Below are positions 1 through 64,000 of a stretch of DNA of 64,000 bases, in pieces. The notes under the pieces were generated by a model. It worked only from the letters and a program-made list of their open reading frames with translations, was not told the origin of the DNA and ran no database searches. Location of the stretch: contig NZ_JOMR01000001.1 in assembly GCF_000711195.1 (NCBI RefSeq), positions 1,302,001-1,366,000 on the forward strand. Reading direction: 5' to 3'. The position numbers and the translations under genes were made by a program. This DNA is from Thiomicrospira pelophila DSM 1534. Lineage in GTDB: Bacteria; Pseudomonadota; Gammaproteobacteria; Thiomicrospirales; Thiomicrospiraceae. Within the stretch, counting starts at the first letter, position 1. Each line of letters starts with the position of its first letter.

Positions 1-238
1 CTTGTCCGTCATGCTCAAAACGTAAACCACTTAATAAAATCGCACCCGCTTGATCTCTAAAAAGACTACCCAATACCTTAGTCGCGTTTTGCTCAGCTCT
101 TTCTGCGGCTTGTAGACGTTTTAAATCACCTACAGCTAAACGTTTAATTTTTTCTTGTTCGGGTGTCAGTGTGTCTAAAATTGTTTCGATTTGTCTTATT
201 TCATTACTGCGTGATTCACTTTTCTTTAAAACCGGCAT
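1..238 (-). CDS. NERD-domain-like protein, N-terminal part (runs off window)
   Basis: An open frame reads from ATG at 238 to the window edge and gives 79 residues. The ATG at 247 is also in frame, but an AGGA-type ribosome site lies a normal distance before 238 and almost touches 247. The first 60 residues are charged and helical (MPVLKKSESRSNEI). They lead into a segment with LLSGLRFEHDGQ, which resembles the start of nuclease-related (NERD) domains, where the chain reaches a conserved glutamate-histidine-aspartate stretch. The catalytic part lies outside the window, so the family call is tentative. Confidence 0.5.
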   Translation of the reverse strand, partial: MPVLKKSESRSNEIRQIETILDTLTPEQEKIKRLAVGDLKRLQAAERAEQNATKVLGSLFRDQAGAILLSGLRFEHDGQ

Positions 239-272
239 AAATACCATTTCCTTTCATCTATTTTTATTGTTG

Positions 273-794
273 CTAATTTAACTGCTGGCGCTCTTTGTCG
301 CTTAGGCGCTCAATCACGATCACATCATAACCTAAGGCTTTATAGTCGTTTATTTGGGCTTCACCAGAAGCCGATACATCAACAAAATCTACAAAGTCTT
401 GATCGCTTTTTCCTTGCCAACCGGCCACCACGCCACAAACATGCACGGTTACATCCTGCACTTTGGACATGGTTTCAAACGTTTGTAACACATCACTCGG
501 TGCAGCACTGGATTCCGGTTTAGTAAACTGAACCATTTCACGACCGTGGCTTACAATCACCACATCTAAATCATGATAACGCTGTTTTAATGCATCCACC
601 TGAGTTTGAATCAGTTGTGAATGCTCTGACATGGCATCGGGCGATAAACTCTCCACTTCAATCACGACACCAGGGGGTGGCGACATTTGCATTAAAATAC
701 GCTCCACATCTGGGTGTAAACTGTAGTTGGACAAGGCCCACGCTTGAGCAAAGGACAATAAGCTCAATAATATAACCTTAAGCCAAGTTTTCAT
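273..794 (-). CDS. secreted DsrE-family protein
   Basis: This 173-residue protein opens with a typical signal peptide (MKTWLKVILLSLLSFAQAWA), so it is probably periplasmic. The mature part has the alternating pattern of the DsrE/DsrF-like fold: a long helix (HSQLIQTQVDALKQRY), a strand (LDVVIVSHG), a second helix, a VTVHVCGVVAGW strand with one conserved-looking Cys, and a final GYDVIVIERLSDKE segment. DsrE-like proteins are often linked to sulfur relay, which would suit a sulfur oxidiser, but the substrate is unknown. AGGGGA precedes the ATG. It follows the GST gene on the same strand but is separated from it by a strong terminator hairpin, so it is probably its own unit. Confidence 0.7.
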   Translation of the reverse strand: MKTWLKVILLSLLSFAQAWALSNYSLHPDVERILMQMSPPPGVVIEVESLSPDAMSEHSQLIQTQVDALKQRYHDLDVVIVSHGREMVQFTKPESSAAPSDVLQTFETMSKVQDVTVHVCGVVAGWQGKSDQDFVDFVDVSASGEAQINDYKALGYDVIVIERLSDKERQQLN

Positions 795-835
795 TGTACG
801 TCCCCTTTCGCGTTTAGCCTAACTAGACTAACAAA

Positions 836-858
836 AAACCCGCTTTAAAGGCGGGTTT
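836..858 (-). terminator. intrinsic terminator after the GST gene
   Basis: An 8-bp perfect stem AAACCCGC/GCGGGTTT closes a 7-base loop. On the minus strand it is followed by a run of T, directly after the glutathione S-transferase stop codon. Confidence 0.8.
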
Positions 859-889
859 CTATTTTAAACCAATTTGAATTGGTTTAATT

Positions 890-1573
890 TTAGTCAACCA
901 AACGGTTGGCCATATGACCATCAAAATGCTTAATCATGCCACGGTACATCGTTGATAACTCCGGCACCACCGAGTCTTTAACACAAGGCAAATCGAGTAA
1001 CACTTTTTGCCAATTCTGTAACACAGGTAAACCTTTCAATACATCTAAATCACAATGGGTTTTGAGCAAATCCAAACGCATTAACATCGGCGCAAAAGCG
1101 GCATCAATCAGTTTAAACTCAGCACCATTGAAATAATCTTGGCCAGAATGCACGCTTTCTAAACGTTTCAATAACCCTTGCAAACCATCAATTTTTTTCT
1201 GACAAGCCGCCGCATCTTTTTCGTGAATAATGCCGTGCAAACCATCCATGCCCATTAACTCACCACCAAACGCCATCCATGCGCGGTTTTTGGCTTTAAT
1301 TAACGGATCAGTCGGATGCAAAGACGGCGGCGTAATTTCATCGACATACTCTTGAATCACCGACGATTCAAATAAAACTTCCGAATCGTCCACCTTCACA
1401 ACCGGCACTTTTCCCAATGGCGAAATTTCCAAAAACCATTCCGGTGGATTTTGCAGGTCAATATAGGTGATTTTGAAATCGACATTTTTATACAACAACG
1501 TAATAACGGCACGCTGTACAAATGGGCAAAGTTTAAAACTAATCAGTTCGAGTTGCGGAATCGATTGTGACAT
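890..1573 (-). CDS. glutathione S-transferase family protein
   Basis: The 227-residue protein has an N-terminal thioredoxin-fold domain (about residues 8-85) with CPFVQR at 16-21, a Cys-type active site like that of omega-class and SspA-like GSTs. The cis-proline segment GKVPVV and the ESSVIQEYVDE motif bind glutathione in this family. An all-helical C-terminal domain follows (about 95-220). Such enzymes usually perform thiol transfer or dehydroascorbate reduction in the cytoplasm; the natural substrate cannot be read from the sequence. The gene starts 15 bases after the ferredoxin gene yfhL, so the two are probably co-transcribed. Confidence 0.85.
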   Translation of the reverse strand: MSQSIPQLELISFKLCPFVQRAVITLLYKNVDFKITYIDLQNPPEWFLEISPLGKVPVVKVDDSEVLFESSVIQEYVDEITPPSLHPTDPLIKAKNRAWMAFGGELMGMDGLHGIIHEKDAAACQKKIDGLQGLLKRLESVHSGQDYFNGAEFKLIDAAFAPMLMRLDLLKTHCDLDVLKGLPVLQNWQKVLLDLPCVKDSVVPELSTMYRGMIKHFDGHMANRLVD

Positions 1574-1588
1574 CTGAGCTCCTTATAC

Positions 1589-1846
1589 TTAAATTTGGTT
1601 GGTTTTCACCAACTGTTTGAACTTTTCCATTAAGTCCGTCTTTGTTTCAATATGCTCGGGATCAGTGATGATCACATCAATCGGACATACACTCAAGCAG
1701 GTCGGCTTGTCGTAAAACCCAACACACTCGGTGCACAAGTCCGGATTTATTTCATAGACTTTTTCGCCCATCGAAATCGCCGTATTTGGGCATTCCGGCT
1801 CGCACATATCGCAATTGATGCAACCGGAAAGAATTTTTAACGCCAT
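1589..1846 (-). CDS. yfhL: YfhL-type 2[4Fe-4S] ferredoxin
   Basis: A small 85-residue ferredoxin with eight cysteines in two clusters. C9, C12, C15 and C19 form CxxCxxCxxxC; C38, C41, C50 and C54 form the second set, with the enlarged spacing between the second and third Cys that marks YfhL/Alvin-type ferredoxins. A charged C-terminal helix follows (ETKTDLMEKFKQLVK). It carries electrons in the cytoplasm. The next gene upstream on the same strand is trhP (yegQ), a tRNA-hydroxylation enzyme with its own Cys cluster, which suggests that YfhL may serve it; this is an inference from position. Confidence 0.9.
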   Translation of the reverse strand: MALKILSGCINCDMCEPECPNTAISMGEKVYEINPDLCTECVGFYDKPTCLSVCPIDVIITDPEHIETKTDLMEKFKQLVKTNQI

Positions 1847-1988
1847 GTTTTACCCACTAAAAAATTCACCACCGAAACACAAAGAAAACGAGACACCGAG
1901 TTTTTAATTTTGAATCATAAATTCTAAATGTCGAATTATACGAAATACACCACCAATTAAAAATTAGCTGAGCCTCTGTACCTAGTGA

Positions 1989-3407
1989 TTAACCAACTTT
2001 AGCCGCCGAATCGCGTTTGGTGTCGCCGCCCCAAGCTTCGTTACGCATCACTAAACCAAACTTTAACACATCCGCAGACAAACCTTTAAAGGGGTTAGGA
2101 ATTCTCGCAATCCAACCTGATCCCAAAGCCGCCTCAATAGGTTTGTCGTGTTTATCCTTCATCTGATCCAACACTAAGGTCACATTCCCAGCTGGGGTCA
2201 TAATTTCAATCGAATCACCCACACAGAATTTGTTTTTAACATCAATTTCTAAGGTGTCATCGGTCACACCAATTACTTCACCTACAAAACGTTGGCTATC
2301 GGACTTGGACACGCCGTAGTCGTAGTTTTGATATTCGGAATGCACATGGCGACGTAAAAAGCCCTCAGTGTAACCACGACTGGCTAAACCATCCAACTGT
2401 AACAATAAGTCTGGATCAAACGGCTTACCTTCAGCCGCATCATCGATTGCTTTACGATAAACCTGAGCTGTACGCGCGACATAATAATGCGATTTGGTTC
2501 GACCTTCGATTTTTAACGAATGCACACCCATTTGTACTAGTTCAGGAATCAGTTCCACCGCGCGCAGGTCTTTCGAGTTCATAATATAGGTGCCGTGTTC
2601 GTCCTCAAATGCCGGCATTAATTCGCCTGGACGACCCTGCTCTTCCAACAACCAAACACGATCGGTGGTTTCGCCTTCACCCAAAGTCGGTTCCGCTTGC
2701 GTAATCTCAGGCGCGGGCAAGCTCGTGGTACCAGTTAAATCGGTCATACGCTCGATACCAACCACTTCACCCGCCGCGTTCTCCTTGCCTTCGTAGGTGT
2801 TGTAATTCCAGCGACACGCATTCGTGCAAGTGCCTTGATTAGCATCGCGTTTATTAATATAGCCCGACAGCAAACAACGACCGGAATAAGCAATGCACAG
2901 CGCGCCATGTACAAATACTTCCAGCTCCATGCCTGGAACCATTTCGCGGATTTCGGCGATTTCGTTAACGGATAATTCGCGAGACAACACCACACGAGTC
3001 ACGCCTTGGTCATACCAAAATTTAACCGTCGCCCAATTCACCGCGTTCGATTGCACAGATAAATGAATTTCTTGTTGTGGAAATTTTTCACGTACCATCA
3101 TGATCATGCCCGGATCGGACATAATGAGCGCATCCGGCTTCATATTCACAACGGGCTCGATATCTTTTAGAAAGGTTTTTAACTTAGAGTTATGCGCCGC
3201 AATGTTGGTCACAACATAAAACTTTTTACCCAACTCATGCGCGCGGGCAATGCCTTTGGCTAAGTTTTCTAAATCAAATTCGTTGTTACGTACACGCAAG
3301 CTGTAACGCGGCTGACCCGCATAAACGGCATCGGCCCCATAAGCAAACGCGTATTCCATGTTTTTCATTGTGCCGGCTGGCGACAAGAGTTCGGACTTAA
3401 AAGTCAT
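1989..3407 (-). CDS. trhP: tRNA 5-hydroxyuridine synthesis protein TrhP (YegQ, peptidase U32 family)
   Basis: A U32-family protein of about 472 residues, close in length to E. coli YegQ. It opens with ELLSPAGTMKNMEYAFAYGADAVYAG and has the family signature around EVFVHGALCIAYSGRC. Four cysteines in the centre (about residues 171, 178, 194 and 198 from this start) probably hold an iron-sulfur cluster. TrhP is known to make 5-hydroxyuridine at the tRNA wobble position with a prephenate-derived substrate. I chose the ATG at 3407 because GGGGA lies eight bases before it; an in-frame TTG at 3422 has no such site. Its neighbour yfhL may be its electron donor. Confidence 0.9.
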   Translation of the reverse strand: MTFKSELLSPAGTMKNMEYAFAYGADAVYAGQPRYSLRVRNNEFDLENLAKGIARAHELGKKFYVVTNIAAHNSKLKTFLKDIEPVVNMKPDALIMSDPGMIMMVREKFPQQEIHLSVQSNAVNWATVKFWYDQGVTRVVLSRELSVNEIAEIREMVPGMELEVFVHGALCIAYSGRCLLSGYINKRDANQGTCTNACRWNYNTYEGKENAAGEVVGIERMTDLTGTTSLPAPEITQAEPTLGEGETTDRVWLLEEQGRPGELMPAFEDEHGTYIMNSKDLRAVELIPELVQMGVHSLKIEGRTKSHYYVARTAQVYRKAIDDAAEGKPFDPDLLLQLDGLASRGYTEGFLRRHVHSEYQNYDYGVSKSDSQRFVGEVIGVTDDTLEIDVKNKFCVGDSIEIMTPAGNVTLVLDQMKDKHDKPIEAALGSGWIARIPNPFKGLSADVLKFGLVMRNEAWGGDTKRDSAAKVG

Positions 3408-3440
3408 GTCATTTTTCCCCAAAACTATAACCTACCTATT

Positions 3441-3956
3441 TTATAGGAAATTAGCTACTTTGTCGCGCCAGACTTGGGTTTTATCTTCTAAACTCATCCG
3501 AGCATGGGCAGGACTGCTTGAAGGTAAAGTCACAACTTGAACTGATTCAAAAGCCGCTGGATGGACTTTAAGCAAATGGCGTTTAAACAAGTCCGCGGCC
3601 TTGTTACCATTTAATGCGATCACTTGGCACTCAGGGTGACGAAGTACCAGGCCTGGTATATCGTTGACCTGAATGCTGTGCGCACGAATGGAGGCATCCA
3701 AGCTTCCCGGTCGTTCGCACTCTGCCAACACATCCCACAAACCAATATGATGTTGTTGCAGATTTCGATAACGTTGTGCAAAATCGTCTGACCAATCTCG
3801 TTGCAACAATGCACCCATAATCGGCCAAAACCCATTTCGCCGGTGTGCATAATAAGCTTGCGCTTCCAAGGAGGCCCGACCTGGCATCGAGCCTAAAATC
3901 AAAACCCGCATATAAGCGGGTTCAATTGGGTCAAAGCTCTGACAAACACTCATCAT
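3441..3956 (-). CDS. hypoxanthine-DNA glycosylase (uracil-DNA glycosylase superfamily, family 6)
   Basis: The 171-residue protein shows the hallmarks of the HDG branch of the UDG superfamily: VLILGSMPGRASLEAQAYYAHRRNGFW near the N-terminus (motif 1 with the substrate pocket) and LPSSSPAHA near residue 146 (motif 2). Enzymes of this family remove hypoxanthine formed by adenine deamination and start base-excision repair. The segment IPGLVLRHP is encoded across an exact copy of the ACCAGGCCTGGT palindrome. It sits between trhP and a small exported protein, all on the minus strand. Confidence 0.85.
   Translation of the reverse strand: MMSVCQSFDPIEPAYMRVLILGSMPGRASLEAQAYYAHRRNGFWPIMGALLQRDWSDDFAQRYRNLQQHHIGLWDVLAECERPGSLDASIRAHSIQVNDIPGLVLRHPECQVIALNGNKAADLFKRHLLKVHPAAFESVQVVTLPSSSPAHARMSLEDKTQVWRDKVANFL
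3646..3657. repeat. ACCAGGCCTGGT palindrome, in the hypoxanthine-DNA glycosylase gene
   Basis: Exact copy, extended to a 14-bp perfect palindrome (3645-3658). It is read in the Pro-Gly-Leu-Val frame. Confidence 0.95.
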
Positions 3957-3973
3957 TAACAGTCAATATTCGT

Positions 3974-4441
3974 TTAAAAAGCCGCTAAAAAGGCTTTCAC
4001 TTGTTCTGGGCTATTGGCTTTCACCTGCTCAATCACCTCCAACCCATTAAGGCGGACCAAAGTGACGGTCGAATCTTTTCTAGGCCAGTCCTTAGTAAGT
4101 TCACCACTCGTATCTAATGCAATACGAAACGGATACTTCTGCATTTTGGGTAACGCAAACCATTTTGTAATAATAGCCGGCATGCCCGAAACATCCGCCA
4201 CATATAAACCACCACGTGCTTCCAGATTATCTATATTCAACTCAATTAATGCATCTCTAACCCATTCGCCGCCTTGCTTATCGTGCGAAAAAATGAGCCA
4301 CTGCGTTGTTACCGACAAGCTTATATTTTCCGCATGCTGATCTTCAAAAACCTGCTGAGAGAGCGTTGTGGTCTCTGCATTCACAATGCTAAAACTCATC
4401 GCCATCATGAAACCCGACACAAACATTATTATTTTTTTCAT
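3974..4441 (-). CDS. small exported protein of unknown function
   Basis: This 155-residue protein begins with a clear signal peptide (MKKIIMFVSGFMMAMSFSIVNA). The start at 4441 is preferred because GGAG lies nine bases upstream; a GTG at 4456 would add five residues ahead of the signal sequence. The mature part contains a helix-strand pattern (WLIFSHDKQGGEWVRDALIEL, then GGLYVADVSGMPAIITKWFALPKMQKYPFRIALD) that recalls a thioredoxin-like or DsrE-like fold without an active-site Cys pair. I do not recognise the family. It is the first gene of the minus-strand group and faces the divergent SLOG-SLATT gene. Confidence 0.7.
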   Translation of the reverse strand: MKKIIMFVSGFMMAMSFSIVNAETTTLSQQVFEDQHAENISLSVTTQWLIFSHDKQGGEWVRDALIELNIDNLEARGGLYVADVSGMPAIITKWFALPKMQKYPFRIALDTSGELTKDWPRKDSTVTLVRLNGLEVIEQVKANSPEQVKAFLAAF

Positions 4442-4790
4442 ACCACCAAACTCCACTCGACAACTTAATTAACTCTAAGGTAGCTCAATTACCTCTGGTG
4501 ATTCAGGACAAGGTTTACAATGCAAAGCGATAACTTGGCAAAGTCCCCTTTAAGTCCTGCAGAATCATCATAGGGTAATCGAGCGGCCCTTTACTTATGG
4601 GCGCATAAGTATCTCAAATAAGTCTAAATTAAACCAATTAATTTATGCATGTTTTTAGTTTAAAAAAAGCTATCAGAGCTTTAAATTCAGTCTTAAGATG
4701 TAAATTTATTGCTATTAAAACAACCACTCAAGTAAACTAACTACTAATTATTAACCCCCATTAAAATCGAAAACAACACAAACAGAACCG
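4442..4790. other. AT-rich divergent intergenic region
   Basis: 349 bases with no gene. It must hold the promoters of two divergent genes. Two small hairpins are visible: ACTTATG/CATAAGT with a GGCG loop (4593-4610), and AAAGCT/AGCTTT with a five-base loop (4666-4682). The part from about 4610 on is strongly AT-rich, unlike the surrounding genes. I could not pick a convincing -35/-10 pair. Confidence 0.5.
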
Positions 4791-6575
4791 ATGACATCCA
4801 ATTTCAACTTTAAACGTCTCGTGAGCATTATGGTCACAGGTCATGGCTGCCCAGATACTGCACCGGATTTGACATCAATCGGTTCTAACCTAATCGAGCA
4901 AGTACAACACGCCCTGCCTTATGACTCCGCTACCCGCTTACTAAGTGGTTTTGAACCGGGCATTGAACAAATCTGCGTGAAAAAAGCACAACAACTCAAT
5001 TGGGAAATTCAACTTTTTTTAACTCATAAAACCCGTCAAACCGATGGGCTAGAGCGTTTAATCGAAGGCGACTCCATTAGTAAAATCGTCTCGCTGGGCC
5101 GCTCTAAAACGGAACCCCATTTAACCCCCGACCCCTTTAAGGAACGTGACCATATCGCGCTCAACTTTGCGGATTTATTAATTATTTATTGGGACAGTCG
5201 TTGCAACGAAACCTCGCAATTTGAGCATTTACAATTGATTGGCCGAGCGGCGCAAAGTCGCAAACCGGTCATTTGGTTAAGCCCCGACGGAAAAATGCAC
5301 TGGCTAGAAATAGAACGCCTAGATGATGCCGCCTTAGAGTTATTAAAAGCCAGCAACTATTCTTCAGACAGTTTAGTCGCCTGTTTTAAGCCTTTTACTC
5401 AACTCGATCAAACGCCCATCAGCAGTTATATTGAATTGTTATTGAATCCAACCATTCAAATCCACAATCCAAACGCCACCATTCTGCGTGAACTCACTCA
5501 AACCAACGGACACACAGCTTTTCGAGACACCGGACGTTTACACGATGTCATGACCGGACTACTGCATAGCGATCAAAAAGGCGCTTGGTCAAGTTTTAAA
5601 CGCAAATTTTTAAACTATCGAAGACCTAAACTCTGGTCAAAAACCCCTGACGAAGTACAACCTAAAGCGGTTTTAAACCAAGCCTTTTCTCACCATGACA
5701 ACTTGGCCGAACAAGCCGGTGGCTTGCATCGCAGTAATATTTGGCTATTGTATGGCTTCTCCGCCTTAGCGGTATTGGTGGCGGTCAGTGCCGAAGTTTG
5801 GCAACTGCATTGGTTGGCCTATGTGGAATTGGCACTGATTGCGATGGTTATTTATCGGGTTTGGTGGGCGCGTAAAATTCAATTACATCAAAAGTGGATT
5901 CGGCATCGGTTTTTGGCTGAACAAATGCGCTATTGCATCATGGGTTACCCAGCTTTAGCCATTCCCAACGCTTTTTTAGCGCCGGTTTGGGAGGTCAACC
6001 ATCAAAACCAACTGCAACTGAATAGTGCCGAGCTTTGGTTATTGCAACGTCATTTGATTGTCAGCGGCCTGCCCTGTGATGATGGCAAGGTTTATACACC
6101 GCCTTATCACAACCATGTATTGGCAGAACATATTCAAGCTAGCGTACGCAGTCAAATGCATTACCATCAAATGCACCACCACCAAAAACACTTGGGGCAC
6201 AAGCGACTGCATGCCTTGGCTGAGCTGCAGTTTCTGCTGACCTTTATTGCCGTGGTGGTGCATATTTATATTCATGCCAATTGGCTGTTGTTATTTACCG
6301 CGGCTTTGCCAGCTTTCGCCGCGGCCTTGCATGGCATTTTGACTAAACTGGAAATGGAACGCATCTCCGGTCAATCAGCGAGTTTGTATCAACAGCTAGA
6401 ACATTTAGATTTGGCTTTGACGCGTTTTATTCAGGAGACGCCACCAGGTGACAATAGCTGGCATCACTGGGTGAGCCTGCATTATCTGGCAAACAAAAGT
6501 CAGCAAACCATGTCAGATAACATTACACAATGGCAACACCTGATCCAGGTTCAACAAACTGAAATTCCGGCCTAA
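4791..6575 (+). CDS. SLOG-like sensor fused to a SLATT-like transmembrane region, probable conflict/defence effector
   Basis: The N-terminal part (about residues 8-170) looks like a SLOG-type Rossmann domain. It has a first strand with VTGHGCPD, a GFEPGIEQICVKKAQQLNW segment matching the GxD/E-type ligand loop before the second strand, then FADLLIIYWDSR and SRKPVIWLSPDG. This is the strand order seen in SLOG proteins that bind nucleotides. The rest holds two hydrophobic hairpins (about 320-365 and 475-525), each followed or preceded by basic, His/Arg-rich helices such as HQKWIRHRFLAEQMRYCIMG. That arrangement is typical of SLATT (SMODS- and SLOG-associated two-TM) effectors, thought to damage membranes when the sensor binds a signal. 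No partner gene is adjacent and no strong ribosome site precedes the ATG. Homology to these families is inferred by pattern. Confidence 0.65.
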   Translation: MTSNFNFKRLVSIMVTGHGCPDTAPDLTSIGSNLIEQVQHALPYDSATRLLSGFEPGIEQICVKKAQQLNWEIQLFLTHKTRQTDGLERLIEGDSISKIVSLGRSKTEPHLTPDPFKERDHIALNFADLLIIYWDSRCNETSQFEHLQLIGRAAQSRKPVIWLSPDGKMHWLEIERLDDAALELLKASNYSSDSLVACFKPFTQLDQTPISSYIELLLNPTIQIHNPNATILRELTQTNGHTAFRDTGRLHDVMTGLLHSDQKGAWSSFKRKFLNYRRPKLWSKTPDEVQPKAVLNQAFSHHDNLAEQAGGLHRSNIWLLYGFSALAVLVAVSAEVWQLHWLAYVELALIAMVIYRVWWARKIQLHQKWIRHRFLAEQMRYCIMGYPALAIPNAFLAPVWEVNHQNQLQLNSAELWLLQRHLIVSGLPCDDGKVYTPPYHNHVLAEHIQASVRSQMHYHQMHHHQKHLGHKRLHALAELQFLLTFIAVVVHIYIHANWLLLFTAALPAFAAALHGILTKLEMERISGQSASLYQQLEHLDLALTRFIQETPPGDNSWHHWVSLHYLANKSQQTMSDNITQWQHLIQVQQTEIPA

Positions 6576-6584
6576 AACCTTATC

Positions 6585-6596
6585 ACCAGGCCTGGT
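6585..6596. repeat. ACCAGGCCTGGT palindrome, 26-bp version
   Basis: Exact copy just after the SLOG-SLATT stop codon. The arms extend perfectly to 6578-6603, the longest palindrome in the window. Confidence 0.95.
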
Positions 6597-6630
6597 GATA
6601 AGGAATTTAACAAATACCTTACATAATAAA

Positions 6631-6650
6631 AAAGCGCCCTTAGGCGCTTT
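6631..6650. terminator. bidirectional intrinsic terminator
   Basis: AAAGCGCC/GGCGCTTT stem with a four-base loop, T-rich on both strands. It serves the SLOG-SLATT gene and the convergent Rossmann protein gene. Confidence 0.85.
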
Positions 6651-6681
6651 TTCTATCACACAAATTGAGTTTAAAACAACT

Positions 6682-7071
6682 CTAATAACCGATATTTGAA
6701 TGATGAGACTGCGGAATGGCTTCCGCATCAGGTAAAAGATACCACATCAAATAATCGACCACCATCGGTACTAAAACGGTATGTTGATTATTTGTCTCTT
6801 GAAGCATTTTGCGCACCGCCAACTTCAACTCAGGGCGGTTTGAAGTGTCCATGATAATGTCAATTTTCGAGCCATATTCACGGATCGCTTCTTCATAACT
6901 CGGGTAGTTTTTAATACCGCGTTTTTCCGCATCCGCTAACAACGGATTGCTCATATTCGGCTCACTCACCGCGATAATCTTAACTCGACTTTCGTCTAGC
7001 GCCGTAAACTGATTATAAAATTTACCGCCAATTCGACCCAAACCTATCATTAAAACCGTAATCTGCCTCAT
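6682..7071 (-). CDS. single-domain NAD(P)-binding Rossmann protein
   Basis: The 129-residue protein begins with VLMIGLGRIGGKFYNQF, a GxGxxG dinucleotide-binding loop. It continues with VKIIAVSEPN and SKIDIIMDTSNRPELKLAV, the pattern of the N-terminal half of Gfo/Idh/MocA and homoserine-dehydrogenase-like oxidoreductases. No catalytic domain follows, so it is either a stand-alone nucleotide-binding regulator or a much shortened oxidoreductase. AAGGAG precedes the ATG and the frame is clean, so it is probably a working gene rather than a fragment. Confidence 0.65.
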   Translation of the reverse strand: MRQITVLMIGLGRIGGKFYNQFTALDESRVKIIAVSEPNMSNPLLADAEKRGIKNYPSYEEAIREYGSKIDIIMDTSNRPELKLAVRKMLQETNNQHTVLVPMVVDYLMWYLLPDAEAIPQSHHSNIGY

Positions 7072-7274
7072 ATCTCTTGTTTCTCCTTTAGTCTTATATT
7101 TAGCTTCAGTTAAGTGATTTAAGAACCAATTAACCTAAAACATAGATAAGTATAGGGGAAACATTCATCTGATATGGGCTTGTATCACCCGGTTTGCCAT
7201 CATTTTATTTATAGGCCAACGTATAAAATTTATTCGATACACCAAACCTTTCATGCAAGCTTGGAGTAGATCAA

Positions 7275-8606
7275 TTAATCTTCAATTAAAACCGGTTGCG
7301 CCCATAAATCGTATTCATCGGCGGCAAAAATTTCAACTTCCAACATGTCGCCTGGTTGCAGGCCTTCACCTTCGGGAATAAACACCATACCGTCTATTTC
7401 AGGTGCATCCGCCGCTGAACGTGCAATCGCACCCTCTTCGTCGATTTCATCCACCAACACCGTCATGCGCTTGCCAATTTTGGCCTGCATTTTTTTAGCA
7501 CTGATCGCCTGCTGAGTTTGCATAAAACGATCGTAACGGTCTTGTTTAATGTCATCTGGAATTTGCTCAGCGATTTCGTTAGCCGCCGCGCCAGTCACTG
7601 GCGAATATTGGAAGCAACCCACACGATCTAGCTGCGCTTCTTCCAAGAAGTCTAGTAGACGTTGGAATTCTTCTTCAGTTTCGCCTGGGAAACCGACAAT
7701 AAAGGTCGAGCGCAAGGTTAAATCCGGCACTTGTTCACGCCATTGACGAATACGCTCTAACTGGCGGTCAATATTGCCCGGGCGGCGCATCGCCTTCAGC
7801 ACACGTTTATCAGCATGTTGTAATGGCATATCCAAATAAGGCAACACCTTGCCCTCGGCCATTAACGGAATCACTTCTTCCACATTCGGATAAGGATACA
7901 CATAATGCAAACGCACCCAAACGCCCATATCGCCCAGCGCTTTGACCAAGCCGGTCATCGAGGTTTTTACCGGCTGACCGTTCCAGAAGTCCAATTTGTG
8001 TTTCACATCCACACCATAAGCGGCGGTATCTTGCGAAATCACCAATAACTCTTGCACGCCCGCCTCTACTAAACGCTTGGCTTCGTCGAGCACTTCACTC
8101 ACCGGACGACTCACTAAATCGCCTCGCATCGAAGGAATAATGCAGAAAGAACAACGGTGGTTACAACCTTCCGAGATTTTTAAATACGCAAAGTGACGCG
8201 GCGTGAGTTTGACGCCTTGCGGTGGAACCAAATCCACATAAGGGTTATGCGCCGGTGGTGCCACCACATCATGCACCGCATTCAGTACGGTTTCGTAAGC
8301 TTGCGGGCCGGATACGGATAAAACTTGCGGATACTGACTTAAAATCTCTTCATCACGCGCACCCAAGCAGCCCGTCACAATCACCTTACCGTTTTCACGT
8401 AACGCCTCACCAATCGCATCCAGCGATTCTTGAACGGCCGAATCAATAAAGCCGCAGGTATTTACAATCACGGTATCGGCATCTTCATACGAATTCGATA
8501 AATGATAGCCTTCAGTACGTAACTGGGTCAGAATGCGTTCCGAATCAACAGTCGCTTTCGGGCAACCTAAACTCACGACGCCTACGGTGGGTTGGTGTTT
8601 ACTCAT
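7275..8606 (-). CDS. rimO: ribosomal protein S12 methylthiotransferase RimO
   Basis: This 443-residue radical-SAM methylthiotransferase modifies an aspartate of ribosomal protein S12. The N-terminal domain carries three cluster cysteines (C15 in [14 protein letters not shown]51 in [10 protein letters not shown]80 in VTGCLGAR). The radical-SAM motif is CNHRCSFC (C148, C152, C155), and a TRAM domain forms the C-terminus. SLGCPKA..DSE and the overall length separate it from MiaB. The gene stands alone; two identical palindromes lie just upstream of its start. Confidence 0.96.
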
Positions 8607-8627
8607 AAAATTCTCACGGTCAAAACA

Positions 8628-8639
8628 ACCAGGCCTGGT
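8628..8639. repeat. ACCAGGCCTGGT palindrome, upstream of rimO (copy 1)
   Basis: Exact copy within a 16-mer (8626-8641) that is repeated identically 35 bases away at 8661-8676. Confidence 0.95.
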
Positions 8640-8662
8640 GCTCGGTCTCTTTTAGAAACTCA

Positions 8663-8674
8663 ACCAGGCCTGGT
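8663..8674. repeat. ACCAGGCCTGGT palindrome, upstream of rimO (copy 2)
   Basis: Second member of the closely spaced pair, between the end of rmuC and the start of rimO. Confidence 0.95.
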
Positions 8675-8778
8675 GCAATTAAAATTAACGCGCATTTTAC
8701 AATAAAATTGAACGAACAATTCAGATTGCTTAAATCGCGCGGCTTAATAAGTTTAGGTTTTAAAATTAGGAGCGCTGA

Positions 8779-10197
8779 TTATTTAGATTCTAAAGATTTT
8801 GGCACATCGTCTACCAGTTCTAGCTTGGCTTTCTCGACCAACTCTTCAGGCAATTCTTTTTGCACCATCACACCCAAGTCTTTAAACTCGGCAGCTTGTT
8901 TAATCAAGTTACCGCGCCCAGAATATAGCTGGCTAAAGGCTTTTTCGTAGCTGTCTTTAGCTTTATCCAATTGGTTGCCGACACCTTGTAAGCTGCCGAT
9001 AAAGCTGTTGAGCTTGTTATAAAACAGTTCCGCACGGCGCGCTAACTCGGTGCTGTGTTTACTCTGTTCGGCAAAACGCCACAGCTGACGCACAATTTGC
9101 ACCGAACTTAACAAGGTCGAAGGCGTGGCGATTAACAAATGCTGCTTCATGGCTTCATCTAGCAAACGCTCGTCGGCTTTAATTGCTTCCATATAAGCCG
9201 ACTCGATCGGCACAAACAAAATTACCACTTCCGGCGCCACCAGGCCTGGTAGTTTGGCATATTCTTTATCCGACAACTCTTTCATACGATCACGCAACGC
9301 ACTGACGTGCTCTTTTAACGCGACCTGTTTTTCTTGCTCGTCTTCGGCATTTACAAATCGGCTGTAGGCCGCTAAAGAGGTTTTAGCATCAATGACTAAG
9401 TGTTTTTCGCCCGGCAAATACACCACCACATCCGGGCGTAAACGACCGGACTCACCTTGAATACTGACTTCGCGCTGATAGTCTCTTGGCGCCACCAGGC
9501 CTGCAGATTCCAATACGCGCTCCAAAATCATCTCCCCCCAATTACCCTGCGCCTTTTTCTGGCCTTGCAGAGCCTGGGTGAGTTGGTGGGCTTGATCGGA
9601 TAAATTCAGGTTCATCTTCTGCAGGTTCTGCAATTCAAACTTAAGCGCCAAACGTTGCTCGCTTTCGTTTTTTTGAATTTGCTCGACCTGAGTTTTAAAG
9701 GCTTTCACATCGTGATGAAACGGCGTAAGTAGCTGGTTTAAACTTTGTTCGCTTTGCTCTTTAAACGATTTATTTTTTTGTTCAAAAATCTCTTGTGCTA
9801 ACTGGCTAAACTCTTGTTTTAAACGCGCATGTTGCTCTTCAAACTGCTGCTGTTTTTCCGCCAACTGAGTTTGCAATTTAGCCTGCGAGACTTCGAGCTG
9901 AGTATTGGTTTGCTGACTGGTGTTTAAGCGCTCTTCAAGTTGATCCGCCGTTTGTTGCCAACGTTGTTGCTCGGCCTGGGCTAAAGCCAATTGAGTGGTT
10001 TGTTGATTAAGGGTTTGATTTAACTCAGTTATCTGGGTTTCGTACTGCTGCTGTATCTCGGTCAAACTTTGCTCTAACACTTTACGTTTCGTAATTTCAC
10101 GCCAGACTATCCAACCGCCCAAGCTCGCGAAACCAGTTAAAGCTGTCACTAAAGCCACCAGGCCTGGTGTCGCATATTGCATCCAATCAAATTCCAT
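8779..10197 (-). CDS. rmuC: DNA recombination protein RmuC
   Basis: About 472 residues. An N-terminal membrane anchor (PGLVALVTALTGFASLGGWIVW) is followed by a long Gln/Leu-rich coiled coil (about 40-190) and the conserved RmuC domain with GNWGEMILERVLESAGL, RPDVVVYLPGEKHLVIDAKTSL and ILFVPIESAY. The last part has PD-(D/E)XK-nuclease features (DVV...IDAKT). RmuC is known to limit inversions at short inverted repeats, notable in a genome full of palindromes. I prefer the ATG at 10197, since AGGA lies five bases before it; the ATG at 10203 overlaps that site. Two exact palindromes and one variant lie inside the gene. Confidence 0.93.
   Translation of the reverse strand: MEFDWMQYATPGLVALVTALTGFASLGGWIVWREITKRKVLEQSLTEIQQQYETQITELNQTLNQQTTQLALAQAEQQRWQQTADQLEERLNTSQQTNTQLEVSQAKLQTQLAEKQQQFEEQHARLKQEFSQLAQEIFEQKNKSFKEQSEQSLNQLLTPFHHDVKAFKTQVEQIQKNESEQRLALKFELQNLQKMNLNLSDQAHQLTQALQGQKKAQGNWGEMILERVLESAGLVAPRDYQREVSIQGESGRLRPDVVVYLPGEKHLVIDAKTSLAAYSRFVNAEDEQEKQVALKEHVSALRDRMKELSDKEYAKLPGLVAPEVVILFVPIESAYMEAIKADERLLDEAMKQHLLIATPSTLLSSVQIVRQLWRFAEQSKHSTELARRAELFYNKLNSFIGSLQGVGNQLDKAKDSYEKAFSQLYSGRGNLIKQAAEFKDLGVMVQKELPEELVEKAKLELVDDVPKSLESK
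9239..9250. repeat. ACCAGGCCTGGT palindrome, in rmuC
   Basis: Exact copy read as Pro-Gly-Leu-Val (KLPGLVAPEVV). A variant at 9494-9505 with the last two bases changed encodes SAGLVAP in the same gene. Confidence 0.95.
10157..10168. repeat. ACCAGGCCTGGT palindrome, in the rmuC membrane anchor
   Basis: Exact copy, 14-bp palindrome (10156-10169), read as Pro-Gly-Leu-Val just before the transmembrane helix. Confidence 0.95.
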
Positions 10198-10242
10198 AAA
10201 CATCCTAAGTGTTTTAATCTTTTTTGTTTTGTGTTGTACTCG

Positions 10243-11250
10243 TTAGTTTGTAAGCTTATTCGGGCTATTCGGATCTTCCGTCAAACCCGCTGGCAGTTGA
10301 GCGGCCTGCTCGCCAGTCGCGATTCGTTCCCACTTGGCTTGTTGGGTAAACACCACGTCCATCGCCACATAAGGAAATTGCTTGCGAAAACCTTGGTACA
10401 TGGCTTCGCGCACATCGTCTTGTGCTTCAACACTGTCTAACGGCGTATCGGCGCGCACCGTAAAATAGACATGAACCAATAAAAACCGGCCCGTCATGAC
10501 CAAACGTAAATGATACCCCTTATGCACCGCTGAACTCACCAGGGAATCGATCATTTCACGAATTTTATCTTCAATATCTTCACCCGGGTGTTTGCCCACA
10601 ATCTCGTTCCACGCATCACGGATAATGCTTAAAGGCACCACCAAAATGAGCGCGACTAGCACGATAACCATTATCGGATCAAAATACGGCACCCAATGCG
10701 CGTATTGGCCATTTTGCATAACATAAGCTGCGATAAACACCGCCAACATGACGGCCGAAATATAACCATCCACCAGCCAGTTTTTCGCGTCCACTAACGC
10801 CAGCGGCGAATGGGCGCGTTCGCCCCAGTGTTTGATCACTCCCGCGCTGACAAAACAGCCAATTGTCGCCAAAAACGCATAGAAAATCGCCATATCTAAA
10901 ATCACGGCCTTACCACCGCCATACATAGACGCAAACGCGTTAAACAAGGCAATGGTTAACAAAGTCAGAATCATCAAACCTTTCGCCATATTGATCATGG
11001 GTTCATACATCCAATAACCAAACGGATATTCGTCGTTACTGGGTTTCATCACCAATTTGGAGACACGCAAGGTGAGCAAGGCGATCAATAAATGGATAAA
11101 AGAGTACAAGCCATCCAACATGATGGCATCGGAAAAACTGACGATCGCAAAACCGACCCCAATCACGACCATAAACACATTACCCCAAACGGAAAAATCC
11201 AACGCGCGTTTTTCCAATTTAATCAAATGTGCTCGTTTTGACACCGACAT
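10243..11250 (-). CDS. cation diffusion facilitator (CDF) family transporter
   Basis: The 335-residue inner-membrane protein has six predicted transmembrane helices (about residues 15-215) and a cytoplasmic C-terminal domain of about 120 residues with the ferredoxin-like pattern of CDF exporters (YHLRLVMTGRFLLVHVYFTV). Likely metal-site acidic residues are SDAIMLDG in helix 2 and DAKNWLVDG in helix 5. CDF proteins export divalent metals in exchange for protons. The metal cannot be told from the sequence, and the classic His of Zn-specific members is not obvious here. It lies 40 bases upstream of rmuC on the same strand. Confidence 0.85.
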   Translation of the reverse strand: MSVSKRAHLIKLEKRALDFSVWGNVFMVVIGVGFAIVSFSDAIMLDGLYSFIHLLIALLTLRVSKLVMKPSNDEYPFGYWMYEPMINMAKGLMILTLLTIALFNAFASMYGGGKAVILDMAIFYAFLATIGCFVSAGVIKHWGERAHSPLALVDAKNWLVDGYISAVMLAVFIAAYVMQNGQYAHWVPYFDPIMVIVLVALILVVPLSIIRDAWNEIVGKHPGEDIEDKIREMIDSLVSSAVHKGYHLRLVMTGRFLLVHVYFTVRADTPLDSVEAQDDVREAMYQGFRKQFPYVAMDVVFTQQAKWERIATGEQAAQLPAGLTEDPNSPNKLTN

Positions 11251-11290
11251 GCTGACTCCTAATTAAGCCAAAGTTAAAGTTTGAACGTGT

Positions 11291-11710
11291 TTAAAAGGGT
11301 TTGATAACCACAAAAATAAGAATCGCTAAGGTAATGACCAACGGAATCTCGTTCGCCCAACGATAATAAACACCGGAATGATCTAAGTGACCGGCTTGCA
11401 TTTCGATCACACGCTTGCGTGCCCAAAAGTGATAAGCAATTAATAACGCGACCATTAATAACTTAGCATGCAACCAACCACCGCTGATGCCAAATCCAAA
11501 CCACAAACCAAAGCCGGTAATTAAGGTCAACACCATCATAATACTCATAAAATTCCACAACTTACGACCCATTATGGCTAAGCGTTCGACTTGTTGTCCG
11601 GCCTTTTTGCCTTCGACAAAATGCACAAAAATACGTGGCAGATAAAAAATCCCCGCCATCCACGACATCATAAATAACAAGTGGAAAACCTTAACCCATA
11701 GATACATCAT
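11291..11710 (-). CDS. hemJ: protoporphyrinogen oxidase HemJ
   Basis: This 139-residue membrane protein has four hydrophobic helices and the family hallmarks: LWVKVFHLLFMMSWMAGIFYLPRIFVHF at the N-terminus, with the invariant His at 10, and a central GFGLWFG...GWLHAKLLMV segment with the conserved Lys. HemJ carries out the penultimate step of haem synthesis in bacteria lacking HemG/HemY. The gene is followed by the CDF transporter and is divergent from slyD. Confidence 0.93.
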   Translation of the reverse strand: MMYLWVKVFHLLFMMSWMAGIFYLPRIFVHFVEGKKAGQQVERLAIMGRKLWNFMSIMMVLTLITGFGLWFGFGISGGWLHAKLLMVALLIAYHFWARKRVIEMQAGHLDHSGVYYRWANEIPLVITLAILIFVVIKPF

Positions 11711-11819
11711 AAAACGACCTCAAATTGTGTTTTTTGCCTAAATACGTCCCAAAATCCGATCACGAATCGGTATCATGACGCATGAAAATCAATATTTTAA
11801 CTCTAATTAAGGACACCGA

Positions 11820-12299
11820 ATGAAAATCGAACAAGATAAAGTCGCGCAAATCGAATACACCCTAACTAACTCTGCCGGTGAAGTTATGGATAAATCCAAT
11901 GGCCAGCCTTTGGCCTATTTACATGGTCACCACAACTTAATCCCTGGGTTAGAAGCCGAGCTATTAGGCAAAGCCGTAGGCGATAAATTTACTGCGACCA
12001 TTGCCGCTGCGGATGCTTATGGTGAAAAACACGATGGTATGATCCAACAAGTGCCAAGCGAGCTGTTTCAAGGCGTTGAAAAAATCGAAGTCGGCATGCG
12101 TTTTGAAGCTCAGTCAGATCAAGGTACGCAATCGGTTGAAATCGTAGCGATTGACGGCGACCAAGTAACCGTTGATGCCAACCACCCTTTAGCGGGTCAG
12201 GATTTAACCTTTGAAGTCGAAATCATGGATATTCGTGATGCGTCTGCAGAAGAACTAGAGCACGGCCACGCGCACGGTGCTGGCGGTCATCACCACTAA
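11820..12299 (+). CDS. slyD: FKBP-type peptidyl-prolyl isomerase SlyD
   Basis: The 159-residue protein follows the SlyD plan: an FKBP domain split by an insert-in-flap chaperone domain (about 70-120), with YLHGHHNLIPGLEAELLGK as the FKBP signature. It ends in a short His-rich tail (EHGHAHGAGGHHH) that can bind Ni or other metals; the tail is much shorter than in E. coli SlyD and lacks the Cys residues. It helps fold proteins and deliver metals in the cytoplasm. TAAGGA precedes the ATG at a normal distance. Confidence 0.95.
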   Translation: MKIEQDKVAQIEYTLTNSAGEVMDKSNGQPLAYLHGHHNLIPGLEAELLGKAVGDKFTATIAAADAYGEKHDGMIQQVPSELFQGVEKIEVGMRFEAQSDQGTQSVEIVAIDGDQVTVDANHPLAGQDLTFEVEIMDIRDASAEELEHGHAHGAGGHHH

Positions 12300-12323
12300 G
12301 TTGAACCGCTCAAACCATCAGGC

Positions 12324-12335
12324 ACCAGGCCTGGT
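12324..12335. repeat. ACCAGGCCTGGT palindrome, after slyD
   Basis: Exact copy, 14-bp palindrome (12323-12336), 24 bases after the slyD stop. Confidence 0.95.
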
Positions 12336-12352
12336 GGTTATCTGAATCCCAC

Positions 12353-12390
12353 CTGTCATCCTGAACCCCAAACTGTCATCCTGAGCGAAG
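12353..12390. repeat. direct repeat CTGTCATCCTGA with GAGCGAAGCGAAG tail
   Basis: CTGTCATCCTGA occurs at 12353-12364 and again at 12373-12384; the second copy runs into GCGAAGCGAAG. The sequence TCATCCTGAGCGAAGCGAAG is a widespread intergenic repeat in unrelated bacterial genomes. It fills the convergent gap between slyD and ylqF. Confidence 0.7.
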
Positions 12391-12458
12391 CGAAGAAACA
12401 AAGTCAGCGCGAAGTAAAACGAAGCCTGAATCTCCCAACCGAATAAAACACTATCCCC

Positions 12459-13394
12459 CTACTTACGATTCCGCCTAGTGCGCGCCTTACGCTCCGCATC
12501 ATGAATCTCTTTTAAACGCGCTTTCTCAGCTTCTGCAGCTTCCGCTCTAGCAACTTCAACTTGTGTCATCTCTGGCGTTTCTAACGTAATTGGCCCCAAC
12601 TTTCCATCGCGCAATTCGGTGATTAAAATCCGGCTGACCTTATCCCAATCCACCGAGCCGCCTTTTTGCATACAACCGCGTTTTTTGCCAATCAACGCCA
12701 ACAATTCTTCGTCGTGCTCTGGCAATTCATCCAATTTATAACGTTCTTTCAACGCATCTGGGTAGTTTTTCAACAGGTAATCAGCGGCAAACAAAGTAAT
12801 GTCGATAAAATCAAACGCCGTGTCTTTAATCGCGCCGGTAATCGCCAAACGATTGCCACATTCTGGCGGCGTTAACTTAGGCCACAAAAACCCAGGCGTA
12901 TCAGTCAGGGTCATATTGTTCGCTAACTTAATACGTTGCTGAGATTTGGTCACACCCGCCTCGTTGCCAGTTCGAGCAATCGTGCGGCCAGCTAAGGTAT
13001 TAATCATAGTGGATTTGCCCACATTCGGAATCCCCATAATCATCGCGCGGCCACCTCGAATCGCCAAATCACGATCACCCATTAACTGCTCACACAGTTT
13101 CAATAAGCTTTTAATATGTTCAGGATGTTGCGACGTCATCGGCAGCGCACGCACGCCCTTCTGCTGTTCAAAATGCTCAACCCACATTTGAGTAATGGCC
13201 GGATCAGCCAAATCGGCCTTGTTCAACACCTTAATGCAAGGCGTTTCGCCACGCAGCCCATTCACCAACGGGTTTTCGCTCGAAAACGGAATGCGCGCAT
13301 CCAGCAACTCAATAATCACATCCACCTGCGGCATCACCTCAGCAATGTCTTTGCGGGCCTTGTGCATGTGTCCAGGAAACCAATTTATCGCCAT
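12459..13394 (-). CDS. ylqF: ribosome biogenesis GTPase YlqF/RbgA
   Basis: A circularly permuted GTPase of 311 residues. The G4 motif NKAD (58-61) comes before the Walker A motif GIPNVGKS (121-128) and G3 DTPG (165-168). The N-terminus WFPGHMHKARK is the YlqF/RbgA signature. The tail is basic and Ala/Glu-rich (EAAEAEKARLKEIHDAERKARTRRNRK), suited to binding rRNA. In Bacillus the homologue completes the 50S subunit. It borders the accessory block at 13.4-16.5 kb. Confidence 0.93.
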   Translation of the reverse strand: MAINWFPGHMHKARKDIAEVMPQVDVIIELLDARIPFSSENPLVNGLRGETPCIKVLNKADLADPAITQMWVEHFEQQKGVRALPMTSQHPEHIKSLLKLCEQLMGDRDLAIRGGRAMIMGIPNVGKSTMINTLAGRTIARTGNEAGVTKSQQRIKLANNMTLTDTPGFLWPKLTPPECGNRLAITGAIKDTAFDFIDITLFAADYLLKNYPDALKERYKLDELPEHDEELLALIGKKRGCMQKGGSVDWDKVSRILITELRDGKLGPITLETPEMTQVEVARAEAAEAEKARLKEIHDAERKARTRRNRK

Positions 13395-13431
13395 CTAATT
13401 TTTCTCATTTATTTTATTAACTCTGGGCATT

Positions 13432-13640
13432 TTAGCCTCTTCGACTTGAATCTGGCTCTTGTTGGCGATCCCTCATAAAGTCATTACTGACACCTTCCGA
13501 CTCAAACCAATCATCCCGACTCTGTTCAACTGGCGTGATAATACGTGATTTTGTGGCATCATTTTGGGCTTTAGTATCACCAGAGCCCTCAACCATAAAA
13601 TCTTCAGGCATGGATACCAGCAAATCAAAAGCGTTAGCAA
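13432..13640 (-). pseudogene. remnant of one or two toxin-antitoxin antitoxin/regulator genes
   Basis: The frame encodes KTLANAFDLLVSMPEDFMVEG and then SRIITPVEQSRDDWFESEG. The first piece resembles the end of an XRE-type helix-turn-helix domain. The second resembles the C-terminal, toxin-binding tail of AbrB/MazE-type antitoxins. Neither domain is complete and a stop codon sits just upstream in the same frame; a frame change there would extend the first piece (ISKP...). A TTG at 13623 could start a 63-residue peptide, but there is no ribosome site. It is best read as decayed DNA in an accessory block. Confidence 0.35.
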
Positions 13641-13678
13641 GGGTTTTTAGGCTTAGATTTCAACACCAAGTTATGGGC

Positions 13679-14098
13679 TTATTTGCTCTCTACGAAGCCT
13701 TGCTGAACACTACCTCTAACAGGGCGTGACAGAAAAGTTTTAATTATAAGTTTAAGCGTAAAAGGCGCTTCTCTGTTCCACGGCCAGAGTGAGACTAGAC
13801 GTGCCATTGCGCAATAACCAAATACGACTTGCGCCCAAGTGCCAATCAATGGCGCCCAATACAACCACTGCATGATTCCTGGAAAAGCCACGATAAGAAG
13901 CAATAAATACCAAAAACGCACCTGAACCGGAAAAGCTTTAATGCTTTTCTCACGTATAACGTAGTGAATTAGTTGAAATATGGTTAGACCGATGGCTAAG
14001 ATAAACCCTAATTCATTTCCTAAGACACCAACAGTAAGAAGTAACACTGTAACCAGCCAATACCACCAACCCATATCTTTAAATTCAAACATAAACAT
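13679..14098 (-). CDS. small integral membrane protein of unknown function
   Basis: The 139-residue protein has about four hydrophobic helices (WWYWLVTVLLLTVGVLG, ELGFILAIGLTIFQLIHYV, VRFWYLLLLIVAFPGIMQWLYW, TWAQVVFGYCAMARLVSLW) and a short basic C-terminal tail (FLSRPVRGSVQQGFV). No catalytic motif is visible. Start choice is between two nearby ATGs (MFMFEF). It lies in the accessory block on the same strand as the cassette genes and has no clear partner. Confidence 0.6.
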   Translation of the reverse strand: MFMFEFKDMGWWYWLVTVLLLTVGVLGNELGFILAIGLTIFQLIHYVIREKSIKAFPVQVRFWYLLLLIVAFPGIMQWLYWAPLIGTWAQVVFGYCAMARLVSLWPWNREAPFTLKLIIKTFLSRPVRGSVQQGFVESK

Positions 14099-14106
14099 AA
14101 ATATTT

Positions 14107-14150
14107 CCCTTTAGCGCGTAAAAAGGGGACGCTACCCTTTTCTATTAGCC
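14107..14150 (-). other. possible decayed attC site / hairpin after the 211-residue gene
   Basis: On the minus strand the sequence begins GGCTAAT (overlapping the stop codon), forms an AAAAGGG/CCCTTTT stem and ends near GCGCTAAAG. GGCTAAT is one base from GGCTAAC, the complement of the TTAGCC that begins this putative cassette. The right-hand core is poor, so it could also be a plain terminator hairpin. Confidence 0.3.
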
Positions 14151-14780
14151 ATAAATGCTCTTGCGATGAAGGTGCGACAGCAAAGACACCTCGCCTTCTT
14201 CACGCGACTCCGCAAGCTTTTGTGATAATTCATCATCAAGATTATCTGATGGGTATAGCTCTTGTTGTGCTTCGATAATCTCTGGCGAGCCTGGCAAGTG
14301 CGCTTGCGTGTGATCTTGAAGTAAGTCTAAATATGCGTTAACGCGTTCTATGGATTCGGAGAGGAATCGACCAAAAGGCAAAAAGCCCTCATAGACTCTT
14401 GACCCTACTAGAACACGGAGTTCAAGTTTTGCTGATTCGTAACGTTCTAGTGCCCGTGCAAACTTTTCGATTTTGTCCTTATACGCTTCAGCTTCTAACA
14501 GGCGCCAGCGTTCATTTTCTGTTGTGTGAACTGTTTCTTCGTCTGTGAATTGGCGCTTTTCATAAGACCATAATGGTTGCCGTAGTTTGCGTGCCGCTTC
14601 ATATACTAAGTGACTTTCTTTTACGAGCACTTTTGCTGCTGCGTAGACTTCCTTTCCCACAATATCCCTCTTCCATGCTCTTAGCCCGTATATGCCAACG
14701 AAGATTGTCACAAGTGCCGCAACACCCAACAGTGTATCTTTGATCAACGAAACCCAATCCATTAATGCTTGGTCAGGCAA
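14145..14780 (-). CDS. membrane-anchored helical protein of unknown function
   Basis: The 211-residue protein has one N-terminal transmembrane helix (LLGVAALVTIFVGIYGLRAW) and a cytoplasmic, highly charged helical part with probable coiled coil (about 85-150). I do not recognise the family; proteins of this plan are common as unknown cargo of genomic islands. The gene lies immediately downstream of the attC-like site. AAGGAGAAAACC stands before the start region, so it could be expressed as a cassette gene. Confidence 0.55.
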   Translation of the reverse strand: MPDQALMDWVSLIKDTLLGVAALVTIFVGIYGLRAWKRDIVGKEVYAAAKVLVKESHLVYEAARKLRQPLWSYEKRQFTDEETVHTTENERWRLLEAEAYKDKIEKFARALERYESAKLELRVLVGSRVYEGFLPFGRFLSESIERVNAYLDLLQDHTQAHLPGSPEIIEAQQELYPSDNLDDELSQKLAESREEGEVSLLSHLHRKSIYG

Positions 14781-14796
14781 TGGTTTTCTCCTTTTT

Positions 14797-14855
14797 GGCT
14801 AACGCCTCCGTAATAGGCGAGCTTGCGAGCGTCCTAATTGACGCGTTTGTTAGGC
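14797..14855 (-). other. attC-like recombination site (59-bp element)
   Basis: On the minus strand the element starts with GCCTAAC (14855-14849), two bases past the TAA of the TIGR04141 gene, and ends with GTTAGCC (14803-14797), exactly 59 bp in all. The outer 7-mers pair with one mismatch. The inner boxes TAATAGGCG and AATTAGGACG can pair with single extrahelical bases, as in folded attC sites. GCCTAAC is the exact complement of GTTAGGC found just before the gene, as expected for the two ends of one cassette. The first 15 bases resemble Vibrio cholerae repeats (AACAAACGC..CAA). Confidence 0.6.
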
Positions 14856-16439
14856 AATTAAGTAATATTGATTTTGGCAAGTTCAACTTTAAAACCCATA
14901 TTAATTAATCTCCTTGCGTGATGCCGAAGATTTACTTTGGAAAAAAATGGCAAATGAAGATCTCCAGCATTCTTTTGCATGATAGCTAGAACAATTCTGT
15001 ATTTTCGAGGACTATCTTCACTGTTAAAATTTACACTCAAATACGTTTTCTCTAGGTGCTTATTAACTTGATCTTGCACGCTAGGGTCATTCATAAGAAA
15101 GTCGGTTGCAACAGATGCTTGTGAAAATAGGTGACTTAAAACAGATGAAGATCCATATTTTTTTACATGAATAAACGCATCACACTGGGAAAGCAAATCA
15201 CAAAATTCTAGGCTATTACCAGTACCTTTAGGGCGAATCCACTGCTGATCAAGAAGTGCGAAATTTTCGCCATCGGCTATTTTCCGCAAATAGTGACCTT
15301 CGTTCATTCCATTATAGGGGGGGAAATAAATTCGAGATCTGTCTAGAGAATTGAAGAAATTGTTTACAGAGTCCGAAAATTCACTATCAATCCTGTACCA
15401 TTTCCCATCATTTAAGATATAAGTTTCACCATCGAGTATTAGCTCACAATTCATGCAGTGAAAGACAGCCCAACTACCGTTATTTTTTTCTTCTGCATTA
15501 AATTTTAATATCTCTCTCCTTTTTAATGCATCAATTGTTATAGGTTTCCTAGGCTTTGATTCAGCGATATAAGTAGATAAGTCTAACTCACTATGAAAGC
15601 AAAGAGCTTGATTGTTTCTTATTTTGTAGACAAATCCAGAGAAATCATTGTAATCAATAACTTCTGGCGGAGAAATCCATACATCTTCATATTTCTCCTC
15701 ATTGAGAAGTCTAGCCATTTCTTCATTTAACTGTTGAAGCAGTGATGGATCAGAGACAAACTGTATAAAATCTACCCAAGGATATTTTTCTTCATACTTA
15801 TCATCTTCATAAGCCACAAGTAGCCTTTTTGCTAAGTCTGGGAATGTATCTAATTCGATTTCGGTATTAATTGAAACAGAGTCGCAACCTGATACTATCT
15901 CTGAGCTTTCACTATCATTGCTTTCAACCACAGCGCAGATCGATTTCAGTATCTCTTGGTCAAATTCAAAATCAAAGTCATTTACATTTGTATTCTTTGA
16001 TGTTTGCGAGCGCGTATTCAACGAAACCTTTTCCAAGGTTGATTTGTCGATAGACTTTATTTGCTCTGAATCTCCAAGATTAAGAGTTACCCTCAACCCA
16101 AAGCCACGCTCCACCATAAATGACTTTAACATTGACCTTCCATGCCCAAAGGTGAATGCGAATAGCCTATTTTCAATATTTACAACTAAGAGCCCTCTAA
16201 CGCTTTCCGACCTAAAAATATTCGGATCAATACTATTTATATCACTAAATAGCTTTGCCCATTTGGGTTCTGAGCGCGACTTTTTAATATAAAGGCCACA
16301 GGGGATTCCTTTAATTTCTATAGGAGTTCTCGTAGATAACTTGTCCTTGTCTAAGGCGTCCTCTTCAGATACGCCTTCCTTAATCAAGTAGCAAACCACA
16401 TTCAGTTTCATTCAAAGTGACTCCGTGTCGACTGCCTAA
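14803..16439 (-). mobile_element. putative integron gene cassette carrying the TIGR04141 gene
   Basis: The segment runs on the minus strand from TTAGGC (after the G at 16440) to the G of the attC-like site at 14803. It contains one gene reading towards the attC, the standard cassette layout. The sequence before the boundary (ACTAAATGTTAGGC) resembles the end of an attI or another attC. No integron integrase gene is in the window, so this would be an orphan cassette. Confidence 0.5.
14858..16411 (-). CDS. TIGR04141/DUF6119 family sporadically distributed protein
   Basis: The 517-residue protein matches the TIGR04141 (DUF6119) pattern from memory of the family: FTFGHGRSMLKS, a FGLRVTLNLGD segment, NTRSQTSKNTN, then LPDLAKRLLVAY-like text (FPDLAKRLLVAYEDDKYEEKYPWVDFI), SPPEVIDYNDFSGFVY, a GKWYRID strand and near the C-terminus DAFIHVKKYGSSSVLSHLFSQ. 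Members occur erratically in genomes, often in defence or other genomic islands; no biochemical role is established to my knowledge. The DNA is visibly more AT-rich and uses more AGA/ATA codons than the neighbours, a sign of transfer. It is flanked by integron-type core sites. Confidence 0.8.
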   Translation of the reverse strand: MKLNVVCYLIKEGVSEEDALDKDKLSTRTPIEIKGIPCGLYIKKSRSEPKWAKLFSDINSIDPNIFRSESVRGLLVVNIENRLFAFTFGHGRSMLKSFMVERGFGLRVTLNLGDSEQIKSIDKSTLEKVSLNTRSQTSKNTNVNDFDFEFDQEILKSICAVVESNDSESSEIVSGCDSVSINTEIELDTFPDLAKRLLVAYEDDKYEEKYPWVDFIQFVSDPSLLQQLNEEMARLLNEEKYEDVWISPPEVIDYNDFSGFVYKIRNNQALCFHSELDLSTYIAESKPRKPITIDALKRREILKFNAEEKNNGSWAVFHCMNCELILDGETYILNDGKWYRIDSEFSDSVNNFFNSLDRSRIYFPPYNGMNEGHYLRKIADGENFALLDQQWIRPKGTGNSLEFCDLLSQCDAFIHVKKYGSSSVLSHLFSQASVATDFLMNDPSVQDQVNKHLEKTYLSVNFNSEDSPRKYRIVLAIMQKNAGDLHLPFFSKVNLRHHARRLINMGFKVELAKINIT

Positions 16440-16641
16440 CATTTAGTACAAAACACATTTACCCTACTATTTAATATTGAACTTACTTTCAGGTAATAAT
16501 GATTTCATATTAGGTTAATCAGGGCTTAAACGTTACAACTTCGATAAATACTATCGCAAATAAAACTATTTTTCTAGATGAAATACGCATCGTAAATTTA
16601 CACCTAAACGGTCATCTGATTTAGCCTAAAAAATATAGTGG

Positions 16642-17079
16642 TTAAGGCTTATCCATTAAATAATCTTCTGCATCAATATCCGCCGTTTCGATTACGACGT
16701 TAATAGATTTTAGTCCGTGGTATTTGACTTGGGTGTGGTCGCCAAGATTGAGTGGGTGCCAGTCTGGTAGGGGTTGGTTGAAGTAGCGTAAACGGTAAGC
16801 GCAGGATTCGGGTAGCCAGTCGAATTCGGCGATGCGTTCTAGGGTTAGCGGCACACAAGTGGGCACATTCACCGAGCGGTTTTCGTAGTCGCCGCACTGC
16901 CCTGTTTCTAAGTCTGAAAATTTACACACGACCCGCGTATAAACAATCTCTTCGGTGTCTTCGTCTTGCAGTTTATGCAGGCAGCACAAACCGCAGCCGT
17001 CGCACAGGCTTTCCCATTGTGCGGGGGTGAGTTGTTCTAGCGGGGTGTCTTCCCAGTATTTAGTGGTCGCTTTCGACAT
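16642..17079 (-). CDS. ycgN: YcgN/UPF0260 cysteine-cluster protein
   Basis: From ATG 17079 the protein has 145 residues with CDGCGLCCLHKL near residue 26, further cysteines in VVCKFSD, GQCGDY and VPTCVPL, and the ending typical of the YcgN family. The Cys set probably binds a metal or Fe-S cluster; function is unknown. The start at 17079 overlaps the TGA of the upstream pseudouridine synthase by one base (TGATG), pointing to translational coupling, and GGAAAG lies before it. Longer starts at 17097 and 17115 are possible but would run into the previous gene. Confidence 0.87.
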   Translation of the reverse strand: MSKATTKYWEDTPLEQLTPAQWESLCDGCGLCCLHKLQDEDTEEIVYTRVVCKFSDLETGQCGDYENRSVNVPTCVPLTLERIAEFDWLPESCAYRLRYFNQPLPDWHPLNLGDHTQVKYHGLKSINVVIETADIDAEDYLMDKP

Positions 17080-17747
17080 CAAAACGCTTTCCATGGTTCG
17101 TTCCAAGCCGCACATTGTACCTTAAAGGCATCCGACACAAAGCGCTGGCCGCTGGTTGGCGGGCAAACGAAGGCGAAGTTTTCGCCGAATAAGCTGAATC
17201 TCAACGCATAAGCATGTAAATAGCCGCGATCTTCTTGTTCGGCTTCTTCTACCGCTTGATAACGCGCATCGCCCGCTATCGGTGCGCCTAGGCTTTTGAG
17301 CGCGACGCGGATTTGGTGGGTTTTGCCGGTATGGGGTTTAACCAAAAACGCGCGTTTATTCGGTGCGAGGCTGGCGCTGACAAATTGCGTAATCGCGGGA
17401 TTGTCCATAGTGGTGGTTAAACGGTAACTGCCGCGCCGACTGGGTAGCATGTCGCCTTTTATCCAGCCCTGCTTCTTTTTGGGTTTGTGGGTGGAGATGG
17501 CGAGATAGTATTTTTCGATTTCGCGTTGTTCAAACAAGGTTTGAAACGCTTGCGCGGAGGCGAGGGTTTTCGCCAGAATCACTAAACCCGAGGTCATTTT
17601 ATCTAACCGATGTACTGGATAAAGTGACGGCAGACTTAACTGCTGTTGTGCCAACACCACCAGGCCTGGTGCTTGTTCTGAATGGAAGTTCAAGCCCGCT
17701 GGTTTATCCAGCAACACAAAATTCGTGTTTTCAAAAATGAGATTCAT
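17079..17747 (-). CDS. RluA-family pseudouridine synthase
   Basis: The 222-residue enzyme lacks an S4 domain and has the catalytic motif HRLDKMTSGLVILAK with the essential Asp near residue 49. KPHTGKTHQIRVALKSLGAPIAGDARY, the second conserved block, follows. The size and the KPAGLNFH start put it near the TruC/RluA-like short branch; whether it acts on rRNA or tRNA cannot be said. Its stop overlaps ycgN and its start overlaps the end of alkD, so three genes form one unit. The APGLVVLAQ segment is encoded across a palindrome copy. Confidence 0.85.
   Translation of the reverse strand: MNLIFENTNFVLLDKPAGLNFHSEQAPGLVVLAQQQLSLPSLYPVHRLDKMTSGLVILAKTLASAQAFQTLFEQREIEKYYLAISTHKPKKKQGWIKGDMLPSRRGSYRLTTTMDNPAITQFVSASLAPNKRAFLVKPHTGKTHQIRVALKSLGAPIAGDARYQAVEEAEQEDRGYLHAYALRFSLFGENFAFVCPPTSGQRFVSDAFKVQCAAWNEPWKAF
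17659..17670. repeat. ACCAGGCCTGGT palindrome, in the RluA-family gene
   Basis: Exact copy, 14-bp palindrome (17658-17671), read as Pro-Gly-Leu-Val. Confidence 0.95.
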
Positions 17748-18838
17748 GCTTTTACCTCAAACCAGGCCTGGTGCTTTATTTCGCCGTTAATCACGAGCTG
17801 TATTTTATGTTGTCCGGCATAGTGCCGGCGTGTAGTTAAGGGTTTAAACGACAGGGTTTTGTTAAATTCTTTGCGTGCCTCGCTGTAATCCGCTTCGGCC
17901 AGCTTAAACACTTTGCGTAATGGCATGCCGCTTGGTCTGGGATAATCCACTTGTATCTCAAGGCGTAAGCGCCCTAGGGGTTTTGAGGCTTTGGATGTTT
18001 GTAATTCAAAATGATAATGCCAGGCTTCACCCAGTTTGACTTGTGTGTCTTGTTGCCAATCTACCAGTTGCACATGATCGGTTTTTGGTAGATTTAATAA
18101 GGCTAAAAACCGCGAGTCTCGCTGTTTTAAAAAGTTGCGGCTGGCGTGTTTAATAATCCAATCCGCTTGTGTGCTGGTGCTTAACCAGGCCTGGCAGAAG
18201 GCCAATAAAACCTCAGGATGATCTTTACCAATATCGTTTAAATTATTCGCCACACTTTTGCGCACATATAAGCTGGGGTCGTGAATTAGGTTTTGCAGAA
18301 TGGGCAGAATCGGTGTGGGATCGCGCTTAAATTCCGTTAGGGCTTTGCCCCAAGGTAATCTGGGGCGACAGCCTTCTGACGCTAAACGGCGTAGATGATG
18401 ATTATCCGACAAAGACCAGGCCTGCATTTGCGCCATAGTAACGGTTTGATTTTGTTCAATAAAAGCGCGAATCGCAAACTCAGCGGTCGAAAATTGAGTA
18501 AAGGTTTCGAGCGCTTTAAAGGATACGTCAAAATCCGCTAAACCATATTCTTCGACAATCTGCGAAAGCACCAGGCCTGGTAACCCCGGAAACTGCGGTG
18601 CGATGTTTTGCAGGCCATCTACTATTTCGGCATAACCGAAACCTGCTTGCTCTAAACGCTGATAACTCAAATGGCTGGTGTATTGGATACGCTGTTTTAA
18701 GCTCAACTCAGACCAATCTTCCAGTTGAGCGTCGCTCAACCACTCGGCCACACCTAAATCGCCAAACTCGGTTTGTAGGGCTTGCCACCAGCGTGACCAC
18801 CAGGCCTGGTTAAATTGATCTTTTAATGCGTTCGACAT
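17744..18838 (-). CDS. DNA alkylation repair protein, AlkD-like (HEAT repeats)
   Basis: About 364 residues made of helical HEAT-like repeats with the AlkD-type core LRRLASEGCRPRLPWGKAL and LHDP/IHDPSLYVRKSVANNLNDIGKDHPE, where aromatic and acidic residues contact alkylated bases. A beta-rich C-terminal part of about 100 residues follows. AlkD glycosylases remove bulky or positively charged alkylpurines without base flipping. The ATG at 18838 is preferred over a GTG at 18853. The gene contains three exact palindromes and two near copies, mostly encoding Gln-Ala-Trp, the highest density in the window. Confidence 0.82.
   Translation of the reverse strand: MSNALKDQFNQAWWSRWWQALQTEFGDLGVAEWLSDAQLEDWSELSLKQRIQYTSHLSYQRLEQAGFGYAEIVDGLQNIAPQFPGLPGLVLSQIVEEYGLADFDVSFKALETFTQFSTAEFAIRAFIEQNQTVTMAQMQAWSLSDNHHLRRLASEGCRPRLPWGKALTEFKRDPTPILPILQNLIHDPSLYVRKSVANNLNDIGKDHPEVLLAFCQAWLSTSTQADWIIKHASRNFLKQRDSRFLALLNLPKTDHVQLVDWQQDTQVKLGEAWHYHFELQTSKASKPLGRLRLEIQVDYPRPSGMPLRKVFKLAEADYSEARKEFNKTLSFKPLTTRRHYAGQHKIQLVINGEIKHQAWFEVKA
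17761..17772. repeat. ACCAGGCCTGGT palindrome, at the 3' end of alkD
   Basis: Exact copy, read as Gln-Ala-Trp (KHQAWFEVKA). Near copies at 18184-18195 (FCQAWLS) and 18415-18426 (MQAWSLS) in the same gene differ by one and two bases. Confidence 0.95.
18570..18581. repeat. ACCAGGCCTGGT palindrome, mid alkD
   Basis: Exact copy, read as Pro-Gly-Leu-Val (GLPGLVLSQ). Confidence 0.95.
18799..18810. repeat. ACCAGGCCTGGT palindrome, 5' end of alkD
   Basis: Exact copy, read as Gln-Ala-Trp-Trp (FNQAWWSRW). Confidence 0.95.
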
Positions 18839-18929
18839 GCTTTGTTTTACCACGCGCTTTGTGCTAAATTAAATTCCATCTTAACCACCTTTCAGAAGCT
18901 TCTGATTCTGACCTGAAAAAGGACGCACC

Positions 18930-19352
18930 ATGTCAGATATGACACCACAAGAAAAAGTTCGAACTTGTTTAAACTATATCGATAATCGCTTGGAAACCAC
19001 CTCGCAGCAAACTATTCAAATCGCCGAAATGATGATGGAAGACATTCGAGAGTTTAACGACTCTTATCTTGATGCGGTTAAAAATAATAACTTGGCTGAG
19101 TACACCGACCAAGTACGCAACACCCAGCTAAAGTGGATGAATCAGTTGCAAGACATTATTGTCGAACAAACCAGCCGCGATTTAAGCGGCCAAGTTATTC
19201 TGGCATTACAAAGCTTTACCGACAAACTTGAAGGCGCAAAATTGAAAAATGTCGACTTTGAACTGCCCAGCGCGGTCGCCTCAAAACAAGCGGATGCGCT
19301 TGATTATATGAGCCAAGAAGACATTGATGCGTTAATGAATCAGGACACTTAA
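18930..19352 (+). CDS. short CheZ-like protein
   Basis: The 140-residue, all-helical protein carries MNQLQDIIVEQTSRDLSGQVI at about 70-90. This matches the active helix of the chemotaxis phosphatase CheZ (IMLAQDFQDLTGQVI), with Asp84 and Gln88 in the same D-x3-Q spacing as the CheZ catalytic pair. The C-terminus MSQEDIDALMNQ resembles the CheY-binding tail of CheZ and the QEDIDALL peptide of FliN/FliM. It is about two-thirds of CheZ length. No chemotaxis gene is nearby. It probably dephosphorylates a CheY-like receiver. AAAAAGGA precedes the ATG. Confidence 0.6.
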   Translation: MSDMTPQEKVRTCLNYIDNRLETTSQQTIQIAEMMMEDIREFNDSYLDAVKNNNLAEYTDQVRNTQLKWMNQLQDIIVEQTSRDLSGQVILALQSFTDKLEGAKLKNVDFELPSAVASKQADALDYMSQEDIDALMNQDT

Positions 19353-19390
19353 TCGACTGGCTTTACTTTTCTGGTTCGATTTTTGTCAAT

Positions 19391-19432
19391 CTATAAAAAA
19401 ACCCGCTCTATTTGAAGCGGGTTTTTTTATAG
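19391..19432. terminator. strong bidirectional intrinsic terminator
   Basis: A 17-bp perfect stem with an ACCCGCT/AGCGGGT core and long A/T ends, 8-base loop. It lies between the CheZ-like gene and the convergent lpd gene. Confidence 0.9.
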
Positions 19433-19438
19433 ATAAGC

Positions 19439-19450
19439 ACCAGGCCTGGT
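19439..19450. repeat. ACCAGGCCTGGT palindrome next to a terminator
   Basis: Exact copy. The arms continue as GATAAG/CTTATC with one mismatch, giving a 28-bp imperfect palindrome (19431-19458) that abuts the terminator stem. Confidence 0.95.
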
Positions 19451-19495
19451 ACTTATCTCGGCAACCTTAACAAGGCTTATAACAAGCTGTTTAGG

Positions 19496-21268
19496 TTACT
19501 TTTTCTTCTTGGGTGCGATCAAATCAGTAATCGTACCTTCGGCCATTTCCGCCGCGAACGCAAAGGTTTCGCTTAGGGTTGGATGCGGATGAATGGTTAA
19601 GCCGATATCTTGCATATCGGCGCCCATTTCAATCGCCAACATGGCTTCGGCAATTAATTCACCGGCATTTGGCCCGACAATACCCGCGCCTAATAGGCGA
19701 TGGGTTTTGGCACAGAACAAGGACTTACTTAGACCTTCATCACGCCCTAAGCTTAAGCTGCGACCTGACGCCGCCCAAGGGAACACGCCTTTTTCGTACT
19801 CAACGCCTTCGGCTTTAAGTTCTTCTTCAGTTTTACCGGCCCACGCGACTTCTGGATCGGTGTAGGCCACACTTGGAATACCCATTGGCGTAAAGGCGCT
19901 CGGCATATCGCAAATGACTTCCGCCGCCACTTTGCCTTCGTGTACCGCTTTGTGCGCCAACATAGGCTGACCCACAATGTCGCCAATCGCATAAATGTGA
20001 TCGACATTGGTTTTTTGACGTTCATCGACTTCGATAAAGCCCCAATCGTTTACGACCACACCGGCTTTTTCAGCATCCAACAATTTACCGTTTGGTGTGC
20101 GACCGACCGCCACTAATACGCGATCAAAGGTGTCTTGTGCTGGACAGTCTTTACCTTCAAACGACACCACTAGCCCGCCTTTGGCGGCTTCAACGTGGGT
20201 GACTTTGGATTTAAGGAAAATGTTTTCGTAACGCGCTTTGATTTTCTTTAACAACGGACGCGTTAAGTCTTTGTCGGCACCCGGAATAATGTTATCGCCC
20301 AGTTCGACTACGGTGACTTTTGAACCTAGTGAGTCGTAAACCTGCGCCATTTCTAAACCGATAATGCCGCCACCGATCACCAATAAACGTTTCGGTACTT
20401 CTTCAAGCTCTAACGCATCAGTTGAGTCCATTACGCGTGGGTCATCATGCGGAATAAACGGCAATTTAATCACACGTGAACCGGCGGCGATCACGGCTTT
20501 TTCGAACGCGATGGTTTGTTCGCTGCCATCTTCTGCGGTAACCGTGATGGTATTCGCTGAGCTGAACTTGCCAACACCTTGTACGACTTCAACTTTACGT
20601 TGTTTCGCGAGCGCGCCTAAGCCGCCGGTCAATTTGGTGATCACGCTGTTTTTATAATCGCGCATCTTGTCCAAATTGATTTTTGGCTTGGCAAACTCAA
20701 TGCCGTGTGCGGCCATTTCTTGGGTTTCGTTTAACACCACTGACATATGCAATAACGCTTTAGACGGAATACAGCCCACGTTTAGACACACGCCACCGAT
20801 GACCGGATAACGTTCAACCAAAATCACTTGTTTGCCCAAATCCGCCGCGCGGAAAGCGGCGGTATAACCACCTGGGCCACCGCCTAAAACCAGCACTTGG
20901 CAAGTTTTGTCGGCTGGTGGTAGGTCTTTTGACGACACCGCTTGCGGAGCGGCTTGTGCATTCGTTTCTGGTTTGGCTTCTGATTTTTGCTCAGCTTTTT
21001 GTTCGGTTAGTTTGGCTGGGCTTTCATCGGCGATTTCCATTTTGCCGATCACGGTTCCCTGACGAACTTTGTCGCCTACCGAAACCGTTAATTCGACAAT
21101 GCGTCCAGATAACTCAGCCGGCACTTCCATGGTGGCTTTGTCCGATTCAAGGGTTAACAATGAATCGTCTTGTACCACTTCGTCGCCTTGAGCGACTAAT
21201 ACTTCAATCACATCCACATCAGCAAAGTCGCCAATATCTGGAATACGAATCTCTACGATTTGACTCAT
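19496..21268 (-). CDS. lpdA: dihydrolipoyl dehydrogenase (E3) with N-terminal lipoyl domain
   Basis: The 590-residue protein starts with a lipoyl domain (about 1-80, lipoyl-lysine in ESDKATMEVP), then an Ala/Glu/Lys linker, then the flavoprotein. FAD binding is at VLGGGPGGYTAAFRAADLG, the redox disulfide in GGVCLNVGCIPSKALLH, NAD binding at VIGGGIIGLEMAQVY and the His-Glu dyad in LTIHPHPTLSE. It reoxidises dihydrolipoamide of the pyruvate dehydrogenase complex. The fused lipoyl domain is known in several bacteria but absent from E. coli Lpd. Last gene of aceE-aceF-lpd, 15 bases after aceF. Confidence 0.95.
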   Translation of the reverse strand: MSQIVEIRIPDIGDFADVDVIEVLVAQGDEVVQDDSLLTLESDKATMEVPAELSGRIVELTVSVGDKVRQGTVIGKMEIADESPAKLTEQKAEQKSEAKPETNAQAAPQAVSSKDLPPADKTCQVLVLGGGPGGYTAAFRAADLGKQVILVERYPVIGGVCLNVGCIPSKALLHMSVVLNETQEMAAHGIEFAKPKINLDKMRDYKNSVITKLTGGLGALAKQRKVEVVQGVGKFSSANTITVTAEDGSEQTIAFEKAVIAAGSRVIKLPFIPHDDPRVMDSTDALELEEVPKRLLVIGGGIIGLEMAQVYDSLGSKVTVVELGDNIIPGADKDLTRPLLKKIKARYENIFLKSKVTHVEAAKGGLVVSFEGKDCPAQDTFDRVLVAVGRTPNGKLLDAEKAGVVVNDWGFIEVDERQKTNVDHIYAIGDIVGQPMLAHKAVHEGKVAAEVICDMPSAFTPMGIPSVAYTDPEVAWAGKTEEELKAEGVEYEKGVFPWAASGRSLSLGRDEGLSKSLFCAKTHRLLGAGIVGPNAGELIAEAMLAIEMGADMQDIGLTIHPHPTLSETFAFAAEMAEGTITDLIAPKKKK

Positions 21269-21283
21269 ATCAGGCTCCCTTGC

Positions 21284-22618
21284 TTAGAGTAATAGTTGAC
21301 GGATATCGGCCAAATGCTGACCCACAAATGTGCTAAAGCGCACACCTTCCGCTCCATCAATTACACGGTGGTCGTATGAAATGCTATAAGGCATCACCAA
21401 ACGTGGTTTAAATTCTGAGCCATCCCAAACTGGTTGCATTGAGGCTTTTGAAACCCCCATGATCGCGACTTCTGGCGCATTCACAATCGGCGTAAACTGC
21501 GTACCACCGATGCCGCCTAGGCTAGAAATGCTGAAACAACCGCCCGACATATCTTTAGGTGACAATTTGCCGTCGCGTGCTTTGGTGCTAAGCTCCATCA
21601 AATCGCGTGATAGTTCAAAGATTGATTTTTGATCGACATCACGAACAACCGGCACCACCAAACCATTCGGTGTATCCACCGCGATCCCGATGTTGTAATA
21701 GCCTTTGCGGATCAATTTTTGACCGTCTGGCGACAAGGACGCGTTGAAATTTGGGAAGGCTTTTAAGCCCGCGACCACGGCTTTCATAATGAAGACCAAC
21801 GGCGTGAGTTTAACGCCGGCTTTTTCAGCTTGGGCTTTCATGTCTTTGCGGAACTTGTCCATCTCGGTAATATCACACTCGTCAAATTGGGTGACGTGTG
21901 GAATATTTAACCAAGCCGTCGACAAATGTTTGCCCGACAACTTCTTAATACGACTAAGTTCGATCTCTTCGGTTTCACCAAACTGGCTGAAATCGATGGT
22001 CGGAACCGGCGGAATGCCCGAACCTTGTGCGCCGCCCGCCGAAGCTTGACCTTGCATGACCGACTTAACAAAGTTCTGAATATCAGACTTAAGCACACGC
22101 CCTTTTGAGCCAGAGCCATTAACTCCGGCTAAATCGACACCCAACACACGTGCAAACGCACGAACCGCTGGTGAAGCATGGCTCACCGCGCCCATCGACT
22201 GATGATTCACTGGTTTAGGTGTATTGCTTACCGAAGCGTCTGTTGGTAAACCAACCGAGCTAGACTGGGTTTGTTCGTGCAACTTAGGCGCTGGTGCGGC
22301 CGCCGCTTGAGGGGCGGGTTGTTTCACCGGCTCTTCCGCTTTGTTTTCAGCTTTAGCCGGTTCAGCGGCTTGTTCGGCCTCATCGACTTCGATATCGAAA
22401 ATATAGGTACCTTGCGCGACTTTATCGCCAACCTTGACCTGGATGTTGCTGACCTTACCTGAATGGGTAGACGGCACTTCCATCGTCGCCTTATCAGACT
22501 CCAGCGTTAGTACCGAATCGTCAACTTGAACCTGATCGCCTTCGTTTACTAAAACCTCGATCACATCAACCGAATCAAAATCACCAATATCGGGCACTGT
22601 AAATTGAATTTTTGCCAT
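21284..22618 (-). CDS. aceF: pyruvate dehydrogenase E2, dihydrolipoyllysine acetyltransferase
   Basis: The 444-residue core subunit has one lipoyl domain (1-78, ESDKATMEVP), a Glu/Ala/Pro-rich linker, a peripheral-subunit-binding domain (SPAVRAFARVLGVDLAGVNGSGSKGRVLKSDI) and a catalytic domain ending with YDHRVIDGAEGVRF, which carries the active-site His and Asp. It moves the acetyl group to CoA. Having a single lipoyl domain, against three in E. coli, fits with the additional one on Lpd. A stem-loop lies between aceE and this gene. Confidence 0.95.
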   Translation of the reverse strand: MAKIQFTVPDIGDFDSVDVIEVLVNEGDQVQVDDSVLTLESDKATMEVPSTHSGKVSNIQVKVGDKVAQGTYIFDIEVDEAEQAAEPAKAENKAEEPVKQPAPQAAAAPAPKLHEQTQSSSVGLPTDASVSNTPKPVNHQSMGAVSHASPAVRAFARVLGVDLAGVNGSGSKGRVLKSDIQNFVKSVMQGQASAGGAQGSGIPPVPTIDFSQFGETEEIELSRIKKLSGKHLSTAWLNIPHVTQFDECDITEMDKFRKDMKAQAEKAGVKLTPLVFIMKAVVAGLKAFPNFNASLSPDGQKLIRKGYYNIGIAVDTPNGLVVPVVRDVDQKSIFELSRDLMELSTKARDGKLSPKDMSGGCFSISSLGGIGGTQFTPIVNAPEVAIMGVSKASMQPVWDGSEFKPRLVMPYSISYDHRVIDGAEGVRFSTFVGQHLADIRQLLL

Positions 22619-22638
22619 AACATTTTTCCTTAGTCAAA

Positions 22639-22669
22639 CAAGGGTGCGCCCTTTTGAGTCGCGCCCTTG
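22639..22669. other. stem-loop between aceE and aceF
   Basis: CAAGGG-x-GCG pairs with CGC-x-CCCTTG around an 11-base loop. It has no T-run on the minus strand, so it is more likely an mRNA processing or stability element than a terminator. Confidence 0.5.
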
Positions 22670-22678
22670 TGAGCAATT

Positions 22679-25339
22679 TTATGCGTGAACTGGATAGGTT
22701 TTTTCTGCATCCAAGCCGTATTTATCAATCGCTTGCTGCACGACATCAGGTTTAATCTGACCTTGCTTCGCAAGCCCTTTTAAGGCTTCAACCACTACAT
22801 AATGGCGGTTCACTTCAAAGAATTTACGCAACTGTTCACGCGTATCTGAGCGACCGAAACCATCGGTACCCAATACATGGAAATCGCCCGGCACATATTC
22901 ACGAACACGGTTAGCGTAATCGCGAATGTAATCCGTCGCCGCAATAAACGGCCCTTTTGCATCCGCCAATACTTGCGTAATGTAAGGCACCTTGGCTTTT
23001 GAAGCTGGGTGTAAGGTGTTCCAACGCTCGACTTCAATACCTTCACGGCGCAATAGGTTAAAGCTTGGCACGGCCCAAATATCAGCGGCGACTTTCCAAT
23101 CCTGCTCTAACAGTTCAGCCGCGGCAATTACTTCGCGGAAAATCGTACCTGAACCCATTAGCTGTACGCGAGTCTTAGACTTAGATTCAGATTTTTTGAA
23201 GGAGTAAATCCCTTTTAAAATACCTTCTTCTGCGCCTTTCGGCATAGCTGGGTGAGTGTAGTTTTCGTTCATCGCGGTGATGTAGTAGAACACGTCTTCT
23301 TTGTTCTGCATCATGCGTTTTAGACCGTCCTGAACAATCACCGCCATTTCGTAACCGAAAGTTGGATCGTAGCTTAAGCAGTTAGGCACGGCATCAAACA
23401 TCACTAGGTTGTGACCGTCTTGGTGCTGTAGACCTTCACCTTCCAAAGTGGTACGACCGGCTGTACCGCCGATTAAGAAACCACGTGCACGCGAATCGCC
23501 CGCGGCCCAAGCTAAGTCACCAATACGCTGGAAACCGAACATTGAGTAGTAAATATAGAAAGGAATCATGCTCACGCCATAGTTGGCATAAGCGGTCGCG
23601 GCAGATACCCACGATGACATCGCACCGGCTTCGTTAATCCCTTCTTCTAATACCTGACCGTTTGATGATTCTTTGTACCACATCAACTGGTCTGAATCGA
23701 CTGGCTCATATAGCTGGCCAGCTGGGTCATAAATACCGACTTGACGGAACAAGCCTTCCATACCGAAAGTACGCGCTTCATCAGGAATGATCGGCACAAC
23801 ACGCTTACCTAGCTCTTTGTCGCGCAACAAGATAGATAACACACGAACAAACGCCATAGTGGTCGACATTTCACGATCTGCTGTGCCATCTAGCAACATT
23901 TTGAATGCGTCCAGTTCCGGCACCTGCAAAGGCTCTGACTTGTCTTGACGAATTGGCAGTGAACCACCTAATTCGGCACGGCGTTCTTCAACATATTTCA
24001 TTACTGGGCTATCGGCTTCTGGACGATAGAACGGCACTTCTTTTTCCAGCTGTTCATCTGAAATCGGGACAGAGAAACGATCACGGAAGTATTTCAGGCC
24101 GTTAATATCCAGTTTCTTCTGTTGGTGCGCGCTATTGGCGGCTTCACCAAACTCGCCCATGCCATAACCCTTAACGGTTTTAGCCAAGATTACCGATGGC
24201 ATACCTTTGGTTTCACTGGCACGCTTATAGGCGTTGTAGATTTTACGCGGTGAGTGACCACCACGTGTTAGCTTAAAGATTTCGCCGTCGGTCATATCCT
24301 TAACCAACTCAGCGGTTTCTGGGTATTTACCAAAGAAGTGCTCACGTACCCAAGCGCCATTTTTAGCTTTATAGGCCTGGTATTCACCATCGACCACTTC
24401 GCCCATGCGTTCAATTAACTTGCCGCTGGTGTCTTTGGCTAATAACGCATCCCAACCGGAGCCCCATAGCACTTTAATCACGTTCCAGCCTGCGCCACGG
24501 AACATGCCTTCTAATTCTTGGATGATTTTACCGTTACCACGTACCGGTCCATCCAAACGCTGTAGGTTACAGTTCACCACGAAAATTAGGTTGTCCAAAC
24601 GCTCACGCTGCGCTAGTTGAATCGCACCACGTGATTCTGGCTCATCCATCTCACCATCACCTAAATACGCCCAAACTTTACGGCCTTCGGTTTTTGCCAA
24701 TCCACGTGAGTCCATATACTTCATGAAACGCGCTTGGTAAATCGCCATTAATGGGCCCAAGCCCATAGATACGGTTGGGAACTGCCAGAAATCTGGCATT
24801 AGCCATGGATGCGGATAAGAAGACAAACCATTACCATCCACTTCTTGACGGAAGTTTTTCAATCTGTCTTCTTCCATGCGTCCTTCTAAGAAAGCACGTG
24901 CATACATACCCGGTGCCGTGTGACCTTGGAAAAAGATCATATCTGCGCCTAGTTCATGATCAGGACCTTTAAAGAAGTGGTTCATGCCGACTTCATATAA
25001 GGTACAACTTGATGCATAAGAAGCAATATGACCACCTACACCCGTTTCCTTGTTGGCTTTTACCACCATGGCCATCGCATTCCAGCGCAAAATTGAACGT
25101 ACGCGCTGTTCTAGAGTTAAGTCACCCGGATAATTGTCTTGTTCTTCAAGAGCAATGGTATTGATATAAGGGGTATTAGCAGAATAAGGAATATCGATGC
25201 CGTGAACACGGGCTTTTTCAATCAAGGTTGCAATCAGATGGTGGGCCTTATCGGTACCTTCAAACTGAACAACGGCTTCTAACGCATCAAGCCACTCTTG
25301 TGTTTCTTGTGGATCTTGATCAATGAACTGATCGCTCAT
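22679..25339 (-). CDS. aceE: pyruvate dehydrogenase E1, homodimeric type
   Basis: At 886 residues this is the homodimeric AceE type. The thiamine-diphosphate motif runs from GDGEMDEPES to NLIFVVNCNLQRLDGP; the N-terminal region has FFQGHTAPGMYARAFLEGR and the C-terminal domain VLGTDGFGRSDTR. It decarboxylates pyruvate and passes the acetyl unit to the E2 lipoyl groups. First gene of the operon; GAGGTGA precedes the ATG. No pdhR-like regulator is adjacent. Confidence 0.97.
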   Translation of the reverse strand: MSDQFIDQDPQETQEWLDALEAVVQFEGTDKAHHLIATLIEKARVHGIDIPYSANTPYINTIALEEQDNYPGDLTLEQRVRSILRWNAMAMVVKANKETGVGGHIASYASSCTLYEVGMNHFFKGPDHELGADMIFFQGHTAPGMYARAFLEGRMEEDRLKNFRQEVDGNGLSSYPHPWLMPDFWQFPTVSMGLGPLMAIYQARFMKYMDSRGLAKTEGRKVWAYLGDGEMDEPESRGAIQLAQRERLDNLIFVVNCNLQRLDGPVRGNGKIIQELEGMFRGAGWNVIKVLWGSGWDALLAKDTSGKLIERMGEVVDGEYQAYKAKNGAWVREHFFGKYPETAELVKDMTDGEIFKLTRGGHSPRKIYNAYKRASETKGMPSVILAKTVKGYGMGEFGEAANSAHQQKKLDINGLKYFRDRFSVPISDEQLEKEVPFYRPEADSPVMKYVEERRAELGGSLPIRQDKSEPLQVPELDAFKMLLDGTADREMSTTMAFVRVLSILLRDKELGKRVVPIIPDEARTFGMEGLFRQVGIYDPAGQLYEPVDSDQLMWYKESSNGQVLEEGINEAGAMSSWVSAATAYANYGVSMIPFYIYYSMFGFQRIGDLAWAAGDSRARGFLIGGTAGRTTLEGEGLQHQDGHNLVMFDAVPNCLSYDPTFGYEMAVIVQDGLKRMMQNKEDVFYYITAMNENYTHPAMPKGAEEGILKGIYSFKKSESKSKTRVQLMGSGTIFREVIAAAELLEQDWKVAADIWAVPSFNLLRREGIEVERWNTLHPASKAKVPYITQVLADAKGPFIAATDYIRDYANRVREYVPGDFHVLGTDGFGRSDTREQLRKFFEVNRHYVVVEALKGLAKQGQIKPDVVQQAIDKYGLDAEKTYPVHA

Positions 25340-25669
25340 ACATTCACCTCTTGGGTTTTAAACTGAGTAGATCGCGGGTTTAGCGATACACTCTGAACAA
25401 AAATAAAGACTTTTGGGCTATTGGGTCTAACATAAAAGCCTGTAAACGCCTGGTTGGGCGCGGTCTTTACCGTTTTTTAGAAAAATTAATGGCGGGAATC
25501 ATACCACTTTTTAGGCCGAAAAACAGCGTGCCAACGTTTTGAACCCAAAAATGTGCATGAAAAGTGCATAAAAAAATGGCATTTTTCTATCGATTAAAAC
25601 ACGAAAAGTAGACAAAAAATCTTGGGAGCACCAGGCCTGGTAGTGATGTTTCAGGGAGGTTTAAGTCGG
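25340..25669. other. intergenic region upstream of aceE
   Basis: 330 bases that must hold the aceE promoter and the 3' end of the rppH transcript. One palindrome copy lies at 25630-25641. The part around 25480-25620 is AT-rich. GTGCATGAAAAGTGCAT at about 25552-25568 is a direct repeat of GTGCAT. No clear operator was recognised. Confidence 0.5.
25630..25641. repeat. ACCAGGCCTGGT palindrome, between rppH and aceE
   Basis: Exact copy about 30 bases after the rppH stop codon. Confidence 0.95.
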
Positions 25670-26158
25670 TTATTTAGGTAGCCAGAACTTATTCAGCGCG
25701 TCTTCCAGTTCGGTTAATGCTAGATGATAAACCGATTGTTTAAAGTTGACGACCTCTTGTACCGGACGCCAATAGTCGACCCAGGTCCAGGTTTCAAACT
25801 CTGGCGTTGGGTGATCGGCTAAGTTGATCGCGTCGTCTGAACTTTCCAAACCGAGTAGAAACCAAATTTGCTTTTGCCCCACACATACCGGCTGGCTGTA
25901 GTGTCGAATTAAGTGTTTAGGAAGGTCATAATGCAACCAATCGCTTGTTTTGCCTAATACGCGCACATCAGAAGGCGACAAACCGACCTCTTCACGTAAC
26001 TCACGAAACACGGCTTGCTGTGGGGTTTCACTTTCGCGAATGCCGCCCTGCGGAAACTGCCAGGCTTCTTGCTGAATACGCTTGCCCCAGAACAACTTGC
26101 CCTGTTTATTGGCAATAATAATGCCCACATTTAAGCGGTATCCGTCCTGATCAATCAC
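25670..26158 (-). CDS. rppH: RNA pyrophosphohydrolase RppH
   Basis: The 162-residue Nudix enzyme has the box GGIRESETPQQAVFRELREEVGL at about 38-60 with all expected Glu/Arg residues, and begins DGYRLNVGIIIANKQGKLFWGKR like other RppH proteins. It removes pyrophosphate from the 5' end of mRNA to trigger decay. Its transcript runs towards aceE; the divergent neighbour is a HAD phosphatase gene. Confidence 0.95.
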   Translation of the reverse strand: MIDQDGYRLNVGIIIANKQGKLFWGKRIQQEAWQFPQGGIRESETPQQAVFRELREEVGLSPSDVRVLGKTSDWLHYDLPKHLIRHYSQPVCVGQKQIWFLLGLESSDDAINLADHPTPEFETWTWVDYWRPVQEVVNFKQSVYHLALTELEDALNKFWLPK

Positions 26159-26336
26159 AAAAAATCCCTAAAACGATGGCTTTTAAACCAAATAAATTTA
26201 ATTGGAACTAATAATGCCTAAAAGGTCGTATCTTTTCAATCAAAACCGTTTATTTTTGGTAATTGTTTAGCCAAGCATTGTTGAAAACGCTAGCTTGGTT
26301 TAGGATTCCCTTTATTTTTAGTGATAGGAACTCGGC

Positions 26337-26993
26337 ATGAGCTTGGCAATCTTTGATTTGGACAACACGTTAATTGGTGGCGACAGCGACTATCTTTGGG
26401 GCGAATTTTTGGTTAAAAATCAACTCATTGATGCGGACGAATACCGTCGTGCAAACGAACGCTTCTATGAACAATATCAAAACGGCGATTTAGATATTTT
26501 TGAATACCAAACTTTTTCGCTCAAGCCGCTTACTTTACATTCAATGCAACAACTACAGGCTTGGCATAACGAATTTATGCGCGAGATGATTGAGCCGATT
26601 ATGTTGCCGCAAGCCCAAGCGCTGATTGAATCGCACCGATCACAAGGCCACCGCCCGCTGATTATTACCGCCACCAATACCTTTATTACCCGACCGATTG
26701 CTGAAAAATTGGGCATAAATGAGTTGATTGGTACCGAACCAGAAGTTCATGAAGGTCGCTTTACCGGACGCGTTGCCGGCGTGCCGTCGTTTCAACAAGG
26801 TAAAGTGACGCGCTTAGCGGACTGGCTAAAACAACATGATGAAAGCTTAGAAGACAGCTACTTCTATTCTGACTCGCACAACGATTTACCGTTATTAGAA
26901 CAAGTGAGTTATCCAATTGCGGTGGATGCCGATCCGCGCTTAACTCAGGTGGCGAAAGAAAAGGGTTGGAAACAAATGAGTTTGCGCGGTTAA
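26337..26993 (+). CDS. HAD-IB family phosphatase
   Basis: The 218-residue enzyme has motif I DLDNTLIGGDSD (nucleophile Asp7), motif II IITATN, a conserved Lys in QGKVTRL and motif IV FYSDSHNDLPLL. These define the HAD-IB/SerB-like group that includes CicA and phosphoserine phosphatase-like proteins. The helical cap lies between 20 and 80. The substrate is unknown; a phosphorylated amino alcohol or glycerol phosphate is possible. A near copy of the palindrome (27024-27035, one mismatch) follows the gene. Confidence 0.85.
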   Translation: MSLAIFDLDNTLIGGDSDYLWGEFLVKNQLIDADEYRRANERFYEQYQNGDLDIFEYQTFSLKPLTLHSMQQLQAWHNEFMREMIEPIMLPQAQALIESHRSQGHRPLIITATNTFITRPIAEKLGINELIGTEPEVHEGRFTGRVAGVPSFQQGKVTRLADWLKQHDESLEDSYFYSDSHNDLPLLEQVSYPIAVDADPRLTQVAKEKGWKQMSLRG

Positions 26994-27081
26994 CACGTCA
27001 GCTGAAAACACAAAACCCTAAGCAACAGGCCTGGTGCTTAGGGTTAGATGGTTACACTAATTAGTACTAAAGAAATGAACC

Positions 27082-27597
27082 TTACAGTTCCATTTCTTCT
27101 TTAATTTGCGCTACCCATTCAGCGATACGTTTTTCAGTTAATTCCGGTTGCTGATCTTCATCCAGCGCCAAACCGACAAAAAACTCGCCATCTTCGGTCG
27201 CCGCTTTCGATTCATCATACTGATAACCGTCCGTTGACCAATAGCCAGCTGGGGTGCCACCATTTTCAAGCACCACATCGTGCATCATACCAACCGCATC
27301 GACAAAGTATTCGGCGTAATCCGCTTGGTCACCCAAACCAAAACAGGCCACGGTTTTACCTGTAAAATCGATTGAACGAAAGTCTTCCCAAAAATCGTCC
27401 CAGCTACTTTGACGTTCGCCGTAATACCAAGTTGGTTGACCGAGAATCAATTTATCATATTGGTCAAAATCTGATTTTTTAGCCGATGCAATATCATGCA
27501 CATCCACCAGATCCGCACCCAACTTCTGTTTAATTAAGTCGGCAACCCGCTCGGTATTGCCAGTATCTGTTCCGTAAAACAAGCCGATTTTTCCCAT
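27082..27597 (-). CDS. fldA: long-chain flavodoxin
   Basis: The 171-residue protein has the FMN phosphate loop GTDTGNTERVAD, then PTWYYGERQSSWDDFW and GLGDQADYAEYFVDAVG, with the extra loop of long-chain flavodoxins. It carries low-potential electrons in place of ferredoxin, especially under iron limitation. A Fur-box-like sequence lies 46-64 bases upstream of the start codon, consistent with iron repression. It is monocistronic. Confidence 0.95.
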   Translation of the reverse strand: MGKIGLFYGTDTGNTERVADLIKQKLGADLVDVHDIASAKKSDFDQYDKLILGQPTWYYGERQSSWDDFWEDFRSIDFTGKTVACFGLGDQADYAEYFVDAVGMMHDVVLENGGTPAGYWSTDGYQYDESKAATEDGEFFVGLALDEDQQPELTEKRIAEWVAQIKEEMEL

Positions 27598-27642
27598 ACA
27601 ATTTCCTTTACACTTAGCAACTCAATACAATGAGCGCTATTT

Positions 27643-27661
27643 GATAATGACAATCTTAAAA
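27643..27661 (-). promoter_or_regulatory. Fur-box-like operator upstream of fldA
   Basis: GATAATGACAATCTTAAAA matches the 19-bp Fur consensus at 14 positions, with the first 13 bases nearly perfect. It lies where the flavodoxin promoter is expected. Confidence 0.55.
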
Positions 27662-27739
27662 AAAGTGCGACAATAATAGCACACCCAGCCAGCTTGGCTA
27701 ATTGACGAATTTTATGAACACGCATGAAAAATACTGATT

Positions 27740-27949
27740 ATGAAAAACATTGACTGCTTTCGTTGCCAATATTTCTACATTACCTGGGAAGCCAGTAAAC
27801 CCCGTGGCTGCAAGGCCTTTGGCTTTAAAACCTCGCGCTTGCCCAGCCAGGTGGTGTATGAAACTTCTGGAGAGGCCTGTATGAAATTTCGCCCTAAACC
27901 CAATAATGCCAAACCCGGTAAAAATAAAGAGAACGGCTGGATTGCTTAA
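27740..27949 (+). CDS. small four-cysteine protein of unknown function
   Basis: The 69-residue protein has CFRCQYFYITWE, then RGCKAFGFKTSRLPSQVVYETSGEACMKFRPK. Four cysteines (C6, C9, C24, C47) could form a zinc or Fe-S site. The motif set belongs to a conserved small family seen in many proteobacteria without a known role, sometimes mislabelled as uracil-DNA glycosylase. The tail is basic. It is divergent from fldA. Confidence 0.75.
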   Translation: MKNIDCFRCQYFYITWEASKPRGCKAFGFKTSRLPSQVVYETSGEACMKFRPKPNNAKPGKNKENGWIA

Positions 27950-27976
27950 AACCGACTTTAAATCGGTTCAACCTGG

Positions 27977-28543
27977 CTAAGTGGACGAGTTTGTTAAACG
28001 CCTCAAGGCCGCCCAGTTAAATAATGGTCCTGGGTCGGTTTTACGTCCAGGGGCAATATCACTATGCCCCACTATGGCGGACTTACTTAAACTTGGATAG
28101 GCCTTTTGAAGCGCCAAAACCGCCAAGGCTAACGCCTCATACTGACTAGCCGTATAGGCGATATGATCCGCACCTTCCAACTCAATCCCAATCGAAAAAT
28201 CATTACAATTTTCACGCCCATCAAAACAGGACACACCCGCGTGCCAAGCGCGCTGGTTAAAATCGACAAACTGAATCACATCACCATTACGTCGAATAAA
28301 TAAATGCGATGAAACTTTTAGCCCATCTATGCCTTGATAATAAGGGTCTTCTTGCGGGTTAAGTTGGTTGGTAAAAAGCTGCTCTACCCCCATTCCACCA
28401 AATTCATCAGGCGGTAAACTAATGCCATGCACCACAATCAATTCAGGTACCAGGCCTGGTGGTCGCGGTTCAAAATTCGGGCTCGCAATCCATTTAGCTT
28501 CTTCTAATCGGCCGTTTTGCGGATTCACATGCATGGTTTTCAA
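27977..28543 (-). CDS. ampD: 1,6-anhydro-N-acetylmuramyl-L-alanine amidase AmpD
   Basis: This 188-residue zinc amidase has LIVVHGISLPPDEFGG (first zinc His), QRAWHAGVSCFDGRENCNDFSIGIELEG (the core fold) and IVGHSDIAPGRKTDPGPLFNW (second His and Asp ligand). It acts in the cytoplasm on anhydro-muropeptides during wall recycling. PGLVPELIVVHG at the start is encoded over a palindrome copy. Divergent from nadC, as in many gammaproteobacteria. Confidence 0.95.
   Translation of the reverse strand: MKTMHVNPQNGRLEEAKWIASPNFEPRPPGLVPELIVVHGISLPPDEFGGMGVEQLFTNQLNPQEDPYYQGIDGLKVSSHLFIRRNGDVIQFVDFNQRAWHAGVSCFDGRENCNDFSIGIELEGADHIAYTASQYEALALAVLALQKAYPSLSKSAIVGHSDIAPGRKTDPGPLFNWAALRRLTNSST
28449..28460. 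repeat. ACCAGGCCTGGT palindrome, in ampD
   Basis: Exact copy, read as Pro-Gly-Leu-Val. Confidence 0.95.
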
Positions 28544-28588
28544 TTGGCTTTCATCCTTTCACACTCCGCCAGGGCTGGGTTTTTGGTG

Positions 28589-28594
28589 TATAAT
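28589..28594 (+). promoter_or_regulatory. possible -10 element for nadC
   Basis: A perfect TATAAT lies 57 bases before the nadC start. No good -35 hexamer stands at the right distance, so this rests on the -10 match alone. Confidence 0.35.
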
Positions 28595-28650
28595 TATGGG
28601 GTTATTTTCGCACTCTATTTAAACATTTTAAAGTAAACACCTCACAGCCT

Positions 28651-29487
28651 ATGGATCAATTTTTTAAGGATTTAACCGCGTGCGTGCGTTTTGCGCTACA
28701 AGAAGACCTGGGACATGCTGACCTGACAGCGGATTTAATTGACCCGCAAACTCAAGCCCATGCCCGCATTCTATGCCGCGAAGACGCGATTGTTTGCGGT
28801 CGACCTTGGTTTGATGAGGTGTTTCATCAACTTGACCCTAGCCTCACCATTCATTGGCATTGTAAAGAAGGCGATAGGGTTAAAGCGGATCAATTGTTAT
28901 GCGAAATTACCGGCAATGCACGCAAAATATTGACCGGTGAGCGCACCGCTTTGAATTTTTTACAAACCCTCTCAGCGACGTCTACGGTTACCTCGCGTTA
29001 TGTAGCGGAGCTTAGCGGACAAAAAACCCGCCTGCTTGATACCCGAAAAACTCTGCCAGGCTTGAGACTTGCGCAGAAATACGCCGTAAAATGTGGCGGT
29101 GGTCAAAACCACCGTTTTGGTTTGTATGATGCAATTTTGATTAAAGAAAATCATATCATTGCTTGTGGTGACTTAACCCAAGCGGTAACACGCGCCAAAC
29201 AACAACACCCAGGGGTGTCAGTCGAAGTTGAAACCGAAAACCTAGCGGAAGTCGAACTGGCGGTAGCGGCGCAAGCCGATATTATTATGCTGGATAACTT
29301 TAGTTTGATTGAAATTGAGCAGGCCGTCAAATTAGTAGCTGGACGCGCCAAACTCGAAGCTTCTGGCAATGTCGAGATCGCTCAACTCAAAACCCTCGCC
29401 AATACCGGAGTAGACTTTATTTCCACTGGTGCCATTACCAAGCATATTCAAGCCATCGATTTGTCGATGCGCTTTGAGTTTATATAA
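28651..29487 (+). CDS. nadC: nicotinate-nucleotide pyrophosphorylase (quinolinate phosphoribosyltransferase)
   Basis: The 278-residue enzyme has the QPRTase landmarks ALQEDLGHADLTADL, ERTALNFLQTLSATST, the RKTLPGLRLAQKYAVKCGGGQNHRFGLYDAILIKENHI block with its active-site Lys/Arg/His, and VEVETEN for phosphate binding. It converts quinolinate and PRPP to nicotinate mononucleotide in NAD synthesis. Confidence 0.96.
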   Translation: MDQFFKDLTACVRFALQEDLGHADLTADLIDPQTQAHARILCREDAIVCGRPWFDEVFHQLDPSLTIHWHCKEGDRVKADQLLCEITGNARKILTGERTALNFLQTLSATSTVTSRYVAELSGQKTRLLDTRKTLPGLRLAQKYAVKCGGGQNHRFGLYDAILIKENHIIACGDLTQAVTRAKQQHPGVSVEVETENLAEVELAVAAQADIIMLDNFSLIEIEQAVKLVAGRAKLEASGNVEIAQLKTLANTGVDFISTGAITKHIQAIDLSMRFEFI

Positions 29488-29544
29488 TTCGGTGGTTTTT
29501 ACTATTTCCGCTCAAGTGTCAGATAAAGTAATTAAGGTTTAAGA

Positions 29545-31542
29545 ATGGATCATTCAGGTCAAGATCATATTTTATTAATGGTAGTCATGCTTCTGGGTCT
29601 GGCCGTATTAACCGTTTCTTTATCCAGACGCCTGCACATGCCCCCCATCCTTAGCTATATCATTGTCGGCATTATTGTTGGACCGGGTGTATTGGGTTTA
29701 ATTGAGAACAAGGCCAGCACCCTATTCCTGGCTGAAATCGGCATCGTCTTTTTATTATTCTCAATCGGATTAGAATTCTCGTTAGCGCAAATGAAAGCCA
29801 TGCGAAATCTGGTGTTTGGGTTGGGCGCATTACAAGTATTTGTCACCGGCGGTGTTGTATTTTTAATCGCACAGGCCTTTGGGCTAGACACCAACACAAG
29901 CATCGTGATTGCCAGTGCCTTCGCCTTATCATCCACCGCGATTGTCATTAAACAGCTCACCGAACAAGGTGAAATCCAATCTCGTCACGGTCGTAGCGCT
30001 ATTGGTATGTTGATTTTCCAAGATATTATTGCGATTCCGTTACTGATTTTAATTCCCGCCTTGGCACTCACACAATCGGATATTTCTCTTGGCTCGGCGC
30101 TCGGCATGTCGTTTTTGAAAGGCCTATTTGTCGTTATTTTGATGCTGTTATTAGGCCGTTATGTGTTACGCCCGCTCTTTAACGAAGTGGCCTCTGCCAA
30201 GTCCACCGAGCTCTTTATGTTAACCGTGTTGTTTGTCGCGCTCGGTTCAGCTGCTTTAACCGAAGAAATCGGTTTATCTTTAACTTTGGGCGCGTTTTTA
30301 GCCGGCATGATGCTGGGCGAAACCGAATATCGCCACCAAATTGAAGCGGATATTCGCCCTTTCCAAGACGTATTATTAGGTCTGTTTTTTATTACCGTAG
30401 GCATGATGATTGCCCCGATGGTGATTTACGAAAATCTGTTGATGGTGCTAAGTATCACATTTGGCATTATGCTTCTTAAAGCCTTGATTATTTTTGGTTT
30501 AATGCGGTTTGTGTTCAGAAAACCAGGGGGCGTATCCATTCGTTCTGCGATTACACTAGGTCAAGTAGGCGAATTTGGTCTAGTCATCATGACGCTTGGT
30601 TTTACCTACAATCTTCTGCCAACCGAGGTTGGCCAAATTCTTTTATCTTCTGCTGTATTAAGCATGATGGCCGCCCCGCTTTTAGTGAAGTTTAATGGAC
30701 GCTTAACCAACTTCATCAGTATCGGTTACAACGTTGAACGCAAACAAATGGAAAGTGCGATTGAGCAAGATACCGAATACCTAAAAGACCATGTTATTTT
30801 GTGTGGTTTTGGGCGTGTAGGCCAAACCACTAAACGATTTTTGACCAACGCCAACTTTCCGTTTGTGGCGCTCGATCTCGATATATCCCGCATCAAAGAG
30901 GCGCAACTTGCGGGTGAACCGGTTTATTATGGCGATGCCGCCAAGGCGGATATTCTGCATTCCTGCAAAATAGATAAAGCCAAAGTTATCATCATCACCT
31001 ATCACGACCACCACGTTTCGCTAAAAACACTGAACGCGATTCGTCAGATTCGTAGTGATATTCCAGTTTTGGTTAGAACCCAAGATGATAGTCATCTACA
31101 AGAATTCTTGGATGCGGGTGCGACCGAAGTGATTCCAGATATTTTCGAATCCAGCATCATGTTGTCTTCGCACCTGCTATTAATGCTCGGGCATCCGGCC
31201 AGCCAAGTGCTTAAAGAAACCCGTAAAGCGCGTGAAGACCGTTATAGTCTGCTTGCCAACTTCTATGCCGGTGAATCCGACATCCGAACCGGCGCACCGC
31301 AAATACAAGGCGGGATTATTCATGCCGTCAGCTTAGATGAGAATGCATTTGCAATCGGGAAACGCTTAAAAGAAATCGATTTTGCCGAAAATGGCGTGCA
31401 TGTTGATGCGGTAAAACGCGGCTCGGTACGTGGCGAAAATCCCGATGAAAACACCCGCCTACGTACTGAGGACACGGTTATTATCTCAGGTCTACCGGAA
31501 GCGGTCGAAAAAATGGATAGCATTTTAAAGCAAGGTTATTAA
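29545..31542 (+). CDS. CPA2-family (KefB/KefC-like) cation:proton antiporter with RCK domain
   Basis: The 665-residue protein has about 12 membrane helices (to about residue 385) with the CPA2 segments PPILSYIIVGIIVGPGVLG and SSTAIVIKQLTEQGE. A cytoplasmic TrkA-N/RCK domain (about 412-530) begins with VILCGFGRVGQTTKRFL, and a TrkA-C domain (about 575-660) follows. Such proteins exchange K+ (or Na+) for H+ under ligand control. No kefF/kefG partner is present, so glutathione gating is uncertain. Confidence 0.9.
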   Translation: MDHSGQDHILLMVVMLLGLAVLTVSLSRRLHMPPILSYIIVGIIVGPGVLGLIENKASTLFLAEIGIVFLLFSIGLEFSLAQMKAMRNLVFGLGALQVFVTGGVVFLIAQAFGLDTNTSIVIASAFALSSTAIVIKQLTEQGEIQSRHGRSAIGMLIFQDIIAIPLLILIPALALTQSDISLGSALGMSFLKGLFVVILMLLLGRYVLRPLFNEVASAKSTELFMLTVLFVALGSAALTEEIGLSLTLGAFLAGMMLGETEYRHQIEADIRPFQDVLLGLFFITVGMMIAPMVIYENLLMVLSITFGIMLLKALIIFGLMRFVFRKPGGVSIRSAITLGQVGEFGLVIMTLGFTYNLLPTEVGQILLSSAVLSMMAAPLLVKFNGRLTNFISIGYNVERKQMESAIEQDTEYLKDHVILCGFGRVGQTTKRFLTNANFPFVALDLDISRIKEAQLAGEPVYYGDAAKADILHSCKIDKAKVIIITYHDHHVSLKTLNAIRQIRSDIPVLVRTQDDSHLQEFLDAGATEVIPDIFESSIMLSSHLLLMLGHPASQVLKETRKAREDRYSLLANFYAGESDIRTGAPQIQGGIIHAVSLDENAFAIGKRLKEIDFAENGVHVDAVKRGSVRGENPDENTRLRTEDTVIISGLPEAVEKMDSILKQGY

Positions 31543-31571
31543 TAAACCGGCGCATTAGAAACAACCTAACC

Positions 31572-31583
31572 ACCAGGCCTGGT
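31572..31583. repeat. ACCAGGCCTGGT palindrome, 22-bp version
   Basis: Exact copy with perfect arms over 31567-31588, lying between the convergent antiporter and pgeF genes, where it could act as a terminator hairpin. Confidence 0.95.
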
Positions 31584-31591
31584 GGTTAATC

Positions 31592-32362
31592 CTATTTATC
31601 GGATTCGGCTTTTGCTTCCAACCAAATCAAACTCGCCATTCGGCCAGTTTGGTTGTCTCTACGGTAAGAATAAAAACGTGTGGAATCGGCGTAGGAACAT
31701 AAGCCGGATTGAGTGATAATTTCGATGCCGTGAAAACGTAATATCTGTTCGGCCATTGCGGCCAGATCGGCCAACCATTTCTGGCCGTGTGGCTGAAAAT
31801 AGTCAGTAAATAATGGGTATTTTTGGATAAAGGCTTGACGGACTTCATCACCCACTTCAAAAAACGCGGCTGAAATCGCCGGGCCAATCCAAGCCTGCCA
31901 GCTATCGTCACCAGCCCTGGTGATACATTGGTTTAAACTGGTTTCAATAATACCGTCCACCAAACCCCGCCAACCGGCATGAATCGCACACACCCTCTTG
32001 CCGTTGGTTAAAAGTATGGGTAAACAATCCGCTGTCATAACACTAAGCACCAGGCCGGGTTGATCGGTCCAAATGGCATCCGCTGTGGGTATTTGCTGAG
32101 GAGTATGATCAACATACAAACAATTGGTGGTGTGTTGCTGATCTAGCCAAACAATGGCCGATTGTTTGAGTTTTTGGGCTAGAAGCTGTCGATTTTGGCT
32201 AACCGCTTGCGGATCATCTTCAACATGATAGGCAAGATTGAGCGAATCATAAGGCGGCAAGCTAACGCCACCTTGACGTGTAGTGGTAAAGGCTTGCACT
32301 GAAGCAACTTTTGGCCAGTTCGGTTTGATCAGTGGCAAATCAATCGTCTGGGATATCATCAT
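31592..32362 (-). CDS. pgeF: purine nucleoside phosphorylase / peptidoglycan editing factor PgeF (YfiH)
   Basis: The 256-residue protein of the multicopper-oxidase-like YfiH family has TTRQGGVSLPPYDSLNLAYHVEDDP, MTADCLPILL and CAIHAGWRGLVDGI. The Cys and His residues of the last two form the zinc site. Family members phosphorolyse purine nucleosides and have been linked to correct muropeptide composition. The start overlaps the end of rluD, a pair conserved in gammaproteobacteria. Two diverged palindrome-like sequences occur in it (near 31911 and 32051). Confidence 0.92.
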   Translation of the reverse strand: MMISQTIDLPLIKPNWPKVASVQAFTTTRQGGVSLPPYDSLNLAYHVEDDPQAVSQNRQLLAQKLKQSAIVWLDQQHTTNCLYVDHTPQQIPTADAIWTDQPGLVLSVMTADCLPILLTNGKRVCAIHAGWRGLVDGIIETSLNQCITRAGDDSWQAWIGPAISAAFFEVGDEVRQAFIQKYPLFTDYFQPHGQKWLADLAAMAEQILRFHGIEIITQSGLCSYADSTRFYSYRRDNQTGRMASLIWLEAKAESDK

Positions 32363-33437
32363 CCGTTACCCACTCGACCTCAACGTCGTAATCGTAATCA
32401 AACTCATCGTAGGCGTTATTGCGGTTGGCAATAAAATCAACTTGGTCGTCACGCAGTATATCAATTAACAATGCCATATCGTCTGGCATTGGCGCTTTCC
32501 ATTTTAGGATTTTGCCGGTTTCTGGATGCGTCAGACTTAACACACCTGCGTGAAGTGCTTGGCGTTTGAAGTTGCGTAATAACTCAACGAATTCGGGCAT
32601 CATTTGTTTTGGAATACGCAAACGTTGGCCATAAACCGGGTCGCCCAATAATGGAAAACCTAAATACGCCATGTGGACACGAATTTGGTGAGTGCGGCCG
32701 GTTTCTAAACTGACTTTAACATGCGTATGCGCACGAAACTTTTCGGCGACACGATAATGACTCACCGCCGGTTTTCCGCCGGAGGTACGCACGGCCATAC
32801 GTTTTCGATCATGCACATGACGACCAATCGGTTTATTAATGCTGCCGCCGGAAATCATATTGCCGACCACTAGGGCATCGTAAACGCGTTCGACATCGTG
32901 ACGTTGTAGCTGATCGACTAAATGTGTTTGCGCTTGTAAGGTTTTGGCCACCACCATTAAGCCGGACGTATCTTTATCCAGACGGTGAACAATACCCGCA
33001 CGCGGCACTTCGCGTAAAGCGGGCGCATAATAAAGCAAGGCGTTCATAACCGTGCCATCTGGATTACCCGCACCCGGATGAACCACCAGGCCTGCAGGCT
33101 TATTGATGACGAGAATTGCATTATCTTCGTAAACAATATCTAGTTCAATCGGCTGGGCTTCGATGTCGGTTTCATCTTCGCTTAACACATTGACCAACAC
33201 CTGCTCGCCACCTAAAACAATATGGCGTGGTTTTGTGATGACTTTACCATCCAGTGTCACGGCCCCCTGCTTTAGCCAACTTTGCAATCGGCTACGCGAA
33301 TATTGTGAAAACTCACTCGCTAACACGGCATCCAAACGGGCTCCCATGTGTGCGGCTGAAATTTTTGCGGACAGGGTCTGACTACTCAAGCGAACATCCT
33401 TATTGTGTGATACTATTTCTTGATTATTTTGGCTCAT
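32340..33437 (-). CDS. rluD: 23S rRNA pseudouridine synthase RluD
   Basis: The 365-residue enzyme has an S4 RNA-binding domain (about 30-80, ARLDAVLASEFSQYSRSRLQSWLKQGAV), then KPAGLVVHPGAG, the catalytic HRLDKDTSGLMVVAK and GRTHQIRVHMAYLGFPLLGDPVYG. It modifies helix 69 of 23S rRNA. A long acidic C-terminal tail (DEFDYDYDVEVEWVTDDDIPDD) overlaps the start of pgeF. A palindrome variant at 33085-33096 encodes the invariant PAGLV. Divergent from bamD. Confidence 0.95.
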   Translation of the reverse strand: MSQNNQEIVSHNKDVRLSSQTLSAKISAAHMGARLDAVLASEFSQYSRSRLQSWLKQGAVTLDGKVITKPRHIVLGGEQVLVNVLSEDETDIEAQPIELDIVYEDNAILVINKPAGLVVHPGAGNPDGTVMNALLYYAPALREVPRAGIVHRLDKDTSGLMVVAKTLQAQTHLVDQLQRHDVERVYDALVVGNMISGGSINKPIGRHVHDRKRMAVRTSGGKPAVSHYRVAEKFRAHTHVKVSLETGRTHQIRVHMAYLGFPLLGDPVYGQRLRIPKQMMPEFVELLRNFKRQALHAGVLSLTHPETGKILKWKAPMPDDMALLIDILRDDQVDFIANRNNAYDEFDYDYDVEVEWVTDDDIPDD

Positions 33438-33454
33438 ATTGTAACCGAGAACCT

Positions 33455-34186
33455 ATGTTAAGAACGCTTTCACTGTTAATCTTTACCAGCTTTTTTATCA
33501 CCCTCACCTCTGGCTGTTCATCCTTACTGATTAAACCCGAATCTGAGTGGACGGTTGAAGAGTTCTACGAAAAGGCTAAAAATGAGTTTGATAGTAGCCA
33601 GTGGAGCATGGCGATTGAGTACTATGAGAAGCTTAAAGCCAACTTTCCTTATGGCGTGTACGCCGAGCAATCTTACCTAGAACTTGCCTACTCTTATTAT
33701 CGTTATGACGAACCGCAATCGGCTATTCGTGAGTTAGAAGAGTTTATTCGACTTTATCCGCGCCACAGCCGATTAGATTATGCCTATTATTTAAAGGCTG
33801 TGGCGACGGACTCCATTAACCAAAGCTGGTTGGATAAGTTTATCACTGACCCGGCTAACCGCGATGCCAAATCGTCTCGTGAGGCCTATCGCGCTTACCA
33901 AGAAGTGATTGAGAAGTTTCCTGACAGCGCCTATGCCAAACCATCTCAGCAACGTTTAATTATTCTGACCAACCGTTTAGCACGTGGCCAACTACAGATA
34001 GCCGAATATTATTTTAAACGCAAAGCCTATATGGCCGCCGCTACCCGCGCCAAACAATTGCTTGAAGATTACCCATTGGCTCAGACCAATTTAAAAGCCT
34101 TAAAACTGCTGAAAACATCTTATGAAAAGCTAGGCATGCAAGGTAATGCGGATAGTGTTCAAGCTGTTATCGACCAAAACACTTGA
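33455..34186 (+). CDS. bamD: outer membrane assembly lipoprotein BamD
   Basis: From ATG 33455 the protein has 243 residues with a lipoprotein signal ending in LTSGC (lipid Cys near 25). It then has TPR helices beginning WTVEEFYEKAKNEFDSSQWSMAIEYYEKL and NFPYGVYAEQSYLELAYSYYRYDEPQSAIRELEEFIRLYP. BamD is an essential part of the BAM complex that inserts outer-membrane barrels. An upstream extension of the frame lies inside rluD and is not used. The rluD/bamD divergent pair is conserved in gammaproteobacteria. Confidence 0.95.
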   Translation: MLRTLSLLIFTSFFITLTSGCSSLLIKPESEWTVEEFYEKAKNEFDSSQWSMAIEYYEKLKANFPYGVYAEQSYLELAYSYYRYDEPQSAIRELEEFIRLYPRHSRLDYAYYLKAVATDSINQSWLDKFITDPANRDAKSSREAYRAYQEVIEKFPDSAYAKPSQQRLIILTNRLARGQLQIAEYYFKRKAYMAAATRAKQLLEDYPLAQTNLKALKLLKTSYEKLGMQGNADSVQAVIDQNT

Positions 34187-34198
34187 TTAAAACCAGGC

Positions 34199-34210
34199 AC
34201 CAGGCCTGGT
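34199..34210. repeat. ACCAGGCCTGGT palindrome, after bamD
   Basis: Exact copy in the convergent gap between bamD and the M23 peptidase gene; inner palindrome 14 bp (34198-34211). Confidence 0.95.
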
Positions 34211-34244
34211 GGTTCTTAAATTAATTCAGAATAGATACGATTGA

Positions 34245-35126
34245 TTAGTTTCTGGCTTGTGTCTCATCAAACACAACTTGGTTACTGACAATTTTATCAC
34301 CGCTTATTAGATCTCGCGGCAATTGAAACATTAACGCTGGATCAAGCCGCACATTAAACCAACTCATCCCCCAATGTAAATGCGGCCCGGTCGCTCGCCC
34401 AGTTGCGCCCATAGTGGCGACCAATTGACCGCGCTCAACCACTTCACCTTCTTTAACCAACATGTCTTCCAGGTGCATAAAACCAGAACGTAGGCCATAA
34501 CCGTGATCAATAAATATCGTATTACCGCTTAACTCCATCGACTCAGCTAAGGTAATTTGGCCGGAGGCTGGCGCATAAATCGGTGTGCCGGTTTTACTGG
34601 CGATATCAACCCCCATGTGTGGCGCACGTGCATGACCGTTTAAGATACGCTGACTGCCGTATACGCCAGTAATCCAACCTTCTGCAGGCCAATCAAAGCC
34701 GTTTTGAAAATACGGCATATTTAAATACACCTTGCGTGCTTGCGCCGCCTTTTGCGCATCGGCTCGGATTTTTTTCAAGGTCGCTTCGTCCGGCGTAACA
34801 TGTTTAGAAGGCAAGCCATTAATACGTTGAATCTGATAATCTCGCTGTGCCACTTTCAATTCATGTTGTTGAGTTTGACCATTTGGAGGCGTGACGGTTA
34901 AGCGCACATTCGGTTGCGCATCACGCGAAAACGCGATTAACGCTAAACCTTCTGAATCCGCTGTAAAACGGCGTTTTTCGAACTCAATTTTACTGTTAGG
35001 CTCGACTTTGAGCTGAACCCAAGCACCCTGTGCTAACGTGCCCTTGACTTCTAACGCCAATACGCTTGACGATAGTAAACACCCCATACTCATGAGCGCC
35101 CAGGTTTTCAGTTGATTAAGCTTCAT
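34245..35126 (-). CDS. M23-family metallopeptidase (LytM-type)
   Basis: The 293-residue exported protein has a signal peptide (to about residue 24), a beta-rich N-terminal region, and a C-terminal peptidase domain with [20 protein letters not shown] (zinc His and Asp) and [10 protein letters not shown] (HxH motif). It probably cuts peptidoglycan crosslinks in the periplasm or activates an amidase. Its start overlaps the end of rnhA by 11 bases. Confidence 0.9.
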
Positions 35127-35568
35127 TCGTCACTCCTAATAATTCATCAATAGCTTGATTCGCCAAGCCATCAACGGTTTCGTTTTCCATATGTCCGCTG
35201 TGACCTTTTACCCAATGCCAGTCCACTTTGTGTCCTTGCATGGCTTGTTCGAGTTGTTGCCATAAATCTTGATTTTTAACTGGCTGATTACTGGCGGTTT
35301 TCCAGCCGCGTTTTTTCCAGTTCGCCATCCATTGGGTTATGCCATTTTTGACGTACTGTGAATCGGTGGTGATGGCCACCTGACAAGGGCGCTTGAGCGA
35401 TTTAAAAGCTTGAATCGCCGCCATTAACTCCATACGATTGTTAGTGGTATCGGGCTCCGCGCCTTTTAAGTGTTTTTCTTGCCCTTTAAACCTGAGTAAA
35501 ACGCCCCAACCGCCAGGTCCTGGATTTCCGCGGCAACCACCATCGGTAAAAATTTCAACTATTTGCAA
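35116..35568 (-). CDS. rnhA: ribonuclease HI
   Basis: The 150-residue enzyme has the four acidic residues of RNase HI in order: [40 protein letters not shown] and a C-terminal NETVDGLAN. The basic handle loop ([21 protein letters not shown]) is present. It removes RNA from RNA-DNA hybrids. The usual neighbour dnaQ is missing here; an M23 peptidase gene follows instead. Confidence 0.96.
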
Positions 35569-35590
35569 AACCTATCCTCTAACTTATTAT

Positions 35591-36394
35591 TCAAGATTTA
35601 CCCTTTAGGTTGGCTCTAATGTTTTGTTTGCTATGGTGACGATCACATGATGCCACGGCCTGGGGTTTTCGCAGTGGTAACCAGTTTGCTAACTTCCAAT
35701 TCAACCCTACCGGTGTCGGTGTCACCACACGTTTTTTGGCGACGATAATATAAACATTGCCAAAATGAACGCCTATGCGTTCTAACCAGCTTTCAAAACG
35801 TTCAACATTCAACCAAAACCAAGAGTCTAAACGTTCGCTACGTTGTTTAAAGCACGAAATTGGGCCATGCTGTGCAACCTGAATGTCATAACCTAATAAA
35901 TTCAACCAATCAATAATGCGGTGCATTTTAATTAAATTAGCCTGTTTAAGGCCTTTGCGTGCCCCGCTAAAATAGCTACGTAGCAGGCTGCAACCATAAG
36001 GATTAAAGCCTGATATCATTAACACGCCCTCGGCCATTAACATTCGATCCACTTGACGCACTAAATGATACGGATCGGCGACGGACTCCAAACTATGCGG
36101 CATAAACACCACATCTAAACTATCCTCTTTAAAGGGCAAAAAATCCAGATCAGCGAGTACTTGAAGGTCGCTAATCGAAGGGTTAACCTGATTATCTAAC
36201 ACCACCTTGGTTTTTATGCGACTGGTCTGTAATAAGCTTTGGCGTGATGCTTGACCGACTTGCACCAAATAATAACCAAACAAACGCGGCATCTCTTTTT
36301 CCACCAGCACGCGCTCTTGTTCAAATAATGCTTGACCCATTGGTGTATCAAACCAATCCTTCAAGAAACGTTGAAACTGGATGTCCGAATTCAA
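35591..36394 (-). CDS. class I SAM-dependent methyltransferase-like protein (YafS-type position)
   Basis: The 267-residue protein has a methyltransferase pattern: DLDFLPFKEDSLDVVFMPHSLESVADPYHLVRQVDRMLMAEGVLMISGFNPYGCSLL, that is motif II and post-II of a Methyltransf_11 fold. The classic glycine-rich SAM loop is weak (TKVVLDNQVNPS). It sits between rnhA and gloB exactly as yafS does in E. coli. The substrate is unknown. Confidence 0.8.
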   Translation of the reverse strand: MNSDIQFQRFLKDWFDTPMGQALFEQERVLVEKEMPRLFGYYLVQVGQASRQSLLQTSRIKTKVVLDNQVNPSISDLQVLADLDFLPFKEDSLDVVFMPHSLESVADPYHLVRQVDRMLMAEGVLMISGFNPYGCSLLRSYFSGARKGLKQANLIKMHRIIDWLNLLGYDIQVAQHGPISCFKQRSERLDSWFWLNVERFESWLERIGVHFGNVYIIVAKKRVVTPTPVGLNWKLANWLPLRKPQAVASCDRHHSKQNIRANLKGKS

Positions 36395-36533
36395 CTTGCC
36401 CCCTTTCGCTCTACCGCTTAATTTCGCGAACTTAAAGTGAATTTATCCTCACTTACAAACAAAACTTAGGTTTACACAACGCCATTGAAAGACTTAAAAT
36501 TTACCAAATGATTAATTATATCGTATTGTAACA

Positions 36534-36545
36534 ACCAGGCCTGGT
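36534..36545. repeat. ACCAGGCCTGGT palindrome, upstream of gloB
   Basis: Exact copy in the divergent promoter region of gloB and the methyltransferase gene, about 45 bases before the gloB start; here a regulatory effect is conceivable. Confidence 0.95.
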
Positions 36546-36589
36546 GAATCCTAGCGTTACCCCACCCACTTAATGTAAGCGAGCTAACC

Positions 36590-37378
36590 ATGCAAGTACA
36601 AGGCTTAGAAGCACTGTCAGACAACTATATTTGGATCATCTCAGAACAAAAAAATATCTGGGTGGTTGATCCCGGTGAAAGCCAACCTCTGCTTAATTTG
36701 ATTGAGCAAAACCAGTGGCAGCTGCAAGGCATTTTGTTAACACATCACCACTGGGATCACACCAATGGGGTAGAAGATTTATTGGCCGCATTCCCAAAAG
36801 CACGCGTATATGCAGGTCAATTGACCAATAAAACTTACATTACAGACTCTTTAAAACAAGGCGACCAAATTAATGTAGCAGGTGCAACCTTAACTGTTTT
36901 AGAAACCCCTGGCCACACACTGGATCATATCGCGTATTTTAACGATCAAGTTTTATTTTGTGGTGATACTTTATTTGCCGGAGGTTGTGGTCGTGTATTT
37001 GAAGGTACACCAGAACAAATGACCGACTCGCTGCTAAAACTTCGAGCTATAAAACAAGATGTTGAGGTTTATTGTGGTCATGAGTACACCTTAGCCAATA
37101 TGAACTTTGCGGCCATCGCTGAACCTGATAATTCGGATATTTTGGCGCGTCGTGATCAAGTACGAGTCGACACACTAGCGAAAAAACCATGCGTACCATC
37201 AAAATTATCACTTGAAAAACACACTAATCCTTTTTTACACTTTGATCAAACACCATTATCAGTTAATATTGCACAGCATTGTGGGCTGGAATCACATAAA
37301 ATGACACCGTCAAGACTATTTGCTGAATTACGCGCTTGGAAAGACGCACTGGATGCTACCGGTGAACTCGATGAATAA
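36590..37378 (+). CDS. gloB: hydroxyacylglutathione hydrolase (glyoxalase II)
   Basis: The 262-residue metallo-beta-lactamase-fold enzyme has the metal motif THHHWDH at about residues 51-57, then ETPGHTLDHIAYF, FCGDTLFAGGCGR and YCGHEYTLANM. The C-terminal helices with the glutathione-binding Lys/Arg (KHTNPFLH) are present. It hydrolyses S-lactoylglutathione in methylglyoxal detoxification. The mltD gene follows after nine bases. Confidence 0.96.
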   Translation: MQVQGLEALSDNYIWIISEQKNIWVVDPGESQPLLNLIEQNQWQLQGILLTHHHWDHTNGVEDLLAAFPKARVYAGQLTNKTYITDSLKQGDQINVAGATLTVLETPGHTLDHIAYFNDQVLFCGDTLFAGGCGRVFEGTPEQMTDSLLKLRAIKQDVEVYCGHEYTLANMNFAAIAEPDNSDILARRDQVRVDTLAKKPCVPSKLSLEKHTNPFLHFDQTPLSVNIAQHCGLESHKMTPSRLFAELRAWKDALDATGELDE

Positions 37379-37386
37379 CTAAATAA

Positions 37387-39162
37387 ATGTTGCTACTTAA
37401 TTACATGATGATAACCCGCCTAAAAACCACTTTATTACGTTTAAGCTTTTTGTCTTTCGCGTTAATTATTGGCGGCTGTGAAAGCTTAAATCAAGCTTCG
37501 ACCTCGCCTGAAAACCCTGAACATATCGTCAATAGCGACATTCTCATCCCGACTGATCCCACCTTAGACCAAGCCGAGGCCGAATTTGAAAAGTCCATCC
37601 TAAGTGAAATTGAACCCTTTCCGTTAAAGCTTGCTGAACCTCTCCCCCACACAGAAATTTGGGATGAGCTAGCCGATCAGTTCCACTTAATCGAACAACA
37701 CCACGACGGTTTTCAAGATTATTTAGCTTTCTATCTTAATAACACCAAGCATTTAGAACGTGTTTCGGTTCGCGCTCAGCCTTACTTATATTTCATCATG
37801 GATGAAATCCGCAATCGTGAGATGCCTTATGAAATCGCGATGTTGCCAGTAATTGAAAGTGCTTTTTACCCTTATGCCCGTTCCAGCAAACGTGCTGGTG
37901 GCTTGTGGCAGTTCATTCCAAGCACTGGTCGCATTTACGGTTTAAAGCAGGACTGGTGGTTTGATGGTAGACAAGATGTGTACATGAGTACCCATGCCGC
38001 ACTGGATTTTTTACAAAGCCTATATAAACTCAACAACGAAGATTGGTTGTTAGCTTTTGCTTCATATAACGCGGGTTATGGCCGTATTCAGCAAGCTACC
38101 GCACGCTTAAAACGTAATCAACCGAATGCCGAAATTAATTATTGGACGATTCGTCCTTATTTACCACGCGAAACTCGTCATTATGTACCGCAATTATTAG
38201 CCGTCAGCTACCTAATTAAGAATCGCGAAAAGTATAATTTGGCGATTCAAGACGTTCCCAATGAACCCTACTTGACCTACATTGAACTTGACCGCCAAAT
38301 GGATTTAAACAAGGCGGCTGAGTTAGCTGGTTTGTCAAAAGAAATGATGAAACACTTGAACCCTGGTTATTTAAAAAGTGTTACCCCGCCTGACGGCCCA
38401 CATCACCTATTGATACCTAATTCTCATAAACAAGCCTTTGAACAAAAACTCGCTGAAAATAGCAACGATATTTTTAATATCCGCTGGCAACGTCATCAAA
38501 TTGTGACGGGCGACAGCTTAGGTACGATTGCTCAACGCTATAGTACGTCGATTGGTGAAATCCGTCGTCTTAACAATCTAAAAGGCAATATGATTCGAGC
38601 GGGACGCACCTTGTTAATTCCGATCCCAGCTTCGCAAGCTCATAAGCATACCCAATTCGCTCAGAACACCCAAAATGATGAATCAGACAATAAAAGTTTC
38701 CGCACTCATTACGTTCAGCGCGGTGAATCTCTTTGGACGATCTCCAACTATTATGGGTTAGATACGTCGAAATTAGCGCAATGGAACAATTTAAATCCTC
38801 GCGCGCCAATTAGAGTGGGACAGCGTTTAGAAATTCGCAGCAATAAATACGGCCACACCGTGCAACATACGGTAAAAGATGGTGAAAGCTTATGGCTAAT
38901 CGCTCGCCGCTACCAAGTCACCATTCGTGATTTAACGCGCTGGAATAAAATTAGCAGTTCGAATACGTTACGTCCCGGTACAGAATTAACCATTTGGCGT
39001 TCTGGTCCACCTGACCAATACACCGTTCAACGTGGGGATACCTTATGGGATATTGCACGTGCGTTTAATATAAATAGCGAAAGCTTAAAAAAACTCAACA
39101 AGCTTTCACAAAATGAATATTTAAGACCAGGACAAGTGTTACGTATCCCAAATGATAGCTAG
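37387..39162 (+). CDS. mltD: membrane-bound lytic murein transglycosylase D
   Basis: The 591-residue lipoprotein (lipobox LIIGGC, Cys31 from this start) has an SLT domain with IESAFYPYARSSKRAGGLWQFIPSTGR, whose Glu is catalytic, and AFASYNAGYGRI. At least three LysM repeats follow, near 370-415, 445-490 and 500-590 (for example YTVQRGDTLWDIARAFNI). It cleaves glycan strands from the outer-membrane side. The start may be the ATG at 37405 or 37408, which gives a more usual signal length; no ribosome site settles it. Confidence 0.93.
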   Translation: MLLLNYMMITRLKTTLLRLSFLSFALIIGGCESLNQASTSPENPEHIVNSDILIPTDPTLDQAEAEFEKSILSEIEPFPLKLAEPLPHTEIWDELADQFHLIEQHHDGFQDYLAFYLNNTKHLERVSVRAQPYLYFIMDEIRNREMPYEIAMLPVIESAFYPYARSSKRAGGLWQFIPSTGRIYGLKQDWWFDGRQDVYMSTHAALDFLQSLYKLNNEDWLLAFASYNAGYGRIQQATARLKRNQPNAEINYWTIRPYLPRETRHYVPQLLAVSYLIKNREKYNLAIQDVPNEPYLTYIELDRQMDLNKAAELAGLSKEMMKHLNPGYLKSVTPPDGPHHLLIPNSHKQAFEQKLAENSNDIFNIRWQRHQIVTGDSLGTIAQRYSTSIGEIRRLNNLKGNMIRAGRTLLIPIPASQAHKHTQFAQNTQNDESDNKSFRTHYVQRGESLWTISNYYGLDTSKLAQWNNLNPRAPIRVGQRLEIRSNKYGHTVQHTVKDGESLWLIARRYQVTIRDLTRWNKISSSNTLRPGTELTIWRSGPPDQYTVQRGDTLWDIARAFNINSESLKKLNKLSQNEYLRPGQVLRIPNDS

Positions 39163-41122
39163 CCTAGCTCGCACATATTTAATCTTACACGTCCCTTTAC
39201 TCATCGGGATCGGTCTTTTTTTTGGGCTATTTTCAACCGCTCCGCAAGCTCAAAACCTAACCCCAGAACAACAACAATTTTTAGAGGCGATGGATTACAT
39301 CAATAGCGGAGACCGACTCCAAGTCGCTAACCTGAAAGCCCTACTACAAGACCACCCGCTTTATCCGCAACTACTTTACCAAGATACCCTTAAAAACTTT
39401 GACCGCACACCTGATTTAGCTATCCGACAATATTTTGAGCGTTACCAGCACCTTGCTTTGTCCCACAGTTTACGCAACCATTGGATCAACTACTTGGGCG
39501 AACAAGAACGCTGGGACTTATTAATTAAGCACCCACAAGACAATCCTAACCTGTTAGAGCAGTGTTACTTTATGCGTGCTCAACTTGAATACCAATCCAT
39601 TAGCATCAACGCACTACGGCAGTTTTGGCTTCAACAGCTTAAACTACCAACCGCATGTCAACCCATAGAAAATCAATTAATTAGCTCAGGCGAATTGCCG
39701 GGCTGGCTAATTTGGCAAAAAATTGACCTCGCTATGCAGCGAGGACAACTCAGCGTCGCGCGATCACTTATGTCTTATTTATCACCGACCGATCAAGATG
39801 CGCTAAATCATTGGATTGAATACTATCGGAAACCACAAAAACTTATTCGACAGCTACCCAACCAAGCCAGCGCATTTATCAACCGAAAAATTTTTTTACA
39901 GGCACTTGAAAGGCTCGCTAATCGTCAACCTGAGGCGGCTTTTCAATTGTTAAGCCTTCATAAAGAACGTTATCGGATCCACCCCGATGAGCAACATCAA
40001 ATTCAACGCACCATTAGCTTACGTTACGCCTATCGCAATGCGCCTGAGGCCAAGTCGCATCTGAACTCGCTCCACCAATATAGCGGCGATAGTGATACCT
40101 TGCGCTGGCAAGCCCAAATTGCGCTACGACAATCGGACTGGGCGCAGCTTCTCAGCACAATTGGTCTAATGCCTGAGCATGAACAAAACCAACCTAAATG
40201 GCGATATTGGACGGCTCGCGCACTCGATAAACAACAGGCATCGGGCGCGGCACAAACCATTTATCAGTCTTTAGCTCAACAACGACACTACTATGGATTT
40301 CTGGCCGCTGACCAGTTAGGACTGAACTATCAACTTCATCAAACCCAACCTGCCTCTGAATTAAGTACAAAACAACTACACAAGAAGTATCCTTCTTTAG
40401 CTCTCATTCAAGAGCTTTTGAATATCGGTTGGACAGTGAATGCCCACAGGGAATGGCAACATTTAATTCGTCAAGCAGACGTGCATGACATCCAGGCGAT
40501 CGCTCAAATTGCGAGCGAATGGCAACAACATAATTTTGTCATTCGCGCTTTAGCCCAAGCCAAACAATGGGATCAGCTTGAGCTTCGCTTTCCAACTCCA
40601 TACAAAGGGCCTGTAATCCAGAATGCGAGCAAAAATAATATTGAAGCCGCTTGGATTTACAGCATTATACGACGCGAAAGCGCCTACCAAACACATGCCA
40701 AGTCCTCCGCAGGAGCGGTTGGATTAATGCAATTAATGCCCGGCACTGCACAATATATGGGCAAAAAAATTGGTTATACCCGCCAACAATATCGAAACCT
40801 ACTGGATGCAAACTCCAACATTGAACTAGGTAGTGCCTATTTAGCTTATCTATTGGAACGTTATAACGGTCATTTAGTCATGGCCACGGCTGCCTATAAC
40901 GCAGGGCCTAAACGTGTTGATTATTGGATAAAAGGCCATCACAACCTTGAGGCCGATCAATGGGTGGATTCGATCCCATTTAGTGAAACCAGAAAGTATG
41001 TAAAGGCCATCATGGAATATAAAGTGGTATTTGAAACTCTACTGGGTCAACAACCGCAAAAACTGCAAAGCTTAATGCGGCCCATCTCTTCACCTAACGA
41101 CCAGCAAGCGGCCCTTGATTAA
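39152..41122 (+). CDS. slt: soluble lytic murein transglycosylase Slt-like
   Basis: The 656-residue periplasmic protein has an N-terminal signal, a long superhelical U-domain of short helices (about 30-480), and a C-terminal SLT domain with IIRRESAYQTHAKSSAGAVGLMQLMPGTAQ (catalytic Glu), NSNIELGSAYLAYLLERY and AAYNAGPKRV. It cleaves murein and trims strands at the divisome or in recycling. Its first 11 bases overlap mltD, putting two lytic transglycosylases in one operon. Confidence 0.93.
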   Translation: MIASLARTYLILHVPLLIGIGLFFGLFSTAPQAQNLTPEQQQFLEAMDYINSGDRLQVANLKALLQDHPLYPQLLYQDTLKNFDRTPDLAIRQYFERYQHLALSHSLRNHWINYLGEQERWDLLIKHPQDNPNLLEQCYFMRAQLEYQSISINALRQFWLQQLKLPTACQPIENQLISSGELPGWLIWQKIDLAMQRGQLSVARSLMSYLSPTDQDALNHWIEYYRKPQKLIRQLPNQASAFINRKIFLQALERLANRQPEAAFQLLSLHKERYRIHPDEQHQIQRTISLRYAYRNAPEAKSHLNSLHQYSGDSDTLRWQAQIALRQSDWAQLLSTIGLMPEHEQNQPKWRYWTARALDKQQASGAAQTIYQSLAQQRHYYGFLAADQLGLNYQLHQTQPASELSTKQLHKKYPSLALIQELLNIGWTVNAHREWQHLIRQADVHDIQAIAQIASEWQQHNFVIRALAQAKQWDQLELRFPTPYKGPVIQNASKNNIEAAWIYSIIRRESAYQTHAKSSAGAVGLMQLMPGTAQYMGKKIGYTRQQYRNLLDANSNIELGSAYLAYLLERYNGHLVMATAAYNAGPKRVDYWIKGHHNLEADQWVDSIPFSETRKYVKAIMEYKVVFETLLGQQPQKLQSLMRPISSPNDQQAALD

Positions 41123-41167
41123 TCATCACAATTCGACCACCCAATCTGCTTTTCGACAGACGAAAAA

Positions 41168-41195
41168 AAACCCGGCTCAATATTTGGCCGGGTTT
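41168..41195. terminator. intrinsic terminator after slt
   Basis: Nine-bp stem AAACCCGGC/GCCGGGTTT with a 10-base loop, A-rich before and T/A-rich after; it serves the convergent slt and cysS genes. Confidence 0.75.
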
Positions 41196-41236
41196 AAATA
41201 GTATCTCAATTAAAAGATAACTAAAGGAGGATACTC

Positions 41237-41308
41237 ATGAAGAAACATGAATGTGCGCATTGTATAAAAAGTTTAACAAGCTGTCAAATAAATTTTATAT
41301 CAACATAA
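41237..41308 (+). CDS. possible 23-residue cysteine-containing small protein
   Basis: A perfect ribosome site AAAGGAGG stands seven bases before ATG 41237. The frame encodes MKKHECAHCIKSLTS and eight more residues, then TAA, with a CxxC pair and a third Cys. It lies just after the slt terminator and antisense to the 3' flank of cysS. The ribosome site is the best in the surrounding kilobases, which is the main reason to take it seriously. Function unknown. Confidence 0.4.
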   Translation: MKKHECAHCIKSLTSCQINFIST

Positions 41309-41367
41309 GTTCGATCTATATAAGATTACGCTTATTATGCTTTTCCGACCCTTTTTGTCTCCTAGTT

Positions 41368-42744
41368 TTACTGGCGACGCCAACTGGTGCCTTGCGCCGA
41401 ATCTAATAATTCCACGCCATCAGCCAATAATTGATCTCGAATCTGGTCCGACCTAGCCCAGTTTTTATCTTGTCTGGCTTGAGCTCGTTCGGCAATTAAA
41501 GCTTCAATATCCGCATCCGATAGTCCATCCAGAGCTTCACCCGCTGTGCCTTTAAAAAAGTCTTCTGGGGTCTGCATTAACAAACCTAATCGATTTGCCA
41601 AGCTTTGCAGAAGCGCCACTAGATCGGCTTGTTTGGTTTTATTAACTTCTTTAACCAATTCAAACAATACGGAGATCGCCAAAGGCGTATTAAAATCGTC
41701 TTCCATTGCGGCATTGAAACGAGTTTCAAACTCGGTATCTTTCGCCACCAGGCCTGGTGCTTGAGCCTCTAAAGCCGTATACAAACGTGCCAAATTGGTT
41801 TTGGCAGCTTGTAGGTTTTCCTGTGAATAATTTAACGGACTACGATAGTGACTCGACAGTAAGAAATAACGAATTACTTCCGGGTGGTAGTCTTTTAGAA
41901 CTTCACGAATGGTGAAAAAATTATTTAATGACTTGGACATTTTTTCATCATCGACTCGCACAAAACCAACATGCATCCAAGTGTTTACATAATGTTGTCC
42001 GCCGTGAGCACATTCGGATTGGGCAATCTCATTTTCGTGGTGAGGAAATTGTAAATCCATGCCGCCACCATGAATATCTAAATGCTCACCCAAACACTGT
42101 TCCGACATGGCTGAACATTCTATATGCCAACCCGGCCGGCCATCGCCCCACTCCGAATCCCAAGCCGGTTCGTCTTGTTTTGAAGCTTTCCACAAAACAA
42201 AGTCCATTGGATTTTGTTTGTGCGGGTTAATCTCAACACGCGCACCCGCCTCTAAGTCCTCTTGTTTTTTGCCAGACAAACGCCCATAGGATTCAAAAGA
42301 CGTGACCTTAAAATACACATCGCCGTTATCCGCGGCATAAGCATGACCTTTATCGATCAAGGTTTTCACCATGGTTTTGATGGCGTCAATATAATCGGTC
42401 GCGCGTGGTTCTTCATCTGGGCGCAGCACATTTAACGCGGCTTCATCTTCATGCATCGCATCAATAAAGCGTTCTGTTAAAGATTGCACCGATTCTTTAT
42501 TTTCGAGCGCGCGTTTGATGATTTTATCGTCGATATCGGTAATGTTGCGCACGTATTTAACATCTAAACCCAGTGCACGTAACTGACGAACCACCGTATC
42601 AAACACCACCATCACGCGCGCATGGCCGATATGACAAAAGTCGTACACGGTTACACCGCAGACATAGATGCCAACTTTTCCTGGCACAATCGGTTTAAAC
42701 TCTTGTTTTTGTCGGCTCTCAGTATTGTAAATTTGTAAACTCAT
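41368..42744 (-). CDS. cysS: cysteinyl-tRNA synthetase
   Basis: The 458-residue class I synthetase has [23 protein letters not shown], the zinc-binding cysteines (C28, and [11 protein letters not shown], the HENE segment), the HIGH motif and KMSKS. It charges tRNA-Cys. The helix-bundle domain contains APGLVAKD, encoded over a palindrome. The gene directly follows glnS on the same strand, an arrangement shared with pseudomonads. Confidence 0.97.
41747..41758. repeat. ACCAGGCCTGGT palindrome, in cysS
   Basis: Exact copy, 14-bp palindrome (41746-41759), read as Pro-Gly-Leu-Val in a surface region of the helical domain. Confidence 0.95.
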
Positions 42745-42747
42745 AAT

Positions 42748-42825
42748 CTATCCGTTTTGGGTGTTTGACTGATGTTTAGCGATAAAACGTTCAAGATCAG
42801 CCTGGCTAATATTTGGTTTGCTCAC
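42748..42825 (-). CDS. possible 25-residue peptide bridging glnS and cysS
   Basis: A GTG at 42825, overlapping the glnS end in another frame, opens a short frame with [16 protein letters not shown], an amphipathic-helix-like stretch, ending two codons before cysS. It may be a translational coupler between the two synthetase genes. No clear ribosome site; low confidence. Confidence 0.2.
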
Positions 42826-44485
42826 TCCAGGTATCTCTTAAACCGACCGTGCGATTAAACACCAGGCCTGGTTGTTTATTGTCGCGACAGAAATAACCTT
42901 CACGTTCAAACTGATAGGCTAATTCCGGTACGGCATCGGCCAAGCTTGGTTCAACAAAACCTTGTTTAATCACCAATGACTCAGGATTTAAAACGGCTTC
43001 AAAATCTTCGGCCTTACCCGGGTTAGGTACATTAAATAAGCGATCGTATAAATAAAACTCAGCCGGCACAGCTTTGCTGGCTTCAACCCAGTGAATCACA
43101 CCTTTAACTTTGCGGCCATCCGCTGGGTTTTTGCCTAAGGTATCTGGATCGTAGCTACAGTAAATCGTTTTAAGTTCACCTTGTTCATCATTTTCAAAAC
43201 GTTCAGCTTTAATCACATACGCGTTACGCAAACGCACTTCCTTGCCTAATACTAAACGCTTAAAATGTTTATTGGCTTCTTCACGGAAATCCTCTCGGTC
43301 AATATAGACTTCGCGCCCAAACCAAATTTCACGCTTGCCCATGTCTTCATTTTGAGGATGAATTGGCGCTTGAATAGGCTCAACTTGGTTTTCCGGGTAA
43401 TTTTCTATCACCAGCTTGACGGGATTTAACACCGCCATGGAGCGTGGCGCATGCACATTTAAGTCATCGCGTACTGCCGCTTCTAAAATGCTCATCTCAG
43501 TAAAACTATCGACTTTACTCACGCCAATTCGATCAGCAAAACTTCGAATCGAAGTAGGCGTGTAACCACGGCGGCGCAAACCCGAAATGGTTGGCATACG
43601 AGGATCGTCCCAGCCAGTGACCATACGATCATTCACTAATTGATGCAATTTGCGCTTTGACATCACCGTGTATTCTAGATTTAGACGCGAAAACTCGTAC
43701 TGACGCGGACGCGTGGCACTCGGCAAGGTGATATTATCCAGAATCCAGTCGTATAAACGACGATTATCTTGGAACTCCAAAGTGCATAACGAATGCGTCA
43801 CCCCTTCAATCGCATCCGAAATACAATGCGCGAAGTCATACATAGGATAAATACACCAAGCATCACCAGTTTGGTGATGTGCTTGAAAACGAATTCGATA
43901 CAAAATCGGATCACGCATACACATAAAGGGCGAGGCCATATCTATTTTGGCGCGTAAGACACACTCGCCTTCTTTAAACTCGCCCGCGCGCATTTTTTCT
44001 AACAGGTTGCGATTTTCATCAACGGACGTGTCGCGATATGGACTTGCTTTACCCGGCTCGGTTAAAGTGCCTCGATATTCGCGCTGCTGCTCGGCATTAA
44101 GGAAACACACATACGCCAACCCTTTCCCCACCAGTTCCAAAGCGTACTGATAAAAGGATTCAAAATAATTCGAACTATAACGAATCTCACCCGACCATTC
44201 ATAACCCAACCAGGCCACATCACGCTGAATAGACCCCACGTATTCTAGGTCTTCTTTTTCTGGATTCGTATCGTCAAAACGCAGATTACACTGACCTTGA
44301 TAATCTTCCGCTAGGCCAAAATTAAGGCAAATTGACTTGGCGTGGCCAATATGAAGATAACCATTCGGCTCAGGCGGGAAACGAGTTTGAATGCTTTTAT
44401 GCAACCCGCTTGCAAGGTCTTCATCAATTATATTGCGAATAAAATTAGTGGCGCGTTCACCTGCTTCAGCCTGACTCATCGACAA
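42806..44485 (-). CDS. glnS: glutaminyl-tRNA synthetase
   Basis: The 559-residue class I enzyme has [26 protein letters not shown] (HIGH motif), the acceptor-stem region, [11 protein letters not shown] (KMSKS counterpart) and two beta-barrel anticodon domains. It charges tRNA-Gln directly. The C-terminal [15 protein letters not shown] is encoded over a palindrome. An extended -10 promoter lies about 30 bases upstream of the start. Confidence 0.97.
42861..42872. repeat. ACCAGGCCTGGT palindrome, in glnS
   Basis: Exact copy near the 3' end of the gene, read as Pro-Gly-Leu-Val. Confidence 0.95.
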
Positions 44486-44514
44486 AATCCATGTATGTTG
44501 AAAAATAGTGAGCC

Positions 44515-44523
44515 ATTATAACA
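44515..44523 (-). promoter_or_regulatory. extended -10 promoter element for glnS
   Basis: On the minus strand TGTTATAAT gives a perfect extended -10 (TGnTATAAT) 30 bases before the ATG. The -35 region (TGTTAA at 16-bp spacing) is weak, as is usual for extended -10 promoters. Confidence 0.55.
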
Positions 44524-44619
44524 TTCCTATTTCGCCTTAACACGGCCTTAGATGCAGTTCCTTGCTGAGTTGATCAATGGTAAAATGCCCACAATTCCAT
44601 CTGATTTAAGGATCTAATC

Positions 44620-45195
44620 ATGTCAAAGTTAGTGTTACGCATCGGGTTCGTATTAAGCCTGCTTTTCACCCCTTTTATATCCGTTCACGCCGAAAACCCA
44701 CGTGTACTGATGGAAACCAGTCATGGTGCAATGATTATCGAACTTTACCCAGAAGACGCGCCTGAAACCGTTGAAAACTTTTTAGCTTATGTCAAAAGTG
44801 GTTTTTATGAAGGCACCATTTTTCATCGTGTGATTCGTAATTTTATGATTCAAGGCGGTGGCTTTGATGAAAATATGAAACAAAAACCGACTTTAAAGCC
44901 GATTCAAAACGAAGCGGACAATGGCTTACAAAACAAAATTGGTACGATTGCGATGGCACGCACCAGTGATCCGCATTCCGCCACGGCTCAATTTTTCATC
45001 AACGTCGCCAATAACAGTTCGCTCGACTTTCGCGAAAAAACTACCCGCGCTTATGGATATACCGTATTTGGTCGTGTGGTTGAGGGCATGAGAACGGTCA
45101 ACGAAATCCGTAATATGCCAACGGGTCGTAAAATGGGACATCAAGATGTGCCTTTACAGCCGGTTGTAATTCAGAAAGTACGTCAAATTCGTTAA
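44620..45195 (+). CDS. ppiA: periplasmic peptidyl-prolyl cis-trans isomerase (cyclophilin)
   Basis: The 191-residue cyclophilin has a signal peptide (to about residue 25, ending SVHA). The core has GTIFHRVIRNFMIQGGGFD (catalytic Arg), ATAQFFINVANN and RAYGYTVFGRVVEGM. It assists folding of exported proteins. A second, leaderless cyclophilin gene follows, so the pair covers both compartments. Confidence 0.92.
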   Translation: MSKLVLRIGFVLSLLFTPFISVHAENPRVLMETSHGAMIIELYPEDAPETVENFLAYVKSGFYEGTIFHRVIRNFMIQGGGFDENMKQKPTLKPIQNEADNGLQNKIGTIAMARTSDPHSATAQFFINVANNSSLDFREKTTRAYGYTVFGRVVEGMRTVNEIRNMPTGRKMGHQDVPLQPVVIQKVRQIR

Positions 45196-45227
45196 AAATT
45201 ATTTTAATAAGCGTTAATAGACCAACC

Positions 45228-45239
45228 ACCAGGCCTGGT
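45228..45239. repeat. ACCAGGCCTGGT palindrome, 20-bp version
   Basis: Exact copy with perfect arms over 45224-45243, between the two cyclophilin genes, about 25 bases before the second start codon. Confidence 0.95.
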
Positions 45240-45267
45240 GGTTACACCTACAAAAGGAAGTTAAAAC

Positions 45268-45774
45268 ATGACACAGGTTGTTTTTCATACCACACTGGGC
45301 GACATCACCATTGAAGTCGATCACAAAAACGCACCGATGAGCGCGGCTAATTTTGTGCAATACGCTGAAGACGGATTTTATAACGGCACCATATTTCACC
45401 GCATTATCCCAAACTTTGTAGTGCAAGGTGGCGGCTTAGAGCCTGGCATGGAAAACAAAACCACACGTGCGCCGATTGAAAACGAAGCCGACAATGGCAT
45501 TAAAAACCTGAAAGGTTCGTTATCTATGGCGCGCACCATGGACCCAAACTCGGCAACCTCACAGTTTTTTATCAATCTTAAAGATAACGACTTTTTAGAC
45601 CATACGACTAAAACACCACAAGGTTGGGGTTACGCGGTATTTGGCCGCATTATTGATGGGATGGATGTGGTCGAAAATATGGCCAAGGTGGCCACTACTA
45701 GCCGCCAAGGTCATCAAGATGTACCGGTTGAAGATATTTTGGTGGAAAACACCACGGTTAAATCGGCAGAATAA
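45268..45774 (+). CDS. ppiB: cytoplasmic peptidyl-prolyl cis-trans isomerase B
   Basis: The 168-residue cyclophilin lacks a signal peptide. It has GTIFHRIIPNFVVQGGGLE, ATSQFFINLKDN and GYAVFGRIIDGMDVVE. AAAGGAAG precedes the ATG. lpxH begins three bases after its stop codon, a pairing also seen in pseudomonads. Confidence 0.95.
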   Translation: MTQVVFHTTLGDITIEVDHKNAPMSAANFVQYAEDGFYNGTIFHRIIPNFVVQGGGLEPGMENKTTRAPIENEADNGIKNLKGSLSMARTMDPNSATSQFFINLKDNDFLDHTTKTPQGWGYAVFGRIIDGMDVVENMAKVATTSRQGHQDVPVEDILVENTTVKSAE

Positions 45775-45777
45775 GCT

Positions 45778-46518
45778 TTGGTCACTCGCCCTTCCCTTAG
45801 CTATGTTCTGGCTGACGTTCATCTTCAGCCAGAACATCATCACCCAATCAATCAAGCGTTTCTAAACTTCATTAGACAACAAGCGCCACAAGCTAATTCG
45901 GTTTATATTCTAGGCGACTTGTTTGAAACGTGGATGGGTGACGATCTCAGTCTTCCACTCTATCAAACCGAAATCAGCGCGCTTAAAACGCTTACGGACT
46001 CGGGAACAAAACTTTACATAGGTTATGGAAATCGAGACTTTTTGATGCGCCAAGCCTTTTGGCAAGCCACAGGAGCTGAGTTTATAGAAGACGAGACCCT
46101 AACACGGATTGAGGACGTGGACTGTTTGCTGTTGCATGGTGACAGTTTATGCACCGATGACAAGGGGTATCAGCGCATGCGTCACTGGTTCCGTAAACCT
46201 TGGATACAGTGGTTATTTTTACACTTACCTAAAAAAACTCGACTTAAAATCGCCCAAAAACTACGTCAACAATCGGGCAACCAAGCACAAAACAAACCGG
46301 CCAACATTATGGATGTTTCCAGTCAAGCCGTTACAGACTTGTATGCACGGCACCCTAAAATTGAGCATGTTATTCATGGACATACTCATCGACCGGCTCA
46401 CCACTGCCTGAAAATTGGCGATATTGAAAAGCAACGTTGGGTACTAGGCGATTGGCGACCTGAAGCCCAAATCATCAAAATCAGCAACCAGCAAATTAGC
46501 TTAGTTAAGTTAAATTAA
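45778..46518 (+). CDS. lpxH: UDP-2,3-diacylglucosamine diphosphatase LpxH
   Basis: The 246-residue metallophosphoesterase has DVHLQPEHH (D-x-H), GDLFETWMGDD, GNRDFLM, LLHGDSLCTDD and HGHTHRPAHH, the full set of metal and LpxH-specific motifs. It releases UMP to make lipid X in lipid A synthesis at the inner membrane. The start is TTG at 45778; no ATG precedes the first conserved strand, so translation is probably coupled to ppiB. Confidence 0.94.
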   Translation: MVTRPSLSYVLADVHLQPEHHHPINQAFLNFIRQQAPQANSVYILGDLFETWMGDDLSLPLYQTEISALKTLTDSGTKLYIGYGNRDFLMRQAFWQATGAEFIEDETLTRIEDVDCLLLHGDSLCTDDKGYQRMRHWFRKPWIQWLFLHLPKKTRLKIAQKLRQQSGNQAQNKPANIMDVSSQAVTDLYARHPKIEHVIHGHTHRPAHHCLKIGDIEKQRWVLGDWRPEAQIIKISNQQISLVKLN

Positions 46519-46542
46519 AAACCGACTTCCTATGCTATGACC

Positions 46543-47847
46543 TTAAATCTTTTGTTCAGCCTTAGCTGCAGCGGCTATTTTTTGCTCGTCTTGCACTGGC
46601 TTCAATAGATTTAACTCACCTTCTGAACGCGCAATCACGACCGCACCGACCGAGTCACTAAATATATTCACCGATGTGCGCATCATATCTAATAAACGAT
46701 CCACCACCAGTAAAATGCCCAAGGCCTCAATAGGCAGGCCTACCGCCATCAAAATAACACTAATTGCGACCAAACTGGCCGATGGAATGCCCGCGACACC
46801 AATAGAAGTTGCCAAGGCAAGCATCACCACCAATAACTGCTGCGTCCAGCTTAAATCAACACCAAACAGCTGAGCAATAAACAAAACCGCCACACATTCA
46901 TACAAAGCGGTGCCATCCATGTTAACTGTCGCCCCTAAAGGAAGTACAAAACTGGATACACGATTCGATACCCCGGCACGCTTTTCGACATTGGATATGG
47001 TCACCGGCAAGGTGGCTGATGATGAGCTCGTTGAAAACGCGGTTAAAAGTGCTGGGAACATAGCTCGGTAGTGCAACCAGGGATTTTGAACGCGCCCGAC
47101 AAACTTTAAAATTAAGCTCATTACGACAAAAAAGTGTAACGCCAGTGCTAAACAGACCGTGACAAAGAACCATGCGAGATTTTCAAACTGCTCAAATCCG
47201 GTACGAGCAATCGACGCGGCGACCAAACCAAATACCCCATAAGGCGCGAGTTTCATCACTAAATTGGTGATCAACATCATGACATCAAACACACCCTGCC
47301 AAAAATCGTGCAGCGTTTCGCGGGTTCGGCCGGTCAACTGCGTCATAAAGTAACCGAATAAAATACTGAAGAATATCAAGCCTAACATCTGAGTTTCGAC
47401 GGCGGCAGCAAAAATATTATCAGGAATCATTCTAAGGAAAACCTGAACAATATCCCCTGCTCCCTTACCTTCAACCGCACTCATTAACTCTATATTTGTT
47501 TCAAGCACCGGTGCCTCTGCGTGACCAACACCCGGCTGGATGATATTGACCACCGATAAGCCGATAATAATAGCCGACAAGCCAGTAAATGCATAATAAC
47601 TCAAGGTTTTTAAACCCAGTCGGCTAAAGCCGCCCTGACCACCTACATTACTGACGCCAATAATAATAGCCGAAACGACTAACGGCACCACAATCATTTT
47701 GAGAGCGTTTAAAAATAGCGTACCGACAAAGTCATAAATCGCGATCCAGCTTATCCCAAATACTTGACCGGTCACACCCGTTGTACTGCCCATAATAGCG
47801 GCTAAAACCAGTGCAATCATGATTTGCCAATGTAACGCTAATTTCAT
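46543..47847 (-). CDS. dicarboxylate/amino acid:cation symporter (DAACS family)
   Basis: The 434-residue inner-membrane protein has about eight helices and two re-entrant hairpins. Family motifs are FSTSSSSATLPVTISNVEK (serine-rich hairpin 1), GATVNMDGTALYE and SIGVAGIPSAS (hairpin 2). Members import glutamate, aspartate or C4-dicarboxylates with Na+ or H+. An Ala/Lys-rich tail follows. It lies 26 bases downstream of a sensor diguanylate cyclase gene on the same strand. Confidence 0.93.
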   Translation of the reverse strand: MKLALHWQIMIALVLAAIMGSTTGVTGQVFGISWIAIYDFVGTLFLNALKMIVVPLVVSAIIIGVSNVGGQGGFSRLGLKTLSYYAFTGLSAIIIGLSVVNIIQPGVGHAEAPVLETNIELMSAVEGKGAGDIVQVFLRMIPDNIFAAAVETQMLGLIFFSILFGYFMTQLTGRTRETLHDFWQGVFDVMMLITNLVMKLAPYGVFGLVAASIARTGFEQFENLAWFFVTVCLALALHFFVVMSLILKFVGRVQNPWLHYRAMFPALLTAFSTSSSSATLPVTISNVEKRAGVSNRVSSFVLPLGATVNMDGTALYECVAVLFIAQLFGVDLSWTQQLLVVMLALATSIGVAGIPSASLVAISVILMAVGLPIEALGILLVVDRLLDMMRTSVNIFSDSVGAVVIARSEGELNLLKPVQDEQKIAAAAKAEQKI

Positions 47848-47873
47848 TCCCTCTCCTAATATTGTTGTCAGTC

Positions 47874-50204
47874 TTAATCTGTAACCGCGCGATCACGACC
47901 CGCATTTTTGGCTTCATAGAGTAATTTATCGCAATGCGAAATAATTTGATCCGCCGTTTGTCGAGGTTTCAAGTCAGTTACACCGCAACTCACATTTTGA
48001 TAAAACCCTTGTTTAAAGTGAAAATCTGAGATTAACCAACGAATTTTGTTGGCTAAATCTAATGCTTGAGTTCGATTGGTTTCGGGGCAAATCAACAAAA
48101 ACTCTTCCCCACCCCAGCGCCCAAATACATCACTTTTTCGGACACTTTTTTTCACTAAGCGACTAAAGACTTGTAGAACTTCATCACCCACTTGATGTCC
48201 ATATTGGTCATTGATGTTTTTGAAATAATCTAGATCAAACAAAATAATCGATAATGGGCGCTCATAGCGATGAGCCAACGCAATATGTTCTTGCAAAGCC
48301 TCATCCAGTTTATGGCGATTATAGGCACCGGTTAATTTATCGGTGATCGACAGATTTTGAAGCTCGGTATTTTTTTCAATTAACATTTCTTCCGCGGTTT
48401 GAAGGCGCCCATGAAGTGCTCTCAAACGGAGAGTATATAAAATAACAAGCAATAAAATAATCGAAATGCCGATAAAAGCGGGCAGGACTTTTGAATAGTC
48501 TACACGTGTGTCGAACTCCAAGCGTACCCATTTTTCGTATATGGCATCTTGCTCTTTAGGACCGATCGAATCCAAACCTTTTTGTAAAATACTGTGTAGT
48601 AAAGGCTGGTCGTTACGCACACCCATGCCCAAGTCAAATGAGTAAGGTAATTGGCCCGATACTTTTAAATTAACCAAGCCTTCTTGTTTAATCAAAAAGC
48701 TCACCGAAGCCAGGTTATCAACAAACGCAAACACTTCACCTAATGCGACCTTTTTTAGGCCCTGGGTGGTTGTATCTGCCTCGAACAAATCAAGCTCGGG
48801 ATGGTGGTTTTTCAACCATTCATGCGAGGCGTAATCTTTCACCACGGCCACTTTTTTACCCTGTAAACCATTTACTCCATCAAGAAAGTCAATGCTTTGA
48901 TCGGTGACGATCACCATAGGAGAGCGAAGATAAGGTCGGGTAAAACTTGCATACTTCGACCTTTCTGGCGTATTCGCTGCCATTGCCAGCATGTCGAGTT
49001 GACCTTCTTGCATTAAACGCAGTGTATCTGACCAATTCGCATCGCGCTCCACTTCAAAAATCAAGCCTAAGCGCTGCGATAACAGATTCAGATAGTCTGC
49101 GGCTATGCCATCATGCTGCCCCTGCTTATTAACAAACTCAAATGGAAACCAGTTTCGGTCAATGCCAACGCGAATGGTTTTATTTTCCGAAATAAATACC
49201 TCTTCTTCTGAAGTTAAGTTAATCTCACCAACATTTTGCATGGGACGATTATAAATGTTCTTTTCTATCGAAAACTCTATGTCCAGTAAGCCCTGCCGTG
49301 CGAAAAGCTTGGATATATGCTGCAATCGACCACGATCAATGGTGCCAATCGGTACGGTATAGCGCGACACCACCTGTTCAATACCCTGAGCTTCAAACAT
49401 CAAGGCCTCAAAAGACTTAGCACTCGAGTATTTATCAATAATTAACTGCGCAATTTCGGCCTTGTTATCTAAAGCATATTGCCAACCCTTAATCACCGCA
49501 CGGCGCATCGCCTCAACTCGTTCATAGTTATTTTCTGCTTCGGTTGAGCTCGTAAATAACATATCGCCATACACATCAATTCCATAATTCACAGGGTTTA
49601 AAATATGTATGTCGGCCCCTTTCTCGCGTAACAAGTAAGGTTCGTTGGTACTGTAACCATAAATTGCATCAGTTTCACCGTTTAGCAATACGTCAAAGTT
49701 TTTTGTAAACGGTTGGCGAATAACTCCCTGCTCTAACACTCGGTATTCGGCCAGCATGGCCATAATTGGAAAACCTTCGGCATCGTTCTGATAAAAACGT
49801 ACGCGTTTACCAACGAGATCTTGTGGCGAATTAATGCCTGATGATTTTAAGGTAATAAGTACATTTGGGGAGTGTTGAAAAATAGGGGCGACAATGCGCA
49901 CACCCACTTTATGAGATTGATACAGAAACAAAGCAGAATCGGCAATGCCATAGTCGGCTTCACCATTAAGAACTTGTAGGATATTATTTTTTTCTGGGTC
50001 GCGTTCCAATAGTGTTACATCAAGGCCTTCTTGTGCAAAAAAGCCTTTCTCGATTGCCGCGTAATAACCCGCAAACTGGAACTGGTGATGCCATTTTAAC
50101 TGCAAAGTAACCGGATCAGCCGCTTGAAGAGTCAAGCTAAAGCCAATCAAGAAACTAGCTAGAAATGATCTCAAAATATGGCCTGTAAGTGTTCGAAGCA
50201 CCAA
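47874..50204 (-). CDS. diguanylate cyclase with two periplasmic solute-binding sensor domains
   Basis: The 776-residue protein has a signal or membrane N-terminus, then an NMT1/SsuA-like binding domain (about 30-260, VTLQLKWHHQFQFAGYYAAIEKGFF), a second family-3 solute-binding domain (about 330-560, IRVGIDRNWFPFEFVNKQGQHDGI), one transmembrane helix (about 572-592) and a GGDEF domain. The active loop is RWGGEEF, and an RKSD inhibition site lies five residues before GGEEF, so the cyclase is probably active and feedback-controlled. It should make c-di-GMP in response to periplasmic solutes. Its pairing with the symporter suggests a related ligand; that is inference. Confidence 0.92.
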   Translation of the reverse strand: MVLRTLTGHILRSFLASFLIGFSLTLQAADPVTLQLKWHHQFQFAGYYAAIEKGFFAQEGLDVTLLERDPEKNNILQVLNGEADYGIADSALFLYQSHKVGVRIVAPIFQHSPNVLITLKSSGINSPQDLVGKRVRFYQNDAEGFPIMAMLAEYRVLEQGVIRQPFTKNFDVLLNGETDAIYGYSTNEPYLLREKGADIHILNPVNYGIDVYGDMLFTSSTEAENNYERVEAMRRAVIKGWQYALDNKAEIAQLIIDKYSSAKSFEALMFEAQGIEQVVSRYTVPIGTIDRGRLQHISKLFARQGLLDIEFSIEKNIYNRPMQNVGEINLTSEEEVFISENKTIRVGIDRNWFPFEFVNKQGQHDGIAADYLNLLSQRLGLIFEVERDANWSDTLRLMQEGQLDMLAMAANTPERSKYASFTRPYLRSPMVIVTDQSIDFLDGVNGLQGKKVAVVKDYASHEWLKNHHPELDLFEADTTTQGLKKVALGEVFAFVDNLASVSFLIKQEGLVNLKVSGQLPYSFDLGMGVRNDQPLLHSILQKGLDSIGPKEQDAIYEKWVRLEFDTRVDYSKVLPAFIGISIILLLVILYTLRLRALHGRLQTAEEMLIEKNTELQNLSITDKLTGAYNRHKLDEALQEHIALAHRYERPLSIILFDLDYFKNINDQYGHQVGDEVLQVFSRLVKKSVRKSDVFGRWGGEEFLLICPETNRTQALDLANKIRWLISDFHFKQGFYQNVSCGVTDLKPRQTADQIISHCDKLLYEAKNAGRDRAVTD

Positions 50205-50312
50205 ATACTCTCTTAAAGCTGTGGATTTAGACCAATATAACGAAACTTACTAAGCTTGCCAATCAAAAAATCGTACAAATAGGAACTATTAGAATTTAAT
50301 GATTAAGTGCCA

Positions 50313-50606
50313 TTAATCCGGACATTGAAACCAAGCTGAGAAAGGTCCCATGTTGTGTACATCAGTAAACCCCTGTCCCATTAAAATTTGCTGAGCCATA
50401 TAAGAACGTTGTCCAGACCGGCAAAACACCACAACAGGACGCGCTTTGTCTAACTTAAGCGCGGCCACTTGGTCAATCTCGTGCAGCGGAATATTAATTG
50501 CACCGGGCAGTTGTGTCGACATAAACTCTTCCGGAGTACGCACATCAACCAACTGGGCTTGCTTGTCTTTAATTAATTGTTTTGTGTCTTCACAAGAAAT
50601 AAACAT
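50313..50606 (-). CDS. rhodanese-like sulfurtransferase domain protein
   Basis: The 97-residue single-domain rhodanese has LVDVRTPEEFMSTQLPGAINIP and the active-site loop VVFCRSGQRSYMA with the catalytic Cys. No signal peptide, so cytoplasmic. Such proteins move sulfane sulfur to thiols or cyanide. Confidence 0.92.
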   Translation of the reverse strand: MFISCEDTKQLIKDKQAQLVDVRTPEEFMSTQLPGAINIPLHEIDQVAALKLDKARPVVVFCRSGQRSYMAQQILMGQGFTDVHNMGPFSAWFQCPD

Positions 50607-50649
50607 CGCTTAACTCCAACTACATAATTGGGGGCTAATATACAGGATA

Positions 50650-51153
50650 CTAAACCAAAATACTCATATAAATAACCCATATCCCTATAAGGGAAAATAC
50701 GGCCGCCAATACATCATCCAATAAAATGCCAAACCCGCCCGATACTTTGGCATCCACCCAACGAATTGGCCAAGGTTTTACAATATCAAAAAACCGAAAT
50801 ACCACAAAAGCGGCCAACCACCACCAGGCCTGGTGCTCGCCACCCCATGCTTCAGTTGGCAACAATAACAACACGAGCCATATGCCGACAAACTCATCCC
50901 ACACAATTCCACCGTGGTCGTGTACGCCAACTAATTCGGCAGAACGGCCGCAAATCCAGCTTCCGGCTAATGAAGCGATCGCAAACACGACCCACGCTAA
51001 TTCGATGCTATAGATTATCAGCGGAATAAACAGCAAGGTACCTAACAAGGTACCGATTGTGCCAGGGGCTTTTGGTGATAAGCCTGACCCAAAACCAAAA
51101 CCCAGCATTAGAGCTGGGTTTTTGAACAGGTCAGACCAAGTTGGATTGGTCAT
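50650..51153 (-). CDS. pgpA: phosphatidylglycerophosphatase A
   Basis: From ATG 51153 the protein has 167 residues: FGFGSGLSPKAPGTIGTLLG, then DEFVGIWLVLLLLP and FRFFDIVKPWPIRWVDAKVSGGFGILLDDVLAA, the PgpA motifs, with about four membrane helices. It makes phosphatidylglycerol. An in-frame extension to 51228 overlaps argG and is rejected, as AAGG lies nine bases before 51153. HQAWWWLAA is encoded over a palindrome. Confidence 0.93.
   Translation of the reverse strand: MTNPTWSDLFKNPALMLGFGFGSGLSPKAPGTIGTLLGTLLFIPLIIYSIELAWVVFAIASLAGSWICGRSAELVGVHDHGGIVWDEFVGIWLVLLLLPTEAWGGEHQAWWWLAAFVVFRFFDIVKPWPIRWVDAKVSGGFGILLDDVLAAVFSLIGIWVIYMSILV
50823..50834. repeat. ACCAGGCCTGGT palindrome, in pgpA
   Basis: Exact copy, 14-bp palindrome (50822-50835), read as Gln-Ala-Trp-Trp at the start of a membrane helix. 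Confidence 0.95.
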
Positions 51154-51175
51154 TTTGTTAGCCTTTACTTTCTGA

Positions 51176-52396
51176 TTAAGCTTTGTTTGACTGACGCTTA
51201 CGCGCCGCAATACGTAAACGCAACGCATTTAACTTTATAAAGCCTTCCGCGTCTTTTTGGTTATAGGCACCTTTGTCGTCTTCAAACGTCGCAATAGACT
51301 CATCAAACAAGCTGTTTTCTGACTTACGACCCACCACAATCACATTGCCTTTGTAAAGTTTTAGACGTACCACACCGTTTACGGTTTCTTGTGATTTATC
51401 AATCGCCGCCTGTAGCATTTCACGCTCAGGGCTGAACCAGAAACCGTTATAAACCAATTTAGCGTATTTAGGCATCAGCTCGTCTTTAAGGTGGGCGGCT
51501 TCACGATCCAAGGTTAAAGATTCAATCGCACGATGCGCTTTAATCATAATAGTGCCGGCTGGGGTTTCATAACAACCGCGTGATTTCATACCCACAAAAC
51601 GGTTTTCCACTAAATCATCACGACCAATTCCGTTAGCGCCACCAATTTTGTTTAGCTCCGCCATAATAGTGGCTGGTGATAAAGCTTTACCATCTAACGC
51701 GACAATATCGCCTTTATCGTAGGTTAGCTCAATATAAGTAGGCGTATCCGGTGCAGTTTCTGGGGATACCGACCAGCGCCACATCGGCTCTTCCGGTTCG
51801 TTCCACGGATCTTCTAACAAACCACCTTCATAAGAAATGTGCAACAGGTTGGCATCCATTGAGTAAGGCGACTTTTTGCCTTTTTTGTTCTCAATCGCAA
51901 TATTGTGCTGTTCGGCATAGGCCATCAATTTTTCGCGCGAGTTTAAATCCCACTCACGCCAAGGTGCGATCACTTTCACATCCGGCATTAAAGCATAAGC
52001 GCCTAATTCAAAACGTACTTGGTCATTGCCTTTGCCGGTTGCACCGTGCGAAATCGTATCCGCACCCACTTGTTGGGCGATCTCGACTAAACGTTTTGAA
52101 ATAAGTGGACGTGCAATCGACGTACCTAATAAATATTCCCCTTCGTAAATCGCATTGGCACGAAACATCGGGAACACAAAGTCGCGTGCAAATTCTTCGC
52201 GCAAGTCTTCAATGTAGATTTCTTTTATGCCCATCGCTTGCGCTTTAGCGCGCGCTGGTTCAACTTCTTCGCCTTGACCAATATCCGCGGTAAAGGTGAC
52301 CACTTCACATTGATATTCATCTTGTAACCACTTGGCAATAATTGAAGTATCTAATCCACCTGAATAAGCCAGTACTACTTTTTTAACTTGCGACAT
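51176..52396 (-). CDS. argG: argininosuccinate synthase
   Basis: The 406-residue enzyme opens with [18 protein letters not shown] (ATP loop) and has [19 protein letters not shown] and [18 protein letters not shown]. It joins citrulline and aspartate in arginine synthesis. No other arg genes are nearby. AAGGAAA precedes the start. Confidence 0.97.
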
Positions 52397-52446
52397 GCTA
52401 TTTCCTTTTAATCTAAATTCTTACCAGACAGCCTTTCAAATCAACC

Positions 52447-52458
52447 ACCAGGCCTGGT
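52447..52458. repeat. ACCAGGCCTGGT palindrome, upstream of argG
   Basis: Exact copy, 14-bp palindrome (52446-52459), in the divergent region between argG and psd. Confidence 0.95.
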
Positions 52459-52589
52459 GATTCGTTATTTGAAAATTTAACTGGCCTAAACCCTATAATT
52501 TTGCGGAATTATACCTTAAAATCCTAAGCTTTAGGGCGTGTCTATTAGACAACCTGATGCTTTATTTTAATTAAAAGGCCAAATTTAAT

Positions 52590-53857
<1,268 letters not shown>

Positions 53858-53870
53858 TCTAGTTTAAAAG

Positions 53871-53891
53871 AAGCCATCATTTTGATGGTTT
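53871..53891 (+). terminator. intrinsic terminator after glnB
   Basis: Stem AAGCCATCA/TGATGGTTT (one G-T pair) with a short loop, then CTTTTT, ending the psd-glnB unit. Confidence 0.8.
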
Positions 53892-53907
53892 CTTTTTATC
53901 CGCAACC

Positions 53908-54681
53908 TTACCAGTAAGACACCCCCACTTCATTTAATTGACGCCGCCTTGCTGTCCCACTTTCTGCTAGTGTTACCACCTCCCATTGCCAAGTTTTACT
54001 CGCACTCGGTGGTTTTACGCCCCACCAAGGATCAAACTCATCGGTTTTTTCAGCCTGACGATTAAATTCTCGATCGACCCTATCCGCAATCAAGCACACA
54101 GGCGCGTCAAAGTTTTGCAAATAATGCAGATGAGCTTTGATCAAACCCTGTCCAAGTTGGTCAGCTTGATGATCATTTATTTGAAACCGCTGCTTCAGCC
54201 AACGCACCGGCAACAAAGGCAACTGTGTAATAAGATTAAGCGACACAACTAGGTCAACCGTTTCATCATCCAACCAAGCCTTCGGGGAGTCTACTTTTAG
54301 AATACCCGCCTGGAAGCGTTGCAAACTGTTCGTCACATCGGCTTCGATATATTCAATATTTCGATAGGGTTTAAGAAGATGCTGCGCATCGCGCGTGATG
54401 ACGATATCAACCAATAGCACCCAGTCAAACGACTCACTTAATAAAGCCAGTGGAATATCCTGTAGCGTACCCGCACCGAAGATTAAAACCTTACGTTTGG
54501 AGGAGTGGCACAGAGATACTGCCTGCTCTATTGCCAATCGGCAGTTTTGGTAATGTGGTTCCCAAGCAGTATGGCAACGTTTAGCACGCGCAGACATGGC
54601 AATTGACTCATACAAAAAGCCCATCTGACGTGCCAGTTTAGAACTAGGCGTTATCAAATATTGCCATGCCTCCCAAATCAT
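53908..54681 (-). CDS. SAM-methyltransferase-like protein of unknown function
   Basis: The 257-residue protein has a VLIFGAGTLQDIPL segment resembling a SAM-binding loop, WVLLVDIVI (acidic end of strand 2), IEYIEADVTN and VDLVVSLNLITQLP (post-loop motifs), and a C-terminal basic region with WWGVKPP. The order fits a class I methyltransferase fold. No substrate-specific motif was recognised. It lies downstream of ntrC on the same strand, with a 37-base gap. Confidence 0.65.
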   Translation of the reverse strand: MIWEAWQYLITPSSKLARQMGFLYESIAMSARAKRCHTAWEPHYQNCRLAIEQAVSLCHSSKRKVLIFGAGTLQDIPLALLSESFDWVLLVDIVITRDAQHLLKPYRNIEYIEADVTNSLQRFQAGILKVDSPKAWLDDETVDLVVSLNLITQLPLLPVRWLKQRFQINDHQADQLGQGLIKAHLHYLQNFDAPVCLIADRVDREFNRQAEKTDEFDPWWGVKPPSASKTWQWEVVTLAESGTARRRQLNEVGVSYW

Positions 54682-54718
54682 CGCGTCACACCCTTTGCCT
54701 ATTTTGCATCAGCACGGA

Positions 54719-56167
54719 TTAATCCAAGCCCAAAGCTTGAGACTTACGCGTTAAGGTATTACGCCCCCAACCTAGTTGAATCGCGGCATTTTGACGGTGG
54801 AAATGGCTAGCTTGTAAAGCCGTTTCAATCAACACCTTCTCAAACATAGGTTCGGCGGCGGTATGTAAGCCCTCTTTACCCGATGCCAAAAAGGATTCAG
54901 CCCATTGACGTAAAGGGGTTTGCCAGTCATCTGCCTGACTATCGGACTCTATCGAGGGTGCAGCCGAACGTAGTTCTAAAGGTAAGTCTTCCATATGTAC
55001 CAATTTGCCTGGCGCCATAATCGTCAACCAAGTACACAAACTGCGCAATTGGCGCACGTTACCTGGCCAAGCCAAATTGGATAAAAAACGTTCGACTTCT
55101 TTTTCAAACTGCTTTTCTTCTAATCCAAGAGCTTGGGCTTCTTTATTCATGTAAAACTTCAACAACAGTGGAATATCTTCTCGGCGCTCGCGTAATGGCG
55201 GGATCTTGATCCGGATAATATTAAGTCGGTACAATAAATCTTCACGAAAATGGCCATCACGCACCAACTGCTCCATGTTTTGATGGGTGGCGGCGACAAT
55301 GCGTACATCGGCTCGAATCGGATCCCGCCCCCCTACACGATAAAAACTGCCATCGTTTAAAACACGCAACAAACGGGTTTGTAAATCAACCGGCATATCA
55401 CCAATCTCATCTAAAAACAAAGTCCCGCCGTGAGCTTGCTCAAAACGCCCGACACGCTGTGAGTGGGCACCAGTAAACGCGCCTTTTTCATGACCAAACA
55501 ATTCCGACTCTAGTAGTTCACGCGGAATGGCGGCGGTATTTAGCGCCACAAATGGTTTATTAGAACGCGGACTCAGTTCATGCAAAGCCTGGGCAATTAA
55601 CTCTTTACCTGTACCGGTTTCACCATTGACCAGTACCGTCACATCTAACTGAGATACACGACCAATAATACGGAACACTTCCTGCATCGCGGGTGCCGCA
55701 CCGATGATATTGAGTGGCTGCTTGCTTGCCGCTGATTCTCCCCGTGTGCGCGTTGATCGTCCACCAGACATTTGACGCTTAATCGCTCGATCCACCAGAC
55801 TCAACGCTTCATCAATATCAAATGGTTTGGGTAAATATTCAAACGCTTTACTTTGATACGAACGTACCGCCGTATTTAAGTCCGCATGCGCGGTCATAAT
55901 AATGACCGGAATGTTTTTATCGAACTCGTGAATCGCCTCCATAAAGGTCAAACCATCCATATCCGGCATGCGAATATCACTGACAATGACAGTGGGTGGA
56001 AATTCATCCAAATGCTTTAACGCCAAGGTTGGAGAATCAAACGATTTAACCTGATACGGCTTATCTTCCAGAGCGGCTTCTAATACCCAACGAATCGAAG
56101 CATCGTCATCAACAATCCAAACAATCGGCTCGACATGGGTTTCACCGGGTTGTGTTTTTAACGTCAT
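54719..56167 (-). CDS. glnG: nitrogen regulation response regulator NtrC
   Basis: The 482-residue sigma-54 activator has a receiver domain with Asp64 in VIVSDIRMPDMDG, an AAA+ domain with Walker A GETGTGKEL, the GAFTGA loop that touches sigma-54 and LFLDEIGDMP, and a C-terminal Fis-type helix-turn-helix (AAIQLGWGRNTLTRK). Phosphorylated by NtrB, it turns on nitrogen-assimilation promoters. Overlaps the end of ntrB by four bases. glnA is not in the window. Confidence 0.96.
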   Translation of the reverse strand: MTLKTQPGETHVEPIVWIVDDDASIRWVLEAALEDKPYQVKSFDSPTLALKHLDEFPPTVIVSDIRMPDMDGLTFMEAIHEFDKNIPVIIMTAHADLNTAVRSYQSKAFEYLPKPFDIDEALSLVDRAIKRQMSGGRSTRTRGESAASKQPLNIIGAAPAMQEVFRIIGRVSQLDVTVLVNGETGTGKELIAQALHELSPRSNKPFVALNTAAIPRELLESELFGHEKGAFTGAHSQRVGRFEQAHGGTLFLDEIGDMPVDLQTRLLRVLNDGSFYRVGGRDPIRADVRIVAATHQNMEQLVRDGHFREDLLYRLNIIRIKIPPLRERREDIPLLLKFYMNKEAQALGLEEKQFEKEVERFLSNLAWPGNVRQLRSLCTWLTIMAPGKLVHMEDLPLELRSAAPSIESDSQADDWQTPLRQWAESFLASGKEGLHTAAEPMFEKVLIETALQASHFHRQNAAIQLGWGRNTLTRKSQALGLD

Positions 56168-57225
56168 GCTTCACCTCTATCAAACGGGATATATATATGA
56201 AATACAGTATGACCTGGCTCGCTTTCAGCGACAATCAAACCGCCGTGCTGGCGTACAATATTTTGCGCCACGGGCAATCCCAAACCTGTGCCTTCTTTTT
56301 TACTGCTCACCATCGGATAAAAAATCGAATCAAACACTTCCTTTGGAATCCCCTCACCTTCATCGTGAATACTGACCACCGCAACTAACGGAAAGGTTTG
56401 CGTTCCAAGGGTAAACTTGCGTTCTACGCGTGTACGGATCGTAATCAAACCTCCATGCTTTTCCATGGCTTGCATGGCATTTTTAACCAGGTTCATCAAA
56501 GCTTGAATCATGGCTTCGAAGTCCATCAGAATTTCTGGAATGGAAGGATCGTAATCCAGCATTAGCTGAACATTAGGTGGAAATTCGGGTTTGGTTACAC
56601 TTAATACATGTCGAATTACTTCGTGAATATTATGTAGCTCTTTTTGTGCGCCTTGGCGAGGGCCCAACATTGAGTCCACTAAATTCTTTAAACGTTGTAC
56701 CTCTCTGGCAATCACATCTAAAAAACTCAACGCCTTAGTATCTTGCTGAAAACGTTTTTGCAGTAACTGAGTCGCGCCATAAATTCCGGCCAATGGGTTT
56801 TTAACTTCATGCGCGAGCGTCTTAACCAATAAATTGCCTGCTTCGTACTGATGCCAACGCTCATCTTCTTCCACAATACGATGATGGCGCTCGGTATTAA
56901 ATAGCTCAACAAGCCAACCATCTTGACCGTTATGTTCATAGTTGGAGAAGGTACAACTAATGCGAAGACGCTGCAGGTCTGGTAATTGAACCTGATATTC
57001 GTGGATGGTTAAACGCTGCTCGCCAAAACTCGTTAAATCGTCCACCAGGCCTGGTAGCAATACATTCCAAGGTACACCGACGATCCGCTTAGTACTGACC
57101 TGCAACAATTCGGCGGCGGCAATATTCATATAACCGACTTTTTGCTGGCTATCGATCCAAATTACCGCTGTCGCTAAACCATCTAATAGCTCATCCCAAG
57201 CGGTTTGTTCAGCTAATCTTTTCAT
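56164..57225 (-). CDS. glnL: nitrogen regulation sensor kinase NtrB
   Basis: The 353-residue cytoplasmic kinase has a PAS domain (about 10-115), a dimerisation helix with phospho-His139 in TLAHEVKNPLAGIYGA, and an ATPase domain with NLVKNAMQAM (N box), DEGEGIPKE (G1) and KKEGTGLGLPVAQNIV (G2). It is controlled by PII. The PAS loop LLPGLVDDL is encoded over a palindrome. Its start overlaps the end of the DtxR-family gene (ATGA), unusual for ntrB. Confidence 0.95.
   Translation of the reverse strand: MKRLAEQTAWDELLDGLATAVIWIDSQQKVGYMNIAAAELLQVSTKRIVGVPWNVLLPGLVDDLTSFGEQRLTIHEYQVQLPDLQRLRISCTFSNYEHNGQDGWLVELFNTERHHRIVEEDERWHQYEAGNLLVKTLAHEVKNPLAGIYGATQLLQKRFQQDTKALSFLDVIAREVQRLKNLVDSMLGPRQGAQKELHNIHEVIRHVLSVTKPEFPPNVQLMLDYDPSIPEILMDFEAMIQALMNLVKNAMQAMEKHGGLITIRTRVERKFTLGTQTFPLVAVVSIHDEGEGIPKEVFDSIFYPMVSSKKEGTGLGLPVAQNIVRQHGGLIVAESEPGHTVFHIYIPFDRGEA
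57044..57055. repeat. ACCAGGCCTGGT palindrome, in ntrB
   Basis: Exact copy, read as Pro-Gly-Leu-Val in the PAS domain. Confidence 0.95.
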
Positions 57226-57896
57226 GTAATATCACCCGTTTCGACCATTAGGGCGCTCGCTAACCGATAATCAAGGGCGTGCAAACTATGATTCACTTCA
57301 ATCATTAATGGGCCATTAAATGGCGCTTTTGATTTAATACGTACCTCAACCCCCATGGTTAAGCCAATCGAGGACAAATAGCGTAATTCGTCTGGTGAGC
57401 GATTTTTAATTCTGGATAATTGCACTTGCGCGCCCTCTGAAAACTCACTAAGAGGTAACAAATTTTGTGGCAAGATCATGCCATCTTGGTCAGGAATGGG
57501 TGAGCCGTGTGGATCATGCGAGGGCCGACCTAGCGCATCCCACATCGCGTCGACTAATTTATCGCTTACGGCGTGTTCCAATACTTCGGCCTCCGCATCC
57601 ACTTCATCCCAGGAATAACTCAACCTATCAACCAGATATTGCTCTATAACACGATGACGTCGAATCATTTGCAAGGCTAACTGGCGCCCAGTTTCAGTTA
57701 AAGACACACCATAGTAAGGCTCATATTTAACATAGCCTTGTTCAGATAATTTTTTAATCATATTCGAAACCGATGCTTGTGCTACGCCTAACCGGCTCGC
57801 TAGCGCTGAGGTATGAACCCCCTTATCCTTAATACTCAAATCTTCGAGCTTATAAATACACTTCAGATAATCTTCTATCGCCTTAGACGCCGACAT
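57222..57896 (-). CDS. DtxR/MntR-family metal-dependent transcriptional regulator
   Basis: The 224-residue protein has a winged helix-turn-helix (TSALASRLGVAQASVSNMIKKLSEQGYVKYE), a metal-binding dimerisation domain (MIRRHRVIEQYLV...DEVDAEAEVLEHAVSDKLVDAM) and a C-terminal SH3-like FeoA domain (about 145-220). The FeoA domain places it nearer DtxR/IdeR/TroR than the short MntR. It should repress metal uptake when Mn or Fe is plentiful. The metal importer genes lie divergently and an operator-like dyad lies between. It heads an operon with ntrB and ntrC. Confidence 0.9.
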   Translation of the reverse strand: MSASKAIEDYLKCIYKLEDLSIKDKGVHTSALASRLGVAQASVSNMIKKLSEQGYVKYEPYYGVSLTETGRQLALQMIRRHRVIEQYLVDRLSYSWDEVDAEAEVLEHAVSDKLVDAMWDALGRPSHDPHGSPIPDQDGMILPQNLLPLSEFSEGAQVQLSRIKNRSPDELRYLSSIGLTMGVEVRIKSKAPFNGPLMIEVNHSLHALDYRLASALMVETGDIT

Positions 57897-57995
57897 ACCA
57901 TTCCTTATAACTTTTTAAACTGGTCACGAATCTCTATTTTGCCCCATAACAAAGCAAAAATCTGCTTTTTAGTGCGCTGAGATTTAAATTTTAGC

Positions 57996-58082
57996 TATTT
58001 GCAATCAAAATAATGCCATTAAAACCCTAACTTAGAGTTCTTAACACAGAAAAATTATTTGCAACATGTTCATTATTTGCAA
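57996..58082. promoter_or_regulatory. three direct repeats of TATTTGCAA
   Basis: TATTTGCAA occurs at 57996-58004, 58056-58064 and 58074-58082; the last two share ATTATTTGCAA and lie 18 bases apart. They stand between the divergent regulator and importer genes. No known operator matches; a transcription-factor site is possible. Confidence 0.4.
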
Positions 58083-58104
58083 GCTAAGGGCTAGATTTTT
58101 AGTT

Positions 58105-58126
58105 AAGTTTAGCCTAGACTAAACTT
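58105..58126. promoter_or_regulatory. putative DtxR/MntR-type operator
   Basis: A dyad with perfect 8-bp arms AAGTTTAG and CTAAACTT around the six bases CCTAGA lies 31 bases before the importer start. Length and TTTAG...CTAAA arms resemble DtxR/MntR-family operators. Confidence 0.6.
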
Positions 58127-58156
58127 TTGATTAGCACACCCAGAAAACGTGAATAG

Positions 58157-59047
58157 ATGAAATATTTAATACAACTCACCGCCTTAACGCTCTCACTCAG
58201 CTTCACCTCTGCATTAATGGCGAAGCCTAACGTAGTGACTACCACCAATATTGTGCTGGATTTAGTCCAGCAAATTGGCGGTGACCAAATTGAAACCACC
58301 AGTTTAATGGGCGTAGGCATTGATCCGCATTATTACAAAGCCACCTTTGGCGACATGCGCAAACTCGCCCACGCCGACCTGGTGTTTTATAATGGTTTAG
58401 GTCTAGAAGGTCGCATGCAATCGGTTTTAGAGAATCTCGTCTCGCTAAAACCTGTGATTCCAGTGTCGAGTTTTCTAAATAAAGAAGACTTAATCCTTGA
58501 GGAAGGCATCGTCGATCCACACATTTGGTTAAATGTAACTCTCTGGATACAAGCTGCTAAAGGTGTGCAAGCCACCTTGACGGAACAATTACCTGAACAA
58601 GCCAATTATTTTTCGGCACGTACTGACGCCTATATCAAAGAATTAAATGACCTGCACGCCTGGATTGGCGAGAAAATCATGACCATTCCACAAAACCAAC
58701 GTATCTTAATTACCGCACACGATGCATTTAACTACTATGGTGTGAGCTACGGCTTAGACGTAATGGGCCTACAAGGAATCAATACCACCGTAGAGTTTGG
58801 TTTGAATGATTTGCGTCTTCTCAAAGAGGTCATCAAACGACGTCAAGTTAAAGCTGTATTCATGGAACCAAGCGTGCCGAAACGCTCAATTGAGTCCTTA
58901 ATTGCTGGCGTTAAAGCCGAAGGCGGTCAACTTAAGTTGGGTGGTGAACTGCTATCCGATACACTAGGGGATCGTAAACAGGGTACCGACACCTACATTG
59001 GTATGCTGCGCCACAATACGAATACGATTGTAAAGGCTTTGAAATGA
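58157..59047 (+). CDS. manganese/zinc ABC transporter, substrate-binding protein (TroA/ZnuA family)
   Basis: The 296-residue periplasmic protein has a signal peptide (to about residue 22) and cluster A-1 features: GIDPHYY (His58), GIVDPHIWLN (His122), FMEPSVPKRSIE and a final SDTLGD. The His-rich loop of ZnuA is absent, which favours a manganese (or mixed Mn/Fe) role. First gene of a four-gene operon, divergent from the DtxR-family regulator. Confidence 0.92.
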   Translation: MKYLIQLTALTLSLSFTSALMAKPNVVTTTNIVLDLVQQIGGDQIETTSLMGVGIDPHYYKATFGDMRKLAHADLVFYNGLGLEGRMQSVLENLVSLKPVIPVSSFLNKEDLILEEGIVDPHIWLNVTLWIQAAKGVQATLTEQLPEQANYFSARTDAYIKELNDLHAWIGEKIMTIPQNQRILITAHDAFNYYGVSYGLDVMGLQGINTTVEFGLNDLRLLKEVIKRRQVKAVFMEPSVPKRSIESLIAGVKAEGGQLKLGGELLSDTLGDRKQGTDTYIGMLRHNTNTIVKALK

Positions 59048-59799
59048 ACGCATTGACGACGCGAAACCTAAGCGCGGGTTATCAAACCAATAAGGTATTG
59101 AAAAATATCAGCTTAGACTTGCCCCGGTCTCAGGCCACCGCGATCATCGGTCCGAATGGGGCAGGAAAATCGACCTTATTAAAAGGCTTAATGAACCTGC
59201 TACCACACGTGTCAGGAGAAGTTGATTTTTTCGGCGAGCCACTCAAAAAACAATACCATAATATCGCTTACGTTCCACAGCGCGAAGAAGTTGACTGGGA
59301 CTTTCCTATTTGCGTACTGGACGTGGTTTTAATGGGTCGGCATGGCCAGCTTAAGTTTTGGCAACGCCCAAACAAACAAGATCAAATTTTGGCGCAACAG
59401 AGTCTTGAGAAAGTCGGAATGCAAGCATTTGCCCAACGTCAAATCAGTCAATTATCCGGTGGCCAACAACAACGCGTATTTATTGCCCGCGCCCTCACCC
59501 AACAAGCCAAACTCTATTTAATGGATGAACCTTTTGCTGGTGTGGATATGGCCACTGAAAAAGCAATTGTCGCTCTATTTAGACAATTGAAAGCTAACAA
59601 ACAAACCATAATATGCGTACATCACGACCTGAACACCCTGCAAGATTATTTTGATTGGGTAATTATGATAAACGCTGGCTTAGTGGCATACGGCCCAATA
59701 AAAGAAGTATTGACGCTCGACAATCTCAATAGAACTTACGACGGTCGTTTGCCGATCTTACAAAACCTAGGCCTCGCTACACCCAAAGGTTCAAACTAA
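59044..59799 (+). CDS. manganese/zinc ABC transporter, ATP-binding protein
   Basis: The 251-residue ATPase has Walker A GPNGAGKSTLLK, Q-loop PQREEVDWDFPI, signature LSGGQQQRVFIARAL and Walker B LYLMDEPFAGVD. The REEVDWDFP region is typical of the Mn/Zn/Fe group. Its ATG overlaps the stop codon of the binding-protein gene. Confidence 0.94.
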   Translation: MNALTTRNLSAGYQTNKVLKNISLDLPRSQATAIIGPNGAGKSTLLKGLMNLLPHVSGEVDFFGEPLKKQYHNIAYVPQREEVDWDFPICVLDVVLMGRHGQLKFWQRPNKQDQILAQQSLEKVGMQAFAQRQISQLSGGQQQRVFIARALTQQAKLYLMDEPFAGVDMATEKAIVALFRQLKANKQTIICVHHDLNTLQDYFDWVIMINAGLVAYGPIKEVLTLDNLNRTYDGRLPILQNLGLATPKGSN

Positions 59800-60647
59800 T
59801 GCTGGCTTTTTGGCAAGATGCTAACCTCGCTTGGGTATTAACTGGCACGCTATTGCTCGGCGTAAGTGCCGCGGTGGTCGGCGGTTTTGCGGTTTTGCGA
59901 CAACGCGCCTTAATTGGTGATGTTTTGGCGCATGCCGCTCTGCCGGGAATTATGATGGGGTTTATTTTATTTGAAAGCAAGGCACCAGGCCTGGTGCTGA
60001 TCTCCGCTTTACTCAGTAGCCTGATCGCTTATTACTTAATTAGCTGGATCACACGCACGAGCAAAATTAAAGGGGATGCGGCCATGGCAATTGTTTTATC
60101 GCTGTTTTTCTCGATCGGCATGATGACTTTATCTTACATTCAAACACTCGACATTCCGAACAAAGCTGGATTAGACCGCTTACTTTTTGGTCAAGCCGCG
60201 GCGATCACACAGCATGACGTAGTTTGGTTAAGCTGGGTGGCCATTATTTCGCTTTGTTTTATTGCGGTGACCTTTCATAAATTACGCATCATGAGCTTTG
60301 ATCCACAATTTGCACAAACCTTAGGTCTTAATTTAAAAGCTTACGAATTGAGTTTTGCATTAGTGCTGGTATTAACCGTGGTAATCGGCTTGCAAATTGT
60401 CGGCGTGGTATTAATGGCGGCGGCCTTGTTAATCCCGATTACAATTGCGCGTTTTTGGTCGCAATCTTTAAAAATGCTCTTAATCATCGCGGCGATTATG
60501 AGTGTGATTAGTGCTGGCATCAGCACTCAGATTTCATTAATGGTTCCGCACATGCCCACTGGTCCTTGGATCGTGTTAATTCTCGGCCTATTATTTGGTT
60601 TATCTTGGTTAATAACCCCTTGGATTCGAGGTCAACGCCATGTATGA
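59799..60647 (+). CDS. manganese/zinc ABC transporter, permease 1
   Basis: The 282-residue membrane protein has about eight helices and ABC-3 family segments such as RQRALIGDVLAHAALPGIMMGFI, the part that contacts the ATPase. KAPGLVLIS is encoded over a palindrome. Its first codon shares a base with the ATPase stop. A second permease follows, as in the TroABCD system. Confidence 0.92.
   Translation: MLAFWQDANLAWVLTGTLLLGVSAAVVGGFAVLRQRALIGDVLAHAALPGIMMGFILFESKAPGLVLISALLSSLIAYYLISWITRTSKIKGDAAMAIVLSLFFSIGMMTLSYIQTLDIPNKAGLDRLLFGQAAAITQHDVVWLSWVAIISLCFIAVTFHKLRIMSFDPQFAQTLGLNLKAYELSFALVLVLTVVIGLQIVGVVLMAAALLIPITIARFWSQSLKMLLIIAAIMSVISAGISTQISLMVPHMPTGPWIVLILGLLFGLSWLITPWIRGQRHV
59984..59995. 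repeat. ACCAGGCCTGGT palindrome, in the first permease gene
   Basis: Exact copy, 16-bp palindrome (59982-59997), read as Pro-Gly-Leu-Val at the start of a membrane helix. Confidence 0.95.
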
Positions 60648-61509
60648 ATTTTGGATTTTCATTACAGCCAGTTTAATTGCCACGTCCTGCGCATTAGTCG
60701 GAAGCTTGTTGATTTTACGCCGCATGTCGATGCTGGGTGATGCCATTAGCCATTCGGTACTATTGGGTATTGTGTTGGTCTATCTCTTATTTGGCCAAAC
60801 CAATATACTTTGGATGTTAAGCGGCGCGGTGTTGGTTGGCCTTTTAACCGCTTGGTTAAGCGAATGGATTCATCAAAAAGCAGCGGTACCAAAAGATGCG
60901 AGTTTGGGACTGGTTTTCACCTGGTTATTTGCTTTAGCCATCGTTTTAATCGCTGTGTACGCGGACAATGTCCATTTAGACCATGACCATGTACTTTTTG
61001 GCGAGATGGCCTTTATTCCTTTTAACACTCTGCACGCTTTTGACATCAACTGGGGCCCCAAAGCCTTTTGGTTATCGCTGAGCGTATTATTGATCAACCT
61101 AGTCGTCATCGGGATGGCGTTTGAACGCTTTAAACTCAGTAGCTTTCATCCATTATTGGCCAGCACATTAGGTATAAGTGCGGCTTTCTGGCATTACGTT
61201 TTAATGAGTTTAGTTTCCATTACAGCCGTCGCCTCTTTTGATGCCGTCGGTTCGATTTTAGTGGTGGCCCTACTCGTTATTCCAGCCAGCACGGCTTATT
61301 TGTTTGCCACCAGCTTAGCTAAAATGTTGCTTTATTCGGTACTTTTAGCACAAGCGGCCGTGCTGATAGGTCTGGGTTTAGCCGCTTGGCTTGATAGCGC
61401 CATATCCGCATCAATGGGTGTCGCGGCTGGGATAATACTACTGATTAGCTTGCTAATTAAGAGAATACAACAAGCTCGATACACGAGTCGTTTGGCGACT
61501 CAATCATGA
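60640..61509 (+). CDS. manganese/zinc ABC transporter, permease 2
   Basis: The 289-residue permease has the same ABC-3 family plan, with LRRMSMLGDAISHSVLLGIVLVYLL. It overlaps the first permease by eight bases. A His/Asp-rich stretch (YADNVHLDHDHVLFGEMAF) faces the membrane exterior or pore. Two different permeases imply a heterodimeric channel. Confidence 0.92.
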   Translation: MYEFWIFITASLIATSCALVGSLLILRRMSMLGDAISHSVLLGIVLVYLLFGQTNILWMLSGAVLVGLLTAWLSEWIHQKAAVPKDASLGLVFTWLFALAIVLIAVYADNVHLDHDHVLFGEMAFIPFNTLHAFDINWGPKAFWLSLSVLLINLVVIGMAFERFKLSSFHPLLASTLGISAAFWHYVLMSLVSITAVASFDAVGSILVVALLVIPASTAYLFATSLAKMLLYSVLLAQAAVLIGLGLAAWLDSAISASMGVAAGIILLISLLIKRIQQARYTSRLATQS

Positions 61510-61555
61510 TTGTTATAACTCATTTCGCACCGAGCTTTGGGACCACTTTTTTTAC

Positions 61556-63469
61556 TTAAAACACTAGGCTCAAGTTGGCATAAAGACCATGCCAAATATC
61601 TAAGCGACTAAACTCAATCGCCACTTCATCCGGTTTTAATGTGTTTTTTGAGTTATCACTTTGACCCGCCCCCATATAACCGGCTTTTAAACGATAGCCT
61701 GTTGTCAGCGAATAGCCTACTCCTCGCCAATGTTTAAATTTTCGTTGATGAACATAACCTAGATCTAGCTTACCATCCAAACCGAACGCACTGGATGAAG
61801 TCAATTTTTTGCCCTCATCCCTGAGTTCGGCTTTGAGTTGATTCGATACATCTACATCCACATAACCAATACCTACCAGCCAGTCGAAGTAGAGTTGACT
61901 ATAGTCATTTTCATAACGTCGAACATAATCAAGTTCGTCATAACCATAGACTAAGCCATATTTACTCAACTTTGTTTCTGGGTCGTAACCAACATATCTT
62001 ATCTGCTTGGAACTGTCCGAAAAGCCCAGCATACCGGGCATTCGATAAGCCTCATAAACCAACCCCCAATAACGCCCACGCTCCCCAAGCACTAGCGCTG
62101 AATACTGGTCGAAACGGGTTTTAAACGCCACATTTTGTGCACTGGTTAATTGCGTAACTCCCAGCACATCTTTCACCGATAAGTTTGCCACACCGCCTAG
62201 ACTTGATTGGGCCACCTTTAAGCGTAAAGAAGACTGGGGATTAAACAAACCATTAAAGTCTAAAACCGCGTTAAACATGCGAGACACTTGCTTGGTTTGC
62301 CCGCCTTTTTCTTCCGCCTCGTTTTGACCATAAATAATGGCAAGTTGCTTATTACCCAACTTTCCTTGCAACCAAACATTTTTATAAAGTGAGTTGGATA
62401 AGTCATAATCTGTAGATGCGTAAGTAGTAGAGTCTTGTTTTACATCTGCATTAGCCGTCCAAAATAAAGATGCAACGCCCATTCCAAGCATGAGTTCTAA
62501 AGTCTTTTCTTCTTCAAAACCAGCCGTATGCGTAGGTGTTGTTTGTGTTAATTCATCTTCATTTAATGCCAATGGAAGCATAAAGTAAGCGTATTCGCTT
62601 TTTGATGAATTGACAGCAGAAATCAGCAACTCATCTTTAACTTGATAAATACTGGGATCAAAACCGATATTTTCCAGCTCAGAGTTAAATAGCCAGCCAC
62701 TCACTGTTTTTTCACTAGTCAAGTCGGCGCGCCCATAGACCAAACCTTTGTTGTAACTATTAACGTACTTATAAGCCGCAAAATGTAATTGATTTCCAGC
62801 TGGGTAGACACTTAGCACCCCTTTACGATCACCTTTACGACTTAGCTGCTCATCCGTTGCCAGCCAGTTTTGCAAATCACTTAGATGAATAAAACCACCA
62901 GTATCAACACCGACCAATGCCAGCTGACCCTCAGGGTTTGCGCCGAACTCTGCGTACTTCAAACCCGCCGGGATGGTTCGTTGTTCTATCTGACCATCTA
63001 GATACAGCCCACTCGGACTCACCGCTACCACCTGGCCTTCAAGATTCACTGTGGTAGCCAAACTCCCACTAACCTCATTATCAAGCTGGCGAGTTAGACC
63101 TTCATTATCCATAACATAATAACGAATCTGGGTTTTATCACCTGAACGGTAGGATTCGGAAAAATATAAGTACGCTCGATCTGTATAGCGGCCTTGAGCC
63201 TTCGCACTCAACGTCGAATTGCGACTAAATCTTTTAAGTACGTCACCCTCTTCATTTTGGATAATCGGCCAACATATCGCTTGTTTTGAACAGACTCGAT
63301 CAATAGAAACAATGGGAGCCGATATACTATCTAAAAATTGATTATATGAGCGGCTTCCCACATGCTTCTTTACCAATGTATATTCACCGGCTAAAAGTAA
63401 GGGGGTGTCGTTAGCTTGCGCTGTAACAAAATAAAAGGTCACCAACAAAAAATAAAAAAAAGGCTTCAT
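61556..63469 (-). CDS. predicted outer-membrane beta-barrel protein of unknown function
   Basis: The 637-residue protein has a signal peptide (to about residue 19). The N-terminal half (about 25-310) is beta-rich, with repeated YxxG/WxF elements suggesting a propeller-like surface or periplasmic domain, and two cysteines near 59 and 66. The C-terminal half alternates amphipathic strands (for example YSALVLGERGRYWGLVYEAYRM and DYSQLYFDWLVGIGYVDVDV) and ends in LYANLSLVF, the terminal Phe expected by the BAM machinery. I do not recognise the family. It stands alone near a metal importer, so a metal link is conceivable but unsupported. Confidence 0.6.
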   Translation of the reverse strand: MKPFFYFLLVTFYFVTAQANDTPLLLAGEYTLVKKHVGSRSYNQFLDSISAPIVSIDRVCSKQAICWPIIQNEEGDVLKRFSRNSTLSAKAQGRYTDRAYLYFSESYRSGDKTQIRYYVMDNEGLTRQLDNEVSGSLATTVNLEGQVVAVSPSGLYLDGQIEQRTIPAGLKYAEFGANPEGQLALVGVDTGGFIHLSDLQNWLATDEQLSRKGDRKGVLSVYPAGNQLHFAAYKYVNSYNKGLVYGRADLTSEKTVSGWLFNSELENIGFDPSIYQVKDELLISAVNSSKSEYAYFMLPLALNEDELTQTTPTHTAGFEEEKTLELMLGMGVASLFWTANADVKQDSTTYASTDYDLSNSLYKNVWLQGKLGNKQLAIIYGQNEAEEKGGQTKQVSRMFNAVLDFNGLFNPQSSLRLKVAQSSLGGVANLSVKDVLGVTQLTSAQNVAFKTRFDQYSALVLGERGRYWGLVYEAYRMPGMLGFSDSSKQIRYVGYDPETKLSKYGLVYGYDELDYVRRYENDYSQLYFDWLVGIGYVDVDVSNQLKAELRDEGKKLTSSSAFGLDGKLDLGYVHQRKFKHWRGVGYSLTTGYRLKAGYMGAGQSDNSKNTLKPDEVAIEFSRLDIWHGLYANLSLVF

Positions 63470-63549
63470 CTATAATTCCGACGGGTGTGTATCAATACGA
63501 TAGAAATTAGTCTTTGATAAAATTAAGGATCATATGTTCAAGCCAAATT

Positions 63550-63798
63550 TTAGTCGGCCATCAAAGCTTGCACGACCTCAGCATCTGGGAAAGCAAACCC
63601 ATACATTACGGCAAATAACAATAAAAACACGGTTCGCGTGGGTCCACTAAAGCGAATCATTGGATGCGATAAAATAATAAATCCCAAGCTACTAACGACC
63701 GACCCCCAGGCAAGTAAGGTCAAAGCTAAAAACAAGCCCACTGCGCCCAAACCCATTGCATAGTAATGCCAAGTAAACGGGATACGTTCCTTCTCCAT
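63550..63798 (-). CDS. small three-helix membrane protein of unknown function
   Basis: From ATG 63798 the protein has 82 residues and three hydrophobic segments (YYAMGLGAVGLFLALTLLAW, VVSSLGFIILSHPMI, TVFLLLFAVMYGFAF). GGAAGGAG lies six bases before 63798, so the longer frame starting at TTG 63813 is unlikely. No family is recognised. Confidence 0.65.
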   Translation of the reverse strand: MEKERIPFTWHYYAMGLGAVGLFLALTLLAWGSVVSSLGFIILSHPMIRFSGPTRTVFLLLFAVMYGFAFPDAEVVQALMAD

Positions 63799-63860
63799 TG
63801 CGTCTCCTTCCAATCCTTATTAAACTAATCGACTATTGTAGATCATTCGGAGTTTTTCAC

Positions 63861-64000
63861 ATGAATAAAAGTGTCGTTGTCGTCGGTTTGGGCGAATTAG
63901 GAAGCGTATTTGCACGCGGTTGTTTAAAATTAGGCTACAGCGTAACCCCGGTGACACGGCATAATTCAATGGCTGAAATGGTTAATCAAGTCAACCCTGA
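63861..64000 (+). CDS. NAD(P)-binding Rossmann-fold protein, N-terminal part (runs off window)
   Basis: The frame from ATG 63861 gives 46 residues before the window ends. VVVVGLGELGSVFARGCLKLGYSVTPVTRHN carries a GxGxxG loop like that of ketopantoate reductase (PanE) and 6-phosphogluconate dehydrogenase-type enzymes. The basic TRHN after strand two suggests NADP. The catalytic part is not visible, so no enzyme name is given. Confidence 0.65.
   Translation, partial: MNKSVVVVGLGELGSVFARGCLKLGYSVTPVTRHNSMAEMVNQVNP

Follow-up and report, generated by a model that had tools for sequence, protein, structure and literature searches.

A probable integron remnant beside ycgN

The locus described here is most probably what remains of a sedentary chromosomal integron (we put the probability at roughly 0.9), in which an attI site and a 5' stub of the integrase gene, intI, directly adjoin a complete gene cassette. 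It lies within a 64,000-nucleotide stretch of DNA from Thiomicrospira pelophila DSM 1534 (contig NZ_JOMR01000001.1, positions 1,302,001 to 1,366,000), hereafter the window, whose numbering is used throughout. The features of the locus, with the evidence for each, are as follows:

14121–14142, minus strand: hairpin AAAAGGGTAGCGTCCCCTTTTT in place of the rest of the second attC (sequence)
14144–14802, minus strand: probable cassette 2, starting TTAGCC, with R'' GGCTAAT at 14150–14144 and the rest of its attC missing (6/7 complementary ends)
14145–14780, minus strand: gene for a 211-aa protein that has a hydrophobic stretch at its N-terminus, TTG start as listed; cargo of the probable cassette 2 (ORF; homologues)
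14797–14855, minus strand: attC, 59 bp (covariance model, 26.4 bits, E = 4 × 10−4 in the window)
14855–14849 and 14803–14797, minus strand: attC core sites R'' GCCTAAC and R' GTTAGCC, respectively (read from the sequence)
14803–16439, minus strand: gene cassette 1, running for 1637 bp from G|TTAGGC as far as the G of R' (matching ends; Pseudomonas saudimassiliensis has a 90%-identical gene as one cassette of an array)
14858–16411, minus strand: TIGR04141/DUF6119 gene, 517 aa, cargo of cassette 1 (NCBIfam, 585 bits; Pfam PF19614, 479 bits)
16433–16515, plus strand: attI remnant, crossover between 16439 and 16440 (profile E = 1 × 10−7; alignment)
16544–16624, plus strand: 5' stub of intI, in which the ATG start has become ATA and 26 codons precede an in-frame stop (colinear match to the same profile, E = 0.002)
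16642–17115, minus strand: gene of the ycgN family, the host DNA bordering the intI end (congeners G004 and G006 have it joined to the same stub)

The attC site

The element behind the TIGR04141 gene, GCCTAACAAACGCGTCAATTAGGACGCTCGCAAGCTCGCCTATTACGGAGGCGTTAGCC (14855–14797, minus strand), had been proposed as attC-like in a sequence-only reading of the window, and its anatomy proved to be as described there. GTTAGGC lies upstream of the gene, and GCCTAAC and GTTAGCC downstream; the element is exactly 59 bp long and begins two bases past the TAA stop codon (stop at 14858–14860, R'' from 14855); the cassette ends are complementary, GTTAGGC at 16440–16434 being the exact reverse complement of R'' GCCTAAC at 14855–14849; and pairing leaves extrahelical bases, the inner arms (CGT.AAT.AGG.CG) forming 11 bp with three such bases. 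R'' and R' match at six of seven positions. Both the placement of the attC close behind the ORF, with R'' 2 bp past the ORF end, and the start complementary to R'', with its boundary at G|TT, are those of an integron cassette.

A covariance-model search had been named in advance as a possible refutation of the attC assignment; in the event, it favoured it. The model was our own, built from 16 attCs of other genomes with that of the window left out: eight came from the P. saudimassiliensis array, from which the TIGR04141 cassette's own attC was excluded, seven from integrons in the family to which the window belongs, and one from a further gammaproteobacterium. The 14797–14855 site ranks first in the window, and again in the whole genome (E = 0.013; next best E = 1.1); it is the only credible attC in the complete 2.1-Mb genome. 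With the same model, attCs of the comparison arrays score about 15–41 bits. RNAalifold returned no consensus for the alignment of attC arms; the canonical pairing was then supplied by hand and tested, whereupon 76.6% of cells paired versus 38–40% when the alignment was slid by one column, with compensatory changes in 34 cells versus 16 in shuffles. Moreover, the pattern GCCTAAC-N40-50-GTTAGSC occurs once in the window versus 0.01 expected from dinucleotide shuffles, and the inner-arm pairing is equalled by ~1% of shuffles of the inner sequence. Rfam gave no match anywhere in the window.

Free folding of the 59-mer did not yield the attC fold, which is not the minimum-energy one: it is computed at about −4 (top strand) or −5.5 (bottom strand) kcal/mol versus about −10 kcal/mol for a competing two-hairpin fold. 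Because its hairpin is so weak, the site, although an attC by descent, is possibly now a poor recombination substrate. The weak hairpin, and the occurrence of a single site, might also be cited for the element being a chance palindrome, a reading to which we give practically no credence: the covariance score and the shuffles speak against it, as do the homologous cassette elsewhere and the adjacent attI described below.

The cassettes and their cargo

Two close relatives of the TIGR04141 gene came to light when 84,980 genomes were scanned. In P. saudimassiliensis (L014), a gene with 90% amino acid identity sits between the attCs of a nine-attC array that adjoins a truncated IntI (140 bits to TIGR02249). 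In Marinomonas transparens (L015), where identity is also 90%, homology runs from TTAGG to GCCTAA, i.e. it coincides with the cassette ends, and no attC remains at the gene. Relative to the Marinomonas copy, dN is 0.053 and dS is 0.80 (dS range 0.80–1.37); by codon comparison, the gene is shown to be still under purifying selection. The window and P. saudimassiliensis cassettes have the same R'', up to which their DNA is about 83% identical; beyond R'', the attCs of the window (14797–14855, 59 bp) and of L014 (7557–7641, 85 bp) are unrelated, a pattern suggestive of an attC swap at that point. The P. saudimassiliensis array thus resembles the window locus in its cassette gene and R'', and differs from it in its nine attCs and in an attC related to the 59-bp site only in R''.

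As for the role of the cargo, PADLOC gave no match, no relative of the protein was found among solved structures, its AlphaFold model is uninformative (pLDDT 34), and no relevant paper was found that names the family. Viral contigs and Escherichia coli yielded no close relatives; those on plasmids are only 26–32% identical, and three of their neighbourhoods have no partner gene in common.

The segment carrying the 211-aa gene is a probable second cassette with a broken attC. The gene comes directly after the 59-bp attC, and its GGCTAAT overlaps its own stop codon; with the covariance model, the attC of this cassette attains just 3.6 bits. Homologues of the protein occur in G032 (50% identity), G028 and G056; the last of these is distant (21% identity, E = 8 × 10−6) and has a full attC behind it, which was among the 16 used in training the model. 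The hairpin at 14121–14142, GGGTAGCGTCCCC, recurs as the same 21–24 bp in G410, in inverted orientation and 0.7 kb apart (L095 4689–4712 and 5396–5416); it is perhaps a REP-like element.

The attI remnant and the truncated integrase gene

A profile of the attI/intI 5' region was built from nine intact regions of the family. The attI of intact family integrons aligns with 16433–16515 (AACATTTAGTATAAGGCA on the plus strand), its crossover sequence being written ACTAAATG|TT, and the first codons of the family intI align with 16544–16589. As in a complete integron, attI thus stands next to a divergent intI, although the latter is truncated: the stub is oriented like the intI of an integron, its reading direction leading away from the cassettes, and stops at 16622–16624, directly before the ycgN-family gene. 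Taken alone, the stub is short, with a dozen initial codons aligning, and its E-value of 0.002 in the window is modest evidence for a former intI; in G004, the evidence is strong. The profile finds the whole region in G004 (E = 8 × 10−27) and the intI stub alone in G006 (E = 0.01). The joint between truncated stub and ycgN is common to the window's genome (G000), G004 and G006, and therefore shows, if descent was vertical and the locus did not move horizontally, that intI would have been lost in their common ancestor. Alongside the intact integrons of the family, ycgN, ylqF and their neighbours are not found; the position beside ycgN is not one shared with intact integrons of other genera.

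The sequence-only reading had noted that no integrase is present, and this holds for the complete genome, in which nothing exceeds the TIGR02249 cut-off and the intact intI of a complete integron is thus missing; four matches below the cut-off are pieces of one XerC-like and one XerD-like protein. IntI over the cut-off was found in 0/9 genomes of the genus; across the family, IntI is present in 17 of 63 genomes.

As far as the attI crossover, the DNA of G004 follows that of the window; it then gives way to a different cassette, with an ORF of up to 413 aa and an R'' (GGCTAAC) that matches its start (TTAGCC). The 5' half of its attC is 93–98% identical to attCs of other integrons; the 3' half is altered, and the whole scores 9.6 bits. 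The kinship of G000, G004 and G006 was judged from a few genes. On the other side of the cassettes, a tract at 13240–14112, which starts inside ylqF and extends to the cassettes, shows about 93% identity to G004 (L112) in a background of about 75–80%; this indicates that the lineages of G000 and G004 have recently exchanged DNA here. The ylqF–ycgN interval (13394–16642 in the window; L073, L075 and L076) is a variable spot, which holds toxin–antitoxin-like gene pairs in G002, G006 and G008, and integron cassettes in G000 and G004.

Origin of the locus

The sequence-only reading had left open whether the cassette is the relic of an integron or an insertion from one elsewhere. The first of these stands and the second does not: the cassette directly adjoins attI and the 5' stub of intI, and we therefore regard the relic as being in situ. 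In its favour we count the attC, the complementary cassette ends, the P. saudimassiliensis cassette, the attI and stub in the correct divergent arrangement, the recurrence of both in G004 beside another cassette, and the distribution of IntI, which is missing from this genome and from the nine of the genus but occurs in 17 of the family's 63; against it count the single scoring attC, the second being missing, the weak attC fold, the shortness of the stub, and the unshared position beside ycgN. A single cassette with no integrase and a G|TT junction could also have been expected had an integrase acting in trans inserted the cassette at a secondary, non-integron site (attG-type), so that the locus was never an integron, and such insertions are known to occur (PMC12444791). 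However, an attG insertion point is neither attI nor attC, and here it is an attI homologue with a colinear intI stub, in congeners too; we consider this origin very improbable. It had been our initial working hypothesis, and was dropped once the flank matched the attI of relatives.

For the remnant of a sedentary integron, the following course of events can be envisaged. IntI would once have inserted promoterless cassettes at the attI (16433–16515) by attI × attC recombination at G|TT, as the junctions suggest. Later, intI would have been deleted to about 26 codons, in an ancestor common to at least two congeners if inheritance was vertical. Left over would be the attI, one complete cassette (the TIGR04141 gene with its 59-bp attC) and, probably, the second cassette with its broken attC. 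As the genome contains no IntI, the cassette can presumably no longer move, unless an integrase is supplied in trans.

Relation to known systems

The locus belongs to the known kind of degraded integrons; unusually, its attI and a stub of intI survive. CALINs have been proposed to be degraded integrons (PMC9024848), and the locus resembles them in being chromosomal, with few cassettes and an attC with no integrase gene nearby. Unlike them, it has one scoring attC, the second being broken, which falls below the default threshold of at least two, and it retains the attI and stub, so that its origin from an integron is directly visible. IntegronFinder 2 ignores single-attC cases by default, yet these can be genuine; additionally, it does not detect attI outside class 1 (PMC9024848). 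In Xanthomonas, too, an ancestral platform has lost intI in some lineages and kept its cassettes; there, the same intI lesion usually means identical arrays, and CALIN cassettes are mobilisable in trans (PMC12444791), whereas the species that share the stub described here carry different first cassettes. The intact integrons of the family (e.g. in G404, G406, G017 and G024) have a homologous attI/intI 5' region, and attCs of 60–61 bp are common in them; they differ from the window locus in their intact IntI, their arrays of several cassettes and their other chromosomal places.

Possible cassette turnover at abandoned attI sites

Degraded integrons being already known, the part worth following is the possible turnover of cassettes at relic attI sites. 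The surviving attI and stub allow the path from integron to orphan cassette to be read in one locus, and orthologous relics in several species make cassette exchange at an abandoned attI testable, a matter relevant to the persistence of cassette genes where a genome has no integrase. Many genomes of the family have, at additional places, attI-like sites that no intact intI adjoins. Fourteen were examined (L160–L173, in G031, G426, G412, G407, G029, G023, G404, G024, G017, G401, G028 and G010); in these, intI is decayed or missing, and most have attCs on the cassette side. Two further orthologous sets were recognized from the integrase side, namely G031/G426/G412 (81–87% identity over 2.5 kb) and G017/G024 (89%), with no recognizable IntI left at the sites of either set and unrelated first cassettes within each. 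An intact intI is present elsewhere in the genomes of G017 and G024; none of G031, G426 and G412 has an IntI over the cut-off. All junctions read (thirteen relics, the window and G004) have the form ..TAAATG|TT, and a first cassette's own R'' with an attC-like continuation was seen in 9/15 relic loci versus 6/204 mismatched pairs.

Two accounts of these differences have to be weighed, both of which take the locus to be a relic. The TIGR04141 cassette may have entered the abandoned attI after intI was lost, through an integrase acting in trans, which we hold to be a serious possibility at somewhat less than even odds. The intI stub is common to G000 and G004, whose first cassettes are nonetheless different ones, each complete and with precise junctions, and first cassettes differ likewise within the two orthologous sets, in one of which (G017 and G024) an intact intI persists elsewhere. 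Additionally, the dS of the cassette gene (0.80 versus Marinomonas) is no more than that of the flanking genes between G000 and G004 or G006 (0.86–1.46), although these values are near saturation and any dating from them is suggestive at most. The local exchange at 13240–14112 between the G000 and G004 lineages means, moreover, that the locus is not strictly vertical in descent, and, apart from the 5' stub at 16544–16624, no intI fragment remains in G000. Arrays can also be pruned from a common ancestor: the differing cassettes of the relatives may derive from one long ancestral array pruned differently in each, with no integrase needed, and to this we assign nearly an even chance. Distal array pieces that L160 shares with L161 or L162 lie at differing distances from attI, and in the G004 attC, the 3' half has been altered in a way that resembles the product of an illegitimate deletion. 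Pruning would, however, have to hit the exact G|TT boundary every time, all the junctions read being precise, and many of the first cassettes are complete. On sequence grounds, the precise junctions and complete first cassettes would favour insertion in trans, and the partly shared distal pieces would allow pruning. We tentatively propose, again at rather less than even odds, that attI sites in this family outlive intI and keep receiving cassettes in trans, such that integrase-less docks, scattered over several places per genome, may swap their first cassette after intI loss and the locus may go on evolving without an integrase of its own.

A short element with the inverted repeat GACCGC..GCGGTC, followed by CGGGGTGG, lies directly at the attI in L163, L164 and L170, and is also found in L092 and L094–L096; it is perhaps an ORF-less first cassette.
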